Origin: Chiridota heheva | Taxonomy: Eukaryota > Echinodermata > Holothuroidea > Apodida > Chiridotidae | Assembly: GCA_020152595.1 (NCBI GenBank) | Contig: JAIGNY010003850.1 | Span: 1,620,001-1,684,000 of the forward strand | Length of the DNA stretch: 64,000 nucleotides | Direction: 5' to 3' | In this document: piece after piece, positions 1 to 64,000 of the stretch | Layout: each line of letters starts with the position of its first letter | Position numbering within the stretch: position 1 is the first letter of the stretch | Program-made: the position numbers and the translations under genes | Notes under the pieces: generated by a model | Databases searched by the model: none | Seen by the model: only the letters and a program-made list of their open reading frames with translations | What the model was told of the DNA's origin: nothing

Positions 1-2790
1 GCTGTAATGGCAAACTGCTTCGTTTTCACCATGCACCAAACCGGTTGTTCAGATATACGCAATTTATTATGACGTACGTCATCCTTAATACTCAAATTGG
101 GAATTTGAAATTCTGTGGGGTGGTTCGGTGGTTCTGTGGGGTTGGCATCTTCAACTTCTAATTGAATTTGTAAGAGTTGCAACATGCAAAATTCAGTATA
201 GATTTAGGGCTTTTTTTTAGCCCCAAACCCGCTAATACCGCAGTGCCTCCGGGGCTGGGCCCACACTGTGGCTTAATTTGCCCCTATACCCCACCAGGGC
301 CTGCAAGCAGGTCCCAGGACCCCACGCCAAAATGTGTTTGGCCCCCCAACTTCAAAAACCTGGCACTGTTGATAACATTCATAAAACTAAGATTTTGAAT
401 GACCATGTTAAAAGAGATGTTTGGACATAGAAAGAAATATACCAATTATGTTAGATTTTTAAATTAATGTAAAGGTTTTAAACCTTTTTTAAGGAGAATA
501 TCCTGCAAGTTTACAGAAGCTTATAGAATATGTCTTCTCATACCCTAAAATTGTGCTGAGCAATTACATGTAATCCCAGCTTGACAATAAATTTGTTTAA
601 TCTTTCACTGACTAATTACTATCAACCTTGCTGCATGCAAATAGAATGCCATTTTTCGAGAAGAAAAGGTGATTGATTCATTATCATTTCCAGAAATTGA
701 CCTCAGTCTCTCGCTTAGGTCTTTTTGTGGCAAAATTAGTAAATATAATTAATTCCCAAATGATGCAAGACTGATAAATACTCCAACATTACAGATATGT
801 TTGCTAATGGGACCCTCATTAAAATGCAAAAAAAAAAGTAATTATATGGGGGAGAATAGAGAGGGGGAGGAGAAAGAGTGGGGGGAGAGGGGAGGTAAAG
901 GAGGGAGGGGGAGGGGGTACTTTCAAGAAAAATTATAGGAAAATGAATAAAACTGAACATTTCTCTGACTCAAATGCATTCTGGGGGATCCTTACAAAAT
1001 ATGTTTATTCTAATGTCAAAACTGCTCAGCTTCCCATGTAAATTCAATTTTCTTTGCACATTCCCTAAATATGATGTTCTAGATATGTGTCCTTTGAGTT
1101 GATATAATTATTTATAATATTTTGGTCTTAACTTATGAGTTAATAAAGAAGTTTTTGCCTGTCTTTCATCTTGTTGAGCAAACTTCCCTTTTTCTCATTT
1201 GGGTATCTTCTTTCTATTAACTCTGCAATAAAAACATAATTGTCTTATAGAAGATTTAATTCCATTTGAAAAAATGTTCCTCATGATTTCACTTGTTAAG
1301 AAATTTTGAAAAAAACTCTATATTTTCAATGATTAAACACTTTGGATATTTATATTTGAAAAATTCTTTCTTCATGTATTTTTTAGTTAATCCTTTTATA
1401 CTTCACTGGTATATTTCTGACAACAAGAACAATAAAAAAAGAAATTAAAGAAAATAAAATTAAATCCTTAATTGCATGAACTTCAGGCCCACTATGCTAC
1501 TAGTTTTTCAAGGAAAATAAATGGAATGTCTTTAACATATTAGCTAACTCTATTGCAATGGCTACTTTCTTGTTTGCACCAATTAAAAGTAAGTGATGAA
1601 TATGTTTTGTATTATAGAAAGCAATTAAATTTAATTTGGACATTTTGTCACTGAGGCCTTGGCCATTGCAAAACTAACACATGGTTTTGATTTTAAATTT
1701 TGGAAATGGTACCCCCTTTTTTTACCAACCAATCAATATTGGGGAATTCAGGCAAAATGCAATTTAAAAGTTGAATTTATAGCCTTCAACATGACATTCA
1801 ACCTTGTGTACAGCAATGTAAAGTTAACACCTGTTCATATTGATTTTAGGTTTTGGAAAGAAAATGACTTTAAAATTAAAGTAAAGAATTTGCTCAAACT
1901 TAAACTGAAATGAACAGACTGAAACCCTATGATTTGGGGAAAAAATACTCCTTTATTTTTTTTTTAATAAAACACATTAAGCATACACTTGGAAATTAAT
2001 AATAGGAAAATTGTGATTATTTTTTATGTGCATTTCTTATGAAATATGCACATCATGCACATGTTTGAGTTCATACCACCACCCTTTCTAAACATTACAC
2101 TATCATTGATGCTCTCATTTTTTTTAAGTCGGGACATATCATATCCTCTGGACTTTCTGCTTATGATATCATTATTCTTATTAAATTAACAGTAAAGTGC
2201 TTTCACATATAAAGTCCATACATATCCATATTTTCTAGACTTTCTTCTTATACAAAATCTTGATTTTCTGGACTCTGTAACCAGAAAAGTATTAAAATCT
2301 ATATTTATTCAGCTTCTCTGGATCTTTACATAATAAATTCTACATTTATTTAAACTGAGTCTGGATTTTCATTAAGATTAATCCGGATATCCCTGGATAG
2401 TTTTTGTATATAAAAGTCCAGGCTTATCCACACTTTATTTATGGTAAAAAAAACCTGAATATCCTTAAATATCTTCATTGTTTGAATCAATTTTGCCTAA
2501 GTTTTACCGTACATAAGAAAGCTCTGGAAAGTTGAAAGGTTAAACAATTTATGACCATGGGTAAAGTCGACATAGATTGAACGATTCTTTAACACTTATA
2601 ATACTTTCTTAACACTCTTAATACTTTCTTTCTCTGCCTTATTTGATCTTCCTTTTATTACCTTAACTTCTTTCCCTAAATCACCTTCTCTTTAATTCCT
2701 CCTTCCCTCTATCCCTCCTCTCTTTCTTCTCTGTCCTAACTCAAGCACCTTAGTTTTTAACACCCTCTTGGCACATTTGACTCTGACTCA
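1..2790. other. Intron sequence, no gene seen
   Basis: AT-rich intronic DNA upstream of exon A. A GC-rich patch at about 205-350 looks like a decayed mobile element, and 845-920 is a G/A-rich simple-sequence stretch. No cyclic-nucleotide-binding exon could be recognised here, so the preceding PKG exon probably lies outside the window. Confidence 0.4.
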
Positions 2791-2877
2791 ACAAACAAAT
2801 CAAACCTTATGATCTTGTAAAGTTTTAAGCCTTTCTGGATAACTTGAAATGCAGCTGCTGAAGTGCATCCTTTTTAA

Positions 2878-3870
2878 CCTAATTCTTGTGGCCCTGCTTT
2901 GAATTGATTCCAACCTGAATTTAATTCTTGTGGCCCTGCTTTGAATTGATTTCAACCTGAACCTAATTCTTGTGGCCCTGCTTTGAATTGATTCCAACCT
3001 GAACCTAATTCTTGTGGCCCTGCTTTGAATTGATTCCAACCTGAACCTAATTCTTGTGGCCCTGCTTTGAATTGATTCCAACCTGAACCTAATTCTTGTG
3101 GCCCTGCTTTGAATTGATTCCAACCTGAATTTAATTCTTGTGGCCCTGCTTTGAATTGATTTCAACCTAAACCTAATTCTTGTGGCCCTGCGGCCCTCCT
3201 TTGAATTGATTCTAACCTGAACCTAATTCTTGTGGCCCTGCTTTGAATTGATTCCAACCTGAACCTAATTCTTGCGGCCCTCCTTTGAATTGATTCTAAC
3301 CTGAACCTAATTCTTGTGGCCCTGCTTTGAATTGATTCCAACCTGAACCTAATTCTTGTCCTTTGAATTGATTCTAACCTGAATCCAATTCTTGTGGCCC
3401 TGCTTTGAATTGATTCCAACCTGAACCCAATTCTTGCGGCCCTCCTTTGAATTGATTCTAACCTGAACCTAATTCTTGTGGCCCTGCTTTGAATTGATTC
3501 CAACCTGAACCTAATTCTTGTGGCCCTGCTTTGAATTGATTCCAACCTGAACCTAATTCTTGTGGCCCTGCTTTGAATTGATTCCAACCTGAACTTAATT
3601 CTTGTGGCCCTGCTTTGAATTGATTCCAACCTGAACATAATTCTTGTGGCCCTGCTTTGAATTGATTCCAACCTGAATCCAATTCTTGTGGCCCTGCTTT
3701 GAATTGATTCCAACCTGAACCTAATTCTTGTGGCCCTGCTTTGGATTGATTCCAACCTGAACTAATTCTTTGGCCTTGCTTGAATTGGCTGAACCTGTCC
3801 TCCTTTGAATTGATTCCAACCTGAACATAATTCTTGTGGCCCTGCTTTGAATTGATTTCAACCTGTCAAT
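2878..3870 (-). repeat. 42-bp minisatellite inside a LINE reading frame
   Basis: About 23 tandem copies of a 42-bp unit. On the minus strand each unit encodes LESIQSRATRIRFR, so the period is 14 codons. The array lies within the C-terminal part of a reverse-transcriptase reading frame: the residues before it (CGSVWAPAKTSHIDRL) and after it (SYPERLKTL) are both typical LINE C-terminal segments. Most units keep frame; breaks occur near 3165-3200 and 3750-3800. Units differ by a few bases, for example RATRI/RAARI. Confidence 0.9.
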
Positions 3871-4032
3871 GTGACTTGTCTTCGCTGGAGCCCACACAGA
3901 TCCACAATAACGAAGAACAATGAGTAACACAGATTTGTACAATAACAAAAATGGGTTATGAGGCATTCCTGCAGTGTCACTGATAATAATGCACTTTTCA
4001 ATTCTGTGACTCACTTCTACACCCTTGGACAA
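3800..4032 (-). mobile_element. LINE reverse-transcriptase C-terminal fragment
   Basis: On the minus strand the translation contains LLLYKSVLLIVLRYCGSVWA followed by PAKTSHIDRLKSIQSRATRI, a pattern typical of the end of the reverse transcriptase in CR1/L2/Jockey-like non-LTR retrotransposons (YKSLVRPILEYCS-type). The LINE continues through the 42-bp array to about 2800. No catalytic domain remains, so this is a 3' fragment. Confidence 0.75.
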
Positions 4033-4335
4033 GGTGAGTCATTGCACCAAGGTAGGTGACCAAAACTTGTCCATTGACGCATGCCTCAGACCCTTAGGTG
4101 ACTGACATTTTTTTTTTGAAATGATTTACCCAAAATCAATCACCTCTGTACAAAATCAATGGGTCTGAAGTAAATTTGACCCACCCAGAGTCACTCTGGT
4201 GACTGACAATTTGGTACAATGACGCACATGTGAGTCACTATTTCTTATGTCAATGAATCACCTTTTGACTGTCATTGCCGGGGTGAGTCACCTTTTGACT
4301 GACATTGCTGGGGTGAGTCATACAACTGACAAATG
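4005..4335. repeat. GTGAGTCA-rich repeat, possible small MITE
   Basis: Motifs such as GTGAGTCA and its complement TGACTCAC recur in both orientations, and about 34 bp is directly duplicated at 4251-4320. The outer copies face each other, suggesting a short inverted-repeat element. It lies about 155 bp before exon A. No target duplication was identified. Confidence 0.4.
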
Positions 4336-4490
4336 CATAAAGCCCAGTAAGCGTGAAACCTTGTTAGTTTAATGTGTGCAAGGGGAGGGGTTTTGTGATG
4401 CCTAGCTGTAACATTGTTGTGAAGAAATGTTTCATTTCACTATATTTCTATCCTCTAAAGTATGTCCCATTTATCTTTCTGACATTCCAG

Positions 4491-4568
4491 TTTATTCAAC
4501 GAGCTGATCGGGTCTTTACGAGAGCTCAAAGACAAGGACTATGGAGATGAAAAGCGAGGTGCAACAAG
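4491..4568 (+). CDS. PRKG1: PKG exon A: end of cyclic-nucleotide-binding domain B
   Basis: First coding exon visible of a cGMP-dependent protein kinase. It follows an acceptor ending TTCCAG and is followed by a GTGAGA donor. One base completes a codon from an upstream exon outside the window, then 25 codons read LFNELIGSLRELKDKDYG and onward; the last two bases (AG) join exon B to give Arg. The segment matches the last helix of cGMP-binding domain B, where family members have an F-x-x-LI-x-x-L pattern followed by an acidic stretch. It is too short to identify alone. The call rests on the phase-matched downstream exons and the family pattern. The intron that follows is about 21.7 kb. Confidence 0.8.
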
Positions 4569-5072
4569 GTGAGATGTACACATTTTCTTGATTAGGTTTA
4601 GAAAGTAAAAATTAGTGATATTTTATTTCTTGTAAATGAGGAATTAACCATTCTTACCAGAATGGTTTATCAATCATGCAAGTCCTCCCAAGCATATAAT
4701 TTATATCTATATTTAGGCTCAGCCAAGGACTAATCTTATTTGCTTCACTGAGCAGCAGTTATGTGGCTTGAGCCCCAGGTGAATGACCTATTGTGTACAA
4801 TGTAACAGTAGCTGGTTACTAACAAGTGAAGTGTGAATAGACTATGAAGATGCTGTCAATTAGCAATTAGGTATAGATTACCATCTGTGTTGGGTATGGT
4901 GTTACAATAGCTGGTTGCTAGTCAATGAATTGTGAAGTCTCTCAAGTTGAAAGGTGTGGATTACCCCTGATTTTCAGAAAATTGAGGATTTAGGTTGGAG
5001 GGGTCTAAGGGCCAAAAATTCTTAGTGAGAATCTGCACATTTCCATGGTGCAGTTGTTATAAGTAATATTAT

Positions 5073-7715
5073 TAGTGCTGTCATTACATATCGATTATCG
5101 CGACATATTGCGATACCAAAAACTTGTACTCAACTAAGAAATTTTCTCACAACTAGGCTGCTAGGCTACTTCGTATGTTACAATTCTAATGTTACAGTAC
5201 TAAATCTTAAAAGTCAAGTTTAGGCTATTAAAAACTTAAAAGCGTGCAAAATAATCGTGAAAGAAAAACAACTAATTAAAAATTGTGCTCCTGTTACCAA
5301 ACACTGGCACGCGCCAATGTCAGTTGGCGAAAAGAACGATAAATTGGTCCCAGAATGTGCCACTCAGGCTCTCACTTCAATGATTTATGAACACGTTGGT
5401 TGAATTACCAAACACGTGCATGATGCGTGACGAACATAATAGTCACGTGATCATGTCATCTGCTAGATCTGCAAATCAATTGTTCTTGCGTTCATCATAT
5501 TATGGAGTAAATTATAACCCATGATTATTTAACATTAGTGAAATTAACAATTTGTGTCGTGAGTTAGTTTTCTTGAAAAGTATCATGATTCTACGATACA
5601 TTGCAATATTTTTCTCCACGATAATCATAACATAACGAGATTACAGACTAAGAAGGGTTAGTCACCCCATAAAGAGCCCAAACTAACTCCACCACCACCA
5701 CACAAAAAAATAAAAAATAAAAGACGCCCAGAGTTAGTAAAGAACTTATGTTGACTTTGAAATTGTGAACAAAATTGGGGCTAACTACCCACCCAGGCAA
5801 ACCATTCCACTCTTTAACAAGTCTGTGCAAAAATCTAAAACACTGAATATCTATCTATGAGAACTCTTTGGTCAACTTCAAACTGTTACCACATGTCACA
5901 TGAGGATTAGCTGAAACATGCAAGAAATAACAGGAAGTCAAAGCATCACTACCAGATAGGAACTTAAAAACCTGAATCATATCCCCACATACTCTTCTCA
6001 ACTCAAACGTGGTCAAACCAAGAATTCACAAGCTAGGTTCATCAGAGAGATTCCTTACTTCGGGAATAAGTCTAGTGGCTCTATGCTGAACCTGCTCCAA
6101 AAAGAACTTATCCTTTTATAAAAGGGACTCCAAGCCTGAATAGCATACTCAAGGTGAGGCCTGAACTAACTGCTTATACAAATTAAGAACAACCTCTCTA
6201 CCAAGATAACAAAAATTTCTTCTTATCAAACAAAGCATCCTATTTGCCCTTGCAGGTGCTAAATCACACTGTTTAGAAGGATTCAGATTGCTAGTAATGA
6301 CAACACCTAGATCTCTTTCTTGATCAACACAACCAAGATTTGAACCATTCATGCAGTAATCAAAAGCCAAATTGCTCTGACCAAAATGAATAAGTTTGCA
6401 TTTATCAACATTGAATGACATATCACATGTTTGGGATCAAGAAACTAACTTATCCAGATCAGTTTGCAAAAGTGAAGAATCTCTAGCATCATCAACAATC
6501 CTGTATAGCTTAGTGTCATCAGCAAATTTACAAATTCTGGAGCCAAGGGAAACATCAATATCATTGATGAAGATTAAGAAAAGTAGCCAATCCAATACAG
6601 AACCCTGAGGAACACCACTTGTAACCTTCTTCCATGGAGATACTTCACCATTGACAACAACTCTTTGTGACCTAACAACTAACCAAAAATGTATCCAAGT
6701 GGCACACTTTCCCTCCACACCAAGCGCTCTTGTTTTCAACATGAGCTAACGGAACCTTAACAAATGCTTTTTGGAAATCTAAATAGATAACATCCACATT
6801 ATGACCAGAATCAACTAGTTTAGTAACATCATCAAGAAATTCCAATAAATTAGAAACACATGACCTCTTAGGTAAGAACCCATGCTGGGACACATTCAAC
6901 AAACCATTGGCCAGTAAATGATCTTGTACAACATTCTTAACAATAGACTCCATGACCTTGCACACAACACTAGTAAGACTCACTGGCATATACTTACAAG
7001 GCAAACTGTGGTCACCCTTTTTTTAAATAGGGAGTTACATTAGCAATTCTCCAATCACTTGAAACAACACCAACATCAAAGCACTTTGAAAAGATAATAC
7101 TCAGGGGAACAGAAAGAACATCAGAACACTTAAGACAACAGGATGTGTACCATCCGGATTGGGTGCTTTATTTGAGTTCAAACCCTTCAATTTCTTAGAC
7201 ACAACATCAACTGAAAAATCAGGGGACTCCTTAGTTAAAATAGACACAAAGTAGTCATTTAAAACTTCAGCCATATCCTTACCACTATTGATAGTAACAC
7301 CATCATTGCCCTGAAGGGAACCAACAACCTCCTTGGTTTTTTGCTTGGAGGGAACATAAGAGTGAAATGACTTAAGATTAATCTTAACCTCTTTAGACAA
7401 ACATTTTTCAAAAAGCACTTAAGAATCTCTTATCAAACTCTTTGTGAACTTTTCATGACCCTTATACCTAGCAAGCTCCGCAGGACACCCACTGTGTTTA
7501 TAACAACACCACAACTTCTTCTTTTTCCGAACAGCCTGCAAAACCTCCCGAGACATCCACACTGGCGGAAAACGCCTATAGACTTTTTAGTCATTCAAAA
7601 CCTCAGCCATATCCTTAATTACTACTATTGACAGTAACACCATCATTACCTTGATATGTAATATTATAATTGATATATAATCGATATGTAATAGAGCCAT
7701 GTCGTGACAGCACTA
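5073..7715. mobile_element. hAT-like DNA element, split by a LINE
   Basis: The ends are inverted: TAGTGCTGTCA on the left and TGACAGCACTA on the right, followed inward by related TTACATATCGATTAT sequences. The flanking 8 bases are AATATTAT (5065-5072) and AATAATAT (7716-7723), matching at 7 of 8, the target-site length of hAT transposons. The left arm runs to about 5645; the interior to about 7655 is a LINE in opposite orientation. No transposase is seen, so the hAT part is non-autonomous. Confidence 0.75.
5648..7655 (-). pseudogene. CR1/L2-like LINE reverse transcriptase, broken
   Basis: Reading the minus strand from about 7560 down, several frames in turn show: an upstream segment (PPVWMSREVLQAVRKKKKLW), the linker before the polymerase (LNDYFVSILTKES, NKAPNPDGTHP), the finger motifs (MPVSLTSVVCKVMESIV, HGFLPKRSCVSNLLEFLDDV, DVIYLDFQKAF), GVPQGSVLDWLLFLIFINDI, the catalytic FADDTKLYR, then FNVDKCKLIHFG, ARANRMLCLIRRNF and a final VKEWNGLPGWVV. 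This is the order of a non-LTR retrotransposon reverse transcriptase. Frameshifts near 6430, 6740 and 7100 break it. An approximate repeat of 7250-7313 occurs at 7583-7652, showing rearrangement at the 5' end. The endonuclease domain is absent. Confidence 0.9.
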
Positions 7716-8454
7716 AATAATATATAATATTAGTATAATTATATGCCTTTTATACAAATCGAATGTGAATTGCTAACATTTTTTACTGGTGAAATGTAAG
7801 CGCTAGGCTGTTATATTTACTGTAGTTGATTATAACAGTGACTTAGTGAGTGGCATAATGGTTTCTGAAGTCGGGATCTACTGTATGCTGATTATTTCAT
7901 GTGTAATTTCCTTAAAGGATGTGGAGGCCAACTGCTCACTTTTAAGAGTTGGGGGAGGGCAGAGGTTAGGAATGTTTACCACTTATGTGAGGCAAGAACC
8001 CACAACATTTCTTGGTCACAAGCGAAAAAAATTAAACAAGCATAAGTTTTAATCAAATTTTGCTGCTAATCGGCAAATTTCCTTTAATTTTTGAAAAATC
8101 GTTGCCAAATTCTTTTTTTGGCTATTTTTTACCAAACTTTGGGCTAATTTTACCAAACTTTGGGCTAATTTTGCTCAACTTTTGGCTAATTTTACCAGAG
8201 CCTCTACGTCTTACCTTTTGGCTGTTAAACGATTCTTTTTCTTTTTTCAATTTCTGTAAGAAAACCTTAGCTGTTGTTTTGTTTGAGGAGATGAAGGAAG
8301 ATTTACTTTGTCTTTGTGTTGTAGTTGAATAATTAAAGATCTTGTTTAACCTTTGTACTATGAATTTCAAGTTGAATAACTGACTAACAATTATATTAAT
8401 AAATACATTAGGCCCCAAAATTGTATGGGTTGTACATCCATCTGGTATACTTTA

Positions 8455-9560
8455 CATGATGGATGTTTGCAGGATGTGTCATGGATCCACTTTTGTATGG
8501 ATCCTGAATTAATCTGATGTGAGTTATTGTTCGATCTTATATGGGGCATGCATACATCTTGTATACTGTGCATGATTGCAGGATGTGTCATGGATCCACT
8601 TTGTATGGATCCTGAATCAATCTGGTGTGAGTTATTGGTCCATCTTATATGGGTCATGCATACATCTTGTATATTGTGCATGATTGCAGGATGTGTCATG
8701 GATCCACTTTGTATGGATCCTAAATCAATCTGGCGTGAGTTATTGTTCCATCTTATATGGGTCATGCATACATCTTGTATACTGTGCATGATTGCTTGTC
8801 ATGGATCCACTTTGTATGGATCCTAGATTAATCTGGTGTGAGTTATTGTTCCATCTTATATGGGTCATGCATACATCTTGTATACTGTGCATGATTGCAG
8901 GATGTGTCGTGGATCCACTTTGTATGGATCCTAAATCAATCTGGTGTGAGTTATTGTTCCATCTTATATGGGTCATGCATACATCTTGTATACTGTGCAT
9001 GATTGCAGGAGTGTCGTGGATCCACTTTGTATGGATCCTAAATCAATCTGGTGTGAGTTATTGTTCCATCTTATATGGGTCATGCATACATCTTGTATAC
9101 TGTGCATGATTGCAGGATGTTTCATGGATCCACTTTGTATGGATCCTGAATCAATCTGGTGTGAGTTATTGTTCCATCTTATATGGGTCAGGCATACATC
9201 TTGTATACTGTGCATGATTGCAGGATGTGTCATGGATCCACTTTGTATGGATCCTGAATCAATCTGGTGTGAGTTATTGGTCCATCTTATATGGGTCATG
9301 CATACATCTTGTATACTGTGCATGATTGCAGGATGTTTCATGGATCCACTTTGTATGGATCCTAAATCAATCTGGTGTGAGTTATTGTTCCATCTTATAT
9401 GGGTCATGCATACATCTTGTATACTGTGCATGATTGCAGGATGTTTCATGGATCCACTTTGTATGGATCCTGAATCAATCTGGTCTGAGTTATCGATCCA
9501 TTTTGTGTGGGTGATGCATGCATCATGGATCTTGAGTTGGTTGGAATCCATCTGGTATGG
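8455..9560. repeat. 108-bp tandem satellite, about 10 copies
   Basis: The unit contains TCATGGATCCACTTTGTATG, then a CATCTTATATGGGTCATGC block and a GTGCATGATTGCAGGATG block. Because 108 is a multiple of three and the unit has no stop in one frame of each strand, both strands read open for hundreds of bases; this is a by-product of the period. Copies are mostly over 95% alike by eye. Confidence 0.95.
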
Positions 9561-9925
9561 GTCATGGATTTCTACTTAATGGGTCGTGGACCCACTTTAA
9601 GTGGGTCCTGAATCAATGGGTAATGCATTCATCTTGTGTGGGGCCTGAATCAATCTGGTGTGAGTTATCATTCCATCTTCTATGGGTCATGCATCCATTT
9701 TGTATGGGTCAAGCATCCCATTTTATATGGGTCATGCATTTATTTTGCATGCATCTTGTGTGGATCATGTATCCATCTGGGGTGAGTCATGCATCCATCT
9801 GGTATGTATCATGTATTCATCTGGTATGTGTAATGTATCCATTAGGGGTGGGTCAGGGATCCATCTGGTATGGGTCATGCATCCATCTGGTATGGGTCAT
9901 GCATCCATCTGGTATGTTCGTGCAG
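9560..9925. repeat. Degenerate CATCCATCTGGTATGGGT repeats
   Basis: Units of roughly 20-24 bp, including CATCCATCTGGTATGGGTCA, follow the 108-bp array and share its words GGGTCATGCAT and CATCTGG. They look like an older, shorter-period relative from which the 108-bp unit may have been built. Confidence 0.8.
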
Positions 9926-10218
9926 ATACTTGAGGAGTTTTGTAGGAAATATCAGTAATGCAATTATATCTGCTGTCCGTTTGGTTTTAATTTCCAAATG
10001 GACTTCAGAAATGTTGCCTTCGGTGAAAAAATGTTTATCAGAATTAAATCACGGTAGTGTGCGTTGCAAATTTGTGGGTAATATTTCATTTATACATCTA
10101 TGATTTTTCCACGAAAGCATCTTTATTTGTAAAATTGATCTCCCTAAAACTGGTCATTTCTTGATATTTTTGATCAATTTCATTGAAGATTTGAATCAAG
10201 TGTAAACCTATTTGATGA

Positions 10219-10300
10219 ATACTTAGTTACCTCCAGCAACAAATTTCGACAGAGGTTATGTTTTTGCCTACTTTTGTTTATTTGTCATCAAATTATCCCA
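10219..10300 (+). mobile_element. Fragment of a widespread dispersed repeat
   Basis: The run ACCTCCAGCAACAAATTTCG and on to GAGGTTATGTTTTTGCCTAC resembles a repeat end that I recall from many animal genomes (CCTCCGCCAAGGAGGTTATG-like). Only this end is recognisable. Confidence 0.4.
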
Positions 10301-11690
10301 AGAACTGATGGTTGCATCTTCATTAAATCTGCTATGTGGTTTTTTTCATTACTTAATGAAGAAGCGATTAAAATTTGGGTCATGTCCGATCAGGGGAAGA
10401 GCAAAAATGGAGGGGTGGGGATGTTTAAATGAGAGATTTGTCAAGACACAAGTTGAAACTTTTCCGTTGGAATTTGCTGAACAAGGAATTCCTGCCCTGA
10501 CAGGAAATCCAAACAATCAATTTAGACAATAAAAAAATCAAATCAGGTGGTTCCTGGTATCAAAGAAAATCAGAACATTTTTTTATGCATGAAAGGGAAA
10601 TGAGGGAATGTGAATCTTGCCTGAAAAGAACTCAAACAATAAAAATTTGGCCGGAATAAAACTTCAAAAAAAAAAGATGCAACCTTTGTTCAGATGCAAA
10701 TGGGCAATACAGATCAACAGTGAGAAGGATATTCTTTGGCGATAAAACTTTAGCTAGGATGGGGAATGAGGTGGGGGCGGAGGTATGTTCTCTACAGAGT
10801 GCTGAAATTCTAGTTCATTTTGCAACAATACGAGTAGTAATAATAATATACCTGTTATTTCTAAATTAAATTAGCACAAAAGACTTTAAGAGTCCCTTTA
10901 AATTTGCCATCTTCAAATGTGAGTCATAAACTAACTTTTATCTGACAATTTTCTGAGGGTTTCTTAAGTTTCTAGAAATCTTATATCAACAAACATTTTG
11001 TGCATAACAAATAAAAGTTACAGTTCATCTTTCCATACCTCTAAGAATAATGTTTCGGAGAATTTTAGGATTTTAATCTGAGCTCAATTCATAAATTGTG
11101 TGACCGATACCAGTTTGCTTATGTAGTACATTTCGTATGGACAGAAACTTTGAAAACCTGGCATAAACACATCTAAATGGGGGATTATGGAATGCATTAT
11201 TTAATGTATTTTTAATTTTGTAAATTCATTCATGAAGTTGGTAATGATTTTCACAGATTTAGCTCAGCAAATTCTTTATGGACAATGAAATCTGGCAGAA
11301 TAGAATATGGGTAAGCAACTCACCAAATAGTCATTGATTGTTTTTAAAGAAAAATCATTCCCATAAATTCAATACTTTATAAATTTCAACAGCTGGCATT
11401 TTCTTCATTTGTTTTAAAAACTGGCTTCCTATTCATAAATTTGTATACTTGATAGTTCAATCAAAGCATTAGCATTTAAGCTAGTTCATGAATATGCATA
11501 TCATTTTAATATTTTTGAGATATACATGAATATTTACGACTTTCTTTAAAGGAAATTTTGTTGTTCATCATTTTAAGATAATAATTCTGTTTTGACTTCT
11601 CCTGCAAGTTTGGAACAGAAACAGCCATCCTTTTTTTCTTTTTTTTAACTTCCTTTACTCTTGCTTGAAGGGTTAATTCAGTGGTCAAAC
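10300..11690. other. Intron A sequence, nothing recognised
   Basis: AT-rich sequence with short open frames only, no splice-flanked PKG-like coding and no clear repeat structure. Confidence 0.4.
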
Positions 11691-11694
11691 TAAT

Positions 11695-12060
11695 TCAGTG
11701 TTAACACAGGTCTTATTTTGATACTCGTATTGTTAAAAAATGACTTCAGTATTCTTTAGACAAAATATAGCTGATTTGAACATTCATGTCAAAGGTTATC
11801 ACTGCCATAACATGCACAAAATTTATGTTTGAATGTTCTATAGACTCAAGAATAAAATGCAGTGGCATTTTGTCTGAATTTTGAAATAACACGGTTAACG
11901 CAGGTCTTATATTGATACTCGATATCGTTGAAAATTGACTTTTGTAGACAAAATATGGTTGATGTGAACATTTGTATCAAAGGTTATCACTACCATAATG
12001 TGCACAAAAAGTGTGTTCAAATAATCTACCGACAGACCTCGCATGTAGGCCGAGTGCTAC
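11695..12060. repeat. Two tandem copies of a dispersed repeat (about 190 bp)
   Basis: Copies start at about 11699 and 11892 with AGGTCTTATTTTGATACTCG and its near match, each continuing through GACAAAATAT and CAAAGGTTATCACT. A related piece lies at 43350-43460, and a fragment with the same end (ACTCCAGAATAAAATGCA) at 57115-57170, so the family is dispersed. Confidence 0.7.
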
Positions 12061-12439
12061 TTTAATGTTTTACCTGGAAAAACAATCACAGAGAAATAGC
12101 TAGTTGAATTTAAAGAATAAAATAAATTAATTAAAGAACATTTTCTGTAAAAAGTGATTTATTTTTTTTTAGCTGAAAAAGAGCAACCAATTTTCGCGAT
12201 TATCCGTAGACATTCTTATATACGATGGATAATGAAAACTTTTTCTGTATTTCATCCAAATCTTTAATGTGTTTCATGTCCACCCATTTATGGTTTTGCA
12301 AACTAAAATCAACATTTTGTTGAACACTTATTACAATTTCAATAGGCAGCATTAATATTGTGTGTCTTACACATATTGGTGGAGTAGTATTTGTGAAGAT
12401 GGGTTTAATTGTTGTATGTGGGTTCTGTTCCCGAGAGTA

Positions 12440-13200
12440 GTTGTTAATAGCGATGGGGAGCTTTGTGAGTTTATTTGATGAGCTTTGTGAGGATATAGGA
12501 TGAGCTTTGAGAAGTTTAGTGAACTTTGTAAACTTATGTAATTAACTTATGTGATGAGCTTATGTGACAAGTTTTGTGAGCTTTTGTGTCAGATGAGCTT
12601 TTAGAGCTTAGTAGTAATGAGCTATGTGGGCTTATGTGATGAGCTTTGTGGGCTTATGTGATGAGCTTTGAGTTTTATGTGATTAGCTTTGTGAGCGTAT
12701 GTTTCAGAAGAGCTTTGAGAACTTAGTAATGAGCTTAGTAAGCCTATGTGGTGAGCTTTGAGAGCTTATGTAGTAAGCTTATTTGATGAGCTTTGAAAGC
12801 TTATGTAGTGAGCTTATTTGATGAGCTTTGAGAGTTTATGTGATGAGCTTTGTGAGCATATTTGATGAGCTTTTAGAGCTTGTGTGATGAGCTTTGAGAG
12901 CTTATGTGATGAGCTTTTAGAGCTTGTGTGATGAGCTTTGAGAGCTTATGTGATGAGCTTATGTAGTGAGCTTATATGATGAGCTCATGTAGTGAGCTTT
13001 GTGAGCTTGTCAGATGAGCTTTGAGAGCTTATGTGATGAGCTTTGATAGCTAATATAGTGAGATTTGTAAGTTTATGTAATTAACTTATATGATGAGCCT
13101 ATGTAATGAACTATGTAATGAGCTTCTGTTATGTACTTTCATTATGAGCTTATGTGATGTCCTTTGGTGAGTTTTTTAGTCGCTCATATTCAAGGGCTCA
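12440..13200. repeat. GAGCTTATGTGAT degenerate tandem array
   Basis: Dozens of short units built from GATGAGCTTTGTGAGCTTAT and variants with period near 20-25 bp. Strong heterogeneity suggests an old array. It has no long reading frame. Confidence 0.85.
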
Positions 13201-14049
13201 TTTTCAGCAAGCTTAGTAGGTTTTCTTTAATACATGAGCTTGCGAGAAATGGATTTGTCTGCAAGCTTGCCTTTTTAGTAGGAATAATCTGCTGAATGAT
13301 GGGAGTTAAATGTCTTTTGATGCTTTTGCTAAAATGCAAGCTCCCTGCAGATATTGCATCTGTATGACATCTTTGAACTTTTCCAGATTAATGGAATACA
13401 AGTTAACTTGTTTGAGGGTGTAGATTTTTACTGTAGTTTGTCTGAGGCAGGAGAAGAGGTGAGTTTTTCCCTTCCCCTTTGGAGGGTATTTACCCTCCTG
13501 GTTTGGTGCAAAATAAAACTTTCAAAGAATTTGAAAAGCTGTTCTTTTTTTTTTGAGGAAGGGGGGGGGGGTGCTTAATTTCTCACCTGCCAGATGATTC
13601 TGCCTGATCTTGATGAAGTTGATGGTTAGATACAGGGAGCTATTAATATTTGGAATAAATATGACTAATATTTTGGACTCTGATCCTCTATTTATGTGGG
13701 AGTAGCCAACTAACATATGAGCATGAGTCCCTGCCTAGAAATATCAAACACATCTCTTGTACGAATTAAGTGCTTCAAAAGAGAGTTTGTTAAGTAATTT
13801 GTTAAAAACAAAAAGATGGGTCTATATGGGCGGTATAGGGAATATATTACTGTAAATTCACCTGGATTTTCACTAATGGTATAATTATATTGCATTAAAT
13901 TTCTTGAGATGTAATTTTGAATATTTCAGAACTTCGAGTGGATCACTGCCCAGCATTGAGGAAGCTAGGCTTAGGTTTGATAGTCTCGGCAACGTGTTGT
14001 AAGTTAAAATACCACAACTAATTGATATAACCCAACATTGGCTTGTGCC

Positions 14050-14260
14050 TTTACACAACATCTTAGTTTAACCTTTTAGTGGGTTTAGCTTTTGCACAAC
14101 ATTTTTAGTATAACCCAATAGGGTTATGTTTTTGCACAATATTTTTAGTATAACCCAACATTGGGGTGGGCATTTGCATAACAATTTAGTATAAGTTATT
14201 ATTGGGATGTGCTTTGAAGTGCTTACTACACTCTTTATATAACCCAACATTTTTAGCACA
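14050..14260. repeat. About 41-bp degenerate repeats
   Basis: Four or five copies around GCACAACATTTTTAGTATAA followed by CCCAACATTGGG-like sequence. Confidence 0.7.
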
Positions 14261-14439
14261 GTTTTAATGGTAGCCAGGTTTAAAATTTTGTACATGGTGG
14301 TGAAGGAATGTTCCTCATTAATGTTCTTGTTAGTGGGGACTCTGAGGACTTAAATAATGTTGAATAAGGTGATGGAAGAAATAACTGGTATTTTATCTTT
14401 TTCATATCTGTTTATCAATTATGATGTGCACTTTATATG

Positions 14440-15075
14440 GTATAGGTAATCATCCAATCATGAATCATGAAATTGATTTAATCACCTGTCAGGAAATTCA
14501 TCCAATCATCAGTCAGGAAATTTTATAGGTGTGGGTAAGTCATCCAATCACCAGTCAGGAATTTATCCAATCATCAGTCAAGAAAAGCAGCCAATCAATC
14601 ACCAGTTAGGAAATTGTATAGGTGTACATGTTCATCCAATCAGAAAATTGTATAGGTATATGTGTTTATCCAATCTTCAGTCAGGAAATTGTTAAGTGGT
14701 GGGTATTCATCCAATCACAAGTAAGGAAATTTCTAAGGTGTGGGTAATCATCCAATCACCAGTCAGAAAATTGTATAGGTGTGGTTAAATCATCCAATCT
14801 CCAGTCACGAAATTGTATAGGTGTAGGTAATTGTCCAATCACAAGTCAGGAAATAGTATAGGTGTATGTGTTCATCCAATCGCCAGTCAGGAAATTTCCA
14901 ATCAAGTCAGGAAATTGTAAAGGTGCGAGTATTTGTCCAATCATAAGTCAGAAAATTGTAAAGTGGTAGGTATTTATTCAATCACCAGTGAGGAAATTGT
15001 TTAGATGTGGGTATTTGTCCAATTACAAATCAGGAAATAGTATTAACAATCACCAGTCAGGAAATAGTATAGATG
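14440..15075. repeat. CATCCAATCACCAGTCAGGAAATT array
   Basis: About 14 degenerate units of roughly 45 bp carrying ATCCAATCACCAGTCAGGAA and TTGTATAGGTGTGGGTA. Units vary in length and content. Confidence 0.85.
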
Positions 15076-15198
15076 TAGGCAACTTTTAAATATTATTTTA
15101 AAGAAATTTTGCAATGCAAAATTGTCTTGTGTCCCTTTTAGAAGTCAAAATTTAACCTTAAATTGATGCCTTTCACAGATGAAAATGAAATTGAGTAA

Positions 15199-15401
15199 CA
15201 GTGGTGTAACTAAGGGAGGCAGCCGCCCCCTAGCCCGGGCCGGCCCTAAGGCGGCTCATCAAAATAGAACGGCTTGTACAGGGCCCTGTGGTTTAAACAA
15301 AAGATTTATTCCTGGTGATCTGGAGTGTTGGGGGTTGTTATATCATAGTGCCCCCAGGGCTACACTCGCCCCCGACCCATATGTCCCTAGCAACGCCACT
15401 T
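15199..15401. mobile_element. Short hAT-type MITE with 8-bp target duplication
   Basis: The left end reads CAGTGGTGTAACTAAGGGAG and the right end, read in reverse, AAGTGGCGTTGCTAGGGACA. The flanking octamers are TTGAGTAA (15191-15198) and TCGAGTAA (15402-15409), alike at 7 of 8. The body is GC-rich, unlike its surroundings, and has no coding capacity. Confidence 0.8.
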
Positions 15402-16075
15402 TCGAGTAAAGACTGCATTTTCATCGCTTGCTATCAATGTCTTCTATCACCAGTTTATTTGCAACATATGTAACACCTAGCTTCACCATGGATTTTTATA
15501 CTCTTTTTGGTGAATTTTATCCCTATGAAGTAAACCGCAATTTTGTAAATGCATATATGGACTAATAGGCATTGTAACCATATTAGTCAAAGCTTTTTTG
15601 TCAGAAAGAACCTGGCTTTACATTTGTTTTTAAAATGGTAAATCCCAGGATTAAATGTCATTATTTTTTTTTACTTCAAATCATTTGTTTTCTTTTTTCA
15701 CAGGTGTAGAATTTTCTTTGTTTTTTTCTCAATAAATGTGATTTATTAAAAGTATCATTTATTTGCATTATGGGTGGGTATAGATAGATAGGAGAGGTTT
15801 TCCACAGTTTGTAAGGGAAAAAAGAGGTCCAAAAAGTGTAAAGAAACCAGTCACAGGCATATTTTTCCAATTAAATGACAGTTTTATAATAAAATTTAAT
15901 TAAAATCATACAATTTGTTCACAAACATTGTCATTTTCATCTTTTAAAACTTCATGTGATACAATATCAATGTACAGACAATGTGTTGCTCATACAGTTT
16001 TTCTTCATAATTTCATTACAATTCTGTAAACCAAATGACTGCTGGAAGTCTGTGATTTGGGTGTTATATATTAAA

Positions 16076-17192
16076 CAGTCCAATTCGTACTCCTGATCGG
16101 GAGAACAGTTTTGGTATCTCGATCAGGAAATCGAAAGTATCCCCCAACGCATTTATACAAGTTCAAATTTTGTTTAGAAATCATATAGCAATCTGACAAA
16201 TTTTGATCACGGGGAATGCAACCACTGCGCAGGGTTTAAATTTTCTTCAGGATATAAAATAATGGCATTTGAATTATTTTTACACTGTGCGCTTTTAAAA
16301 TTTACCATTTAATATTCAAGAAATTTGAAGAAAAGTGGTGAAGTCTTATTATGTGTTACCGTTACAGGATTTCTGCAAAAAACAGTTTGAAGTTTGGGTT
16401 TAGAATTATTTTTGACTTACATTGTAAAATATAGTACAAGAATCAAATCACACTTTTGAATCTTCAATTTATTTTAATAAGACTGAGTGTTAAGAAATAA
16501 TACACACACAAAGCGACTACAACAAAGACTATGGCGAAGCTTCATTATTCAATAGGCTCGTACTGCGCATGTCCTGATCTCCTGTACGGGTGAATTATGA
16601 AATCTCCTGTACGGGTTACCTATGAGATCTCCTGTACGGGTGAACTATGAGATCTTCTGTACGGGTGAACTATGAGATCTCCTGTATGGGTGAACTATGA
16701 GATCTCCTGTACGGGTGAACTATGAGATCTCCTGTACGGGTGAACTATGAGATCTCCTGTACGGGTGAACTATGAGATCTCCTGTACGGGTGGACTATGA
16801 GATCTCCTGTATGGGTGAAGTATGAGATCTCCTGTATGGGTGAAGTATGAGATCTCCTGTACGGGTGAACTATGAGATCTCCTGTACGGGTGAAGTATGA
16901 GATTTCCTGTACGGGTGAACTATGAGATCTCCTGTACGGGTGAAGTATGAGATCTCCTGTACGGGTGGACTATGAGATCTCCTGTATGGGTGAACTATCC
17001 TGTACGGGTGAACTATGAGATCTCCTGTACGGGTGAACTATGAGATCTCCTGTATGGGTGAACTATGAGATCTCCTGTATGGGTAAACTATCCTGTACGG
17101 GTGAACTATGAGATCTCCTGTACGGGTGAACTATGAGATCTTCTGTACGGGTGAATTATGAGATCCTTGGATTGGGAGTACGAACTGGACTG
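16076..17192. mobile_element. Terminal-inverted-repeat element with an internal 25-bp array
   Basis: The left end CAGTCCAATTCGTACTCC (16076-16093) is matched at 17 of 18 by the reverse complement of the right end (17175-17192). The right half is an array of about 24 copies of a 25-bp unit (GAGATCTCCTGTACGGGTGA plus ACTAT) at about 16575-17170. The left part holds no recognised gene. No clear target duplication was seen. Confidence 0.75.
16575..17170. repeat. 25-bp minisatellite, about 24 copies
   Basis: Units read GAGATCTCCTGTACGGGTGA with ACTAT, with few variants (TACGGG/TATGGG, AACTAT/AAGTAT) and two shortened units near 16995 and 17090. It contains a BglII-like AGATCT palindrome in each unit. 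Confidence 0.95.
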
Positions 17193-17339
17193 CCTAAAGT
17201 TGCTCAAAAAACTGACCTTTTAGGGATGGAAAATCTTGCAATCCCTCCCAGGAACACAAAAAATGCTGGCTTCCCTCTGGTATTTCCCTGCCAGCAGGAA
17301 GACCAGGGTATCTTCGAAATAAGGACCCCTAAATTAAAG

Positions 17340-17870
17340 GTTATTTGTTGGCACTTTCTTGTGAAAAATTGTAAGGGAGGGTCGGGCGGAAAAAGGTTGT
17401 TTTATTTATTTTGTATCTATTTTATTGGTCCTAATTTGGACCTTTGTAACGGATACCATCTTCATCAACAAGCAATTGAAGAAGTTAATAGCAATCGCTC
17501 GACACCAGAATGATGCTTCTTATGGTCTATAAAGACTTTTATCATACTTATGACAGACATCTTTTTGCTTCGAATCAAAGGCTGACTGCGCACTGCACTA
17601 AAAACAGATTGAAGCACATGGAGCAGTGTGGGGGTAGAGCGATCACTTGATTGAACAAATTGTATCACGTGGTTCCTCGTGTTTGCCAAAACAGTTTACT
17701 ACACATAGGGTATAAAAAGGTAATATGGCAATGCAAATGTAATTGCCACACCATTTTTACAAAGCGTAGAGATTTTTTAAGATAAAAATGAAAAGCCGCC
17801 CCTATTTTTCGGCGAGTTAGGGGTGGCGGAGAAGGGAAGACAAACAACTTTTCTAAGGCCGAGTTGTGAT
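17340..17870 (+). repeat. Dispersed repeat, inverted partner of 23640-24060
   Basis: Sequence around TTTGGACCTTTGTAACGGAT, CTTCATCAACAAGCAATTGA and TATGGTCTATAAAGAC matches, in reverse complement, the region 23640-24060. The right part TTTTTCGGCGAGTTAGGGGT also has its partner there. The frame before the shared boundary reads CNGYHLHQQAIEEVNSNRST, which I could not assign to a family. Confidence 0.7.
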
Positions 17871-18712
17871 TTGCTGGAAAGGGACATTCTTATTTCTAAA
17901 GAAGAAGGTGATAAACCTCTTTGGTCATGGTGTATACCCGCTCTTATTTCCCTCCAAAATTATCAATTTCCCACAAACAAACCTGGTTTGCATAGTGTGC
18001 AAGATTTTCCAAACTTGCTCTAGGGCTGACAGAATAACTTTTTGTGCAAAACGAAAATAAGAAGTGGAATATATTTTGTCGTATTAAAAAAGCAATTTTG
18101 TTTGACTTTTTACAAAGTGAAGCACTACATTGAGCTCTGACGTGTTGGATGACTCGTACGGTGATATCATAAAATGAGATGAGATGTATAAACGTTAATG
18201 AGAAAATAATTTGAATGGAATCTCTGAAAGGCTTTGGATATAGATGTTATAAACACAAGTTTCTCTTTATTTCATGAATTCTTTATTTTCATTACTTTTC
18301 TTTATTTATTGTTTTTACTTACCTTTATTATATGTTTTATCTATTTTTTTTATTTTTCTTGTGTGGGTTTCATTTTTTTTTCTTTTCTTTCTGAGCTATA
18401 TAAGCCACGGGGAACTGAATTTTAATCATTAACAGACCAAACCAGGTCTCCTTCTTGATTTTATAATTATTTTATGTTGATCTGACGACTTGCACTTTTT
18501 GTTAAAATATGACTTTAAAGAGGAGTTTCAGGATCTCTAATTATCTGCTCTGTAAGGAATAAGTTGACCATGAAAAATTTAAATCTTTTCTTTCTTGGAG
18601 CCTCAAAAATCAGCAATTTATTGGTTCCGATGAGAATAGCATAAGGAACCTAATTGCAGTCATGCTGACGTGTGTGTGTTGGTGTGTGGGTGTATGTATG
18701 TGTGTCTGTGAC

Positions 18713-19610
18713 AGCAAGCTCGTAAGCACGATATCTCAAGAACCATACACCATGCAGATTTATGTCATATTTGGTACACAGATAGCCCATGGTCCGTAGA
18801 TGTTCCCTATTGTTTTTGATGGCGATGTCGTGCATATTAATGAGTGGGTGGGGTTTAATATAAATATCTTTAAATGCTCATATTTTTACAGCCGCATTTC
18901 TGCTTTGTATCATATTTGGTTTAGTTATGTTGTTAGCTAGTGTGTACATGTTTATGGTGTCAAAATGTTGAATTTCATTAATATTTATAGTGGGCAGGAA
19001 TTAACATGATTTTGTTTAAAAGAGCTTATAAGCACTGTATCTCAAGAACGGTAAACTTGATTTATATCATATTTGGTACACAGATAGCACATGGTTTGTA
19101 GATGTGCCTTATTTATTGGTGGTGATGTCATTCATATTAATGAATAGGCAGGGTTTAATGTGAAAATCTTGAAATGCTCATAATTTAACAATCACGTGTC
19201 TGATTTGTTCCATATTTGGTATAATTATGTTGTTAGCCAGTGTGTATGTGTTCATTATATAAAAGAGTTGAATTTCATTAATATGCGTAGTAGGCGGAGC
19301 TTATTATGGTTTTGCTAAAAAGACCTTGTAAACATGGTATATCTCAAAAAGGACAAACTGGATTCACGTCATGTGTTGTGCACAGATAACCCAGTCTGTA
19401 GGTGTGCTGTATTGTTTTTGGTGGTGATGTCATGCATATTAATGAGTAGGCAGTGCTTAATGTAAATTTTTGAAGTGCTCATTTTTTAACAATCACATAA
19501 GTTTTGTTTCACATTTGTAGAATTATTAAAAGCTAGTTTGTACGTGCTCATTTTATTTTAAAAAAAACATTGAATTATGATAATATGCATAGTGGGCAAA
19601 TTTCCACTTG
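18713..19610. repeat. About 300-bp unit, three tandem copies
   Basis: Copies start at about 18713, 19022 and 19322 with variants of AGCTTATAAGCACTGTATCT, and each continues through ATATTTGGTACACAGATAGC, GTGATGTCATTCATATTAAT and a TTGTTAGC block. Divergence is high, so the array is old. A short GT-rich microsatellite at 18670-18705 precedes it. Confidence 0.8.
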
Positions 19611-19619
19611 CAATATTTT

Positions 19620-20330
19620 TGGTTTAAAAAAATATATTTTTAGGTTTCACAAAGTAAGAAAGTTTTTAGTTGAAGGAAATATTGACCTTTTGTATTTTTG
19701 CATATTCTGCTTATATTTTTTTTGCAGGTTATCACAGAAAAGTAGGTGAGACCATATTCGTTGGCCTTTTGCAGAGAATTCTGTTAATTTCTTTGCATTT
19801 GACACTTTTGTCTGTCTGTTTGTGCTGAAATTAATCAATCTTCTAAAGTATCTCCTTTAGCTCATATTCTTGCTGGAATTGTTCTTCCTGTTTTCGTTTA
19901 AAACCAGGGTTTGTTTGTTGTGTTATTAACAACAATTGGTGACAAGAATGCATTTTGTTTCTTTCGTTTTAATTTTGTTTTGTGACTACAGCATGAAAGA
20001 ATGGGATTAAGTTGATACAGGTTGTACGAGCCTTTTCAAGGACCGGTCAATTTTATATGCCTCAAGAAGAGTTTTTAATAATGAATAGATTAGTCTTTGA
20101 ATTATGCAAAAACGCACATGTAGTTTCCGACTTTGGCTTATCAAAGTTTGCAGATTTCTATTCTATGCACAATTTAAAAAAGAATACAACTCAAAATCGT
20201 TCTTGTAATTCTTAAGATTTGTGTCCTATATTTCGGGCACTGAAAATCATTCAGACCTTTTTATTCGGTAAATCATTTATGAAAGATGGAGATTCATAAA
20301 CTGCTGGGGTATTCAAGTACTCCTATTTGA
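19620..20330. other. Intron A sequence, nothing recognised
   Basis: AT-rich; includes a 67-codon open stretch at 20012-20215 containing SDFGLSKFADF. This looks faintly kinase-like (DFGLSKFA), but lacks neighbouring kinase motifs and PKG phase, so it is not called. Confidence 0.3.
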
Positions 20331-20337
20331 AGAACAG

Positions 20338-20428
20338 TCTAGTGGTGATTGATTGAAAATCAATCGTGATTGATTGAAAATCAATAGTGATTGATTGAAA
20401 ATCAATAGTGATTGATTAAAAATCAATA
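20338..20428. repeat. Short palindrome array GATTGATTGAAAATCAATC
   Basis: Four copies of a 21-bp unit, each nearly its own reverse complement (GATTGATTGAAAATCAATC). Such a run can form small cruciforms or hairpins. Confidence 0.75.
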
Positions 20429-21974
20429 AGTTAAAGAAATTGAATTTTCTTTCTTGATGGCACAGAATTACATGAACCTTTTCCTGACTTATCATATTGA
20501 CACCTTTAAATTCTCAATGCTGCAAAACAGTCAATTTCTAAGCTATTTTGATGAAGCATTTTGATATTTTCCTGGTTTATAACTGATTATCTTCCAATCT
20601 TCCTCTTCATTTAACCTGTTCATAGCTCTTTAACTTGCCATAGCTAGCAGGGGAGTAATTTGAAATTCTGTTATTTTAATTTGAAATTCTGTTATTTTCC
20701 AAGCATGCGTCTTGGCCATATAAACAAGAATTGCTTTGCTCCCATTCCGCCCCTACTAAATTTGAACTCGCTAAGTTTCCCTTCCCAACTAAATGTGAGC
20801 TACGTAGCCTCTTCTCACTCTCTAAAATGTGAGTCATAATTAATCCATGTTCTTTGATATGTTTGTTCCCATCTTCAACCACTTTCTATAAGCAATCTTT
20901 AACATACAGCTCGTCAAGAAAAGAGCAGCTGGGGGAAGGGAGGGGAGAGTCACAATTGACCATTTCTGACATTTGTATTAAGACATGTAGTTTAAACAAA
21001 AGAGTATGAGATATTCTTATGTCTTGAAGAAAAATTTGATCGATGAATTCTTCGAAATTATAGAAAGACTGAAGCTTTATTGTAATCCTGTTGGGTCCAA
21101 AGTTTAATGAAAAATGTGACATTTTCAGTGTAGGATAAATGTCTTGCCTTTTTTTATGATCTGAATTTTCCCACCATAATTAATTATAAAATAGATCTAG
21201 CTATGCTACAATTAAACAAGAAAAATGTATGTACAAATTTGTTCAGTTGGTATAATCACAGTATTTTTGCCAGTTTGGTAGCATGAAACTATTCAGCTAA
21301 CAGGGGAAGTAATAATTTGCTAGTGGGAGGGATTGGAATGCTATTTTTTCCAACCTATCATGGAAATTCCCGTTTAGGGCATTATTAATAGGTGGCATGC
21401 TCATCAGCTTAACTTATGTTTAATGCGGTGCCACCATTTGGAATTTTCTTAAATGTTTTTTAAATAGTTTTGTGCTGGCTAACATGAATGCCAGAAGTTT
21501 CAGTGATTAATTTTAATTTGACTGAACAATATTTTATAATTCAATCAAAATAGCATAACTCATCAAAAGGTATGCAGACTGTTAGGGTAGGAATGTGTGA
21601 AGTCTGGGGGTTCCACTCTCCCTCCTCACCGAAAGTAAGTAAAAAGGTCCAGAAATTGTTGTAAAAAATGTCAAGATTTTGCTTTTCAGTCAAATTTAGC
21701 CCTCGAGCACAATTTTGTGAACAAAATGTTACACCATCAACAATTTTATTCGTGCTACGATTCCCCTAATCCAAAAAGCTGGCTGCACACCTGGTAGAAT
21801 TTAGCTAATTAAAATTGGCTAAATTGCTTAAAAATCTTTAAAATCTATAATAAAGCGTGCAAAAATTCCCATGAAAATGCTTTTAAATGTCATAGCAATA
21901 ATCTTTTGGTTCAATATTTATTAAAAATTTGTGAAAATTGTATCACTTATAATGTTATGCCAGTTTTAATTATT

Positions 21975-22712
21975 TTTAGCTCGACTATTTGAAAAATACA
22001 GTAGTAGAGCTATTCTTCTACCATCGGCATCGGCATCCGGTTAAAGTTTTGGTTAAAGTTGTCAAAACCTAAGTTATGAATGGTGTACATTCATGTGGTT
22101 TGGTATAGAGGTAGACGACATGGGTACTGATCAAATGAGCATGACTTGGGGTTGTGTGTGCATACTAATTATCTTATTTGCCTAACAATGAAAATATTTG
22201 TCAGGTTAAAGTTTTGGTTAAAGTTTTCATCAGTTATGAATGGTGTACATTCATGTGACTTGGCATAGGGGCAGAGGACATAGGTACTGTTCAAATGAGC
22301 ATGATTGGGTGGTTGTGTGTGCATACTAATTAGCTTATTTGCATAACATTGAAAATATTTTTCAGGTTAAAGTTTGGATTAAAGTTTTTGGTTAAAGTTT
22401 CCATATCTTAAGTTATGAATGGTATACGTCCATGTAACTTGGCATAGGGGTACTGTTCAAGTGAGTATGGTTTGGGGTTGTGCACATACTAATTAGCTTA
22501 TTTGCATAACAATGAAAATTTACATACAGTTCTTCCTATCAGTCCTCTATTATTCGCAATGTTAATTCTTTCAAACGTCTTCTAAAAACTCATATATTCA
22601 TCAATTGAACTTTTTTAGTTATGCATTATTGTTATGATCTTGGTCAAGTGAGGCCTTAGCAAAAAGGGCTGTTTAAATAAATGCTCTATTATCAATATTA
22701 TTATTATTACTA
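21975..22712 (+). mobile_element. Tandem repeat block joined to a LINE 3' tail
   Basis: Three units of about 165 bp start at about 22038, 22204 and 22364 with GGTTAAAGTTTTGGTTAAAG and contain TAAGTTATGAATGGTGTACA. They are followed at 22535-22712 by a segment encoding SFKRLLKTHIFIN and a stop, resembling a reverse-transcriptase C-terminus, then a AGGCCTTAGCAAAAAGGGCT stretch and an ATT-repeat tail. That tail form is typical of CR1/L2-like LINEs. Confidence 0.65.
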
Positions 22713-23640
22713 TGAAAATGAAAACGAAAAAAACGGAATCTTTCTTTAAATCAGTTCATTGTGAGTTCAACTATTTGTGATATTTCATGTACTTCTTAGA
22801 TTTTAAATTCCATCCATTTAGCTTTTAGAAAATGTCACAGCTGACAATTTTGTCTCATGAGGCTTTTTTAGTTGTCGTTTATTTTCTTTTTCATAACCTT
22901 AATTCATCTACAGCTTAAGGCATGTCTCTTATCATTATCAAATTGTCAGTTTTCATCAACGGATGTTATGAGACGACATCATATCAACCATGTATAATTT
23001 ACTTTTCATTGTAGCGAAACTGTCTCAATCTTTTTTTCTGTATGATTTTGTGAACAAATTAAAGATAGAATTTATGTTGTTTTGTATCTCTGACACTAAT
23101 TCAATGGGGTGAGTATGAAGAACGTAAATATTGATATTACACAAATCATGAAAGAACCTGCACGGTTAGAAAATTACCCATAAAAGTAACATTTATAAGA
23201 AGTTGCTTTATCACTAACAAAAGTATTAATTCATGTTTATTTATAATTTGTATGTTAATTTGTATATTTTGCTTGTTTTTTTGTAGCCAGATAAAGTCCC
23301 ATATTTTAGTCTTGTAATGTTGATCTGATATTGTATTCTTATTGAAGACACCTACAGTAAGTATTTAAACATGCAAGCAATATCATATATAATGGCTTGA
23401 GATGCTTGGAAAACCAATTCATTCAATATATTGGTGTCATTTGTATAAATAGTCTTCAAATTGTTAGAATGAATCAAATCGAAGCATTTTAATATCAATT
23501 TGCAAATTACTGAGATTTTGTTCAATATTTCAATGAAAAATTGTGTACAGTATTTGGCACTTTTAATCCTTGTCGGATTCGGACTAAGCCTGGAAAGGGA
23601 CCTGCGCTTTACTCAATTTCAGTTTGACATGAAATATTTG
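22713..23640. other. Intron A sequence, nothing recognised
   Basis: AT-rich, no repeat or coding structure supported. Confidence 0.35.
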
Positions 23641-24060
23641 TCTATAAGGTCACAAAAACGTTGTTTTCTTGCCCTCCGCCACCACTAACTCGCCGAAAAA
23701 TATTAAATAAAGATCTTCATTAAAATTAATTAAAATTATTAAAGATCTTCACGCTTCGTAAAAATTGCATGGCAACCACTTTTGCGTTGCCTTATGCTCC
23801 AAGCTTTTCAACGTGTGGCTGGCCTTTGATCAGATTTCAATCAAAGAGATAACATGTCTGGTCATTAGTGAACAGAGTCTTTATAGACCAGAATATATGG
23901 CATTCTCGTGTCGAACGATTGCTATTAACTTCTACAATTGCTTGTTGATGAAGATATTCTTACAAAGGTCCAAATTGGAAAGAAAAGAAACAAATAAATC
24001 TTTGTTCTGCTTATTCCTCCCTTACAATTTTCCTCAAGAAACGGCAAACTAAACAAATTT
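23640..24060 (-). repeat. Dispersed repeat, inverted partner of 17340-17870
   Basis: Reverse-complement counterpart of the earlier copy: TTAACTTCTACAATTGCTTG and CAAAGGTCCAAATTGG here match its complement there. The two copies lie about 6 kb apart inside the same intron. Confidence 0.7.
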
Positions 24061-24094
24061 TGTTAGGCCAAATAATTCTTTGAAATGTGGCTGC

Positions 24095-24330
24095 AATTCT
24101 GACAATAAGTTTTTAAGCCTTTTTTTTATAAATTTAAAATTTACAATAGTTGTCAAGAGCTAAATGGAGATGGGTGTGCATAATTATGATATTGATCTTT
24201 TCATTAAAGCAAAAAAGTTCCATATTTTTTTTAATTAAAAATTGACAATATTTGTCAAGAGCTAAGCAAGTGGAGATGGATGCGCATAATTATAATATTG
24301 ACATCTTCATTGAAGCAAAAAATTTCATTT
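24095..24330. repeat. About 115-bp direct duplication
   Basis: Two copies start near 24142 and 24241, with GTCAAGAGCTAA, GGAGATGGGTGTGCATAATT and TTCATTAAAGCAAAAAA in each. Confidence 0.75.
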
Positions 24331-24339
24331 TTGTTATAA

Positions 24340-26310
24340 GATTTTTTACTTTTTTTTTGTGAAATAAAGAATTTAATATCAAAATGGAGTTGAACAAGCA
24401 AGAGTTGAACTGTTTAATAATGATCAAATTTTCATCTTCATCAATAAACTTCACATAAAAATCTAATTAATGGGGATTTGTCTTTCCCCACCCTCTAGAA
24501 ACATCCACATCAAGATCCGGAAGAAAGATGCATTGGCCAAACTTTCAAAAAGTTGGGAAATGATTATATTCATTTCCGGACTGTGCAACCCCCTTCCCCC
24601 TCTCCTTACCCTTGAAAAATGTTGGCCCTGTACCCCAGTGCATCATACAATTTTCTCAATACTACAATCTCCATATGATGTTGAATTATCATCACAATTC
24701 CTTCAAGATAACTTCTTTTGCCTGTAGAATTGGTTTTGGAACTACTATAGGTTATCTTTCTCTGCATTTCTGAATAGTTTTCTTTTAAAACTTTGGTTAA
24801 TAGATCATCTTCCAAAAAGTATTTACAGAAAGTGATGAATATATTTGTTGTATTACATGTACAGTAGTTCGATCATTCCGGCACCGCTCATATTAAGTGA
24901 CAACATTACGACAAAATGCAAAAACAGCACTGTACTGTAGAAGATTATAAATTTTGATAAGTAAAATAGTAGTTAACCGTATAATTCATTTTGGTGTTGT
25001 TTTTGATATGAGGGTGTACAGGATTTTACACATTTTGTGTATAAATCCTTGAGAAAATGTTAACCTTTGATTTGCATATCAAAATTCTCTTCCAACGCAG
25101 TGCTGCTTTGTTATTTTTTTTTTGGGTGTGAGGTTGCTGTTCACAATTGCATGATATGTATTGCAAAAATGAGGAAAATATGAAAGGGAATATTTATGCA
25201 TATTTTGAAAATGTTCATGCGCTGCACAGCTTCTTAGAGACAAAATCTGGCAATCAAATTCAACATAAAAAAAATCAATTGCAGCAAGCCGCTTTGAAGA
25301 ATATGATTAGTATGATCACAACCGGAAATGTATATCCTGCCATTTTCTGTTGAAACTTATACCTTTTCTGTAATTAATGTCTCTGAGTTACAAAACAAGC
25401 CGCATCCACCATAGCAATGCGGTAACTTGGTTGGGGCAAACAAAACTCAAATCCGCAATCGTGCATTACCAATGCATTGACATTTAGATGTTCGCGAGGC
25501 CTGCCGTAAGCTTTGACCCATTTATAGCACTTCTTCGGATCTTTAGAGTTTTTAGCAAAAGGGATCAACAAAATTCAGTTTGCTAAGTGTTCTGGGTAAC
25601 AGCAATCAGATTTACAATTGCCTGCAGCGCAATTTTTGTTCACCATTTTGCCGTCACTCAGTCTGTGTGCAGAAATATGTTTTGTACAATAATATTGCAT
25701 TGACTGTATGAGTGCATGCCGCTAGTTAGCTGTAATAGACCAGTATTGCATAGGATGTTTGTAAAGTTAAGCAGATTTTGTTGCTAGACAAATTCATGCG
25801 GTGAATGGTTGAAAAAGCTGTCAATCATCTAATTCAGACAGGTTAATTGTGGATAGGCATGGGCGGAATTTGCCCACCAAAAGAGTAGATAGGCATAGGC
25901 GGAATTTGCCCACCAAAAAGTAATCACAAAATAAATTTGGCCTACAGAAAGTTGGGAGGGGCAAAAACATAAAATAACACTAGAATCACAAAAAATGACC
26001 ATACACAAGATAAAAGATAAAAATATTGGAAAAAGTGGAGGGTCCTTGCACCCCTTAATCTTACCAATACATGTGGTTAGGGGTGGGGGTTGATTTACAC
26101 TGTTAAACCCATGCTGGAATTGGTATGAGAGAGGGCACTGATTTGTCCTTCATATTTTTTTAACTGGTTGCCTCTCGTTAGCATGAGAATATATCAATAC
26201 GAGATTTTTTTATATATACATTTTTTTATGTGGTTTATATTAACAAACAAAATAATTCTTTATCTTTTCTACTTTTTATCTTTTATTCCTAACTTCTTGA
26301 ATTTTTTTTT
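24340..26310. other. Intron A, mostly unremarkable
   Basis: AT-rich sequence. A 38-bp direct duplication (GGATAGGCATGGGCGGAATT type) lies at about 25853-25925. Nothing else is supported. Confidence 0.4.
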
Positions 26311-26314
26311 ACAG

Positions 26315-26447
26315 ATCTAGTTCAGAGAGCGTAGAAACTAGAGACATTACCACCCGGAAAGGAGAAGATCATCTAGAAAGTGTGAAGATTGTCGATCTGG
26401 ACCTTATCGCAACGCTGGGAATGGGTGGATTCGGACGAGTTGAGCTG
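26315..26447 (+). CDS. PRKG1: PKG exon B: linker and glycine-rich loop of the kinase domain
   Basis: A long T-run and ACAG acceptor precede the exon and a GTAAAC donor follows. One base finishes the split Arg codon, then 44 codons run to a phase 0 end. The first half is a Ser/Glu/Arg-rich linker (SSSESVETRDITTRK) that I cannot match to a known PKG linker. The second half reads VDLDLIATLGMGGFGRVEL, the first kinase strands with the nucleotide-binding loop GxGxxGxV at residues 61-68 of the window-encoded protein. In PKGs this loop positions the ATP phosphates. The linker normally joins the regulatory region to the catalytic domain in the same chain. Confidence 0.95.
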
Positions 26448-26716
26448 GTAAACTTATGCATATGTCTATTATCTAATTGTTGTGTAATATAATTGTTGTG
26501 TGATTTATAGAGGGATTTCATCATGTAAATCTTAACTCCACTGGAAGCCATTTTGCAGGGCAGGGCAGGGCGTCTTTGCGTTTCATGTGCCTTCACACAG
26601 CTCAGTGACATCACACACACAACAAACATACTCCATGCTCACCTACCTACCAGTTCAGCGAATTTTACTGATTGCAGATTTTTTTTGTTCTCTTTCGATA
26701 TTACTTCATATTTTCT

Positions 26717-27065
26717 TTAACTCTTACTCTACCAGTACCTTTTTGAAAATTCGCCTGGGAGGCGGAGTCAAAAACGGGGCACCCAAAACAGCGATAATAT
26801 TTCCGCATGATAGAGTAAGGGTTAAGCACAGGCTGATTATTGAAGGGTATTCTTGTTTTCCAAGCAGCAGCATCGGCTCGTTTCGCTCCAGTGACCCCGT
26901 GGGCCGCCCACCAGGACCATGCTGCAAATATTTTCCAGTTGGCACACTTGTCGCGGGTTGATTAACCCTTAATCTACCAGCAGCTTTTTAAAAAAGTTGC
27001 CTGGGAGGCGGAGTCAAAGACCTTAAACGGTGATAATATTGTCGCGTGGTAGAGTAAGGGTTAAG
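26717..27065. mobile_element. TTAACCCTTACTCTACCAG element, copy 1
   Basis: Each unit begins with TTAACCCTTACTCTACCAGC (here TTAACTCTTACTCTACCAGT) and ends GGTAGAGTAAGGGTTAA, an inverted repeat. Two units of about 108 bp flank a spacer containing CACAGGCTGATTATTGAAGG and GGGCCGCCCACCAGGACCAT. It starts 270 bp after exon B. Confidence 0.8.
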
Positions 27066-28185
27066 GTTTATATCTTCACCGGGAATATGAAGAGTAACTT
27101 TTACATAATTATGCAATAATGCTTCCATGCTCCAGAGGGGGCACTCTGCCATTTTAACTTTCATTTGTGCCATTCTTCTAATCTAATATTTGATTTTGGG
27201 TGGAATCTTTTCAGAGTCATTCTTAATATGAAAATTGATAATGAAGTATAATGTTTAGCTTGACTGCTCAAGGTTCATTCTGAATTTTATGAATGGAAGA
27301 AAACCTGGTTTCAGATCTCTGGTGCATTTGGTTGGTTTTATCCCTTTTTACCCACATGCAGCCTCGCAATTTGCCATCTGATATTGCATTTCATTAATCA
27401 TTTCCAAACATCAAAGTTACAAATGATTTGGTGTAAAAAAAGACACTAATAAGAATGAAAAATCATACACATGATTGACTATGCATGCTTTTCGGAAATA
27501 ATTTATGAGAAGTAATTTTGTAAAGAGGTGGGTGCTTCATGTATATACGTTTTAACTACTTTTGATGTGAATTTAAAGGCATTTACATTAGTTTAAATGC
27601 CCTAGCAGGATAAGCTTTGTCATGGTTTAGTGATGGTCTTATTACTTCCACGTTTAATTTTATGAAGTAAAACTTTAATGAAGATTATCTTGTTTGATTG
27701 AGTGTATTGAAAATCGTCTGGAATAGTCGTTAAATTTTTCAAACACTAAAATTTCCCACTTTGTGCTCATCAAAGTTTCAATGTTTTAAAAATTGTCATA
27801 GTTTTCCTTCTAGATCTATTTAGCAGTGTGCATTCCTTAAGTGGCCCATCTTTGAGGAGAGGGAGTAAACTAAATTTACGACTCTTTTCTTGAAAGAAAC
27901 TTGCAAGATTTTTCACTTCCTGTTAACATTTTATGGATGCTTAAGATTAAGTACATGGTTTATATGGTGTTAAAACAGCCATTTCTGTATCTGTTGACAG
28001 TGTAGACAGTTATGATGGCATTTTGGGAAGCACTTTGTGCTCCCAATTATTATTCTTTGGACATATATACATATATGAATGTGTAGAAGTAACTTGAGCT
28101 AAAATGCTTTGAAACCATGAAAACAGCAAAAACGTTTATCAAAATGGATTAAACATTGACTATTTTACAGTGGTTTTAAATCTCA
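27066..28185. other. Intron B sequence, nothing recognised
   Basis: AT-rich; no coding or repeat feature supported. Confidence 0.35.
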
Positions 28186-28380
28186 GGCATCAGTTTGCAT
28201 ATTTTATCTACATCTCAGGCATCGATTTGCATATTTGATCTACATCTAAGGTATCAATTTGCATATTTTATCTACACCTCAGGCATCAATTTGCATATTT
28301 CATCTACATCTCAGGCATCAATTTGCATATTTTATCTACATCTCAGCCATCAATTTGCATATTTTATCTACATTTTGTTA
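28186..28380. repeat. 32-bp minisatellite, about six copies
   Basis: Units read CATCTCAGGCATCAATTTGC followed by ATATTTTATCTA. The octamer ATTTGCAT, identical to the POU octamer core, occurs once per unit. Confidence 0.85.
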
Positions 28381-28717
28381 TGTGTTACAGTGCAACCGTG
28401 GTATTTTCTTTTGTAAATCCTTTGTTTTGAAAATGTCTTCAATTTTTGATTTAGCAATTCTGTCCAAAAGTTTAGGTCTTTACCATACCCTGAAGCAATT
28501 TCTAGCAGAAATAGACTTTCACATCCTTTTCAGTGACTAAGATATAGAATATAAATCTATAGAATTGAATACAGATTTTGAGCTGCCTGCCCAGTAACAC
28601 ATCACAAGTTTCGCATAGATTAAAAATCAATCAAACTTTGATCAGCCATAACTCAAAAACTAAAAGTCCTATTTACAGAATTTAAAAACTGATCTGCTCA
28701 GATTTAGAAGGATTAGT

Positions 28718-29649
28718 TCAGGGGTCAAGCAAGTTCATCTTATATGAAAAAGGGCTTCAAAAGAAACAAAATAATGAAGAAAGCATTCAAAAATCTTATT
28801 CCATTAAAGGATTAGTTCAGGGGTCAAGCAAGTTCATCTTATATGAAATAGGGCTTCAAAAGAAACAAAATGATGAAGAAAGCATTCAAAAATCTTATTC
28901 CATTAAAGGATTAGTTCAGGGGTCAAGTATGTCCATCTTATATGAAAGAGGACTTCAAAAGAAACAATATGGTAAAGAAAGCATCCAAAAATCTTATTCC
29001 ATTAAAGGATTAGTTTAGATGTCAAGCAAGTCCATTGTATATGAAAGAGGAACTCAAAAGAAACAAAATGGTGAAGAAAGCATTCAAAAATCTGACTCCG
29101 TTAAGGAGATATTGAAAGTTGGAAGTTCTGTCCTACCTGTGTAGAAATGACTGGTGTAGTAAGTCTACTATGTATGGAGTTTTAAACCATTTGGGTAGAA
29201 ACGACTGAAATCAGACTAGTTGTGATGTCACATATGCAGATTCCTCAAAGGTTTATACATATTCATGTATCATATTTTGTCCTGCGATTTTGTGGCTTAA
29301 AAACATTTGATATGACAGGAAGGTAGTAAAACATAATCTAGTAAGGGTAATTTTGATTTACCACCTGAAGAAAATTTGAGGAAATATAATTCAAATTGTA
29401 AACAAGTTGAATACATTTTATTTAGAATACATTAACAATTGATAAGAATGTGAGGATGAGGGTGTCAACCTTCTGCAGTAGATTTACCAATACCAGTCAT
29501 TTCTTTCTACACAGGTGAGATATAACTTCAAACTTAAATATCCTGTTGATGGAAGAAGATTTTTAAATGCTTTCTTCACTATTTTTTTTTTTTTTGAGTT
29601 TCTCTTTCACATAAGATCAACTTGCTGGACCACTGAACTAATCCTTTAA
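28718..29649. mobile_element. MITE-like element, copy 1, left arm multiplied
   Basis: The left arm, starting AAAGGATTAGTTCAGGGGTC and running through CATCTTATATGAAAGAGGAC to AAAATCTTATTCCATTAAAG, occurs four times in tandem at about 28718, 28805, 28904 and 29004. One inverted right arm ends the element (29540-29649, TGAACTAATCCTTTAA). The interior holds GACTGAAATCAGACTAGTTG and TTGTGGCTTAAAAAC and no reading frame. Confidence 0.85.
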
Positions 29650-29904
29650 TACTCTTCCAATCAAAAGTAGAAATTGCTTCAGGTCCGAAGACAGTAAGGA
29701 TATAATGTGAAAAATTAACGAAATTAATGAGCGTGAATAAATCAAATCAATTCATTTGTGATATACCCCATCATCAAACGCCGACACAGTATTTGTTTAT
29801 GAATTGTTATTTATTTTTTTTTTTTGGCTGCTTAAATTGTAGTTGAAATAGAAAGTTGAGCATTGTTAAATTAAAAATGTTATTTTCTGCATGTGCACTA
29901 GATT

Positions 29905-30005
29905 TTTGGTTCGCATGAGAAGCATAGTGCGAACCTATGTAATGGCGATTTCATCCGTCCAGCTGTCCGTCCGGCCGTCCCCAGTTTTTCCTGAGATTTC
30001 CTCAG
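29905..30005 (+). mobile_element. Hairpin-ended repeat fragment with CCGTCC repeats
   Basis: GGTTCGCATGAGAAGCATAG with the following TGCGAACC forms a short hairpin, followed by GTCCGTCCGGCCGTCC. I recall similar starts in dispersed repeats of several marine invertebrates; the rest of the element is not delimited. Confidence 0.4.
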
Positions 30006-30706
30006 AAATGTTTTTTGAGAATTCCTCAGAAAATGTTAAAGTTTCTTCAGAGTTCCTCGGAAAAAGTTAAAAGTTTCTTCACATATCCTTATGGATGGTA
30101 AGAATTTCTTTATGGAAGGTTAGAATTTCCTTATAAAATGATAAAATGTTAAAGTTTTTTAGAGACACTTTAAACAGATTGAAGATTAATTTCCTTAAAA
30201 AGTCTACAAAACATTTGATTTTTCCTTAGAAGATAACTGTAGAATGATATAATTTTCCAATATTCTTCAGAGATCCTCAAGCATTTCTCTCGTAGCACTG
30301 GAGATTCAAAATCCTTAAAATTCCTCAAACTTTTTGGGAATCAACGGTTGTATCAGGCATGATTATTAAACTCTGCCTTTATTATTGTGGTCATTAGCAT
30401 AAAGTAACTACAGTATATAAACTGACCAGACTTTTTTACTTAGCATGCTTAGTCAGGGTGTGTGACAGGATGTGACTGCATATGGACATTGGGAGGGATG
30501 CCATATGGGACATGGATGGGGGCCATGCGGGACATATGATATTATATATACCATGCGGTATATCAGCCATAATTGTTTGACTTATTTAACTTTTTTTTTC
30601 TTATTCAACAGGACATTTGCATATAAGTTATTATATGAACTGACACTTTCATACATAGTATGCTCAATCAGGGACTGTGATAGCTAGGATGAGACTTCTT
30701 ATGGAG

Positions 30707-30777
30707 CCATTTTGTTTCTTTTGAAGTCTTCTTTCATAGAAAATGGACTTGCTTGACCCCTGAACTAATTCTTTAAA
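30707..30777 (-). mobile_element. Solo MITE right arm
   Basis: CATTTTGTTTCTTTTGAAGT to CTTGACCCCTGAACTAATTC matches the inverted arm of the AAAGGATTAGTTCAG family with no nearby left arm. Confidence 0.75.
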
Positions 30778-30842
30778 TCATTTTCAATGGTCCAAGTATG
30801 AGACCCATTTTTCAAAATTCTCACGAATGAGGAAAACAGGTG

Positions 30843-30912
30843 CCCTCACTTTGCATCAGAGAGGTCCTTTAAAGTCTTTGCACAGTCCAATTTCCTCTCT
30901 GTAGGTCCAATT
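30843..30912 (+). repeat. Duplicated copy of the exon C acceptor region
   Basis: This 70-bp segment aligns with 31194-31265 across the end of intron B. Both contain a CAGAGAG-TCCTTTAA block, a pyrimidine stretch and CTCTCTGTAGGTCCAA. The copy therefore carries an AG acceptor at 30903-30904 that is almost identical to the real one at 31254-31255. A reading frame from it soon meets a stop. Confidence 0.75.
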
Positions 30913-31195
30913 CAGGGAGTGCCCAGTGGTTGAGAAGTCAGTCTCGTTCTAAAAAGGCACTGGGATCGAATCTCAGCCAGAGCGTTGTGCAGTGTCCTTG
31001 AGCAAGACACTTTATCCTGTTTGTTCCAGTTCACTCGGCTGTGAAATGAGTACCAGTTTTAGGTGGGGAGTTAACCTGCGATGGACTGGTGTCCCATCCA
31101 GGAGTCAAGTACTCTCATCCGCTCATCACTATGGAAACCGGGTATAAGCACCGGCTTTATAAGCCCTGGAGGCTTAAAGAAATGTAAACAAAAAA
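30913..31195 (+). mobile_element. tRNA-derived SINE-like element
   Basis: GTGCCCAGTGGTTGAGAAGT fits a tRNA A box and GGGATCGAATCTCAGCC a B box. They are followed by the common SINE phrases CCTTGAGCAAGACACTTTAT and GATGGACTGGTGTCCCATCC, and the element ends in an A-rich tail near 31185. Confidence 0.75.
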
Positions 31196-31255
31196 TGTAA
31201 CTCACTTTTCAGCAGAGAGTTCCTTTAACAAATTAGTCCGATTTTCTCTCTGTAG

Positions 31256-31391
31256 GTCCAACTTACAAATACCAAGCAGACTTTTGCCTTGAAGTGCCTG
31301 AAAAAACACCACATCGTGGAGACGAGACAGCAGGAACATATCTATTCTGAGAAAAGATCATGTTTGAATCTAACAGTCCATTTATTGTCAA
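31256..31391 (+). CDS. PRKG1: PKG exon C: ATP-binding lysine and helix C, with a one-base frameshift
   Basis: The acceptor is CTCTCTGTAG and the donor is GTAAGT. Reading starts in phase 0 with VQLTNTKQTFALKCLKK; the Lys in FALK (residue 83) is the ATP-binding lysine. IVETRQQEHIYSEK follows, with the Glu of SEK (residue 102) as the helix C partner. After GAG AAA at 31349-31354 the frame slips by one base: PKG-like coding resumes in another frame as IMFESNSPFIVK. One base fewer than expected is present around the four A bases at 31352-31355. With that base counted, the exon joins exon D in the correct phase. Read literally, the message meets a stop in exon D. A homopolymer error in the assembly is the simplest explanation; a real null allele or a pseudogene are alternatives. 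All other exons are intact, which argues against a pseudogene. Confidence 0.93.
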
Positions 31392-31433
31392 GTAAGTAAT
31401 GACTTTTTTTGCCTTTGAATCCTTTCTCAAGTC

Positions 31434-31565
31434 AATAAACTTATTGGGTCTCCATGGTTACGGTGGTGCAAGCAAATGAGAATCAAGGACTTCTCCCGGA
31501 TGGGACACCGTTCCATCGCAGGTTTATCCAAGTAACACAGCTAGGTACTCATTTACAGCTGTTTG
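31434..31565 (-). mobile_element. SINE-like fragment in opposite orientation
   Basis: In reverse complement it reads GTAAATGAGTACCTAGCTGT, then CCTGCGATGGAACGGTGTCC and CATGGAGACC, matching the central and 3' part of the SINE at 30913-31195. It starts only about 40 bp after exon C, so the two copies face each other across the exon. Confidence 0.7.
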
Positions 31566-32210
31566 TAGTCTGTGTCAAGTGGATAAAAATGTTAGTATTT
31601 GAATATCCAGGGTTGTGATACTCCTTCCCAAAGTGTGGGGTGGGGTGGGGGGGATATGGGGCCATACTTTTCCTCCACAAAGTAGAGGACACAGTCCCCT
31701 GAATCCAATTTCTTGCATATGAGATTGTCCCTTTAACTGTGAACCACTGCATTTCTCAGAGTTCAAGTCACTATTTTCATTTATGGTACTTATCTATCTT
31801 TGCTTGTTTCTGTGTGCATTTCCTTTAAGTATCATCGAGGGATTCAAACCTGCCATTGGCAATTTCTTGGATGATCCTTCCATTAGATTAATCGCAAGAG
31901 GACGTGTGAAAACTTAATTTTGTTTACGAATAGCTAAGATTCAAACTGATAATTAACTTTTCTGTCAAAAATTTGGAGATAATGTTGATTTTTCCACGCA
32001 GTGCAAATTATTAATGTTTGTGTCATTGACAGGTTTTTGCCGATTTGCCCCTGTGGTTATGTTTGTTGTGGTCATTTGACTTTTTTGGTCCCCTTAAAAC
32101 ATACTCGGGTACATCTGGGACCCCCGAGCCTGGGTCCACGTAGTCAGGTAACATCTGACTGTAGTTTCTCCTATAGCCACTACATGGCTGCTATACACAG
32201 TCAGAAAATG

Positions 32211-32445
<235 letters not shown>

Positions 32446-32449
32446 ATAT

Positions 32450-33720
32450 GCATTGGCTTATTATAGAAGCGTAGATGAATTTCGACGCTACAAAACTAGG
32501 CCTCTCCACGATGATCGCATGTCAACTTTTGACAATGCCTTTTATCGTCATGGATCACTTTTACGTAATACAAATTAAATAGATATATGCAATGATACTA
32601 TATTAAGACGTTCACTTATGTTTTGTGTGTGAGTTTGATAAAGAAAACTGAAAAGTTGCATTTTGTATAAGAACCTTCGCTATACTGACAGCGCCTTGGA
32701 TAGATGTATCTATTTAGTTAAAAAGTTGTCGAACAATAAAGCGACGGTGCAGTCAACGTATGTATAGCATTAAATTGAACACTGCACGCATTTACTGACA
32801 AACATTTTCAAAATTGCAGTGCCCGCGCTCTCGGTGATACGCGCACTAATTGTGTACACGTTTCCTAAAGTGAGGGATTTGCGAAGTAATCGGAATGTCA
32901 TTTTTCCGTAATTTAGATGTTTTTTTACGCACAAAATGTTCTTCATTTCATTTGTAACATAGTTTGAAAGATACTTGAAATAAGTTTCAAGATGGTAATG
33001 AAATCAAAACCATAGCTCGTAAGTACTTTGTCAGTTTTGAGAAGGGTTTTCATTTCATGATTATGTTATTTGTTGTTGTCTGACGGTGGTTTTCAATGTT
33101 ACGAGTGTATTGTGCGCTGTCTCACTCAGTATGCAAGTATTGCCTTGCAAGTATAGTGCCCTGCTGAGTAAGGTGTTTATCTCACCAGGGTCCACGGGGC
33201 AACTTGCTCCCTTGCCCACCTGCATTGCATTCCTGTACATGACTCATCATATACTGTATGATATGGTTGAGAAAGTATGAATTTGAAGTTCAAGATGACA
33301 TATTTTGCGTGAACTGCTATTTTTCCCCAAGGTTTCTTTCCTCTTGGTTCATCAATGAGAGTAAATACTCTCCCCTTTTATGATCAGAAACAAATCAATT
33401 TTCATTTCGTCCTTGAATGAGAATATGAAGTGAGAAAAAATCTTCTTAAGTAATGAAAGCCATTAAAAGATACTGAAATAAAAAGATAATGGAATTTCTT
33501 TCCTTTAAGAAGTTTATAAGTACTGTTTCTTCATTAGATTGGAAGTGTGCATGTTTGCTGCGAGAAGTTTAACCACTGAAAAACGTTTTATAAAGAATTA
33601 AAATTCAAACAGATAAATTGAGTGAAAATTGTGTAATGTGATAATGTGTATCAAGCATATTAGTGTTTTCATATGAGAAGAGCAAAAATGAATCAAAATA
33701 ATATGATTTTCTTCTTGGTT
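32450..33720. other. Intron C sequence, nothing recognised
   Basis: AT-rich; no supported coding or mobile feature. Confidence 0.35.
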
Positions 33721-33722
33721 CA

Positions 33723-34187
33723 TTAACCCTTACTCTACCAGCACTTTTTTTGAAATGCGCTTGGGAGGTGGGGTCAAAGATGGGGCACCCAAAACGGCGA
33801 TTATGCATATATTTTTAAATTGGCACACTTGTCGCGGGTTGATTAACCCTTACTCTACCAGCACTCTTTTGAAAACTCCTTGGGAGGCGTGGTCAAAGAT
33901 AGGGCACCCAAAACAGGGATAATATTGCTGCGTGGAAAAGTAAGGGTTAAGCACAGACTGATTATTGAAGGGTCCTCTGTCTTCCGAGCAGCAGGGTCGG
34001 GCTCGTTCCGCTTCAGTGGGCCGCCCACCGGGACCATGATGCATATATTTTTGAGTTGGCACACTTGTCGCGGGTTGATTAGCCCTTACTCTACCAGCAC
34101 TCTTTTGAAAACGCGCTTGGGAGGCGGGGTCAAAGATGGGGCACCCAAAACAGCAATAATATCGCCGCGTGGTAGGGTAAGCGTTAA
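33723..34187. mobile_element. TTAACCCTTACTCTACCAG element, copy 2
   Basis: Three units or part units: one truncated (33723-33810), then GTTGATTAACCCTTACTCTA starting full units at about 33845 and 34078, each ending in GTAAGGGTTAA-like sequence. The spacer with GGGCCGCCCACCGGGACCAT lies between the last two, as in copy 1. Confidence 0.8.
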
Positions 34188-34945
34188 GGAGGAGATTTAT
34201 ATTCCTTACCTCCGCTGTCAAATTCCATTTTCAGTAATAAATCACTTCTTATATATTATTTTGTTGAATTAGAACGAAATGAGAATTTTTTTTTTAATTA
34301 ATAGAAGTCATTAAAAGATACATTGAGGCAGAAGATGATGAAAATTTTTCTGCAACATATTGTAAATTATAAGTAATGTTTCAACATTAGATTAGAAATG
34401 TTGCGTGCTTTCTGCGAAAAGTTGAATCAGTGAAATGATCGCTTCAGGATAATTCCTACTGCTTTGAAAACTCATTTTACTTACAAGAACTTGAAATTCA
34501 AACCAATAATTACAGTTTGGAGATAATGTTGATTAAGTCACGAAGTGCATGCTTATATTTTTGTCTATTTCATATGGGAATAGCAAAATTGAATCAAAAC
34601 ATAACCTTATCTTCTTGTTGGTTTATGATGGATGAAACATTAATATTCCTTACCTCCCACTGTCAAATTCCTTCATGAAAATAAATTTTTAGAATAAACA
34701 GTAATCATTAAAGTGAAAGATGATGGAAATTTTTCTGCATGCATATCTTAAAATATAAGCAAGGTTTCGACATTAAGATCAAAAGAGCATTATTTTCTTC
34801 TTGGTTCAGTAAGGAGGAGGCAAGGTTTCGACATTAAGATCAAAAGAACATTATTTTCTTTCGGGTTCATTAAGGAGGAGACATTTATATTCCTCACTTC
34901 CTGCTGTTAAATTTCATTTTCTGCTATGAATCACATCTTATGTTT
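34188..34945. repeat. Degenerate local repeats
   Basis: Three related blocks carry TATATTCCTTACCTCC and GTCAAATTCCATTTTC near 34197, 34645 and 34885. A 58-bp direct repeat (GCAAGGTTTCGACATTAAGA) lies at about 34757-34875. Confidence 0.6.
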
Positions 34946-34949
34946 AAAT

Positions 34950-36090
34950 TTTTAAAAGAGAAAGAAATGGGAAATTTTAAAGGAGTTGTGGTGCATGGCT
35001 TATGTTTATTTTTTTTGAAAGAGAAAGAAATGGGAAATTTTAAAGAGAAAGTTTTTTTTTTTGTTGACGTAACAATGCTTTTTTGACGATCTCAAACTTT
35101 AGTCAAAGGGAAAAACAAACAGTCAGTTATCATTGCAGTTAAAGAGAAAAAAAAACATTTTTTGTCATTTTTCAACAAATACTGGACAGAATTTATTTTT
35201 ATTCAAATATGATGCGTATTAGATAATAGTTTTCAACATATGTGAGTACTATTAATTTTTGCTGACTGGCTGAGGCGACACAAGTATTCACAAAAAGTAT
35301 CCCATTGACTTTAATGATAAAGTTTCTCCTCCAACATAGCAAAACCGTACTAAGCTCATACACAGTTACGTTGACTCTGACCTCAAGAATTAAAAGGAAT
35401 AATGAGGTGGAAGATGAAGGAAATATTTCTACAGCATACTTTAAATTATAAGGTTGCCACATTGGATAAAAAATATTAAATTTGAAAGTAAAAAATATAT
35501 CTTTTTCTTTGAAATAACAAAAGGCATTGAATGGTATTGATATTAAAGTTGATCAATTTTTCCCTAAATGATTGTAAATGAGTTATGAAATTTTCTGGAA
35601 GTTTTTGAATGGACATATTTTCCATGAGAAGATATTTTCCATTTAATCTTTGACATTACCAAATGTCATGCTTCTGTAATAATTTCTAGTGCATTTAGAA
35701 GATTTAAATAAAACAAAGTGTTTCGGATTTGTTCCAAACTTTCCAGTTTTTAAATATGACAGACAGATTTTGCGGTTTTCAAAAAATGCAAATTTTCATG
35801 TTTTCAAACAATTTTACTTGTAGTTTTCTCAAATTGAGGATTAAAATTTCTAGTTTACAAAAATTTCACTTTCCAGTTTTCAAGAAACAATAATTTGATT
35901 TCCAGTTTACAAAAAATGATTATTTAACTTTTCAGTTTTCAAAATATGATGGTTAGACTTCACAGTTTTCAAACCTATGTACAAAGCTTAACATGCAGCC
36001 ACATTTCAAGTATTCACATGTTTTGAAATATTGTGGAGAAGGTATTGGAATTGTATAGATATGTTGAGTCACAAGCAAGAACTTTATTAC
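34950..36090. other. Intron C sequence with CAGTTTTCAAA repeats
   Basis: AT-rich. At 35740-35975 short degenerate units of about 35 bp contain ACTTTCCAGTTTTCAAAA. Nothing else is supported. Confidence 0.45.
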
Positions 36091-36094
36091 GTTT

Positions 36095-37330
36095 TCAAAT
36101 GCATGGGGAAGGACAGTACCGACCGCTCCAACTACTGCCCCATTGCCCTTACTTGCTGTCTCTGTAAAATTATGGAAAGGATCATTAACCAGAGACTAAA
36201 CTGGTTCCTTGAGACCGGACAGAATCTTCTCCCCTTGCCAAAGCAGCTTCCAGAAACGTCCCAATACCCTGAACTAGTTAATCACGCTTGACACCGCTAT
36301 CCGGTTATCCTTTGCAAAAAAGGAACACCTCATTACCATCTTTTTGACCTTAAGAAAGCCTTCAACACTACATGGCCTCAGAGGCCACCCCCCCCCCCCT
36401 CATTTTTATTCAAAACTTCCTTTCATCCAGGTTCGTATTGGCCACACCCTCTCCAACCCTACCCCCAAGAAGAGGGCTTCTCCCAAGGCAGCATCTTTTC
36501 CCCTACTCTCTTCAACCTGAGCATTAACAACATTGCGGACAACCTTGGCCTCAACATCAAACGTGCCCTCTACGTGGATGACCTCACCATCTTCTACTCC
36601 TCCCTTAGCTTTTCTCTCATCAAAAATAGGCTCAACTTAGCCTCAACCGACTGCAAGATTGGTGCAACAATAGTGGTTTTAAATTCTCCAAAGACAAGGC
36701 AGTCTGCATGCACTTCTGTCATTTCAACTGCCTCCACCCCAACTGCAATCGCATCCCTAAAGTTGACCACACTTAAGCTCCTGGGTTAACCCTGGACCAT
36801 AAGCTCTCCTGCAAGCAACATATCACCAACCTAAAACAGAAATGCAACAGCTCCCTTAACCTTCTCCACCTCTTCAACACCACTTGGGGTGCGAACCCAC
36901 ACACTCTCCTCGAAATCTTCAGGCTCACCATTCATGCCAAGCTTGACTACGGCAATATTGTCTACTAGTGCCGCTCACAACTTTACCTCAACGACATCAA
37001 CACCATCTAAAATGAGGCCCTCAGGCTTTGCCTGGGTGTCTACCGGACCTCCCCCATCACCAGCCTTCACGTTGCAGCCAATGAACCCCCTTTCTGCTAA
37101 AGTGTAAAAAGCTTAACCTTTCCTATGCTTTTAGAGCCCTCACCAACACCCAAAATCCTGTATACAACCTCATTAAGTACCCCAATTTCTCCACCTTCTT
37201 TGATTGGACTAAAACTCTTGCCCATTTCTTCAGCTTACGCATCAAACCCGACCTCCACCATCTCGGCATCAACCCCGCCACTCTTGGCACCTTCTCCTGG
37301 CCCACTTTTGCTCCCTTCTATCCTAGGTAA
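36095..37330 (+). pseudogene. Degenerate Jockey/I-like LINE reverse transcriptase
   Basis: Across shifting frames: RSNYCPIALTCCLCKIMERI, then FFDLKKAFNTTWP, GSIFSPTLFNLSINNIADNL, the catalytic ALYVDDLTIFYSS, KFSKDKAVCMHFCHF, LLGLTLDHKLSCKQHITNLK, AKLDYGNIVY and EALRLCLGVYRTSPITSLHV. This order and wording belong to a non-LTR retrotransposon reverse transcriptase. The segment is much more GC-rich than its surroundings and carries several frameshifts and stops. It is unlike the LINE at 5648-7655, so at least two LINE clades are present. Confidence 0.9.
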
Positions 37331-37334
37331 AGAT

Positions 37335-40190
37335 TTAGGAAAAGTTTTTTGGAAAAGTGTATTATTTAGACTAATTCATTGGTATAAGAATATCCAAAAA
37401 GTCAGTTAGTTTTCAATCATCAATTTTCTACAGTGTGTGAATTTTTAAAAACATAGGAATTGTTCCTAATTTATAACAACCCTCATACAGCAATCCTAAT
37501 GTCAACCTGTACTTAGGGATGTGTATATTAACTAAGTATTTACCCCAACATGGAAACGCAATCCATCCTCAAAAGGGCAGTAGGCTTTGCAAGTTTGCAT
37601 AAGGGAATGACCGATACATGCATGATGATTATGCACATAAACAGTATAAAATATTATGTCACTGGATAATTATGTCATCACTTATGATTAAATGGTTAAC
37701 TGACCGTAATGGTGACAGCTGTACGTCTATGAAAAAATGCCAACCTTTACAAGTACTCGCAACCATGGCTGCTAGTTTGGCTGATTTCTGGCTAAATATG
37801 GCAAATTTGGCCGTTTTGAAACATGTTTGGTCAGTAATCATTTTTCAGTACCAGCCAAATGAAATTAACCTACGTATATGAAGATTAATGTGTAAATGTT
37901 AGAAATTTTGTTATGCTTACAGAATGTATTTTCTAACCATACATTGTGGTGGAATTGACTGTTGACCTCGCCAACATCATTAATCGAGCGAGACGTGATG
38001 GCACCATGCATTGAATGTCACATAGCTTTTGTTAGAAGCATAAATTTTTAGACATCGCTATAAGGTAACCTCATTGCACCCACCACAAAACTAAGTCATC
38101 ACTGAGAACCAATCTGGCAGTCATTTACAACTAACCTCCTTTGGCACATATGACTTGACTGTTAAGGTGCCATTAAACCCAAACAAACAAACAAACTGAA
38201 TACAACTCATACAGGAAAGTAAAAACTCTTGGATTTTTAACATGATGAATAATTGCCCCAAAATGGAATAGACTTCAAATAAAACTTAAAAAACATCATA
38301 AAAATATCAGATATGACAAAAATTAAATCAATGAAAGCAATCAATTCATCTTGCATTGTTATGGGTTGAGCTATAACATCATTGATGTCTAGTTGCAAGT
38401 TTCTACTGCAAGTATCAAAATTTGTATAATTTCATTCTGCAATATCCAAAACAATATAGTCATACTGTGGGTATGTTTTTCAGTTGGTGGTAGGCTGCAC
38501 GCCCCTACCACATTTAGTATGAATTGCACCCCCCCCCCCCCTCCTTCTTTGGGATTGGATGGAACTGAGGATATGATGAGGGGAATACACCAACAATTTT
38601 GATTGGGAGGATGGACAAGTAACACAACTTAAAATGATTGGAGTCAACCTCCTCCTCCCTCTCCTTCCTCTCTCCTGGACACCCCGCCACTGAGAATCAA
38701 TACCTGATAACTTGAAATTGTATCAGGTTTAAGTCGAGTGTGGTTTTTAACACCATCCACGTGTTAAAAAAACCCTTGGCGGAAACTTGTAACTTAAATA
38801 AAAGCATGAAAGATAACACATTGAAAAGCTGTCAACCATCGGAAAATAATTTATTGAGGATATATATATCTGCTACAGCTTCACGACTTCACAACTAATT
38901 TTAGAATCAGATAATTATACTGAGTGTCAAGTAAAAGGTTAGGTGTTACAAAATAAGAAGAAGAATATAAATTAGCGGAAAATCTAATTTCACTTTTGGG
39001 GATGAAGTACTGATAATTCAGGATATGTGGTAAATTATAGCTGAAAAATCCTATTTAGGCCTCAAAAAAATTGTTGTTTTTCCTGTTAATTTTGTTTTGT
39101 ATATATCATTTTATTTTTGCTGCTTTCATTTTAGGGATAACTTAGGGTTTAAGCTTAGAAAGATAAAAGTAAGGTATAAGAAAAAATGAAATTAAATCAT
39201 ATAACAATGATTTACTGATATACTATGATTTCTCCAAATTCTTTTCTTATATATGTTTGAGAGAGAAAACGGTAATCTTTCTCTGTTATTAAAAAGAATA
39301 CACTAAAATTGTCTTGGATTTGTCATTATGACATCACACTGATCTTTGCCAACACACTCATAATCTTTGAAATGCAATAACTCCTAAGCGGAAAAGGATA
39401 TCAACATGATTTTTACACCAAATTGTTCCTTTTATAGTCCTCAATCATATCATATAGATAAAAATAAAAATTCATGGGAATATTCCTTTAAAGGTGTATG
39501 GACAGCTATAAAATTGTGTTTTATTTTGTAATGAAGATAATAACTGTAGAACAGCCTTTAAATTCTGAAAGTATAATCAAGAATTTTGTGTGTGTGATTA
39601 TTTTGAATTATTTAGTCTATGAATTTATGAAAATGTGAATGTGTTTTCCACATAGATTGGAAGGGGTGGGGAGGGTGAGGGGATGACAAATATCCCAAAT
39701 CAATTTGTCAGGATCAGTTCTTGCATTCAAAAAGTAACAATTAAGATGGTAAGACCTAAATATTCATCAAGTAAAATGCTTCATTTTTATCAATTGGATG
39801 AAATTTTGGTATTCTCATTGTTTTAATTGGTTATTTGATAATTTGAATAGATTTTATTTGAAACTCTTGTCTTAAAATATCCATATTTAGTGATGAAATT
39901 GAGTTTTTTCTCTTAAAACGTAAGTGAAATTTGAAATGATATAAACTGTTTTTTCAGCATGTGTACTTATTACTATTATTCACTTATTTTTCAGAATTGT
40001 TCATTTTCGTAACTGTTGAATTCATTAAACGCTCAGTTAAGGTAAAAATGGAAAACAAACAGTGGAAGTACTACTGTGTGTGCTAAGCTATGTGAAATTA
40101 TTCACTTTCTGGATTTGGGGTGTGACTTCTTTATCAAAATTGTGGAAGAAATTGTGCGTAAATGTCCATTTTTGATCAATTGAAAGTCTG
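37335..40190. other. Intron C sequence, nothing firm
   Basis: AT-rich intronic DNA with a C-run at 38528-38541 and a G-rich patch near 39660. The phrase AAAGGTGTATGGACAGCTA at 39491 recurs as a variant at 57195, so a dispersed repeat is likely. No coding sequence is supported. Confidence 0.35.
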
Positions 40191-40193
40191 GTT

Positions 40194-40858
40194 TTAAAGG
40201 ATTAGTTCAGCGGTTAAGCAAGTGTATCTTATGCAAAAGAGGGAATTTTAAAAGAAAGAAAATGGTGAAGAAAGTATTTTAAAATCTTATTCCGTCAAAG
40301 GATTAGTTTAGTGGTCAAGTCTTGTCCATTTTATATGAAAGAGGACTTTAAAAGAAACAGAATGGTGAAGAAAGAATTCAAAAATCTTATTCTCTTACGG
40401 AGAAATTCAAGTTTATTGTTCTGACTCATTTGTATAGAAATGACTGGTGTAGTGAGTCTACTATGGAATTGTTCATGCATCTTGAAGAGAATTTATTGAT
40501 TTTTTTTAACAAACTTTTTTCAGGTAATAAATTATAAATAATCACTCTTACTAAATTCTGTTTTATTACCTTCTTAACATTCTGTTTTATTACTTTTTTA
40601 ACATATGCAATGGTTTTTAGGCCACAAAATTGCAGGACAATATATGATATAATACATAAAGATTTGGAGGAATCTGAGGCTGTGACATCACAACTAGTCT
40701 GATTTCAGTCGTTTCTACACAAATGATACCAAACTTTATCAACTTTAATATCTCCCTGACAAAATAAGATTTTTGAATTCTTTCTTCACCATTTTGTTTC
40801 TTTTGAAGTCCTCTTTCATATAAGATGGACTTGCTTGACCCCTAAACTAATCCATTAA
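40194..40858. mobile_element. MITE-like element, copy 2
   Basis: Starts with AAAGGATTAGTTCAGCGGTT, has a second tandem left arm at about 40296, and ends with the inverted arm CTTGACCCCTAAACTAATCC. The interior contains TGGTGTAGTGAGTCTACTAT on the left and GACATCACAACTAGTCTGAT on the right. Confidence 0.85.
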
Positions 40859-40869
40859 CAGAGATCAAT

Positions 40870-41950
40870 AAGAGAAAAGCTAGGAAGATAAGAGAGAAAA
40901 GTAACAACAGCCAAAAGCTCTCCAAGATGTCACCTAAATGTTACAAACCTTGAGGAAGAATCCATCAATGAAAGAATATGGTAACAACTGTTTGTTCAAT
41001 TTTGTCGAGCCTTTGAATACGAGGTGTTGGTAATTTAAAATTACTTTTTGAAGCATTCTTGTAAACCAGTATTCACTTGAATATATTTCAGACATGAAAG
41101 TTTACAAAAATTGTTGCATTTTGCGATTCCTTTCTGTTCCTCTGCCGCCAACTGTTTTAGCAAAATGAAAATTTCCTACTGTGTGTCATTTTTAACTTGA
41201 GTTCAAGTTAAAAAAGTAAGTTGTCATAAAATTTTGTCGTAACATGTTGTTGTAACATTCAAAGATTGGAATAAAGTCACGCTCTCCTGCAGGGACTAGC
41301 GATTACTTTTCAACGATTTGTCTCTAACTGAGCGATAAACTCAATTTACCGAACGTCTCTACACTTTGAAACAACTTCTTTTAGCGATAATGTGCTTGCA
41401 GTTTGTGACTCGTCAAAAGAAGTGTTTTGTCTGAGCTTTGTTCTTTCCTGTTGATTAGTTTTTCTTTAAGGAAGCTTCTCAAGTCTACTCAAAGGAAATC
41501 CTTTGACAAGATCCAGACTAGAATAAAAGAGGCAGACATGTGATTATTTACAGCTTTGTAAATTCAGAAATCAAGCATGAAATTTTTCAGACTTATGGTG
41601 CTTAAATTGTTACATGTACTCTTTTTTGCTTTGACAAACAAAACAACATTAAACAACTGTGTAAGGAAGTGTGTGCTATAACTCTGGACCTGTCTTGTTC
41701 TGGAATTACGTTGTTTTAAGAAAACTTATTTGCACTCTTGATTCACAATCTGGTAATTTGATTGAAGGAACGTAATGTCATGTGTGTACTGTACCTGGAT
41801 TTTGATATCCTATAATAATGACAATAGACCATGGGTAGCAGAACAACAAAACTTAAATTAAAAAAAGATTGTGGTAAGTTTAAAGATGTTACTAAAAGAT
41901 TCACCCTGTGATGATTTATTCTTAATTTAATCAAAATATATTGCAGTCTA
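40870..41950. other. Intron C sequence, nothing recognised
   Basis: AT-rich, no supported feature. Confidence 0.35.
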
Positions 41951-41969
41951 CCAAAAATAAATGGCCTGG

Positions 41970-42232
41970 CCCTAAACCCACCCACCATCGCCCTCAACCC
42001 ACCCACCCACCGTCGCCCTCAACCCACCCACCGTCGCCCTCAATCCACCCACCGTCGCCCTCAACCCACCCACCGTCGCCCTCAACCCACCACCGCCGCC
42101 TCAACCCACCCACGTCGCCCTCAACCCATCACCGTCGCCCTCAACCCACCACCGTCGCCCTCAACCCACCCACGTTGCCCACAACCCACCGTCGCCCTCA
42201 ACCCACCCACCGTCGCCCTCAACCCACCCATT
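41970..42232. repeat. CCCACCCACCGTCGCCCTCAA minisatellite
   Basis: About 12 copies of a 19-21-bp unit, strongly C-rich on the + strand. Open frames of Pro/Ser/Thr/His come from the repeat. Confidence 0.95.
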
Positions 42233-42398
42233 TTGTTTCTTTTGAAGTCCTGTTTCATTTAAGTTGGACATGCTTGACCACTGAACTAAATTCTTTCAAT
42301 GGAATAAGATTTTTGAATGCTTTCTTCACCATTTGTTTCTTTTGAAGTCCTCTTTCATATAAGATGGACTTGCTTAACCAGTGAACTAATCCTTTATT
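42233..42398 (-). mobile_element. Two tandem MITE right arms
   Basis: TTTTGTTTCTTTTGAAGTCC to TGAACTAAATTC, then a second unit ending AACCAGTGAACTAATCC. No left arm is nearby. Confidence 0.8.
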
Positions 42399-42523
42399 TA
42401 AACTTTTAGCATAGTTTCTTGCGGGCTGTAGCTACTTGTCCATAGATCTTGAAACCAAAGAATCATATGAGTTGAACAAACTATTTATAAATAAGGTAAC
42501 CATGGTCTTATCTCTTCTCTTAG

Positions 42524-42695
42524 ATTTTGCTTTGCCATACTTGCAAATGAATTCCGTAGGGAAGCTGTGTGTTTGGAGGCTGCACAGATTACCCTAGATC
42601 TTTTGTTCAAGCATCGCAAGGTTTACAACAAGTACCTGAAAGCTCAGGCGGATTTTCTTAATTCATTTGGGACTATATCAAGTACTCTAGGGTGA
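42524..42695 (+). CDS. Unidentified reading frame with a 3' splice site, possible alternative terminal exon
   Basis: A pyrimidine-rich tract ends in CTTCTCTTAG at 42514-42523. From there one base plus 56 codons run open to TGA (42693-42695), with FCFAILANEFRREAVCLEAA in front and HRKVYNKYLKAQADFLNSFG near the end. Base composition is richer in GC than the surrounding intron. The phase matches exon C, whose two leftover bases would give Lys. A transcript using it would end after the first kinase lobe. I do not recognise the peptide, and it may instead be a fragment of an inserted element. Confidence 0.3.
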
Positions 42696-42699
42696 TTTT

Positions 42700-43490
42700 G
42701 TCAAGTACCAGCCGAGTAATCTGAATGGTTTTAAAGTGTCAATCCATTTGGATGGAAATCAATATAAAAGTTTTTAAAACTCCAAATTGCAATCCGTAAT
42801 TTAATCAACATCTAAAAGAAGGCGTGAATCTTTGTGTATAACAAAATGTGTGTCACTTGTCCTAAGTTCACATTAGAAAAGAGGACATCATACATGTTTT
42901 AATGAGAAAACAAGTGTAAACCTGCCACTCTCTGCTCACAGTTCTGCCTGTGGTTGTGACACACTTTGTCACATATTTTAAAGCATGTCGGGTGCCCAAA
43001 GAAACATCTGAATTTATTCCAATTACGCAGGTTTTTACAGTGTTTGGGTCTTTCTTTAGTTTTTTGTAATTTGTAACTCTTTATAAACATCAGGACTGAC
43101 AAGCAAGCATCTTTATGCTGTTTTCAAAGGCTTTCTTTGTTCGTCTCCCTCTCTTGAATAGTCAGTCCTGAGAATTATGCAAGAAATTTTAGCATATACA
43201 AATTTTGAGCATTTTTAAGAAGTTCTTGGTTAAAAAAAAGGAAGGCTTCTTATTTCATACATCATGATAATTTTTGAAATAATGGCAGTCTAATTATCGT
43301 TACTTGTGTTATTGAAAAATTCTTTAAGTATTCATTAAAAAATATTTAAGGTTGATATGAATATTCACATCAAAGGTCATCAATATCACTATGTGAACGA
43401 AAGGTGTGTTTGAATATTCTAGAGACTCAAGAAGATATGCCCTCTTGGCCAAGTGCTCCATTAAAGTGGCCCAAATTTATCACAATGTAT
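42700..43490. other. Intron C sequence, dispersed repeat piece
   Basis: AT-rich. 43350-43460 contains a relative of the repeat at 11695-12060 (CATCAAAGGTCATCAATATC, GAGACTCAAGAAGATATGCC). Nothing else is supported. Confidence 0.4.
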
Positions 43491-43494
43491 TTTA

Positions 43495-44066
43495 AAGGAT
43501 TAGCTCAGGGTCAAGCATGTCCATCTTATATGAAAGAGGACTTCAAAAGAAACAAATTGGTGAAGAAAGCATTCAAAAATCTTATTTCATTAAGGAGATA
43601 TTTCATTTTAAAGTTTGGTATCATTTGTGTAGAAACGACTGAATTCAGACTAGTTGTGATGTCACTGCCCGCCTTAAGATCCTCAAAATCTTTATGTATT
43701 CAATGTTTTTTTTCCTTCGATTGTGTGGCTTAAAAATCATCGGATATGTCAGGAAAGTAGTAAAACAGAATCTTGTCAGGATTATTATAATTTAGCACCT
43801 AAAAACGTTTGGGGAAAATAAGTGAAAAGTTAAATAAATTTTCTTTAAAATACATTAACAATTGTTAAGATGTGAGGATTAGGGTGTCAACCTTTCATAG
43901 TAGACTTACTACACCAGTCATTTCTCCAAAGGTAAGACAGAGCTTCAAACTTTAATATCTCTTTAACTAAATAAGGTTTCTGAATGGTTTCTTTACCATT
44001 TTGTTTCTTTTAAAATCCTCTTTCATATAAGATCAAACTTGCTTGACCATTGAACTAATCCTTTAG
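43495..44066. mobile_element. MITE-like element, copy 3, the simplest form
   Basis: About 570 bp with one left arm (AAAGGATTAGCTCAGGGTCA) and one inverted right arm (GACCATTGAACTAATCCTTT), each about 105 bp. The interior carries GACTGAATTCAGACTAGTTG and TAGACTTACTACACCAGTCA and no reading frame. The flanks are consistent with a TA or longer T/A target but do not settle it. Confidence 0.88.
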
Positions 44067-44230
44067 GCAAGAAAGCACAGTGTTATATTATTGCCTGTCA
44101 TCTTTATCAAAGGAATCATTTTATGAACATGGCTTTTGCCAAGTGGGGATTTCCTCTAAAAAAGGTTGCAAAAATTGATTTTGATCAAATCTCATACATC
44201 ATGATAACTTTGTTTCTAATTCTGTTTCAG

Positions 44231-44320
44231 ATTGTTCAAGACATTTAAGGACAGGAAGTATGTTTACATGCTGATGGAGGTGTGCTTAGGGGGAGAGTTG
44301 TGGACCATTCTTAGAGATAG
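44231..44320 (+). CDS. PRKG1: PKG exon D: gatekeeper and hinge region
   Basis: The acceptor is CTGTTTCAG and the donor is GTAAGT. One base completes the Lys begun in exon C, then 29 codons read [20 protein letters not shown] and onward, ending in [10 protein letters not shown]; the last two bases join exon E as Arg. The region covers kinase strands 4-5, the methionine gatekeeper (YMLME) and the hinge, including the acidic residue that contacts the ATP ribose. The GGELW motif is conserved across AGC kinases. Position 44340 onward, just after the donor, is a C-rich simple repeat. A complete MITE-like element ends about 165 bp upstream. Confidence 0.96.
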
Positions 44321-44337
44321 GTAAGTACAATTCTTCC

Positions 44338-44470
44338 AGCCCACCTCAAACCCACCCCACCTCAACCCCACCCCACCTCAAACCCACCTTAACCCCACCC
44401 CACCTCAACCCCACCCTAACCCCACCCCAGTTCAACCCCCCCCACTTTTTTCTCTCAACCCCAGTACAAC
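44338..44470. repeat. CCCACCTCAACCC simple repeat
   Basis: C/A-rich units such as ACCCCACCCCACCTCAACCC begin 17 bp after the exon D donor. Confidence 0.9.
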
Positions 44471-44623
44471 CCTCAACTGAAAAGTTGTTTTTCAATCTTA
44501 TATTTATAAGAGTGCTTGATTGTATTTGCACAATAATCAATATGTAATTTCCGACAAACCCAAGAAATTTGGGGATATGGAAAATATGAGGCCATATCCA
44601 GATGCCACTATTATATTCGATGT

Positions 44624-44967
44624 ATTAACCCATACACTACCAGCACTTTTTTTAAAAACACGCATGGGAGGCGAGGCTAAAGATGGGGAACCAAAAACGG
44701 TAATAAATCGCGCGTGGTAGAGTGAGGGTTAAGCACAGGCTGAATATTGAAAAGTCCTCTGTCTTCCAAGCAGCAGAGTCAGGCTCGTTCCGCCTCAGTG
44801 ACCCGGTGGGCCGCCCACCGGGACCATGCAGCATATATTTTTAAGTTGGCACCCTTGTCGCGCGTTGATTAACCCCTACTCTACCAGCATTTTTTTTTTT
44901 TGCCGGGACCAAAGATGGGGCACCCAAAACGGTGATAATATTGCCACGTGAAAGAGTCAGGGTTTAA
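44624..44967. mobile_element. TTAACCCTTACTCTACCAG element, copy 3
   Basis: A first unit TTAACCCATACACTACCAGC to GTAGAGTGAGGGTTAA, the spacer with GGGCCGCCCACCGGGACCAT, then a second unit to AAGAGTCAGGGTTTAA. Same plan as copies 1 and 2. Confidence 0.8.
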
Positions 44968-45049
44968 GGGCCCTTGCTCTAATAAGCGTCTACCCAACAT
45001 CTTTAAATAACCAGAGCTAGAAACTGCAGGTCCTGATGTTGTAATTTAA

Positions 45050-45440
45050 AGAGTATTCTGTTTAGAACTTAAAGCTTGATTTGGTGAATATAAAATCTCT
45101 TCTTGTCCATATACCTTTAACTCTTCTGGCTTCAATTCCTTAACAGCAAATAATTTCATGAAAGAAAAAAAAAATCATTTTTGATAAAAGTATAAAATTG
45201 TGAAAGACATGGATGGATACATTCACCTTGTTTATCAAATTATCTTCCTTCATTTAAATAATATTCTGTTCAGAACTTAAAGCTTTATTCCTGTCTGTAA
45301 TACCTTGAACCCTTCTGGCTTCAATTCCTTAACAGCAAATAATTTCATGAAAGAATTCATTTCAATTAAAATAAAATGATGAAAGACATGGATGGATACA
45401 TTCACCTTGTTTATCAAATTATCTTTTTCGTTGTTTCTAT
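45050..45440. repeat. About 200-bp tandem duplication
   Basis: Both copies contain CAGAACTTAAAGCTT or a variant, TCTGGCTTCAATTCCTTAAC and CATGGATGGATACATTCACC. The first copy has an extra A-run. Confidence 0.85.
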
Positions 45441-45723
45441 TCATTTTTACTGCGGGTGACATTTGATTCAATTTACCGAGAGCAACATTTTATTCAATTT
45501 GATGTGTTATAATTTGAAAAAATAAATGCATGAAAATGCATGGTTCGATGCCTATTCAAAATCTCATTTGTGTTTGATTGTTGCTTTTACTTTATATAGC
45601 AGAATGTTAGCGGGAACATGATGCAGCGTACATGTAAAGTTGCTATGTTGCTCTTGTAAAGAATTCAACTTTCTGGACGTCAGTCTATTAGAGAGATTGA
45701 CTTTGACAGCAAACAAGGCACCC

Positions 45724-46733
45724 CATACTCACTAAGACAGTTTTTAAACTTTTATTGAGGGTTGCCAAAGTAAAATTAAAAACTCCAGATGGATATGAAA
45801 TGGATCTGTTGGTGGTATAATGATGAAAATATATAGATATTGTTTTAAGTCCATAACTGCTTTGGGTCATACTCACTAAAACAGTTTTTAAACTTTTATT
45901 GAGGGTTGCCAAAGTAAAATTAAAAACTCAGATGGATATGAAATGGATCTGTTGGTGGTATAATGATGAAAATATATAGATATTGTTTTAGGTCCATAAA
46001 TGCTTTGGGTCATACTCACTAAAACAGTTTTTAAACTTTTATTGAGGGTTGCCAAAGTAAAATTAAAAACTCAGATGGATATGAAATGGATCTGTTGGTG
46101 GTATAATGATGAAAATATATAGATATTGTTTTAGGTCCATAAATGCTTTGGGTCATACTCACTAAAACAGTTTTTAAACTTTTATTGAGGGTTGCCAAAG
46201 TAAAATTAAAAACTCCAGATGGATATGAAATGGATCTGTTGGTGGTATAATGATGAAAATATATAGATATTGTTTTAGGTCCATAAATGCTTTGGGTCAT
46301 ACTCACTAAAACAGTTTTTAAACTTTTATTGAGGGTTGCCAAAGTAAAATTAAAAACTCAGATGGATATGAAATGGATCTGTTGGTGGTATAATGATGAA
46401 AATATATAGATATTGTTTTAGGTCCATAAATGCTTTGGGTCATACTCACTAAAACAGTTTTTAAACTTTTATTGAGGGTTGCCAAAGTAAAATTAAAAAC
46501 TCCAGATGGATATGAAATGGATCTGTTGGTGGTATAATGATGAAAATATATAGATATTGTTTTAGGTCCATAAATGCTTTGGGTCATACTCACTAAAACA
46601 GTTTTAAACTTTTATTGAGGGTTGCCAAAGTAAAATTAAAAACTCAGATGGATATGAAATGGATCTGTTGGTGGTATAATGATGAAAATATATAGATATT
46701 GTTTTAAGTCCATAAATGCTTTGGGTAAAATTT
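45724..46733. repeat. 143/144-bp satellite, seven copies
   Basis: Units start with CATACTCACTAAAACAGTTT at 45724, 45868, 46011, 46154, 46298, 46441 and 46585. The unit contains GAGGGTTGCCAAAGTAAAAT and TGGATCTGTTGGTGGTATAA. The length difference is one base in AACTCCAG versus AACTCAG. Other differences are very rare, so the array is young or kept uniform. Confidence 0.97.
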
Positions 46734-46734
46734 G

Positions 46735-47845
46735 TGAAAGAGAATTTAATGGCTTCCTTTTAAGGTAAATGTTGTTTAATTTAATGAATGTTTTAGCATC
46801 ATTTTTAAATTATTTTTAAAGTGGAACATTCAGACATTTTTTTTTTTTTATATAAATATATAGTTAGTTGAGCCATTTTTATTGCACATTGGACAAAAAG
46901 ATATGAAATATACATAACATAAAGATAAAGATGAATAATGTTGCTCTAACAGCAGTGAGTCATTTATTTTAAAAGACTCCGACATGCAGGGTGTAATTTA
47001 TTTTGTGATTATGGAAAGAACCAAATTGAACATAATTATGGATGGATTTGGCTTTTCCGTAATTTGCACTTCAAATAATTAAGATTTTTTTTACGCTGGA
47101 GATATTCTTCAAAATCTTTGATTGATTTGTAGAATCCTCCATGTAAATACAATAACTAATACAATAAATTATAACTATGAATATGCATGTCTGAATACTC
47201 AAAGCAGAATAAATAACAAACAGAGCCAACAAAATTTGCATAAAATGCATAAATGAATATTCAATTTTTATGTATTGGTTATATATCTGAAGTTTGCAAA
47301 AGAAATATGCATGGATGAATATTCAAATATTTAATATATTAATTAAGTTATAGCTATGAATATTCAGTTTTGAATATTAAAAACTAATTTAAGATAAATT
47401 TATTGCACTCAGAGGCTACCTTTGTTGTATATTTAAGAATTTGCATGAGATGTAGATATGAATATTTAAATTTTTATGAAGGATTTACTGAAAATATTGA
47501 ATAATGCAATAAAACAACCTTTTCAAATGGGGTTTTAAGTATTTTACAGCTTTTTTTATTCAGCACCTAAGGTTTTAAGAGAATATGCAAATGTTTGATA
47601 TCATCACTAGAACAGCTCTTGTAGAAAGACCTGTAAATCTAATTTTAAACTTTTGCAAAAAATAAGGTAAAGGAAAGAATTCTGCTGATTCTGACCAAGT
47701 TATTTATTTTGACCAATGACCATTCGGAAGGTCATCCATGTGAAGGGAAAAAATGAAAGAATTTTGGAGAGATCCTTGATGTGTTATAGCCGTGACTTCT
47801 TTAATTTTACTTGTATTTAAAATCTTTAGGATTATACACTTTAAA
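46735..47845. other. AT-rich intron D with GAATATTCA words
   Basis: Many near-palindromic ATGAATATTCAAAT words at 47170-47480, no coding sequence. Confidence 0.4.
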
Positions 47846-47850
47846 AAAGG

Positions 47851-48056
47851 AATGGTCAAATTTTGACCACAACATGGTCAACTCTGCACCGAACCAACTT
47901 TGGTCAAATTGAACAACAAATTTGACCACAATATGGTCAAATTTGTCCATAATTATCATATTATGGTTACGTTTGACCACGTTATGGTGGTTTGAATTTG
48001 ACCAATATCGGTTTGGTGTACAGCTGACCAAGTAATGGTCAAATCTGACCATTCTA
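47851..48056. mobile_element. Foldback element of GACCATTATGGTC palindromes
   Basis: The left end GAATGGTCAAATTTTGACC is the inverted partner of the right end TGGTCAAATCTGACCATTC. Between them GACCA...TGGTCAA words repeat in both orientations, so the whole could fold into a long stem. Confidence 0.65.
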
Positions 48057-48406
48057 TTTTCAGAGCGTAGACCTTTCCAAACCAATTTTAGTCAACCAAT
48101 CAATTGCTGGGGGAATTTTTCCTTTTATTACCCAACTATTCAACTGCAGTCTGCTGAAGAAGTGTAAGCAACAATGCGCATACATATTACCTTCATGTAT
48201 AATGCACATACAATTAGCAGTAGAAACATGTGTTTAATATGCTAAGAATTCCCCAGTTTGGTTATGTGACATTATTTAAGTTAAGTTTTCTGGAAATTGC
48301 TCATTCAAATTTGAATAGGTTTATTGGTATTTGACTATGCAGGTGGTATTTTCAACAGAAAATAGTAGAATAATTTAGTGACTTCTTGCTATGTGTTTTG
48401 TTACAG

Positions 48407-48548
48407 GGGTCATTTTGATGACAACACGTCAAGATTTTGCACAGCGTGTGTGGTAGAAGCCTTTGTCTACCTTCACAATCGCGGGATTGTTTACAGGGAC
48501 CTTAAGCCTGAGAATCTTTTACTCGACAACCAAGGTTACGTTAAAATG
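48407..48548 (+). CDS. PRKG1: PKG exon E: catalytic loop (YRDLKPEN)
   Basis: The acceptor TTGTTACAG precedes the exon and the donor is GTGAGA. One base completes Arg, then 47 codons start [19 protein letters not shown] and run through [19 protein letters not shown] to GYVKM, ending in phase 0. The catalytic loop has YRD in place of the more common HRD, as is normal in AGC kinases; the Asp is residue 177 and acts as the catalytic base. RFC replaces the RFY of most PRKG1 proteins; PRKG2 also has FC here. The second half of this exon and the first part of its intron are repeated 211 bp downstream (48695-48758). Confidence 0.97.
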
Positions 48549-48856
48549 GTGAGATTAGAATAAGAATATCCATTTGTACAAGAGGTCCAGTTAATAGTTT
48601 AACGTCATTGGTAAAAATCAGATTGTTCATGAGGTGAAGATAACATCTCCCACCCCCTTCTCCTCCCCCCCCCCCCTCCCCTCTTATTCCCTAGGGTTGT
48701 TTACAGAGACCTTAAACCCGAGAATCTTTTACTCGACAACAAAGGTTATGCTAAAATGGTGAGATTAGAATAAGAATATCCGTTTGTTGAAGAAGCTCAG
48801 TTGATAGCTTTGGGTCATTGGTAAAACTCAGATTGTTCATGAGGTGAGGATAACAC
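48485..48856 (+). repeat. 211-bp tandem duplication covering half of exon E
   Basis: The segment 48485-48645 (end of exon E, donor and about 97 bp of intron) matches 48696-48856. C-rich tracts follow both copies (48648-48690 and 48858-48930). The first tract now sits upstream of the second copy and supplies a pyrimidine tract and CCCTAG acceptor. Divergence looks near 10% in both exon and intron parts. Confidence 0.93.
48695..48758 (+). CDS. Duplicated half of PKG exon E (possible alternative or pseudo-exon)
   Basis: A tandem copy of the last 21 codons of exon E, reading [20 protein letters not shown] and ending in Met. It follows a C-rich pyrimidine tract ending CCCTAG and keeps the GTGAGATTAG donor. 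The coding part differs from exon E at a few sites: five codon changes are silent or conservative (AGG/AGA, AAG/AAA, CCT/CCC, TAC/TAT, ATT/GTT) and two change residues (Gln to Lys, Val to Ala). Its phase matches exon D, so it could replace exon E in frame, but the product would lack 26 residues of helices D and E. Included after exon E it would shift frame and meet TAA within seven codons. Use in mRNA is unproven. Confidence 0.5.
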
Positions 48857-49489
48857 CCAGGCCACCCTTAATCCCCTCCCTTCCCCCTTCCCCCTTCCCC
48901 CCCCCCCCCCCTTCCCCCTTCCCCCTCCACTCCCGTTAAGAAAAAGTAGAAAGACATTGAGTTTTGTAGTATTCTTATCTTAAGAATATTCTTAATTCTG
49001 GCTGTCAGCCATCTTGTATATTATCTCTAGCTGGATGGATGTATCATAGTATTACAAAACTCTACAGTTTTTGAGTTCAATTTTTATCCAAATAGAATAT
49101 TCTAATGTAATCTGAAGCTATATTGTAGTCAGGAATAATTACTTAGTTTAAAGTTGAGTTTGTTTTCCAACACAGACATCAAAGGATGGAAACTTATATT
49201 CAAATATGGCAGAAATATCTCTTTCATTAAAAAGTAAATTAAATTACACCAGTTTGTTATATCTGTTTTAGACTTATAACCACATATGAATATCAGTCTG
49301 CTCAGTATATTACTTTTTATCATGTTAAGAAGTTACTAAATCGATGTGTATGGATAGAATTTTGACAGTTAAAATCTCTAAAGTACTCACTTTGGATCTG
49401 TTTTATGTAATATGGATCGTTATGCAACATTAATACAGCATTTATGGATGAATGTCTTTTGGCAGCAAAAAAGAATCATGAAAGGGCTC

Positions 49490-50865
49490 AAGGATTATTA
49501 GTTCAGTTGTCAAGCAAACTTATCTTATATGAAAGAAGACACAAAATGGTGAAGGAAGCATTCAAAAATTGTATTCCGTAAAGGAGTTATTGAAGTTTAA
49601 AGCTCTGATTTATGTTGAAAGTTAAGTCTTATCTGTGTAGAAATGACTGGTGTAGTAAGTCTACTATGGAAAGTTGGCATCTCCATTCTTACATTCTTAA
49701 CAATTTTTAGTGTATTTTGAAGATAATTTTACTTTTTAGTTTTTGAATTTGTTTTCCTCTTAACTTTCTTTAGGTGGTAAATTATAATTAACCTGACTAG
49801 ATTCTGTGTTACTCCTTTCCTGACATATCCAATGGTTTTTATTCCACAAAATCGCAGGACAATATATAGAATACATTACTTTGAGGAATCTGAGGCTATG
49901 ACATCACAACTAACTAGTCTAATTCAGTCGTTTCTACAGAAATGATACCAAACTTTAAACCTAGATATCTCCTTAATGGAATAAGATATTTGAATGCTTT
50001 CTCCATTTTGAAGTCCTCTTTCATATACGATGGACATGCTTGACCCCTGAAGTAATCCTTTAACGGAGGCAGATTTTTTAATGCTTTCTTCACCATTTGT
50101 TTCTTTTAAAGTCCTCTTTCATATAAGATGGACTTGCTTGACCCCCGAACTAATCCTTTAATGGAGTTAGAATTTTGAAAGCTTTCTTCACCATTTTGTT
50201 TCTTTTGAAGTCCTCGTTCATATAAGATGGACTTGCTTGACCACTGAACTAATCCTTTAATGCAGTCAAAATTTGGAATGCTTTCTTCACCATTTTGTTT
50301 CTTTTGAAGTCCTCTTTCATATAAGATGGACATGCTTGACCCTTGAACTAATCCTTTAACGGAGTCAAATTTTTTAATGCTTTCTTCACCATTTTGTTTC
50401 TTTTGAAGTCCTCTTTCATATATAATGGACTTGCTTGACCCCTGAACTAATCCTTTAATGGAGTCAGAATTTTAAATGCTTTTTTCACTATTTTCTTTCT
50501 TTTGAAGTCCTCTTTCATATGAGATGGACTTGCCTGACCCCTGAACTAATCCTTTAATGGAGTCAGAATTTTGAATGCTTTCTTCACCATTTTGTTTCTT
50601 TTGAAGACATCTTTCATATACAATGGACATGCCTGATCCCTGAACTAATTCTTTAACAAAGTCAAGATTTTTTGAATGCTTTTTGTCACCATTTTGTTTA
50701 TTTTGAAGTCCTCTTTCATGTACGATGGACTTGCTTGACTGCTGAGCTAATCCTTCAACAGAACAAGATATTTGAATGCTTTTGCACCACCATTTTGTTT
50801 CTTTTAAAGTCCTCTTTCATGTACAATTGACTTGCTTGACCCCTGACCTAATTCTTTAAATGGTT
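49490..50865. mobile_element. MITE-like element, copy 4, right arm multiplied
   Basis: One left arm (49490-49600, ATTAGTTCAGTTGTCAAGC), an interior with TGGTGTAGTAAGTCTACTAT and GACATCACAACTAACTAGTC, then about nine inverted right arms in tandem from about 49965 to 50860, each about 105 bp and ending in a GAACTAATCCTTTAA variant. The block ends about 150 bp before exon F. Confidence 0.85.
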
Positions 50866-51014
50866 GAAAATACCACAACAAAGGAAGGTAGTTATGATAG
50901 ATAAGAAAAGATTAACCTATTCAACTTATTTTTCCGTTTTATTGCTGTAAGAAATTTGAGCTCAAAGAAAAGATGTGAAAATAACATAACTTTTCATTAC
51001 ATTATTCATTCTAG

Positions 51015-51179
<165 letters not shown>

Positions 51180-51204
51180 TAAGTTAACTTTTTCAAATTG
51201 TATA

Positions 51205-51795
51205 GTGATGACATTGAGTATAAGTGATGACATCATGACAGTATAGTGATGACATCATGACAGTATAGTGGTGACATGACAGTATAGTCATGACATCATG
51301 ACAGTATAGTGGTGACATCATGACAGTATAGTGATGACATCATGACAGTATAGTGATGACATCATGACAGTATAGTCATGACATCATGACAGTATAGTGG
51401 TGACATGACAGTATGGTGATGACATCATGACAGTATAGTGATGACATCATGACAGTATAGTGATGACATCATGACAGTATAGTCATGACATCATGACAGT
51501 ATAGTGGTGACATCATGACAGTATAGTGATGACATCATGACAGTATAGTGATGACATCATGACAGTATAGTCATGACATCATGACAGTATAGTGGTGACA
51601 TGACAGTATAGTGATGACATCATGACAGTATAGTGGTGACATGACAGTATGGTGATGACATCATGACAGTATAGTGATGACATCATGACAGTATAGTGAT
51701 GACATCATGACAGTATAGTGGTGATATGACAGTATAGTCATGACATCATGACAGTATAGTGATGACATCATTATAATATAGTGATGACAGCATCA
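51205..51795. repeat. 22-bp array with higher-order structure
   Basis: About 27 units of GTATAGTGATGACATCATGA plus CA, with four variants: GTGATG, GTCATG, GTGGTG, and a shortened GTGGTGACATGAC unit. The order of variants repeats. It begins about 25 bp after the exon F donor. Each unit carries TGACATCA, one base from a cAMP response element core. Confidence 0.95.
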
Positions 51796-51927
51796 CAGTT
51801 TTGACAGACAGAAATTACTGTTCACTTTAATCATCATTGATAAGCTTTTAATGTTTTTAAACACTCTGAGTTCCAAAATCAGTAGTAATGATGTGATATT
51901 CTTAGTTTTCCCATTATTACAATTCTC

Positions 51928-52648
51928 ATACTATTGACTGATTTTCAGCTATTTCTACAAATATCAAGTAGATACTATTGACTGATTTCAGCTATTTCTA
52001 CAAATATCAAGTAGATACTATTGACTGATTTCAGCTATTTCTACAAATATCAAGTAGATACTATTGACTGATTTCAGCTATTTCTACAAATATCAAGTAG
52101 ATACTATTGACTGATTTCAGCTATTTCTACAAATATCAAGTAGATACTATCGACTGATTTCAGCTATTTCTACAAATATCAAGTAGATACTATTGACTGA
52201 TTTCAGCTATTTCTACAAATATCAAGTAGATACTATTGACTGATTTCAGCTATTTCTACAAATATCAAGTAGATACTATTGACTGATTTCAGCTATTTCT
52301 ACAAATATCAAGTAGATACTATTGACTGATTTCATCTATAAATATCAAGTAGATACTATTGACTGATTTCATCTATAAATATCAAGTAGATACTATTGAC
52401 TGATTTCATCTATAAATATCAAGTAGATACTATTGACTGATTTCATCTATAAATATCAAGTAGATACTATTGACTGATTTCATCTATAAATATCAAGTAG
52501 ATACTATTGACTGATTTCATCTATAAATATCAAGTAGATACTATTGACTGATTTCATCTATAAATATCAAGTAGATACTATTGACTGATTTCATCTATAA
52601 ATATCAAGTAGATACTATTGACTGATTTCATCTACAAATATCAAGTAG
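51928..52648. repeat. Adjoining 43-bp and 37-bp arrays
   Basis: Nine 43-bp units (TACTATTGACTGATTTCAGC then TATTTCTACAAATATCAAGT plus AGA) are followed at about 52316 by nine 37-bp units in which the middle reads TTCATCTATAAATATC. The change is abrupt. Confidence 0.95.
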
Positions 52649-52671
52649 AACTTTAAACTGTGCATTAACTC

Positions 52672-52915
52672 CTTAAAGGATTAGTTCAGTGGTCAAGCAA
52701 GTCCATCCTAAAGCTATAAAGTTATTTTGGCTGAATTATTGGTATAGCATATGCCAGATGGGCTGATTAAATTACGGGCTGATATGGGCTAGTTCAGCCT
52801 TAAATGATTAAATCAGTGATTAAGCAAGTCTTATCTTATGTGAAAGAGGCCTTACAAAAGAAACAAAATGGTGAAGAAATCATTCAAAAATTGTATTCCG
52901 TTAAGGAGATATTTT
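52672..52915 (+). mobile_element. MITE left-arm fragments
   Basis: AAAGGATTAGTTCAGTGGTC at 52675 and a second arm at about 52805-52915 containing GAAGAAATCATTCAAAAATT. A short insert separates them. Confidence 0.75.
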
Positions 52916-52919
52916 GTCC

Positions 52920-54270
52920 TGCAATTGTGTGGCTTAAACACCATTGGATATGTCTGGAAAGTAGTAAAACAGAATTTAGTAAGGGCATTTATAATTTACC
53001 ATCAGAAGTCAAAAAATGAAAAAGATTTCTTTAAAAAAAAAAGGACAACACATTTGGGGGGCCCTGCCTCCTCCCCCCCCCCTCCTCCCCGGTTCCTATG
53101 CCACTGAATAATCACCAAAGTTTCTGCCCTGCTATGAAAATGATCTGATTAGGGATTTTAGTTGATGCCCTTCTAGCACTATTGACTTTTGAGATCAACC
53201 CTCAACAATTCCTGTCATTGATGAAAACTTCAATCTTGGCAACCAAAAATTGAAATTTTTATTCACCAGAGATATTTCATTTGATGTCTCACCTGGCGAC
53301 CGAAATAAAAATATTTCCATAGCATGAAATACATTCATTCTTTATTGGCCCAAAAGTACTGGCATCCTAATCCTAAATTGTTATACCGTAATTCAAGCCC
53401 TATGGCGCTGGTGCAATATGTACGATATCACTTTTACTTTTGATAATTGTTTTGTGCATTTTTTTTATTGAAAAGAGGTCATTAAAGTATGAAGTTAAAT
53501 TAATCATGCAGGAAAACCGTTGGGGAAAGAAAGGTTTTTTCATCCAAAATAATCATTTAGAACAGGTTTTTGGCGGGTAACCTAACAATTTTGGCGATGA
53601 AAATTTTGGAAATGAGGGCACATGGTACCCAGTTTTTTTCTGAGTTGGCGACCACAAAGCAAACGCAATTGTCGAGGGTTGCTTGAGATGTTAAATTTCA
53701 GCTGTCTACTAGCGTAGATGTAAATCTACAAAACAATTGAACATTTCTGATTGGTTGAAATGATTACACAAATACTGACAAGCTAATTAATAACTACCAC
53801 CGAAGTAATATCACTACTGAGTGTCAGATTTACTTAGTGATTTTCTTAGGATGGAGTACCCCCTCTATAACAGCCACTTAACCTGAATTGAAGGGGAGGA
53901 TACTTCACTAGATTGCGAGGCCACAATTTATTTAATGTCGTCAAATGGGTGCAGAAAAGGGTAAATTGTGTCTACACTCACAAACTAGAATATTCTCTAG
54001 TGTACAGTAGTGTTTTGTGGAAGTGAGTTTGTGGCGGTAACATAGATGCTTCCGGAATTTCCAAAAGAAGCTTCTTGTTGTTTTGAAGTGCCTCCAGCAG
54101 TTCAGAAACTTTGGCATTCAGTTGGTTTAGAATTGCCAGATGAAAAGCAAAAACATTTTGTAGAACAGGTACTTCAGCTGCTCTGTCCAAAGATTCATTA
54201 GGGCACTAAGGCTTCATGCTAAACAGGGCCATAAATCTCCTTCACAAAGAGGGGTGGAAGGGGGGACATG
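52920..54270. other. Intron F sequence, nothing firm
   Basis: Part of the MITE interior (TGTGTGGCTTAAACACCATT) continues to about 53020. A C-rich patch with GGTTCCTATGCCACTG at 53060-53106 looks like the end of a mobile element. The rest is unremarkable. Confidence 0.4.
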
Positions 54271-54420
54271 GTCCACACACCTCATTCACAAATAGGGGGG
54301 GGGGCATGGGCCACACATCTCATTCACAAAGGGGGAACAGATCACACATTTCACAAAGGGGATGGGGAGGACTCCATCTCATTCACAAAGGGGGCTGGGG
54401 GACATAGGACACATCTCATT
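54228..54420. repeat. TCATTCACAAAGGGGG repeats
   Basis: About five units of roughly 40 bp carrying CTCATTCACAAAGGGGG and CACACATCTCATT. Confidence 0.7.
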
Positions 54421-54806
54421 TTTTTAACGTTTTTCAAAAACTTATATTTGTTCTAAATTCTGCCTGAAAGTGGGGGAGGACAAGTCCCCCTGTCTCCCAG
54501 GAATTACAGCCCTGCTTCTCAGTGACCTAGCACCTGAAGATGGGCCCATTAATTAACTCTATTTGTATTTTCTTTGAATATTTCACACAGCATGAAGCTG
54601 AGATGACACTTTTGTGTGTTTGGTTTGGTTTTGTGTAATTCTGAGTTTACATTCATTCATTCAATACATTGTTGTTTGTCTACATTGATTAGTAGCTTCC
54701 TGTAAAATGAAACCTGTGCTAATCTTTAATGGGCATTGTGGAGATTAAATTATGACGCCAAATTAACGCGACTTTGCTTTTAAGATCTCTTTTTCCTTCA
54801 CTTCAG

Positions 54807-54992
54807 TCCGCCGTTTAGTGCCTCAGATCCAATGAAAACATACAACATCATCCTCAAGGGGGTCGATCACATCGACTTCCCACGCAAGATATCCCGCAAT
54901 GCTTCCAATCTCATCAAGAAACTGTGTCGTGACAATCCTGCGGAGCGGTTAGGTTACCAGAAGAACGGAATCAAAGACATCAAGAAGCACAA
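54807..54992 (+). CDS. PRKG1: PKG exon G: kinase C-lobe
   Basis: The acceptor is TTCACTTCAG and the donor is GTCAGT, a weaker form than GTAAGT. One base completes Asn, then 61 codons start [20 protein letters not shown] and include [20 protein letters not shown], ending KKHK with two bases carried over. These are C-lobe helices F to I; the RNPAERLG-type motif near the end holds the conserved Arg that pairs with the APE Glu. The wording is very close to insect foraging and vertebrate PRKG1 in the same stretch. Confidence 0.97.
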
Positions 54993-54999
54993 GTCAGTT

Positions 55000-56490
55000 T
55001 TGATAGCTTTCTTTGTGTGTTTAAATTGTGACGGTTTTGAGTTCAATCTTGCAAGTTGGTGTAATTCTGGTTTATGGGCAACTACAAAAATAAGAAAAGA
55101 GCACTCCATTTTGAGTGACACGACCTTGTATTTTTAAAAATAGCACTATGTAGCTGTTTGGAGTATTTTTTAAAGATTAATGTTGAGGGGGAGTGTGTTT
55201 ATATGCATATTTAAAGCATGGGGGGGGGGGGGAGAGGGGGACTTTGGCCTTAGTAGAATGATCCGACTTTAGAAGGGTCCTTTGCGAGTAAAAAGTCCTC
55301 TGAACCCTGCATTAAATACACATATAAACACAATGCCAAAACATTAATGTTTTTATAAAATTTCCGTGTTAGATTGTTTAAAATGCATACAAAACAACCA
55401 AAAGTATGAAAAAGAAGAAAAGTTTACACACATTTTTATACTTTGTTAGGAAATTCACCTGTTGGTAAAGATGGACGGAACTAAATAAATACTCAAGGAA
55501 GAACTAAAAATCTTTATGTAATTTTGGAAATTTATTTCCTAAATCTTAGGCAAAAATCAGAATTTGCTCCACCACCTCAATTAATTAAGATAGACATTTC
55601 AAAAACAAAGGATTTACTTAAGAAAATACAGAGATCGCCCTATAATACATCACATCAAATATGCAAATTGATATCTTAGATTTAAAAACACTATAAAATG
55701 GTCAATTTTCAGCTACTGTAATGGTGTCCGTGATAGATTTTAAACCAATTTAGATAATGTTGTCTCTTATAAACAGAAATACTGATGATATTTTCTAAAC
55801 TTTATTTTTTGCACAAATTTGTTATTTTTTGCACGACCTAATACCTTCAGGGTGTTTTTATATCATGAATTGTCGTCAACCATGAATTACTGACATACAT
55901 CTGTCATCAGTAGTGTAGAATGTACAGCTGAATGCGTGAAGTTGACTCCCAAATTAATACCCATAGGCTTTCTAATTTATTGTTTGACCTTGGCAGAAAA
56001 GCATACATTGATTAAACACCTGCTTTATTGGACCAATGGAGAAAATGTTCCAGACATAAAAACATATTATAAGGTGTACATTTTCTAAATGTTGCTCACA
56101 GCCTCGTGCATTAACCAAATTGAAGTCAAAGGGATTAAATTAGCTCAAGGGGTGAATAATTGTTGTAGATCTGTTTTAAGTAATAAACTTAAGTTTTTTG
56201 TTTTTTTCTCCCTTAAGTCAGGATAAAAACAAAACAATGCTAATTTATGTTTTTGTTTGGTGGGGGGAGGGTGCTAACATTTGGGTGACAGGAATTGAAA
56301 TACTTCAATATAGAGGGTGTATTCAGTTCACAAAAGCATAAGCATTTACATATGAATGTAATTCAAGGGGCTGCCTCAATTCATTTGCATAAAATTTGAA
56401 TAAAGTGAATTAAACCGAGTAATAGATTGTCGTGTTGTGCTCTGTCTGTAAATGTCAAGTACTCATGTCGTTTAAAAATATATCAAGTAT
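55000..56490. other. Intron G sequence, nothing recognised
   Basis: AT-rich with a G-run near 55220-55232. No coding or mobile feature is supported. Confidence 0.35.
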
Positions 56491-56499
56491 TCATGGCCA

Positions 56500-57065
56500 A
56501 CAATCACTGTTAATTTTAATATTCATGAAAACAATTGCTGTTAATTTGAATATTCATTGCAAACAATTACTGTTAATTTGATTATTCATGAAAACAATTG
56601 CTGTTATTTGAAGAATCATGGAAACAATTACTGTGAATTTGAATATTCATGACAAACAAATACTGTTGATTTGAATATTCATGACAAGTTACTGTTAATT
56701 TAAATATTCATGGCACAAATTACTGTTAATTCGAATATTCATGAAACCAATACTGTTATTTGAATATTCATGACAAACATTACTGTTATTTAAATATTCA
56801 TGACAAGAATACTGTTAATTTGAATGTTCATGGAAAACAATTACTTTTAATTTAAATATTGATAAAAAGAATTGATTTGAATTTTTGATATTCATGGCAC
56901 AATTACTGTTAATTTATTCATGGAAAAAATTACTTTTAATTTAAATATTGAAAACAATTGATTTGAATTTTGATAATGTACTGTTAATTTGAATGTTCAT
57001 GGAAAACATTTACTAAATATGAATATTCATGAAAACAATTACTGTTAATTTGAGTATTCATATAA
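56500..57065. repeat. ATTACTGTTAATTTGAATATTCATG array
   Basis: About 18 degenerate units of about 27 bp with TGTTAATTTGAATATTCATG and ACAATTAC; period drifts. Confidence 0.9.
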
Positions 57066-57359
57066 AAGACTATTAGTATTAAAGACCTTATGCAAAAAAG
57101 GGGATTTCTGAATTTTCTAGGGACTCCAGAATAAAATGCACTTTCTTTGAAGCCAGGTACTCCTTTAATTTGAAGAATTATACTAGTGGTTTTTAAAGGT
57201 CTATGGACAGACAAGGTGGTAGTATTTATGTATTATTTTGAAATATATTTAAAACAAATTTTTAACTACCACTTTTGATTGTAGGTATTAAAATTGCACA
57301 CAAAAAAAAATGTGAAAGAAAAATGGAGTACTAGTTACAGCTTTATAATTTGAAGTTTT

Positions 57360-57826
57360 GGTATAATAATAATAATAGTAGTAGTAGTAAGTAGTAGTTA
57401 TAATAATAGTTATAATAATAAGTTATAATAATAATGATAGTAATGATAAAATAGTAATAATAATAATAATAATATTAATAGTAATAATAATGATGCTAAT
57501 AAGTAATAATGATAATAGTAATAATAATAGCAATAAATAATAGTTATATAATAGTTAGTAGTAGTAATAGTTATAATAATAATAATAGATAATAGTAATA
57601 ATAATCAGTTAATAATAATAATAAGTAATAATGATAATATTAGTAGTAATGATAATAGTTATATTAATAGTAGTAGTAGTAATAGCTATAATAAGAGTAT
57701 AGTAGTCATAATAGTTATAATAATAGTAATAATAATCGTAATAATGATAATCGTAATAATGATAGCCGTAATAATAATAGTAATAATAAAGTAATAATTA
57801 GTAATAATGATAGTAATAATAAAGTG

Positions 57827-57875
<49 letters not shown>

Positions 57876-57958
57876 TAGTAATACTAATAATAATAGTAAT
57901 GATAATAGTAATAATAATAACAGTAATAATAATAACAGTAATAGTAATAATTATAATT
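57360..57958. repeat. AAT-rich trinucleotide microsatellite
   Basis: About 600 bp of AAT/AGT/ATG triplets, impure at the left and almost pure at 57824-57875. Ile/Val/Leu open frames here are artefacts. Confidence 0.95.
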
Positions 57959-58400
57959 GTAAAGGTTTGTAATGCGCACATATCCACTCGGCAGAGTGCT
58001 CAAATTGCAGAAGACAAAGTATAAACAACAAGAAACAATTGATATATAACAATAACATTGCATGATTAAGGGAGATCATCAAAAGCCATAGTCATTAGAT
58101 AACATTAAAGGTCCTTCTTAATACTTGGGGCAAGTCTGAGGTAATTTATTGCAACTACATGGAGCTGCAACAGTAAAGATCTTCCACCCCATACCCGACT
58201 AGCTTTAGATTTTTTAAGAAGGGACAAATTGCGGAAAACGAAGATTACGAGTAGGATTATACTTGAAAATAAGATTACATAACGAAGGCTGTGATAAATG
58301 ACCTCAGTCAGAGGTGGTGCTAGCATATATAGATAAATTGCGGATGTTACTGGCAATATAGCAAAGCCCCGACTAAGAGGGCCAACAAAGCAAGTCATGG
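57959..58400 (-). mobile_element. Likely retroelement 3' end in minus orientation
   Basis: On the minus strand the segment ends GAGCACTCTGCCGAGTGGAT and GTGCGCATTACAAACCTTTA, followed directly by the TTA-repeat tract. That plan (a GCGC-TTACAAA phrase then a TTA tail) resembles the 3' tail of CR1/L2-like LINEs and their SINEs. No reverse-transcriptase motif was recognised upstream. Confidence 0.45.
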
Positions 58401-59029
58401 TGATAGTAGAAAGAAGAGATGTGTAAAAAAAACATAGGGGAAGCCTAAGAACACTCAGCTTGAAAGCACCAGCTAATAAAGTAACATAGTTGGAAGATGA
58501 CTATAAAAAATGGGCCAGTTAGGATAAAAACTGAGCAAGTAGCACCAAAAAAACCCTAAGCTTATATGAACTAGAACACCCTTGCATAGGCAAAGCTATG
58601 TTAAATGATAAGAAACCTCAGCAGGGGAGCTGTGGCAAGGTGATGTCAGGCCCCGTAGTAACCAACAAGAGGCTTAAAATATTAATTTGCATGCTGAAAC
58701 ACTGGTTAGTATGTGGACTATGATAATTAAAAGACAACGGGACCTAAACATCCTACCAAGGCTCTAAATAAATAATATAGAGCCTAAGGACAGCCCTAAA
58801 ATTGAGTAAATGTTTTTATTCAGTGCGCTTAAAGGCCAGATATGGTGATCATGGTGATACAATCCAACAGTTCTGATTGGTCAAAATATTTACACAATCA
58901 CTTACAAGCCAATCAATTTACTGCCAAGGAAGTGACATGGCTGGTATGTATCAGACTTACAGATCAATTGATTTTCTTGAGAAAAGATTCCCTTATCCTT
59001 AAACTTAACTTATCCTTTTGTTGTTGTAG

Positions 59030-59096
59030 ATGGTTCCAGGGATTCGACTGGGATGGTCTTAAAGCTCAGAATATAGTGCCTCCACTCAAGCCGTCG
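59030..59096 (+). CDS. PRKG1: PKG exon H: start of the AGC C-terminal tail
   Basis: A short exon between a TTGTTGTAG acceptor and a GTGAGT donor. One base completes the Lys from exon G, then 22 codons read WFQGFDWDGLKAQNIVPPLK and PS, ending in phase 0. The HKWF..FDW..L pattern marks the last kinase helix and entry into the AGC-specific tail that wraps the N-lobe. Confidence 0.96.
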
Positions 59097-59159
59097 GTGA
59101 GTTTCACTTACTTTGTACTCTTGCTTTAGTCCTTGTTTTAAAATAGGTGTTATAAATGT

Positions 59160-59245
59160 GTACATCAACAGGCATGTAGCCACAGCGGGCATTTTTTTTT
59201 GGAGGGGCATTTGTGAGTGGGGGGAGGTGGTGAGGGGGGGGGGGG
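59160..59245. repeat. G-rich mobile-element boundary
   Basis: CAGGCATGTAGCCACAGCGG followed by T- and G-runs resembles an eroded element end, just after exon H. Confidence 0.3.
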
Positions 59246-59554
59246 GAGAGAGAGATCCGGTGTTTACAATTAAGCTGGCTTAGATTTTGAGTGAGTTGTA
59301 TCATATTCAATTTAGAGGGTATTCTCGGATTCACAAAAGTATTTTGTGCAAGAGAAGCATTTGATAATTTCACAAAATATGCTTTCACTTTTAGGTTCAG
59401 GTTCACCAAGCTCCATTTGAGTATTTACATCAAGACGCCCACAGCCGTTAACTAGTTGTGGAGCATGGGTTGGAGACCCACCAGGGATTGAACCTGGTAT
59501 GCTAGATTGGGAAGCCAAAACTTAATCTCACTGACAGGGGTCTTTCACTTTTAG

Positions 59555-60110
59555 GCAGAGCTAGGGTTCAAGCAAGTTCATTTTATATGAAAGAGGACTT
59601 CAAAAGAACAACGTAGTGAAAAAAGCATTCAAAAAACTTATTCCGTTGAAGGATTAGTTAAGGGGTCAAGCAAGTCTTATCTTATATGGAGAGGAACTCA
59701 AAAGAAACAAAATGGTGAAGAATGAAATTGAAAATCTTATTCCATTCAAGGATTAGTTTAGGGAAATAAGCAAGTCTATCTTTTATGAAATAGGAACTCA
59801 AAAGAAACAAATTGGTGAAGAAAGCATTCAAAAATCTTATTTCATTAAACGATTAGTTTAGTGGTCAAGCATGTTTATCTTAAATGAAAGAGAACTTCAA
59901 AAGGAACAAAATGGTGAAGAAAACATTTAAAATTTGTATTCTGTTAAAGAATTAGTTAAGGGGTCAAGCAAGTCTATCTTATATGAAGGAGGAACTATTC
60001 CTTTAACAGAATCAGATTTTTGAACGCTTTCTTCCATTTTTTTCTATTAAAGTCTTTTTATATAAGATGGACATGCTTGACCACTGAACTAATTCCTTTT
60101 ATGCATACAA
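59555..60110. mobile_element. MITE-like element, copy 5, left arm multiplied
   Basis: Left arms at about 59560, 59651, 59747, 59848 and 59944 (variants of AAGGATTAGTTAAGGGGTCA), then directly one inverted right arm ending TTGACCACTGAACTAATTCC near 60096. The interior is missing. It ends about 75 bp before exon I. Confidence 0.85.
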
Positions 60111-60183
60111 GATTCAAACAATTTTAAGAACTAGTATTAAAATGTCCTTTTGTTTCTGACCATTTTCTTTCTTTCATTTATAG

Positions 60184-60279
60184 GTCAAATGTCCATCGGA
60201 CTACAGCAATTTTGACAGCTACCCAAAAGCCACGGACATACCGCCAGACGAGCTATCAGGTTGGGATGAGTACTTCTAA
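60184..60279 (+). CDS. PRKG1: PKG exon I: C-terminal tail and stop codon
   Basis: The acceptor is TTCATTTATAG. In phase 0 the exon reads VKCPSDYSNFDSYPKATDIP and ends PPDELSGWDEYF followed by TAA at 60277-60279. NFDSYP is the AGC tail motif whose Phe packs on the N-lobe. The ending PPDELSGWD is nearer to PRKG2 than to vertebrate PRKG1, which usually has a shorter acidic ending. With all nine exons joined and the missing base of exon C counted, the frame reaches this stop with no other break, which supports the exon set. A MITE arm array ends about 75 bp upstream of the acceptor. Confidence 0.97.
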   Translation, partial: VKCPSDYSNFDSYPKATDIPPDELSGWDEYF

Positions 60280-61680
60280 ACCAGAACCCCAACGATAGAC
60301 GGTTGTACATAGATATATGTGAGAAAGATTAGTCCAATGAAAACCCACCAGAAGTTGCATTGAAATGAATGAGATGTTTTTCAAACAACGATGCACATGG
60401 TTTTATATATTTCTGTGAATGTTTGTTGGGAGGATGGGCGTGGATGGATTTTAAGGAGTGTATCTTTCGTATCAAGGTGCCTGTTGAGATAGATAAACCT
60501 ATGGTAAAGTGTCGGTGACATGGGTGCTAAGTGTGCCCTCCGATCATTGCTTTAATACTTTATGAGCTTTGTGGACTAATCATAGGTGTAGGAACCGGGG
60601 GGAGGGGGAACTGCGACAAAAAATGACAAAAGTAGCCCTATTGAAAATGAAAAGTGACTTAATTAATGTCAAAGATGCAAGAACTGGTAGAATTTGCACA
60701 CTTTTTTTTTTTTAAATATAAAAAGTGTAAGTTTAGAAATTAAATGCCCCATTTAATTACTGACCAATAATAGGAAACTGGCAACATTTTTCAGTCCCAT
60801 GTACGGGGAAATGGCTTACCATTGGAAAATTGAACCTTTCTAAAAATGGAGTGCCCTTTTTACTTTATTATCTACAGACATATGCATATGATTTGGGGAA
60901 GTGCCCCCTAAGAGATAGTGCCCCACTTATCACAAGCTTCCTACACCCCTGTGACTTATACATGGGTGGACCGGCTGTAAAGGTATGCTGGCTGAATAGT
61001 TGTTATAGCATATTGCCAGTTGGGCTGATATGGGCTTGTCCAATCTTAAATGGGTGTGTAAAATTTACAATTAAAAAGCAGGGCAATTCCAATTTATAGT
61101 CTAAATTTAATCCAATGAAATGACCATTCTCTGGTATGTAATACTGCCTCCTTTTCCCACTTTATTTGGACATTAATGTCAAAAGTGACGGTTGGGTGTT
61201 GGCTACATCACTGTAGGAGAATGGTCCGTCAATTATTCCTGTTAATGTACAAATCACCTCAAGCATATGATACACAGCTATTTTCATCACCAGTTTGAAA
61301 ACAAATTTCTCCCACTAAAGACACCTAATATGGATGAGTGATTTCAATCACAAAAGGGCCCTGTTATTCAGCACTGGCTTTCTTTAATCTTCTACACACA
61401 AATAGCCTTAAGGCTGCTTTGCTTGGACTGGTGTGCATGGGAATGGCAGATAAGCAATCATTGTTTGGAGTGCAAACAATACACTGAACAGGAAGTCTAG
61501 TTGGTAATTGCTATACCTGAGTTTTCAGGATAAACTCGGGTGTTGGGTGCTTTTGGTACAAAATGAAAGGGGGAATGAATAATGTATTCATATGTATTAC
61601 TTCTGGTAGTTTACCCTGGGTTAATAATAAACCCCTCTTTAATTGTCTTATGAGGATCTTTAGGGTTGTTCACCCCTATC
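60280..61680 (+). other. Probable 3' untranslated region and following sequence
   Basis: No further PKG coding sequence is seen after the stop. The 3' end of the transcript cannot be fixed. One AATAAA lies at 61626-61631, among other AT-rich candidates. The stretch 60588-60960 looks like a small inserted element: GTGTAGGAACCGGGGG near its left end is met by TTCCTACACCCCTG near its right end in the opposite orientation. Confidence 0.4.
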
Positions 61681-61689
61681 GTTTTTCTA

Positions 61690-62222
61690 CGGCACTGCTC
61701 TTGTGATTTTCAAAAGAAATTCTCTAAGGCTCTGCTCTTGTGGTTTTCGAAAAAAATTCTCTAAGGCTCTGCTCTCGTGGTTTCAAAAGAAATTCTCTAA
61801 GGCTCTGCTCTTGTGGTTTTCAAAAAAATTCTTTATGGCAGTTCTTATGGTTTTCAAAAGAAATTCTCTGGCACTGTTTTTTTGTGGTGTGGTTTTCAAA
61901 AGAAATTCTTTATGGCACGGTTCTTATGGTTTTCAAAAGAAATTCTCTATGCCATGGCTCCTGTGGTTTTCAAAAGAAATTCTCTAAGGCACTGCTCTTG
62001 TGGTTTTCAAAAGAAATTGAAAACCACAAGGCACTGTTTTTGTGGTTTTCAAAAGAAATTCTCTAAGGCATTGCTCTTGTGGTTTTTAAAAGAAATTCTC
62101 TAAGGCACTACTCTTGTGGTGTTCAAAAGAAATTCTCTAAGGCACTGCTCTTGTGGTTTTCAAAAGAAATTCTTTAAGGCACTGCTCTTGTGGTTTTCAA
62201 AAGAAATTCTCTAAGGCTTTGT
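61690..62222. repeat. 37-bp minisatellite downstream of the PKG stop
   Basis: About 14 units of GTGGTTTTCAAAAGAAATTC then TCTAAGGCACTGCTCTT. One unit near 62010-62030 contains an inverted piece (GAAATTGAAAACCACAAGGC). If the transcript is long, this array lies in its 3' untranslated region. Confidence 0.93.
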
Positions 62223-62224
62223 GC

Positions 62225-64000
62225 AGCATTCCACAGTATAGTATGATGCAGTGTATTGCTTGTTATTGCCCATTAAGCTTCTTTATTGCTAAAAGTTTGA
62301 AAACATGTTGTTCAATCTGCCACATTTTTAGATGAGCTGAAAAAGTAACGTTGTCACTATAATATATATATTAATCGTGACCTTCCATATTAGCATAATT
62401 CCACGGGAACATTCCACGAAGAACATTGCTTTTAGATTTGATCCGATAATTTTATATTTTTAACATTTTATGAAAATGTACAGGCATGAAGCTTGTTCTA
62501 GTTTTTATTTCAGATTGTGGGGAGAGAGACTTGGTGAAAACAGTTGCTGCATGTAAACTTTGGTGCAAAAATTATTTTAAATTATTAATGTTTATCAAGA
62601 AGTGGAAGATTTGAATGAAGGAAGCACTTTGGTAGCAAGTTTTATTTTAAGATTCAAGTGTTAATGAGAATTTATGATTATTTCAGCAGTTTCATTAATT
62701 TAGCTGTTGAACTGTTAAACTCATAATGTTGTCTTATTACTTTTTCCTGCCTAAGGCATGTAAGCGTTATTTATCAGCTTGTCTTAAAGATGTCCTAACC
62801 TTAAGACATCATTTTTCTGCATGTTCTAAAATCAAAATGGTGGCTCCCATAAGTAGTAGTTTTAAGTGCTTCGGGAGGTATTAAACTTGGTCAGAAAATT
62901 TGTTATTTTTAATTGTATTATATGAAATTAAGGACTGACAAAAATGTAATGCTTTCATTAAAATAAGGCAGATCAATGTTTTTGCCTTCAAATTATTGTG
63001 GCAAGCAATTAATTATGAACTGATTTTATGGAAAATCTGCTTTAAAAAAAATGTTGAATACTTAAATAGGCCTGACATTCAAATAGCTGTTAAGTGTGAG
63101 ACTTTTGGCTACTTTCAAGGAATTACATAAATGAATGTTCATTAAAAACTATAGTTTCAGGAGTACAGGAATATGATTGATCAATAATTTAGACATTGAT
63201 TATCTGTCCTGCAAAAAAAAAAAAAATGGCTTCCTAGCCAGGTGGAGCCAGCAAACCATCCAGTAGGTTATTCTTAATTGTGAAAGAGCAGGAATTAACA
63301 GTTATAAAAATGTATAAGTATATTCACTGAATTATGCAAATGTTTGACATCGACATGAAGTCTCTTTTTGATATTCTTTGTGAGTTTTAATTTGGTCATG
63401 GTATTTTGTTCCTTATGCATCTGTTTAACATTATAGTTTAAACATAAGCCTTATTTTCACTTGTAAGGTATTTTACATAAATTGCACATGAAAATGACCA
63501 GTTTATGCTTGTGGGAGCACATTACTTTTATGCACTTGACACAGAGGACTGACATGTGTTGTACAACATGTTTTCAATAATGAGAAAGGGATATTTAGAA
63601 TTTTTTTTGTCTTTTAGCCTAAAAAAGTAAGAAGAATATTTTAAGGATTACATTTTAAGCTTTGACGTTTAATGTTGTGTAGTAAATTTGATCAAATTAC
63701 TAGAAAAACTGAAATTCTATTCATTTTATAATTATTTACATCAACAGTAGTGTCAAATTGATGCATTTAAATGAATACAAAGTACTTAGAAATTTAAAGT
63801 GGTGAAGATAATGATAGCACCTCCCAGTAGTTTATTCAATTCATTTCCAAAACGAAAACTATAAGCCCTGAATTTTGAGAGATATAAAACTTTTGTGTAA
63901 GCAATTTTTCATTTCAATTACATATTTTTTTTAAGTTACATTTTAAGATATAGACTTATGTGAATGAAAATTATCAAGGTATAACCCACTGTTTAATCAT
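62225..64000. other. AT-rich sequence downstream of the array, nothing recognised
   Basis: No coding, RNA gene or repeat array is supported. A 13-base A-run lies at about 63214. Confidence 0.35.

Follow-up and report, generated by a model that had tools for sequence, protein, structure and literature searches.

The window analysed here, a 64-kb stretch of the forward strand of Chiridota heheva DNA, includes the kinase-coding end of an animal-type cGMP-dependent protein kinase (PKG) gene. A tandem duplication within this gene has copied part of one kinase exon, exon E, and the copy, E', is flanked by sequences that resemble splice sites. The exons and the parts of the duplication lie as follows.

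26315..26447, forward strand: exon A, with the glycine-rich loop LGMGGFGRVEL; matches an exon of the paralogue
31256..31391, forward strand: exon B, 136 nt (paralogue 137 nt); frame broken after YSEK
44231..44320, forward strand: exon D; ends in ILRD plus 2 nt
48407..48548, forward strand: exon E, 142 nt; helix D/E region and catalytic loop YRDLKPEN; PKG1 chain 6bdl at 2e-19; paralogue exon also 142 nt
48484..48693, forward strand: upstream unit of the duplication; last 65 nt of exon E, donor, intron start and C-rich tract
48650..48694, forward strand: pyrimidine tract and CCCTAG acceptor of E'; C-rich, branch-point-like TAAC from 48641, score 7.6
48694..48939, forward strand: downstream unit of the duplication; ends at an uncertain point of the second C tract
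48695..48758, forward strand: E', exon-like copy of 64 nt; reading on from E meets a TAA at 48713-48715
48759..48764, forward strand: donor of E'; nine-base site identical to the donor of E
51015..51178, forward strand: exon F; DFG and activation segment
54807..54992, forward strand: exon G
59030..59096, forward strand: exon H
60184..60279, forward strand: exon I; C-terminus and stop

The 47 amino acids of exon E by themselves match PKG1 chain 6bdl. When joined, exons D-I match the same chain with E=4e-136 and 455.6 bits, while the best PKA chain reaches 231.7 bits. The kinase domain, as predicted from these matches, is of the AGC type and nearer to PKG than to PKA. A second PKG gene (G000:C1726:317026-364851) has matching introns and an exon E of 68% identity, and reaches 424.6 bits with the PKG1 chain over D-H; its exons B and D-I, as translated, carry no stop. 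Ten bounded exons, which make up part of each gene, are colinear between the two, and exons D to H are equal in length. By eye, upstream stretches common to both genes (at -39644 and -15610 relative to the window) resemble cNMP-binding segments, the one at -39644 being an eleventh match that was left unbounded. Both the window gene and the paralogue have PKG1 as their best solved chain, with no PKG2 kinase chain among the matches listed. Our assignment would be to PKG as such, with types I and II not told apart for either gene.

The duplication appears as a direct repeat, 48484-48676 and 48694-48886, with 82% identity over 193 nt when part of the C tract is counted. Without the C tract the units are ~88% identical: of 162 nt, 20 differ, and 14 of these changes are transitions. 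On the left the duplication breaks within exon E, and on the right within the C-rich tract. The first-pass annotation of this DNA had described a 211-bp tandem duplication carrying the end of exon E, its donor and a C-rich tract; the copied parts are indeed these, while the spacing is 210 in the coding part and 211 in the C tract only. A blastn search with the ten exons of each PKG gene covered the 143.6 kb around the window gene and the 110 kb around the paralogue at E values of at most 0.01; E' was the sole second copy of an exon within its gene (65 nt, 89%, E=2e-19). One 16-nt match aside, no other exon copies were found in the two regions at this threshold, and therefore the repeat is not a product of chance. 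Under the same settings the 110-kb region of the paralogue showed no copy of exon E, and a DNA search of the genome (1.1-Gb assembly, 3,744 contigs) gave one matching place only. We conclude that a partial tandem copy of a kinase exon with usable-looking splice signals is a real observation, and it is confirmed.

Both E and E' begin with one codon-completing base and end on a codon boundary, and YRDLKPEN is intact in each. The two donors are the same nine bases, ATG/GTGAGA, and no AG intervenes between the TAAC at 48641 and the E' acceptor CCCTAG/G. These observations bear out the earlier proposal of a CCCTAG acceptor behind a C-rich tract with a donor in the copy, in phase with exon D (D-E'-F is in frame) and with the catalytic-loop motif retained. 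The matrix used to score splice sites was built from inferred exon boundaries in the two PKG genes, with 20 acceptors and 18 donors. With the scored site left out of the matrix, the acceptors of E', E and F score 7.6, 7.3 and 4.9 within a range of -2.3 to 17.2 for the 20 acceptors; with the site retained, E and F score 11.4 and 9.3. The E' acceptor is thus not weaker than E's own on leave-one-out scores. It scores above seven or eight of the 20 acceptors of the two genes, and its donor above seven of the 18 real donors. Folding of the RNA of 48549-48780 showed no special structure (z +1.82), so that the E' acceptor is not obviously hidden. At gathering scores, Rfam had no match in the 64-kb window. 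Exons D and E each have a C-rich simple tract after the donor (44336-44445 and 48640-48939, respectively).

As an adjacent copy with both splice sites, E' qualifies as a tandemly duplicated exon, although the copy is partial only. Such exons occur in ~10% of animal genes according to a 2002 survey cited in PMC9013439, and excerpts of that article also indicate that unannotated exon copies exist beyond annotated exons; tandemly duplicated exons, mutually exclusive ones included, are likewise a subject of PMC9741552. E' resembles the exons treated in these excerpts in being an adjacent, intronic and homologous copy, phase-compatible and with splice signals. It differs from tandemly duplicated exons in that only the last 64 of 142 nt are present, the acceptor was not copied along, and a swap would lose a core helix. 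We considered mutually exclusive exons and rejected them: E' has 64 nt against 142 in E, 26 residues are lost, and the segments are not equivalent. Pseudoexon was also rejected as a name for E', since the definition in PMC8819188 excludes copies of canonical exons.

We compared the translated products of several splice routes. The route D-E'-F-G-H-I is open to the natural stop with 26 residues fewer, and it still scores 147.8 bits with Pkinase, where the normal form reaches 190.7. When E and E' are both used, translation stops within E' itself after GCLQRP (18 nt in, at 48713-48715 by counting); the first-pass annotation had predicted an early stop without placing it inside E'. Joining the E acceptor to the E' donor gives a product that ends in VRLE and then stops, and D joined straight to F also runs into a stop. 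Among these routes only D-E-F therefore yields a full kinase. The residues absent from D-E' match PKA 136-161 without gaps, which we take to be the region with helix alphaE, part of the C-lobe core. Since helix E is among the 26 lost residues, an active D-E' kinase is implausible. The earlier suggestion of a kinase made with E' in place of E was thus right about the frame and the 26 residues, but an active enzyme is unlikely.

How unusual is such a unit in this region? Across the 64 kb, acceptor-donor pairs that score at least as well as those of E' number 17 on the forward strand and five on the reverse strand. The 17 comprise six of the seven bounded internal exons, E' and ten others, in which one of the two sites may be that of a real exon. 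Tandem-array loci with periods of 60-500 are also frequent, with 25 in the 143.6 kb around the window gene and 20 in the 110 kb around the paralogue. The 25 loci from TRF do not include the exon E duplication, and none of them touches a bounded exon. When the duplication was added as a 26th locus and all 26 were placed at random, a placement that ignores selection against exon hits, the mean was 1.06 exon touches and the probability of at least one was 0.67. With about one touch expected, a single exon-touching duplication is as foreseen for the region. A 99-bp repeat family forms short tandem arrays at 28708-29104, 50006-50859 and 59563-59996 (one of them reversed), with relatives around both PKG genes. 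The intron upstream of exon E contains a recent-looking array of seven 143-bp units at 98% (45724-46726), and reading frames at 35992-36800 resemble, by eye, a decayed non-LTR reverse transcriptase (NYCPIALT..., YVDDL).

To what extent E' is under constraint can be judged from its differences with E. Exon and intron parts of the unit are equally diverged, as had been noted before (7/63 versus 13/97, Fisher P=0.81). Counting silent against replacement changes, a check that the first-pass annotation had proposed, gave 4 silent and 3 replacement differences (I/V, Q/K, V/A) in 21 codons, with pS 0.32, pN 0.059 and a Fisher value of ~0.022. This silent excess hints at constraint, although constraint on E alone would account for part of the excess. 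We simulated the likelihood of 4 silent plus 3 replacement changes with the observed transition bias, and obtained, on these small counts, 0.032 if constraint acts on E only, 0.0030 if it acts on both and 0.014 if it acts on neither. The model in which E is constrained and E' is free fits ten times better than the one in which both are constrained. In simulation a neutral copy keeps its frame, AG and GT with P=0.64, so the intactness of E' tells little. At codon 20, E' has alanine as in PKG1 chain 6bdl, while E has valine; E' is therefore not simply the decayed copy. Among the alternatives previously offered for E', the neutral one is thus favoured by the numbers, and a replacement-isoform kinase is unlikely.

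The state of the gene also matters for what E' could do. Exon B is one base short of its counterpart in the paralogue, its halves are in different frames, and the break sits at 31352-31357 in a run of four A; the frame through the kinase exons is accordingly interrupted at this point of the assembly, a feature on which the first-pass annotation of E' is silent. The break may be an assembly error, as errors are common in such runs. In 287 kinase codons, which include the last 30 codons of A and exclude I, there are 0 stops against an unconstrained expectation of 1.9 (P(0)=0.14), a weak point taken alone. Had selection been absent after the duplication, these codons should have gathered 43 residue changes. 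Exon F differs from the paralogue in two of 54 residues, with 8.1 changes expected without selection. The pS/pN table between the two genes sets aside exons A (unequal in length), x1, x4 and I, and treats B as two pieces. Selection seems to have acted on the PKG gene through most of the period after the copy's origin.

The most likely identity of E' is an ordinary partial tandem exon duplication, neutral and mostly skipped. As a full account, we consider it probable that E' is a non-adaptive relic of such an event. A tandem duplication of ~210 bp, with its left break inside exon E of the PKG gene, would have brought along the exon tail and the donor, while the C-rich intron tract ahead and the AG at the junction happen to resemble an acceptor. 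That E' is mostly skipped is suggested by this apparent selection on the gene over most of the copy's lifetime; E' would then have been skipped or tolerated so far. It would drift without visible constraint, at most yielding some stop-bearing mRNA bound for decay. An adaptive role for E' would not be needed. Speaking against such a relic, the splice sites themselves give no reason for skipping, as the acceptor is about as good as E's and above F's and the donor is the same.

A regulated poison exon is a rather unlikely alternative. In this case the stop that follows E would send the mRNA to nonsense-mediated decay and tune PKG dose, possibly via poly-C-binding proteins. The E-E' junction has the layout of a poison exon, for the TAA within E' lies upstream of the E'/F, F/G, G/H and H/I junctions, and the leave-one-out acceptor and the donor are of the quality of real sites. 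E' is like poison (NMD-triggering) cassette exons in that its inclusion would add an in-frame stop. The poly-C-binding proteins are of interest here: excerpts of PMC4797308 and PMC5829739 indicate that they increase the inclusion of mammalian exons after C-rich tracts, and CDK2 exon 5 is described in the latter as an exon of this kind. E' shares with these exons a C-rich tract right before the acceptor, and CDK2 is also a kinase gene; those exons are mammalian and experimentally demonstrated, whereas E' is a sequence pattern. C-rich tracts are usable with these proteins, but a minigene result in PMC4797308 points to a lower strength than that of U-rich tracts. Also against a poison exon, E' carries no clear sign of constraint, and ten other site pairs in the window are equally good.

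It is unlikely that the PKG gene is dying, with a real break in exon B, a further loss through E' and the second PKG gene carrying on, a course of events that would be compatible with E' as a relic. The one-base deficit of exon B and its out-of-frame halves would fit. However, this break is the sole lesion in the parts of the kinase exons examined, and it sits in a run of four A, probably typical of assembly errors; the 287 codons hold no stop, D-I is open to the end, and the joined D-I product still scores 455.6 bits with PKG1 chain 6bdl. We give still less weight to a stronger form of the poison exon, in which E' would be self-made, holding the catalytic-loop motif yet terminating the protein immediately when read after E, with the C-rich tract letting poly-C-binding proteins set PKG dose.

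Very improbable is a shortened PKG, 26 residues smaller and perhaps dominant-negative, formed when E' replaces E. Its open frame, its Pkinase score and an acceptor no weaker than E's would permit it, but the lost residues presumably include helix E and E' is without visible constraint at the protein level. That the two units are an assembly artefact is more improbable still: an exon B break that is itself an error would mean that small errors may occur in this assembly, but the units are 12% diverged and the genome search found one matching place. From this divergence the duplication is probably not a misassembled allele either. We give next to no credence to a newly made intron, spliced out to restore the protein with E' as the exon end, for which E would have to supply a donor close to 48484. 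New introns can arise from duplications over exon-intron boundaries, as excerpts on potato in PMC4974935 indicate, and E' is similar in that a duplication over such a boundary makes new splice signals. Ten GT are listed in E; just two of them, at 48428 and 48446, fit the phase, and both would drop much of the helix E region. Without a donor at the matching place in E, a new intron does not restore the original coding sequence, unlike the potato case.

A PKG case of such a partial exon copy was not found in the literature among the matches listed, and the one match listed for partial exon duplication with a splice site was an unrelated clinical paper. E' would offer a clean snapshot of how a duplication that breaks inside an exon instantly makes an exon-like unit, with the donor copied and the acceptor supplied by the intron. 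Splice signals alone would be insufficient to call such units exons, as background duplication and chance sites may account for them near the PKG gene.
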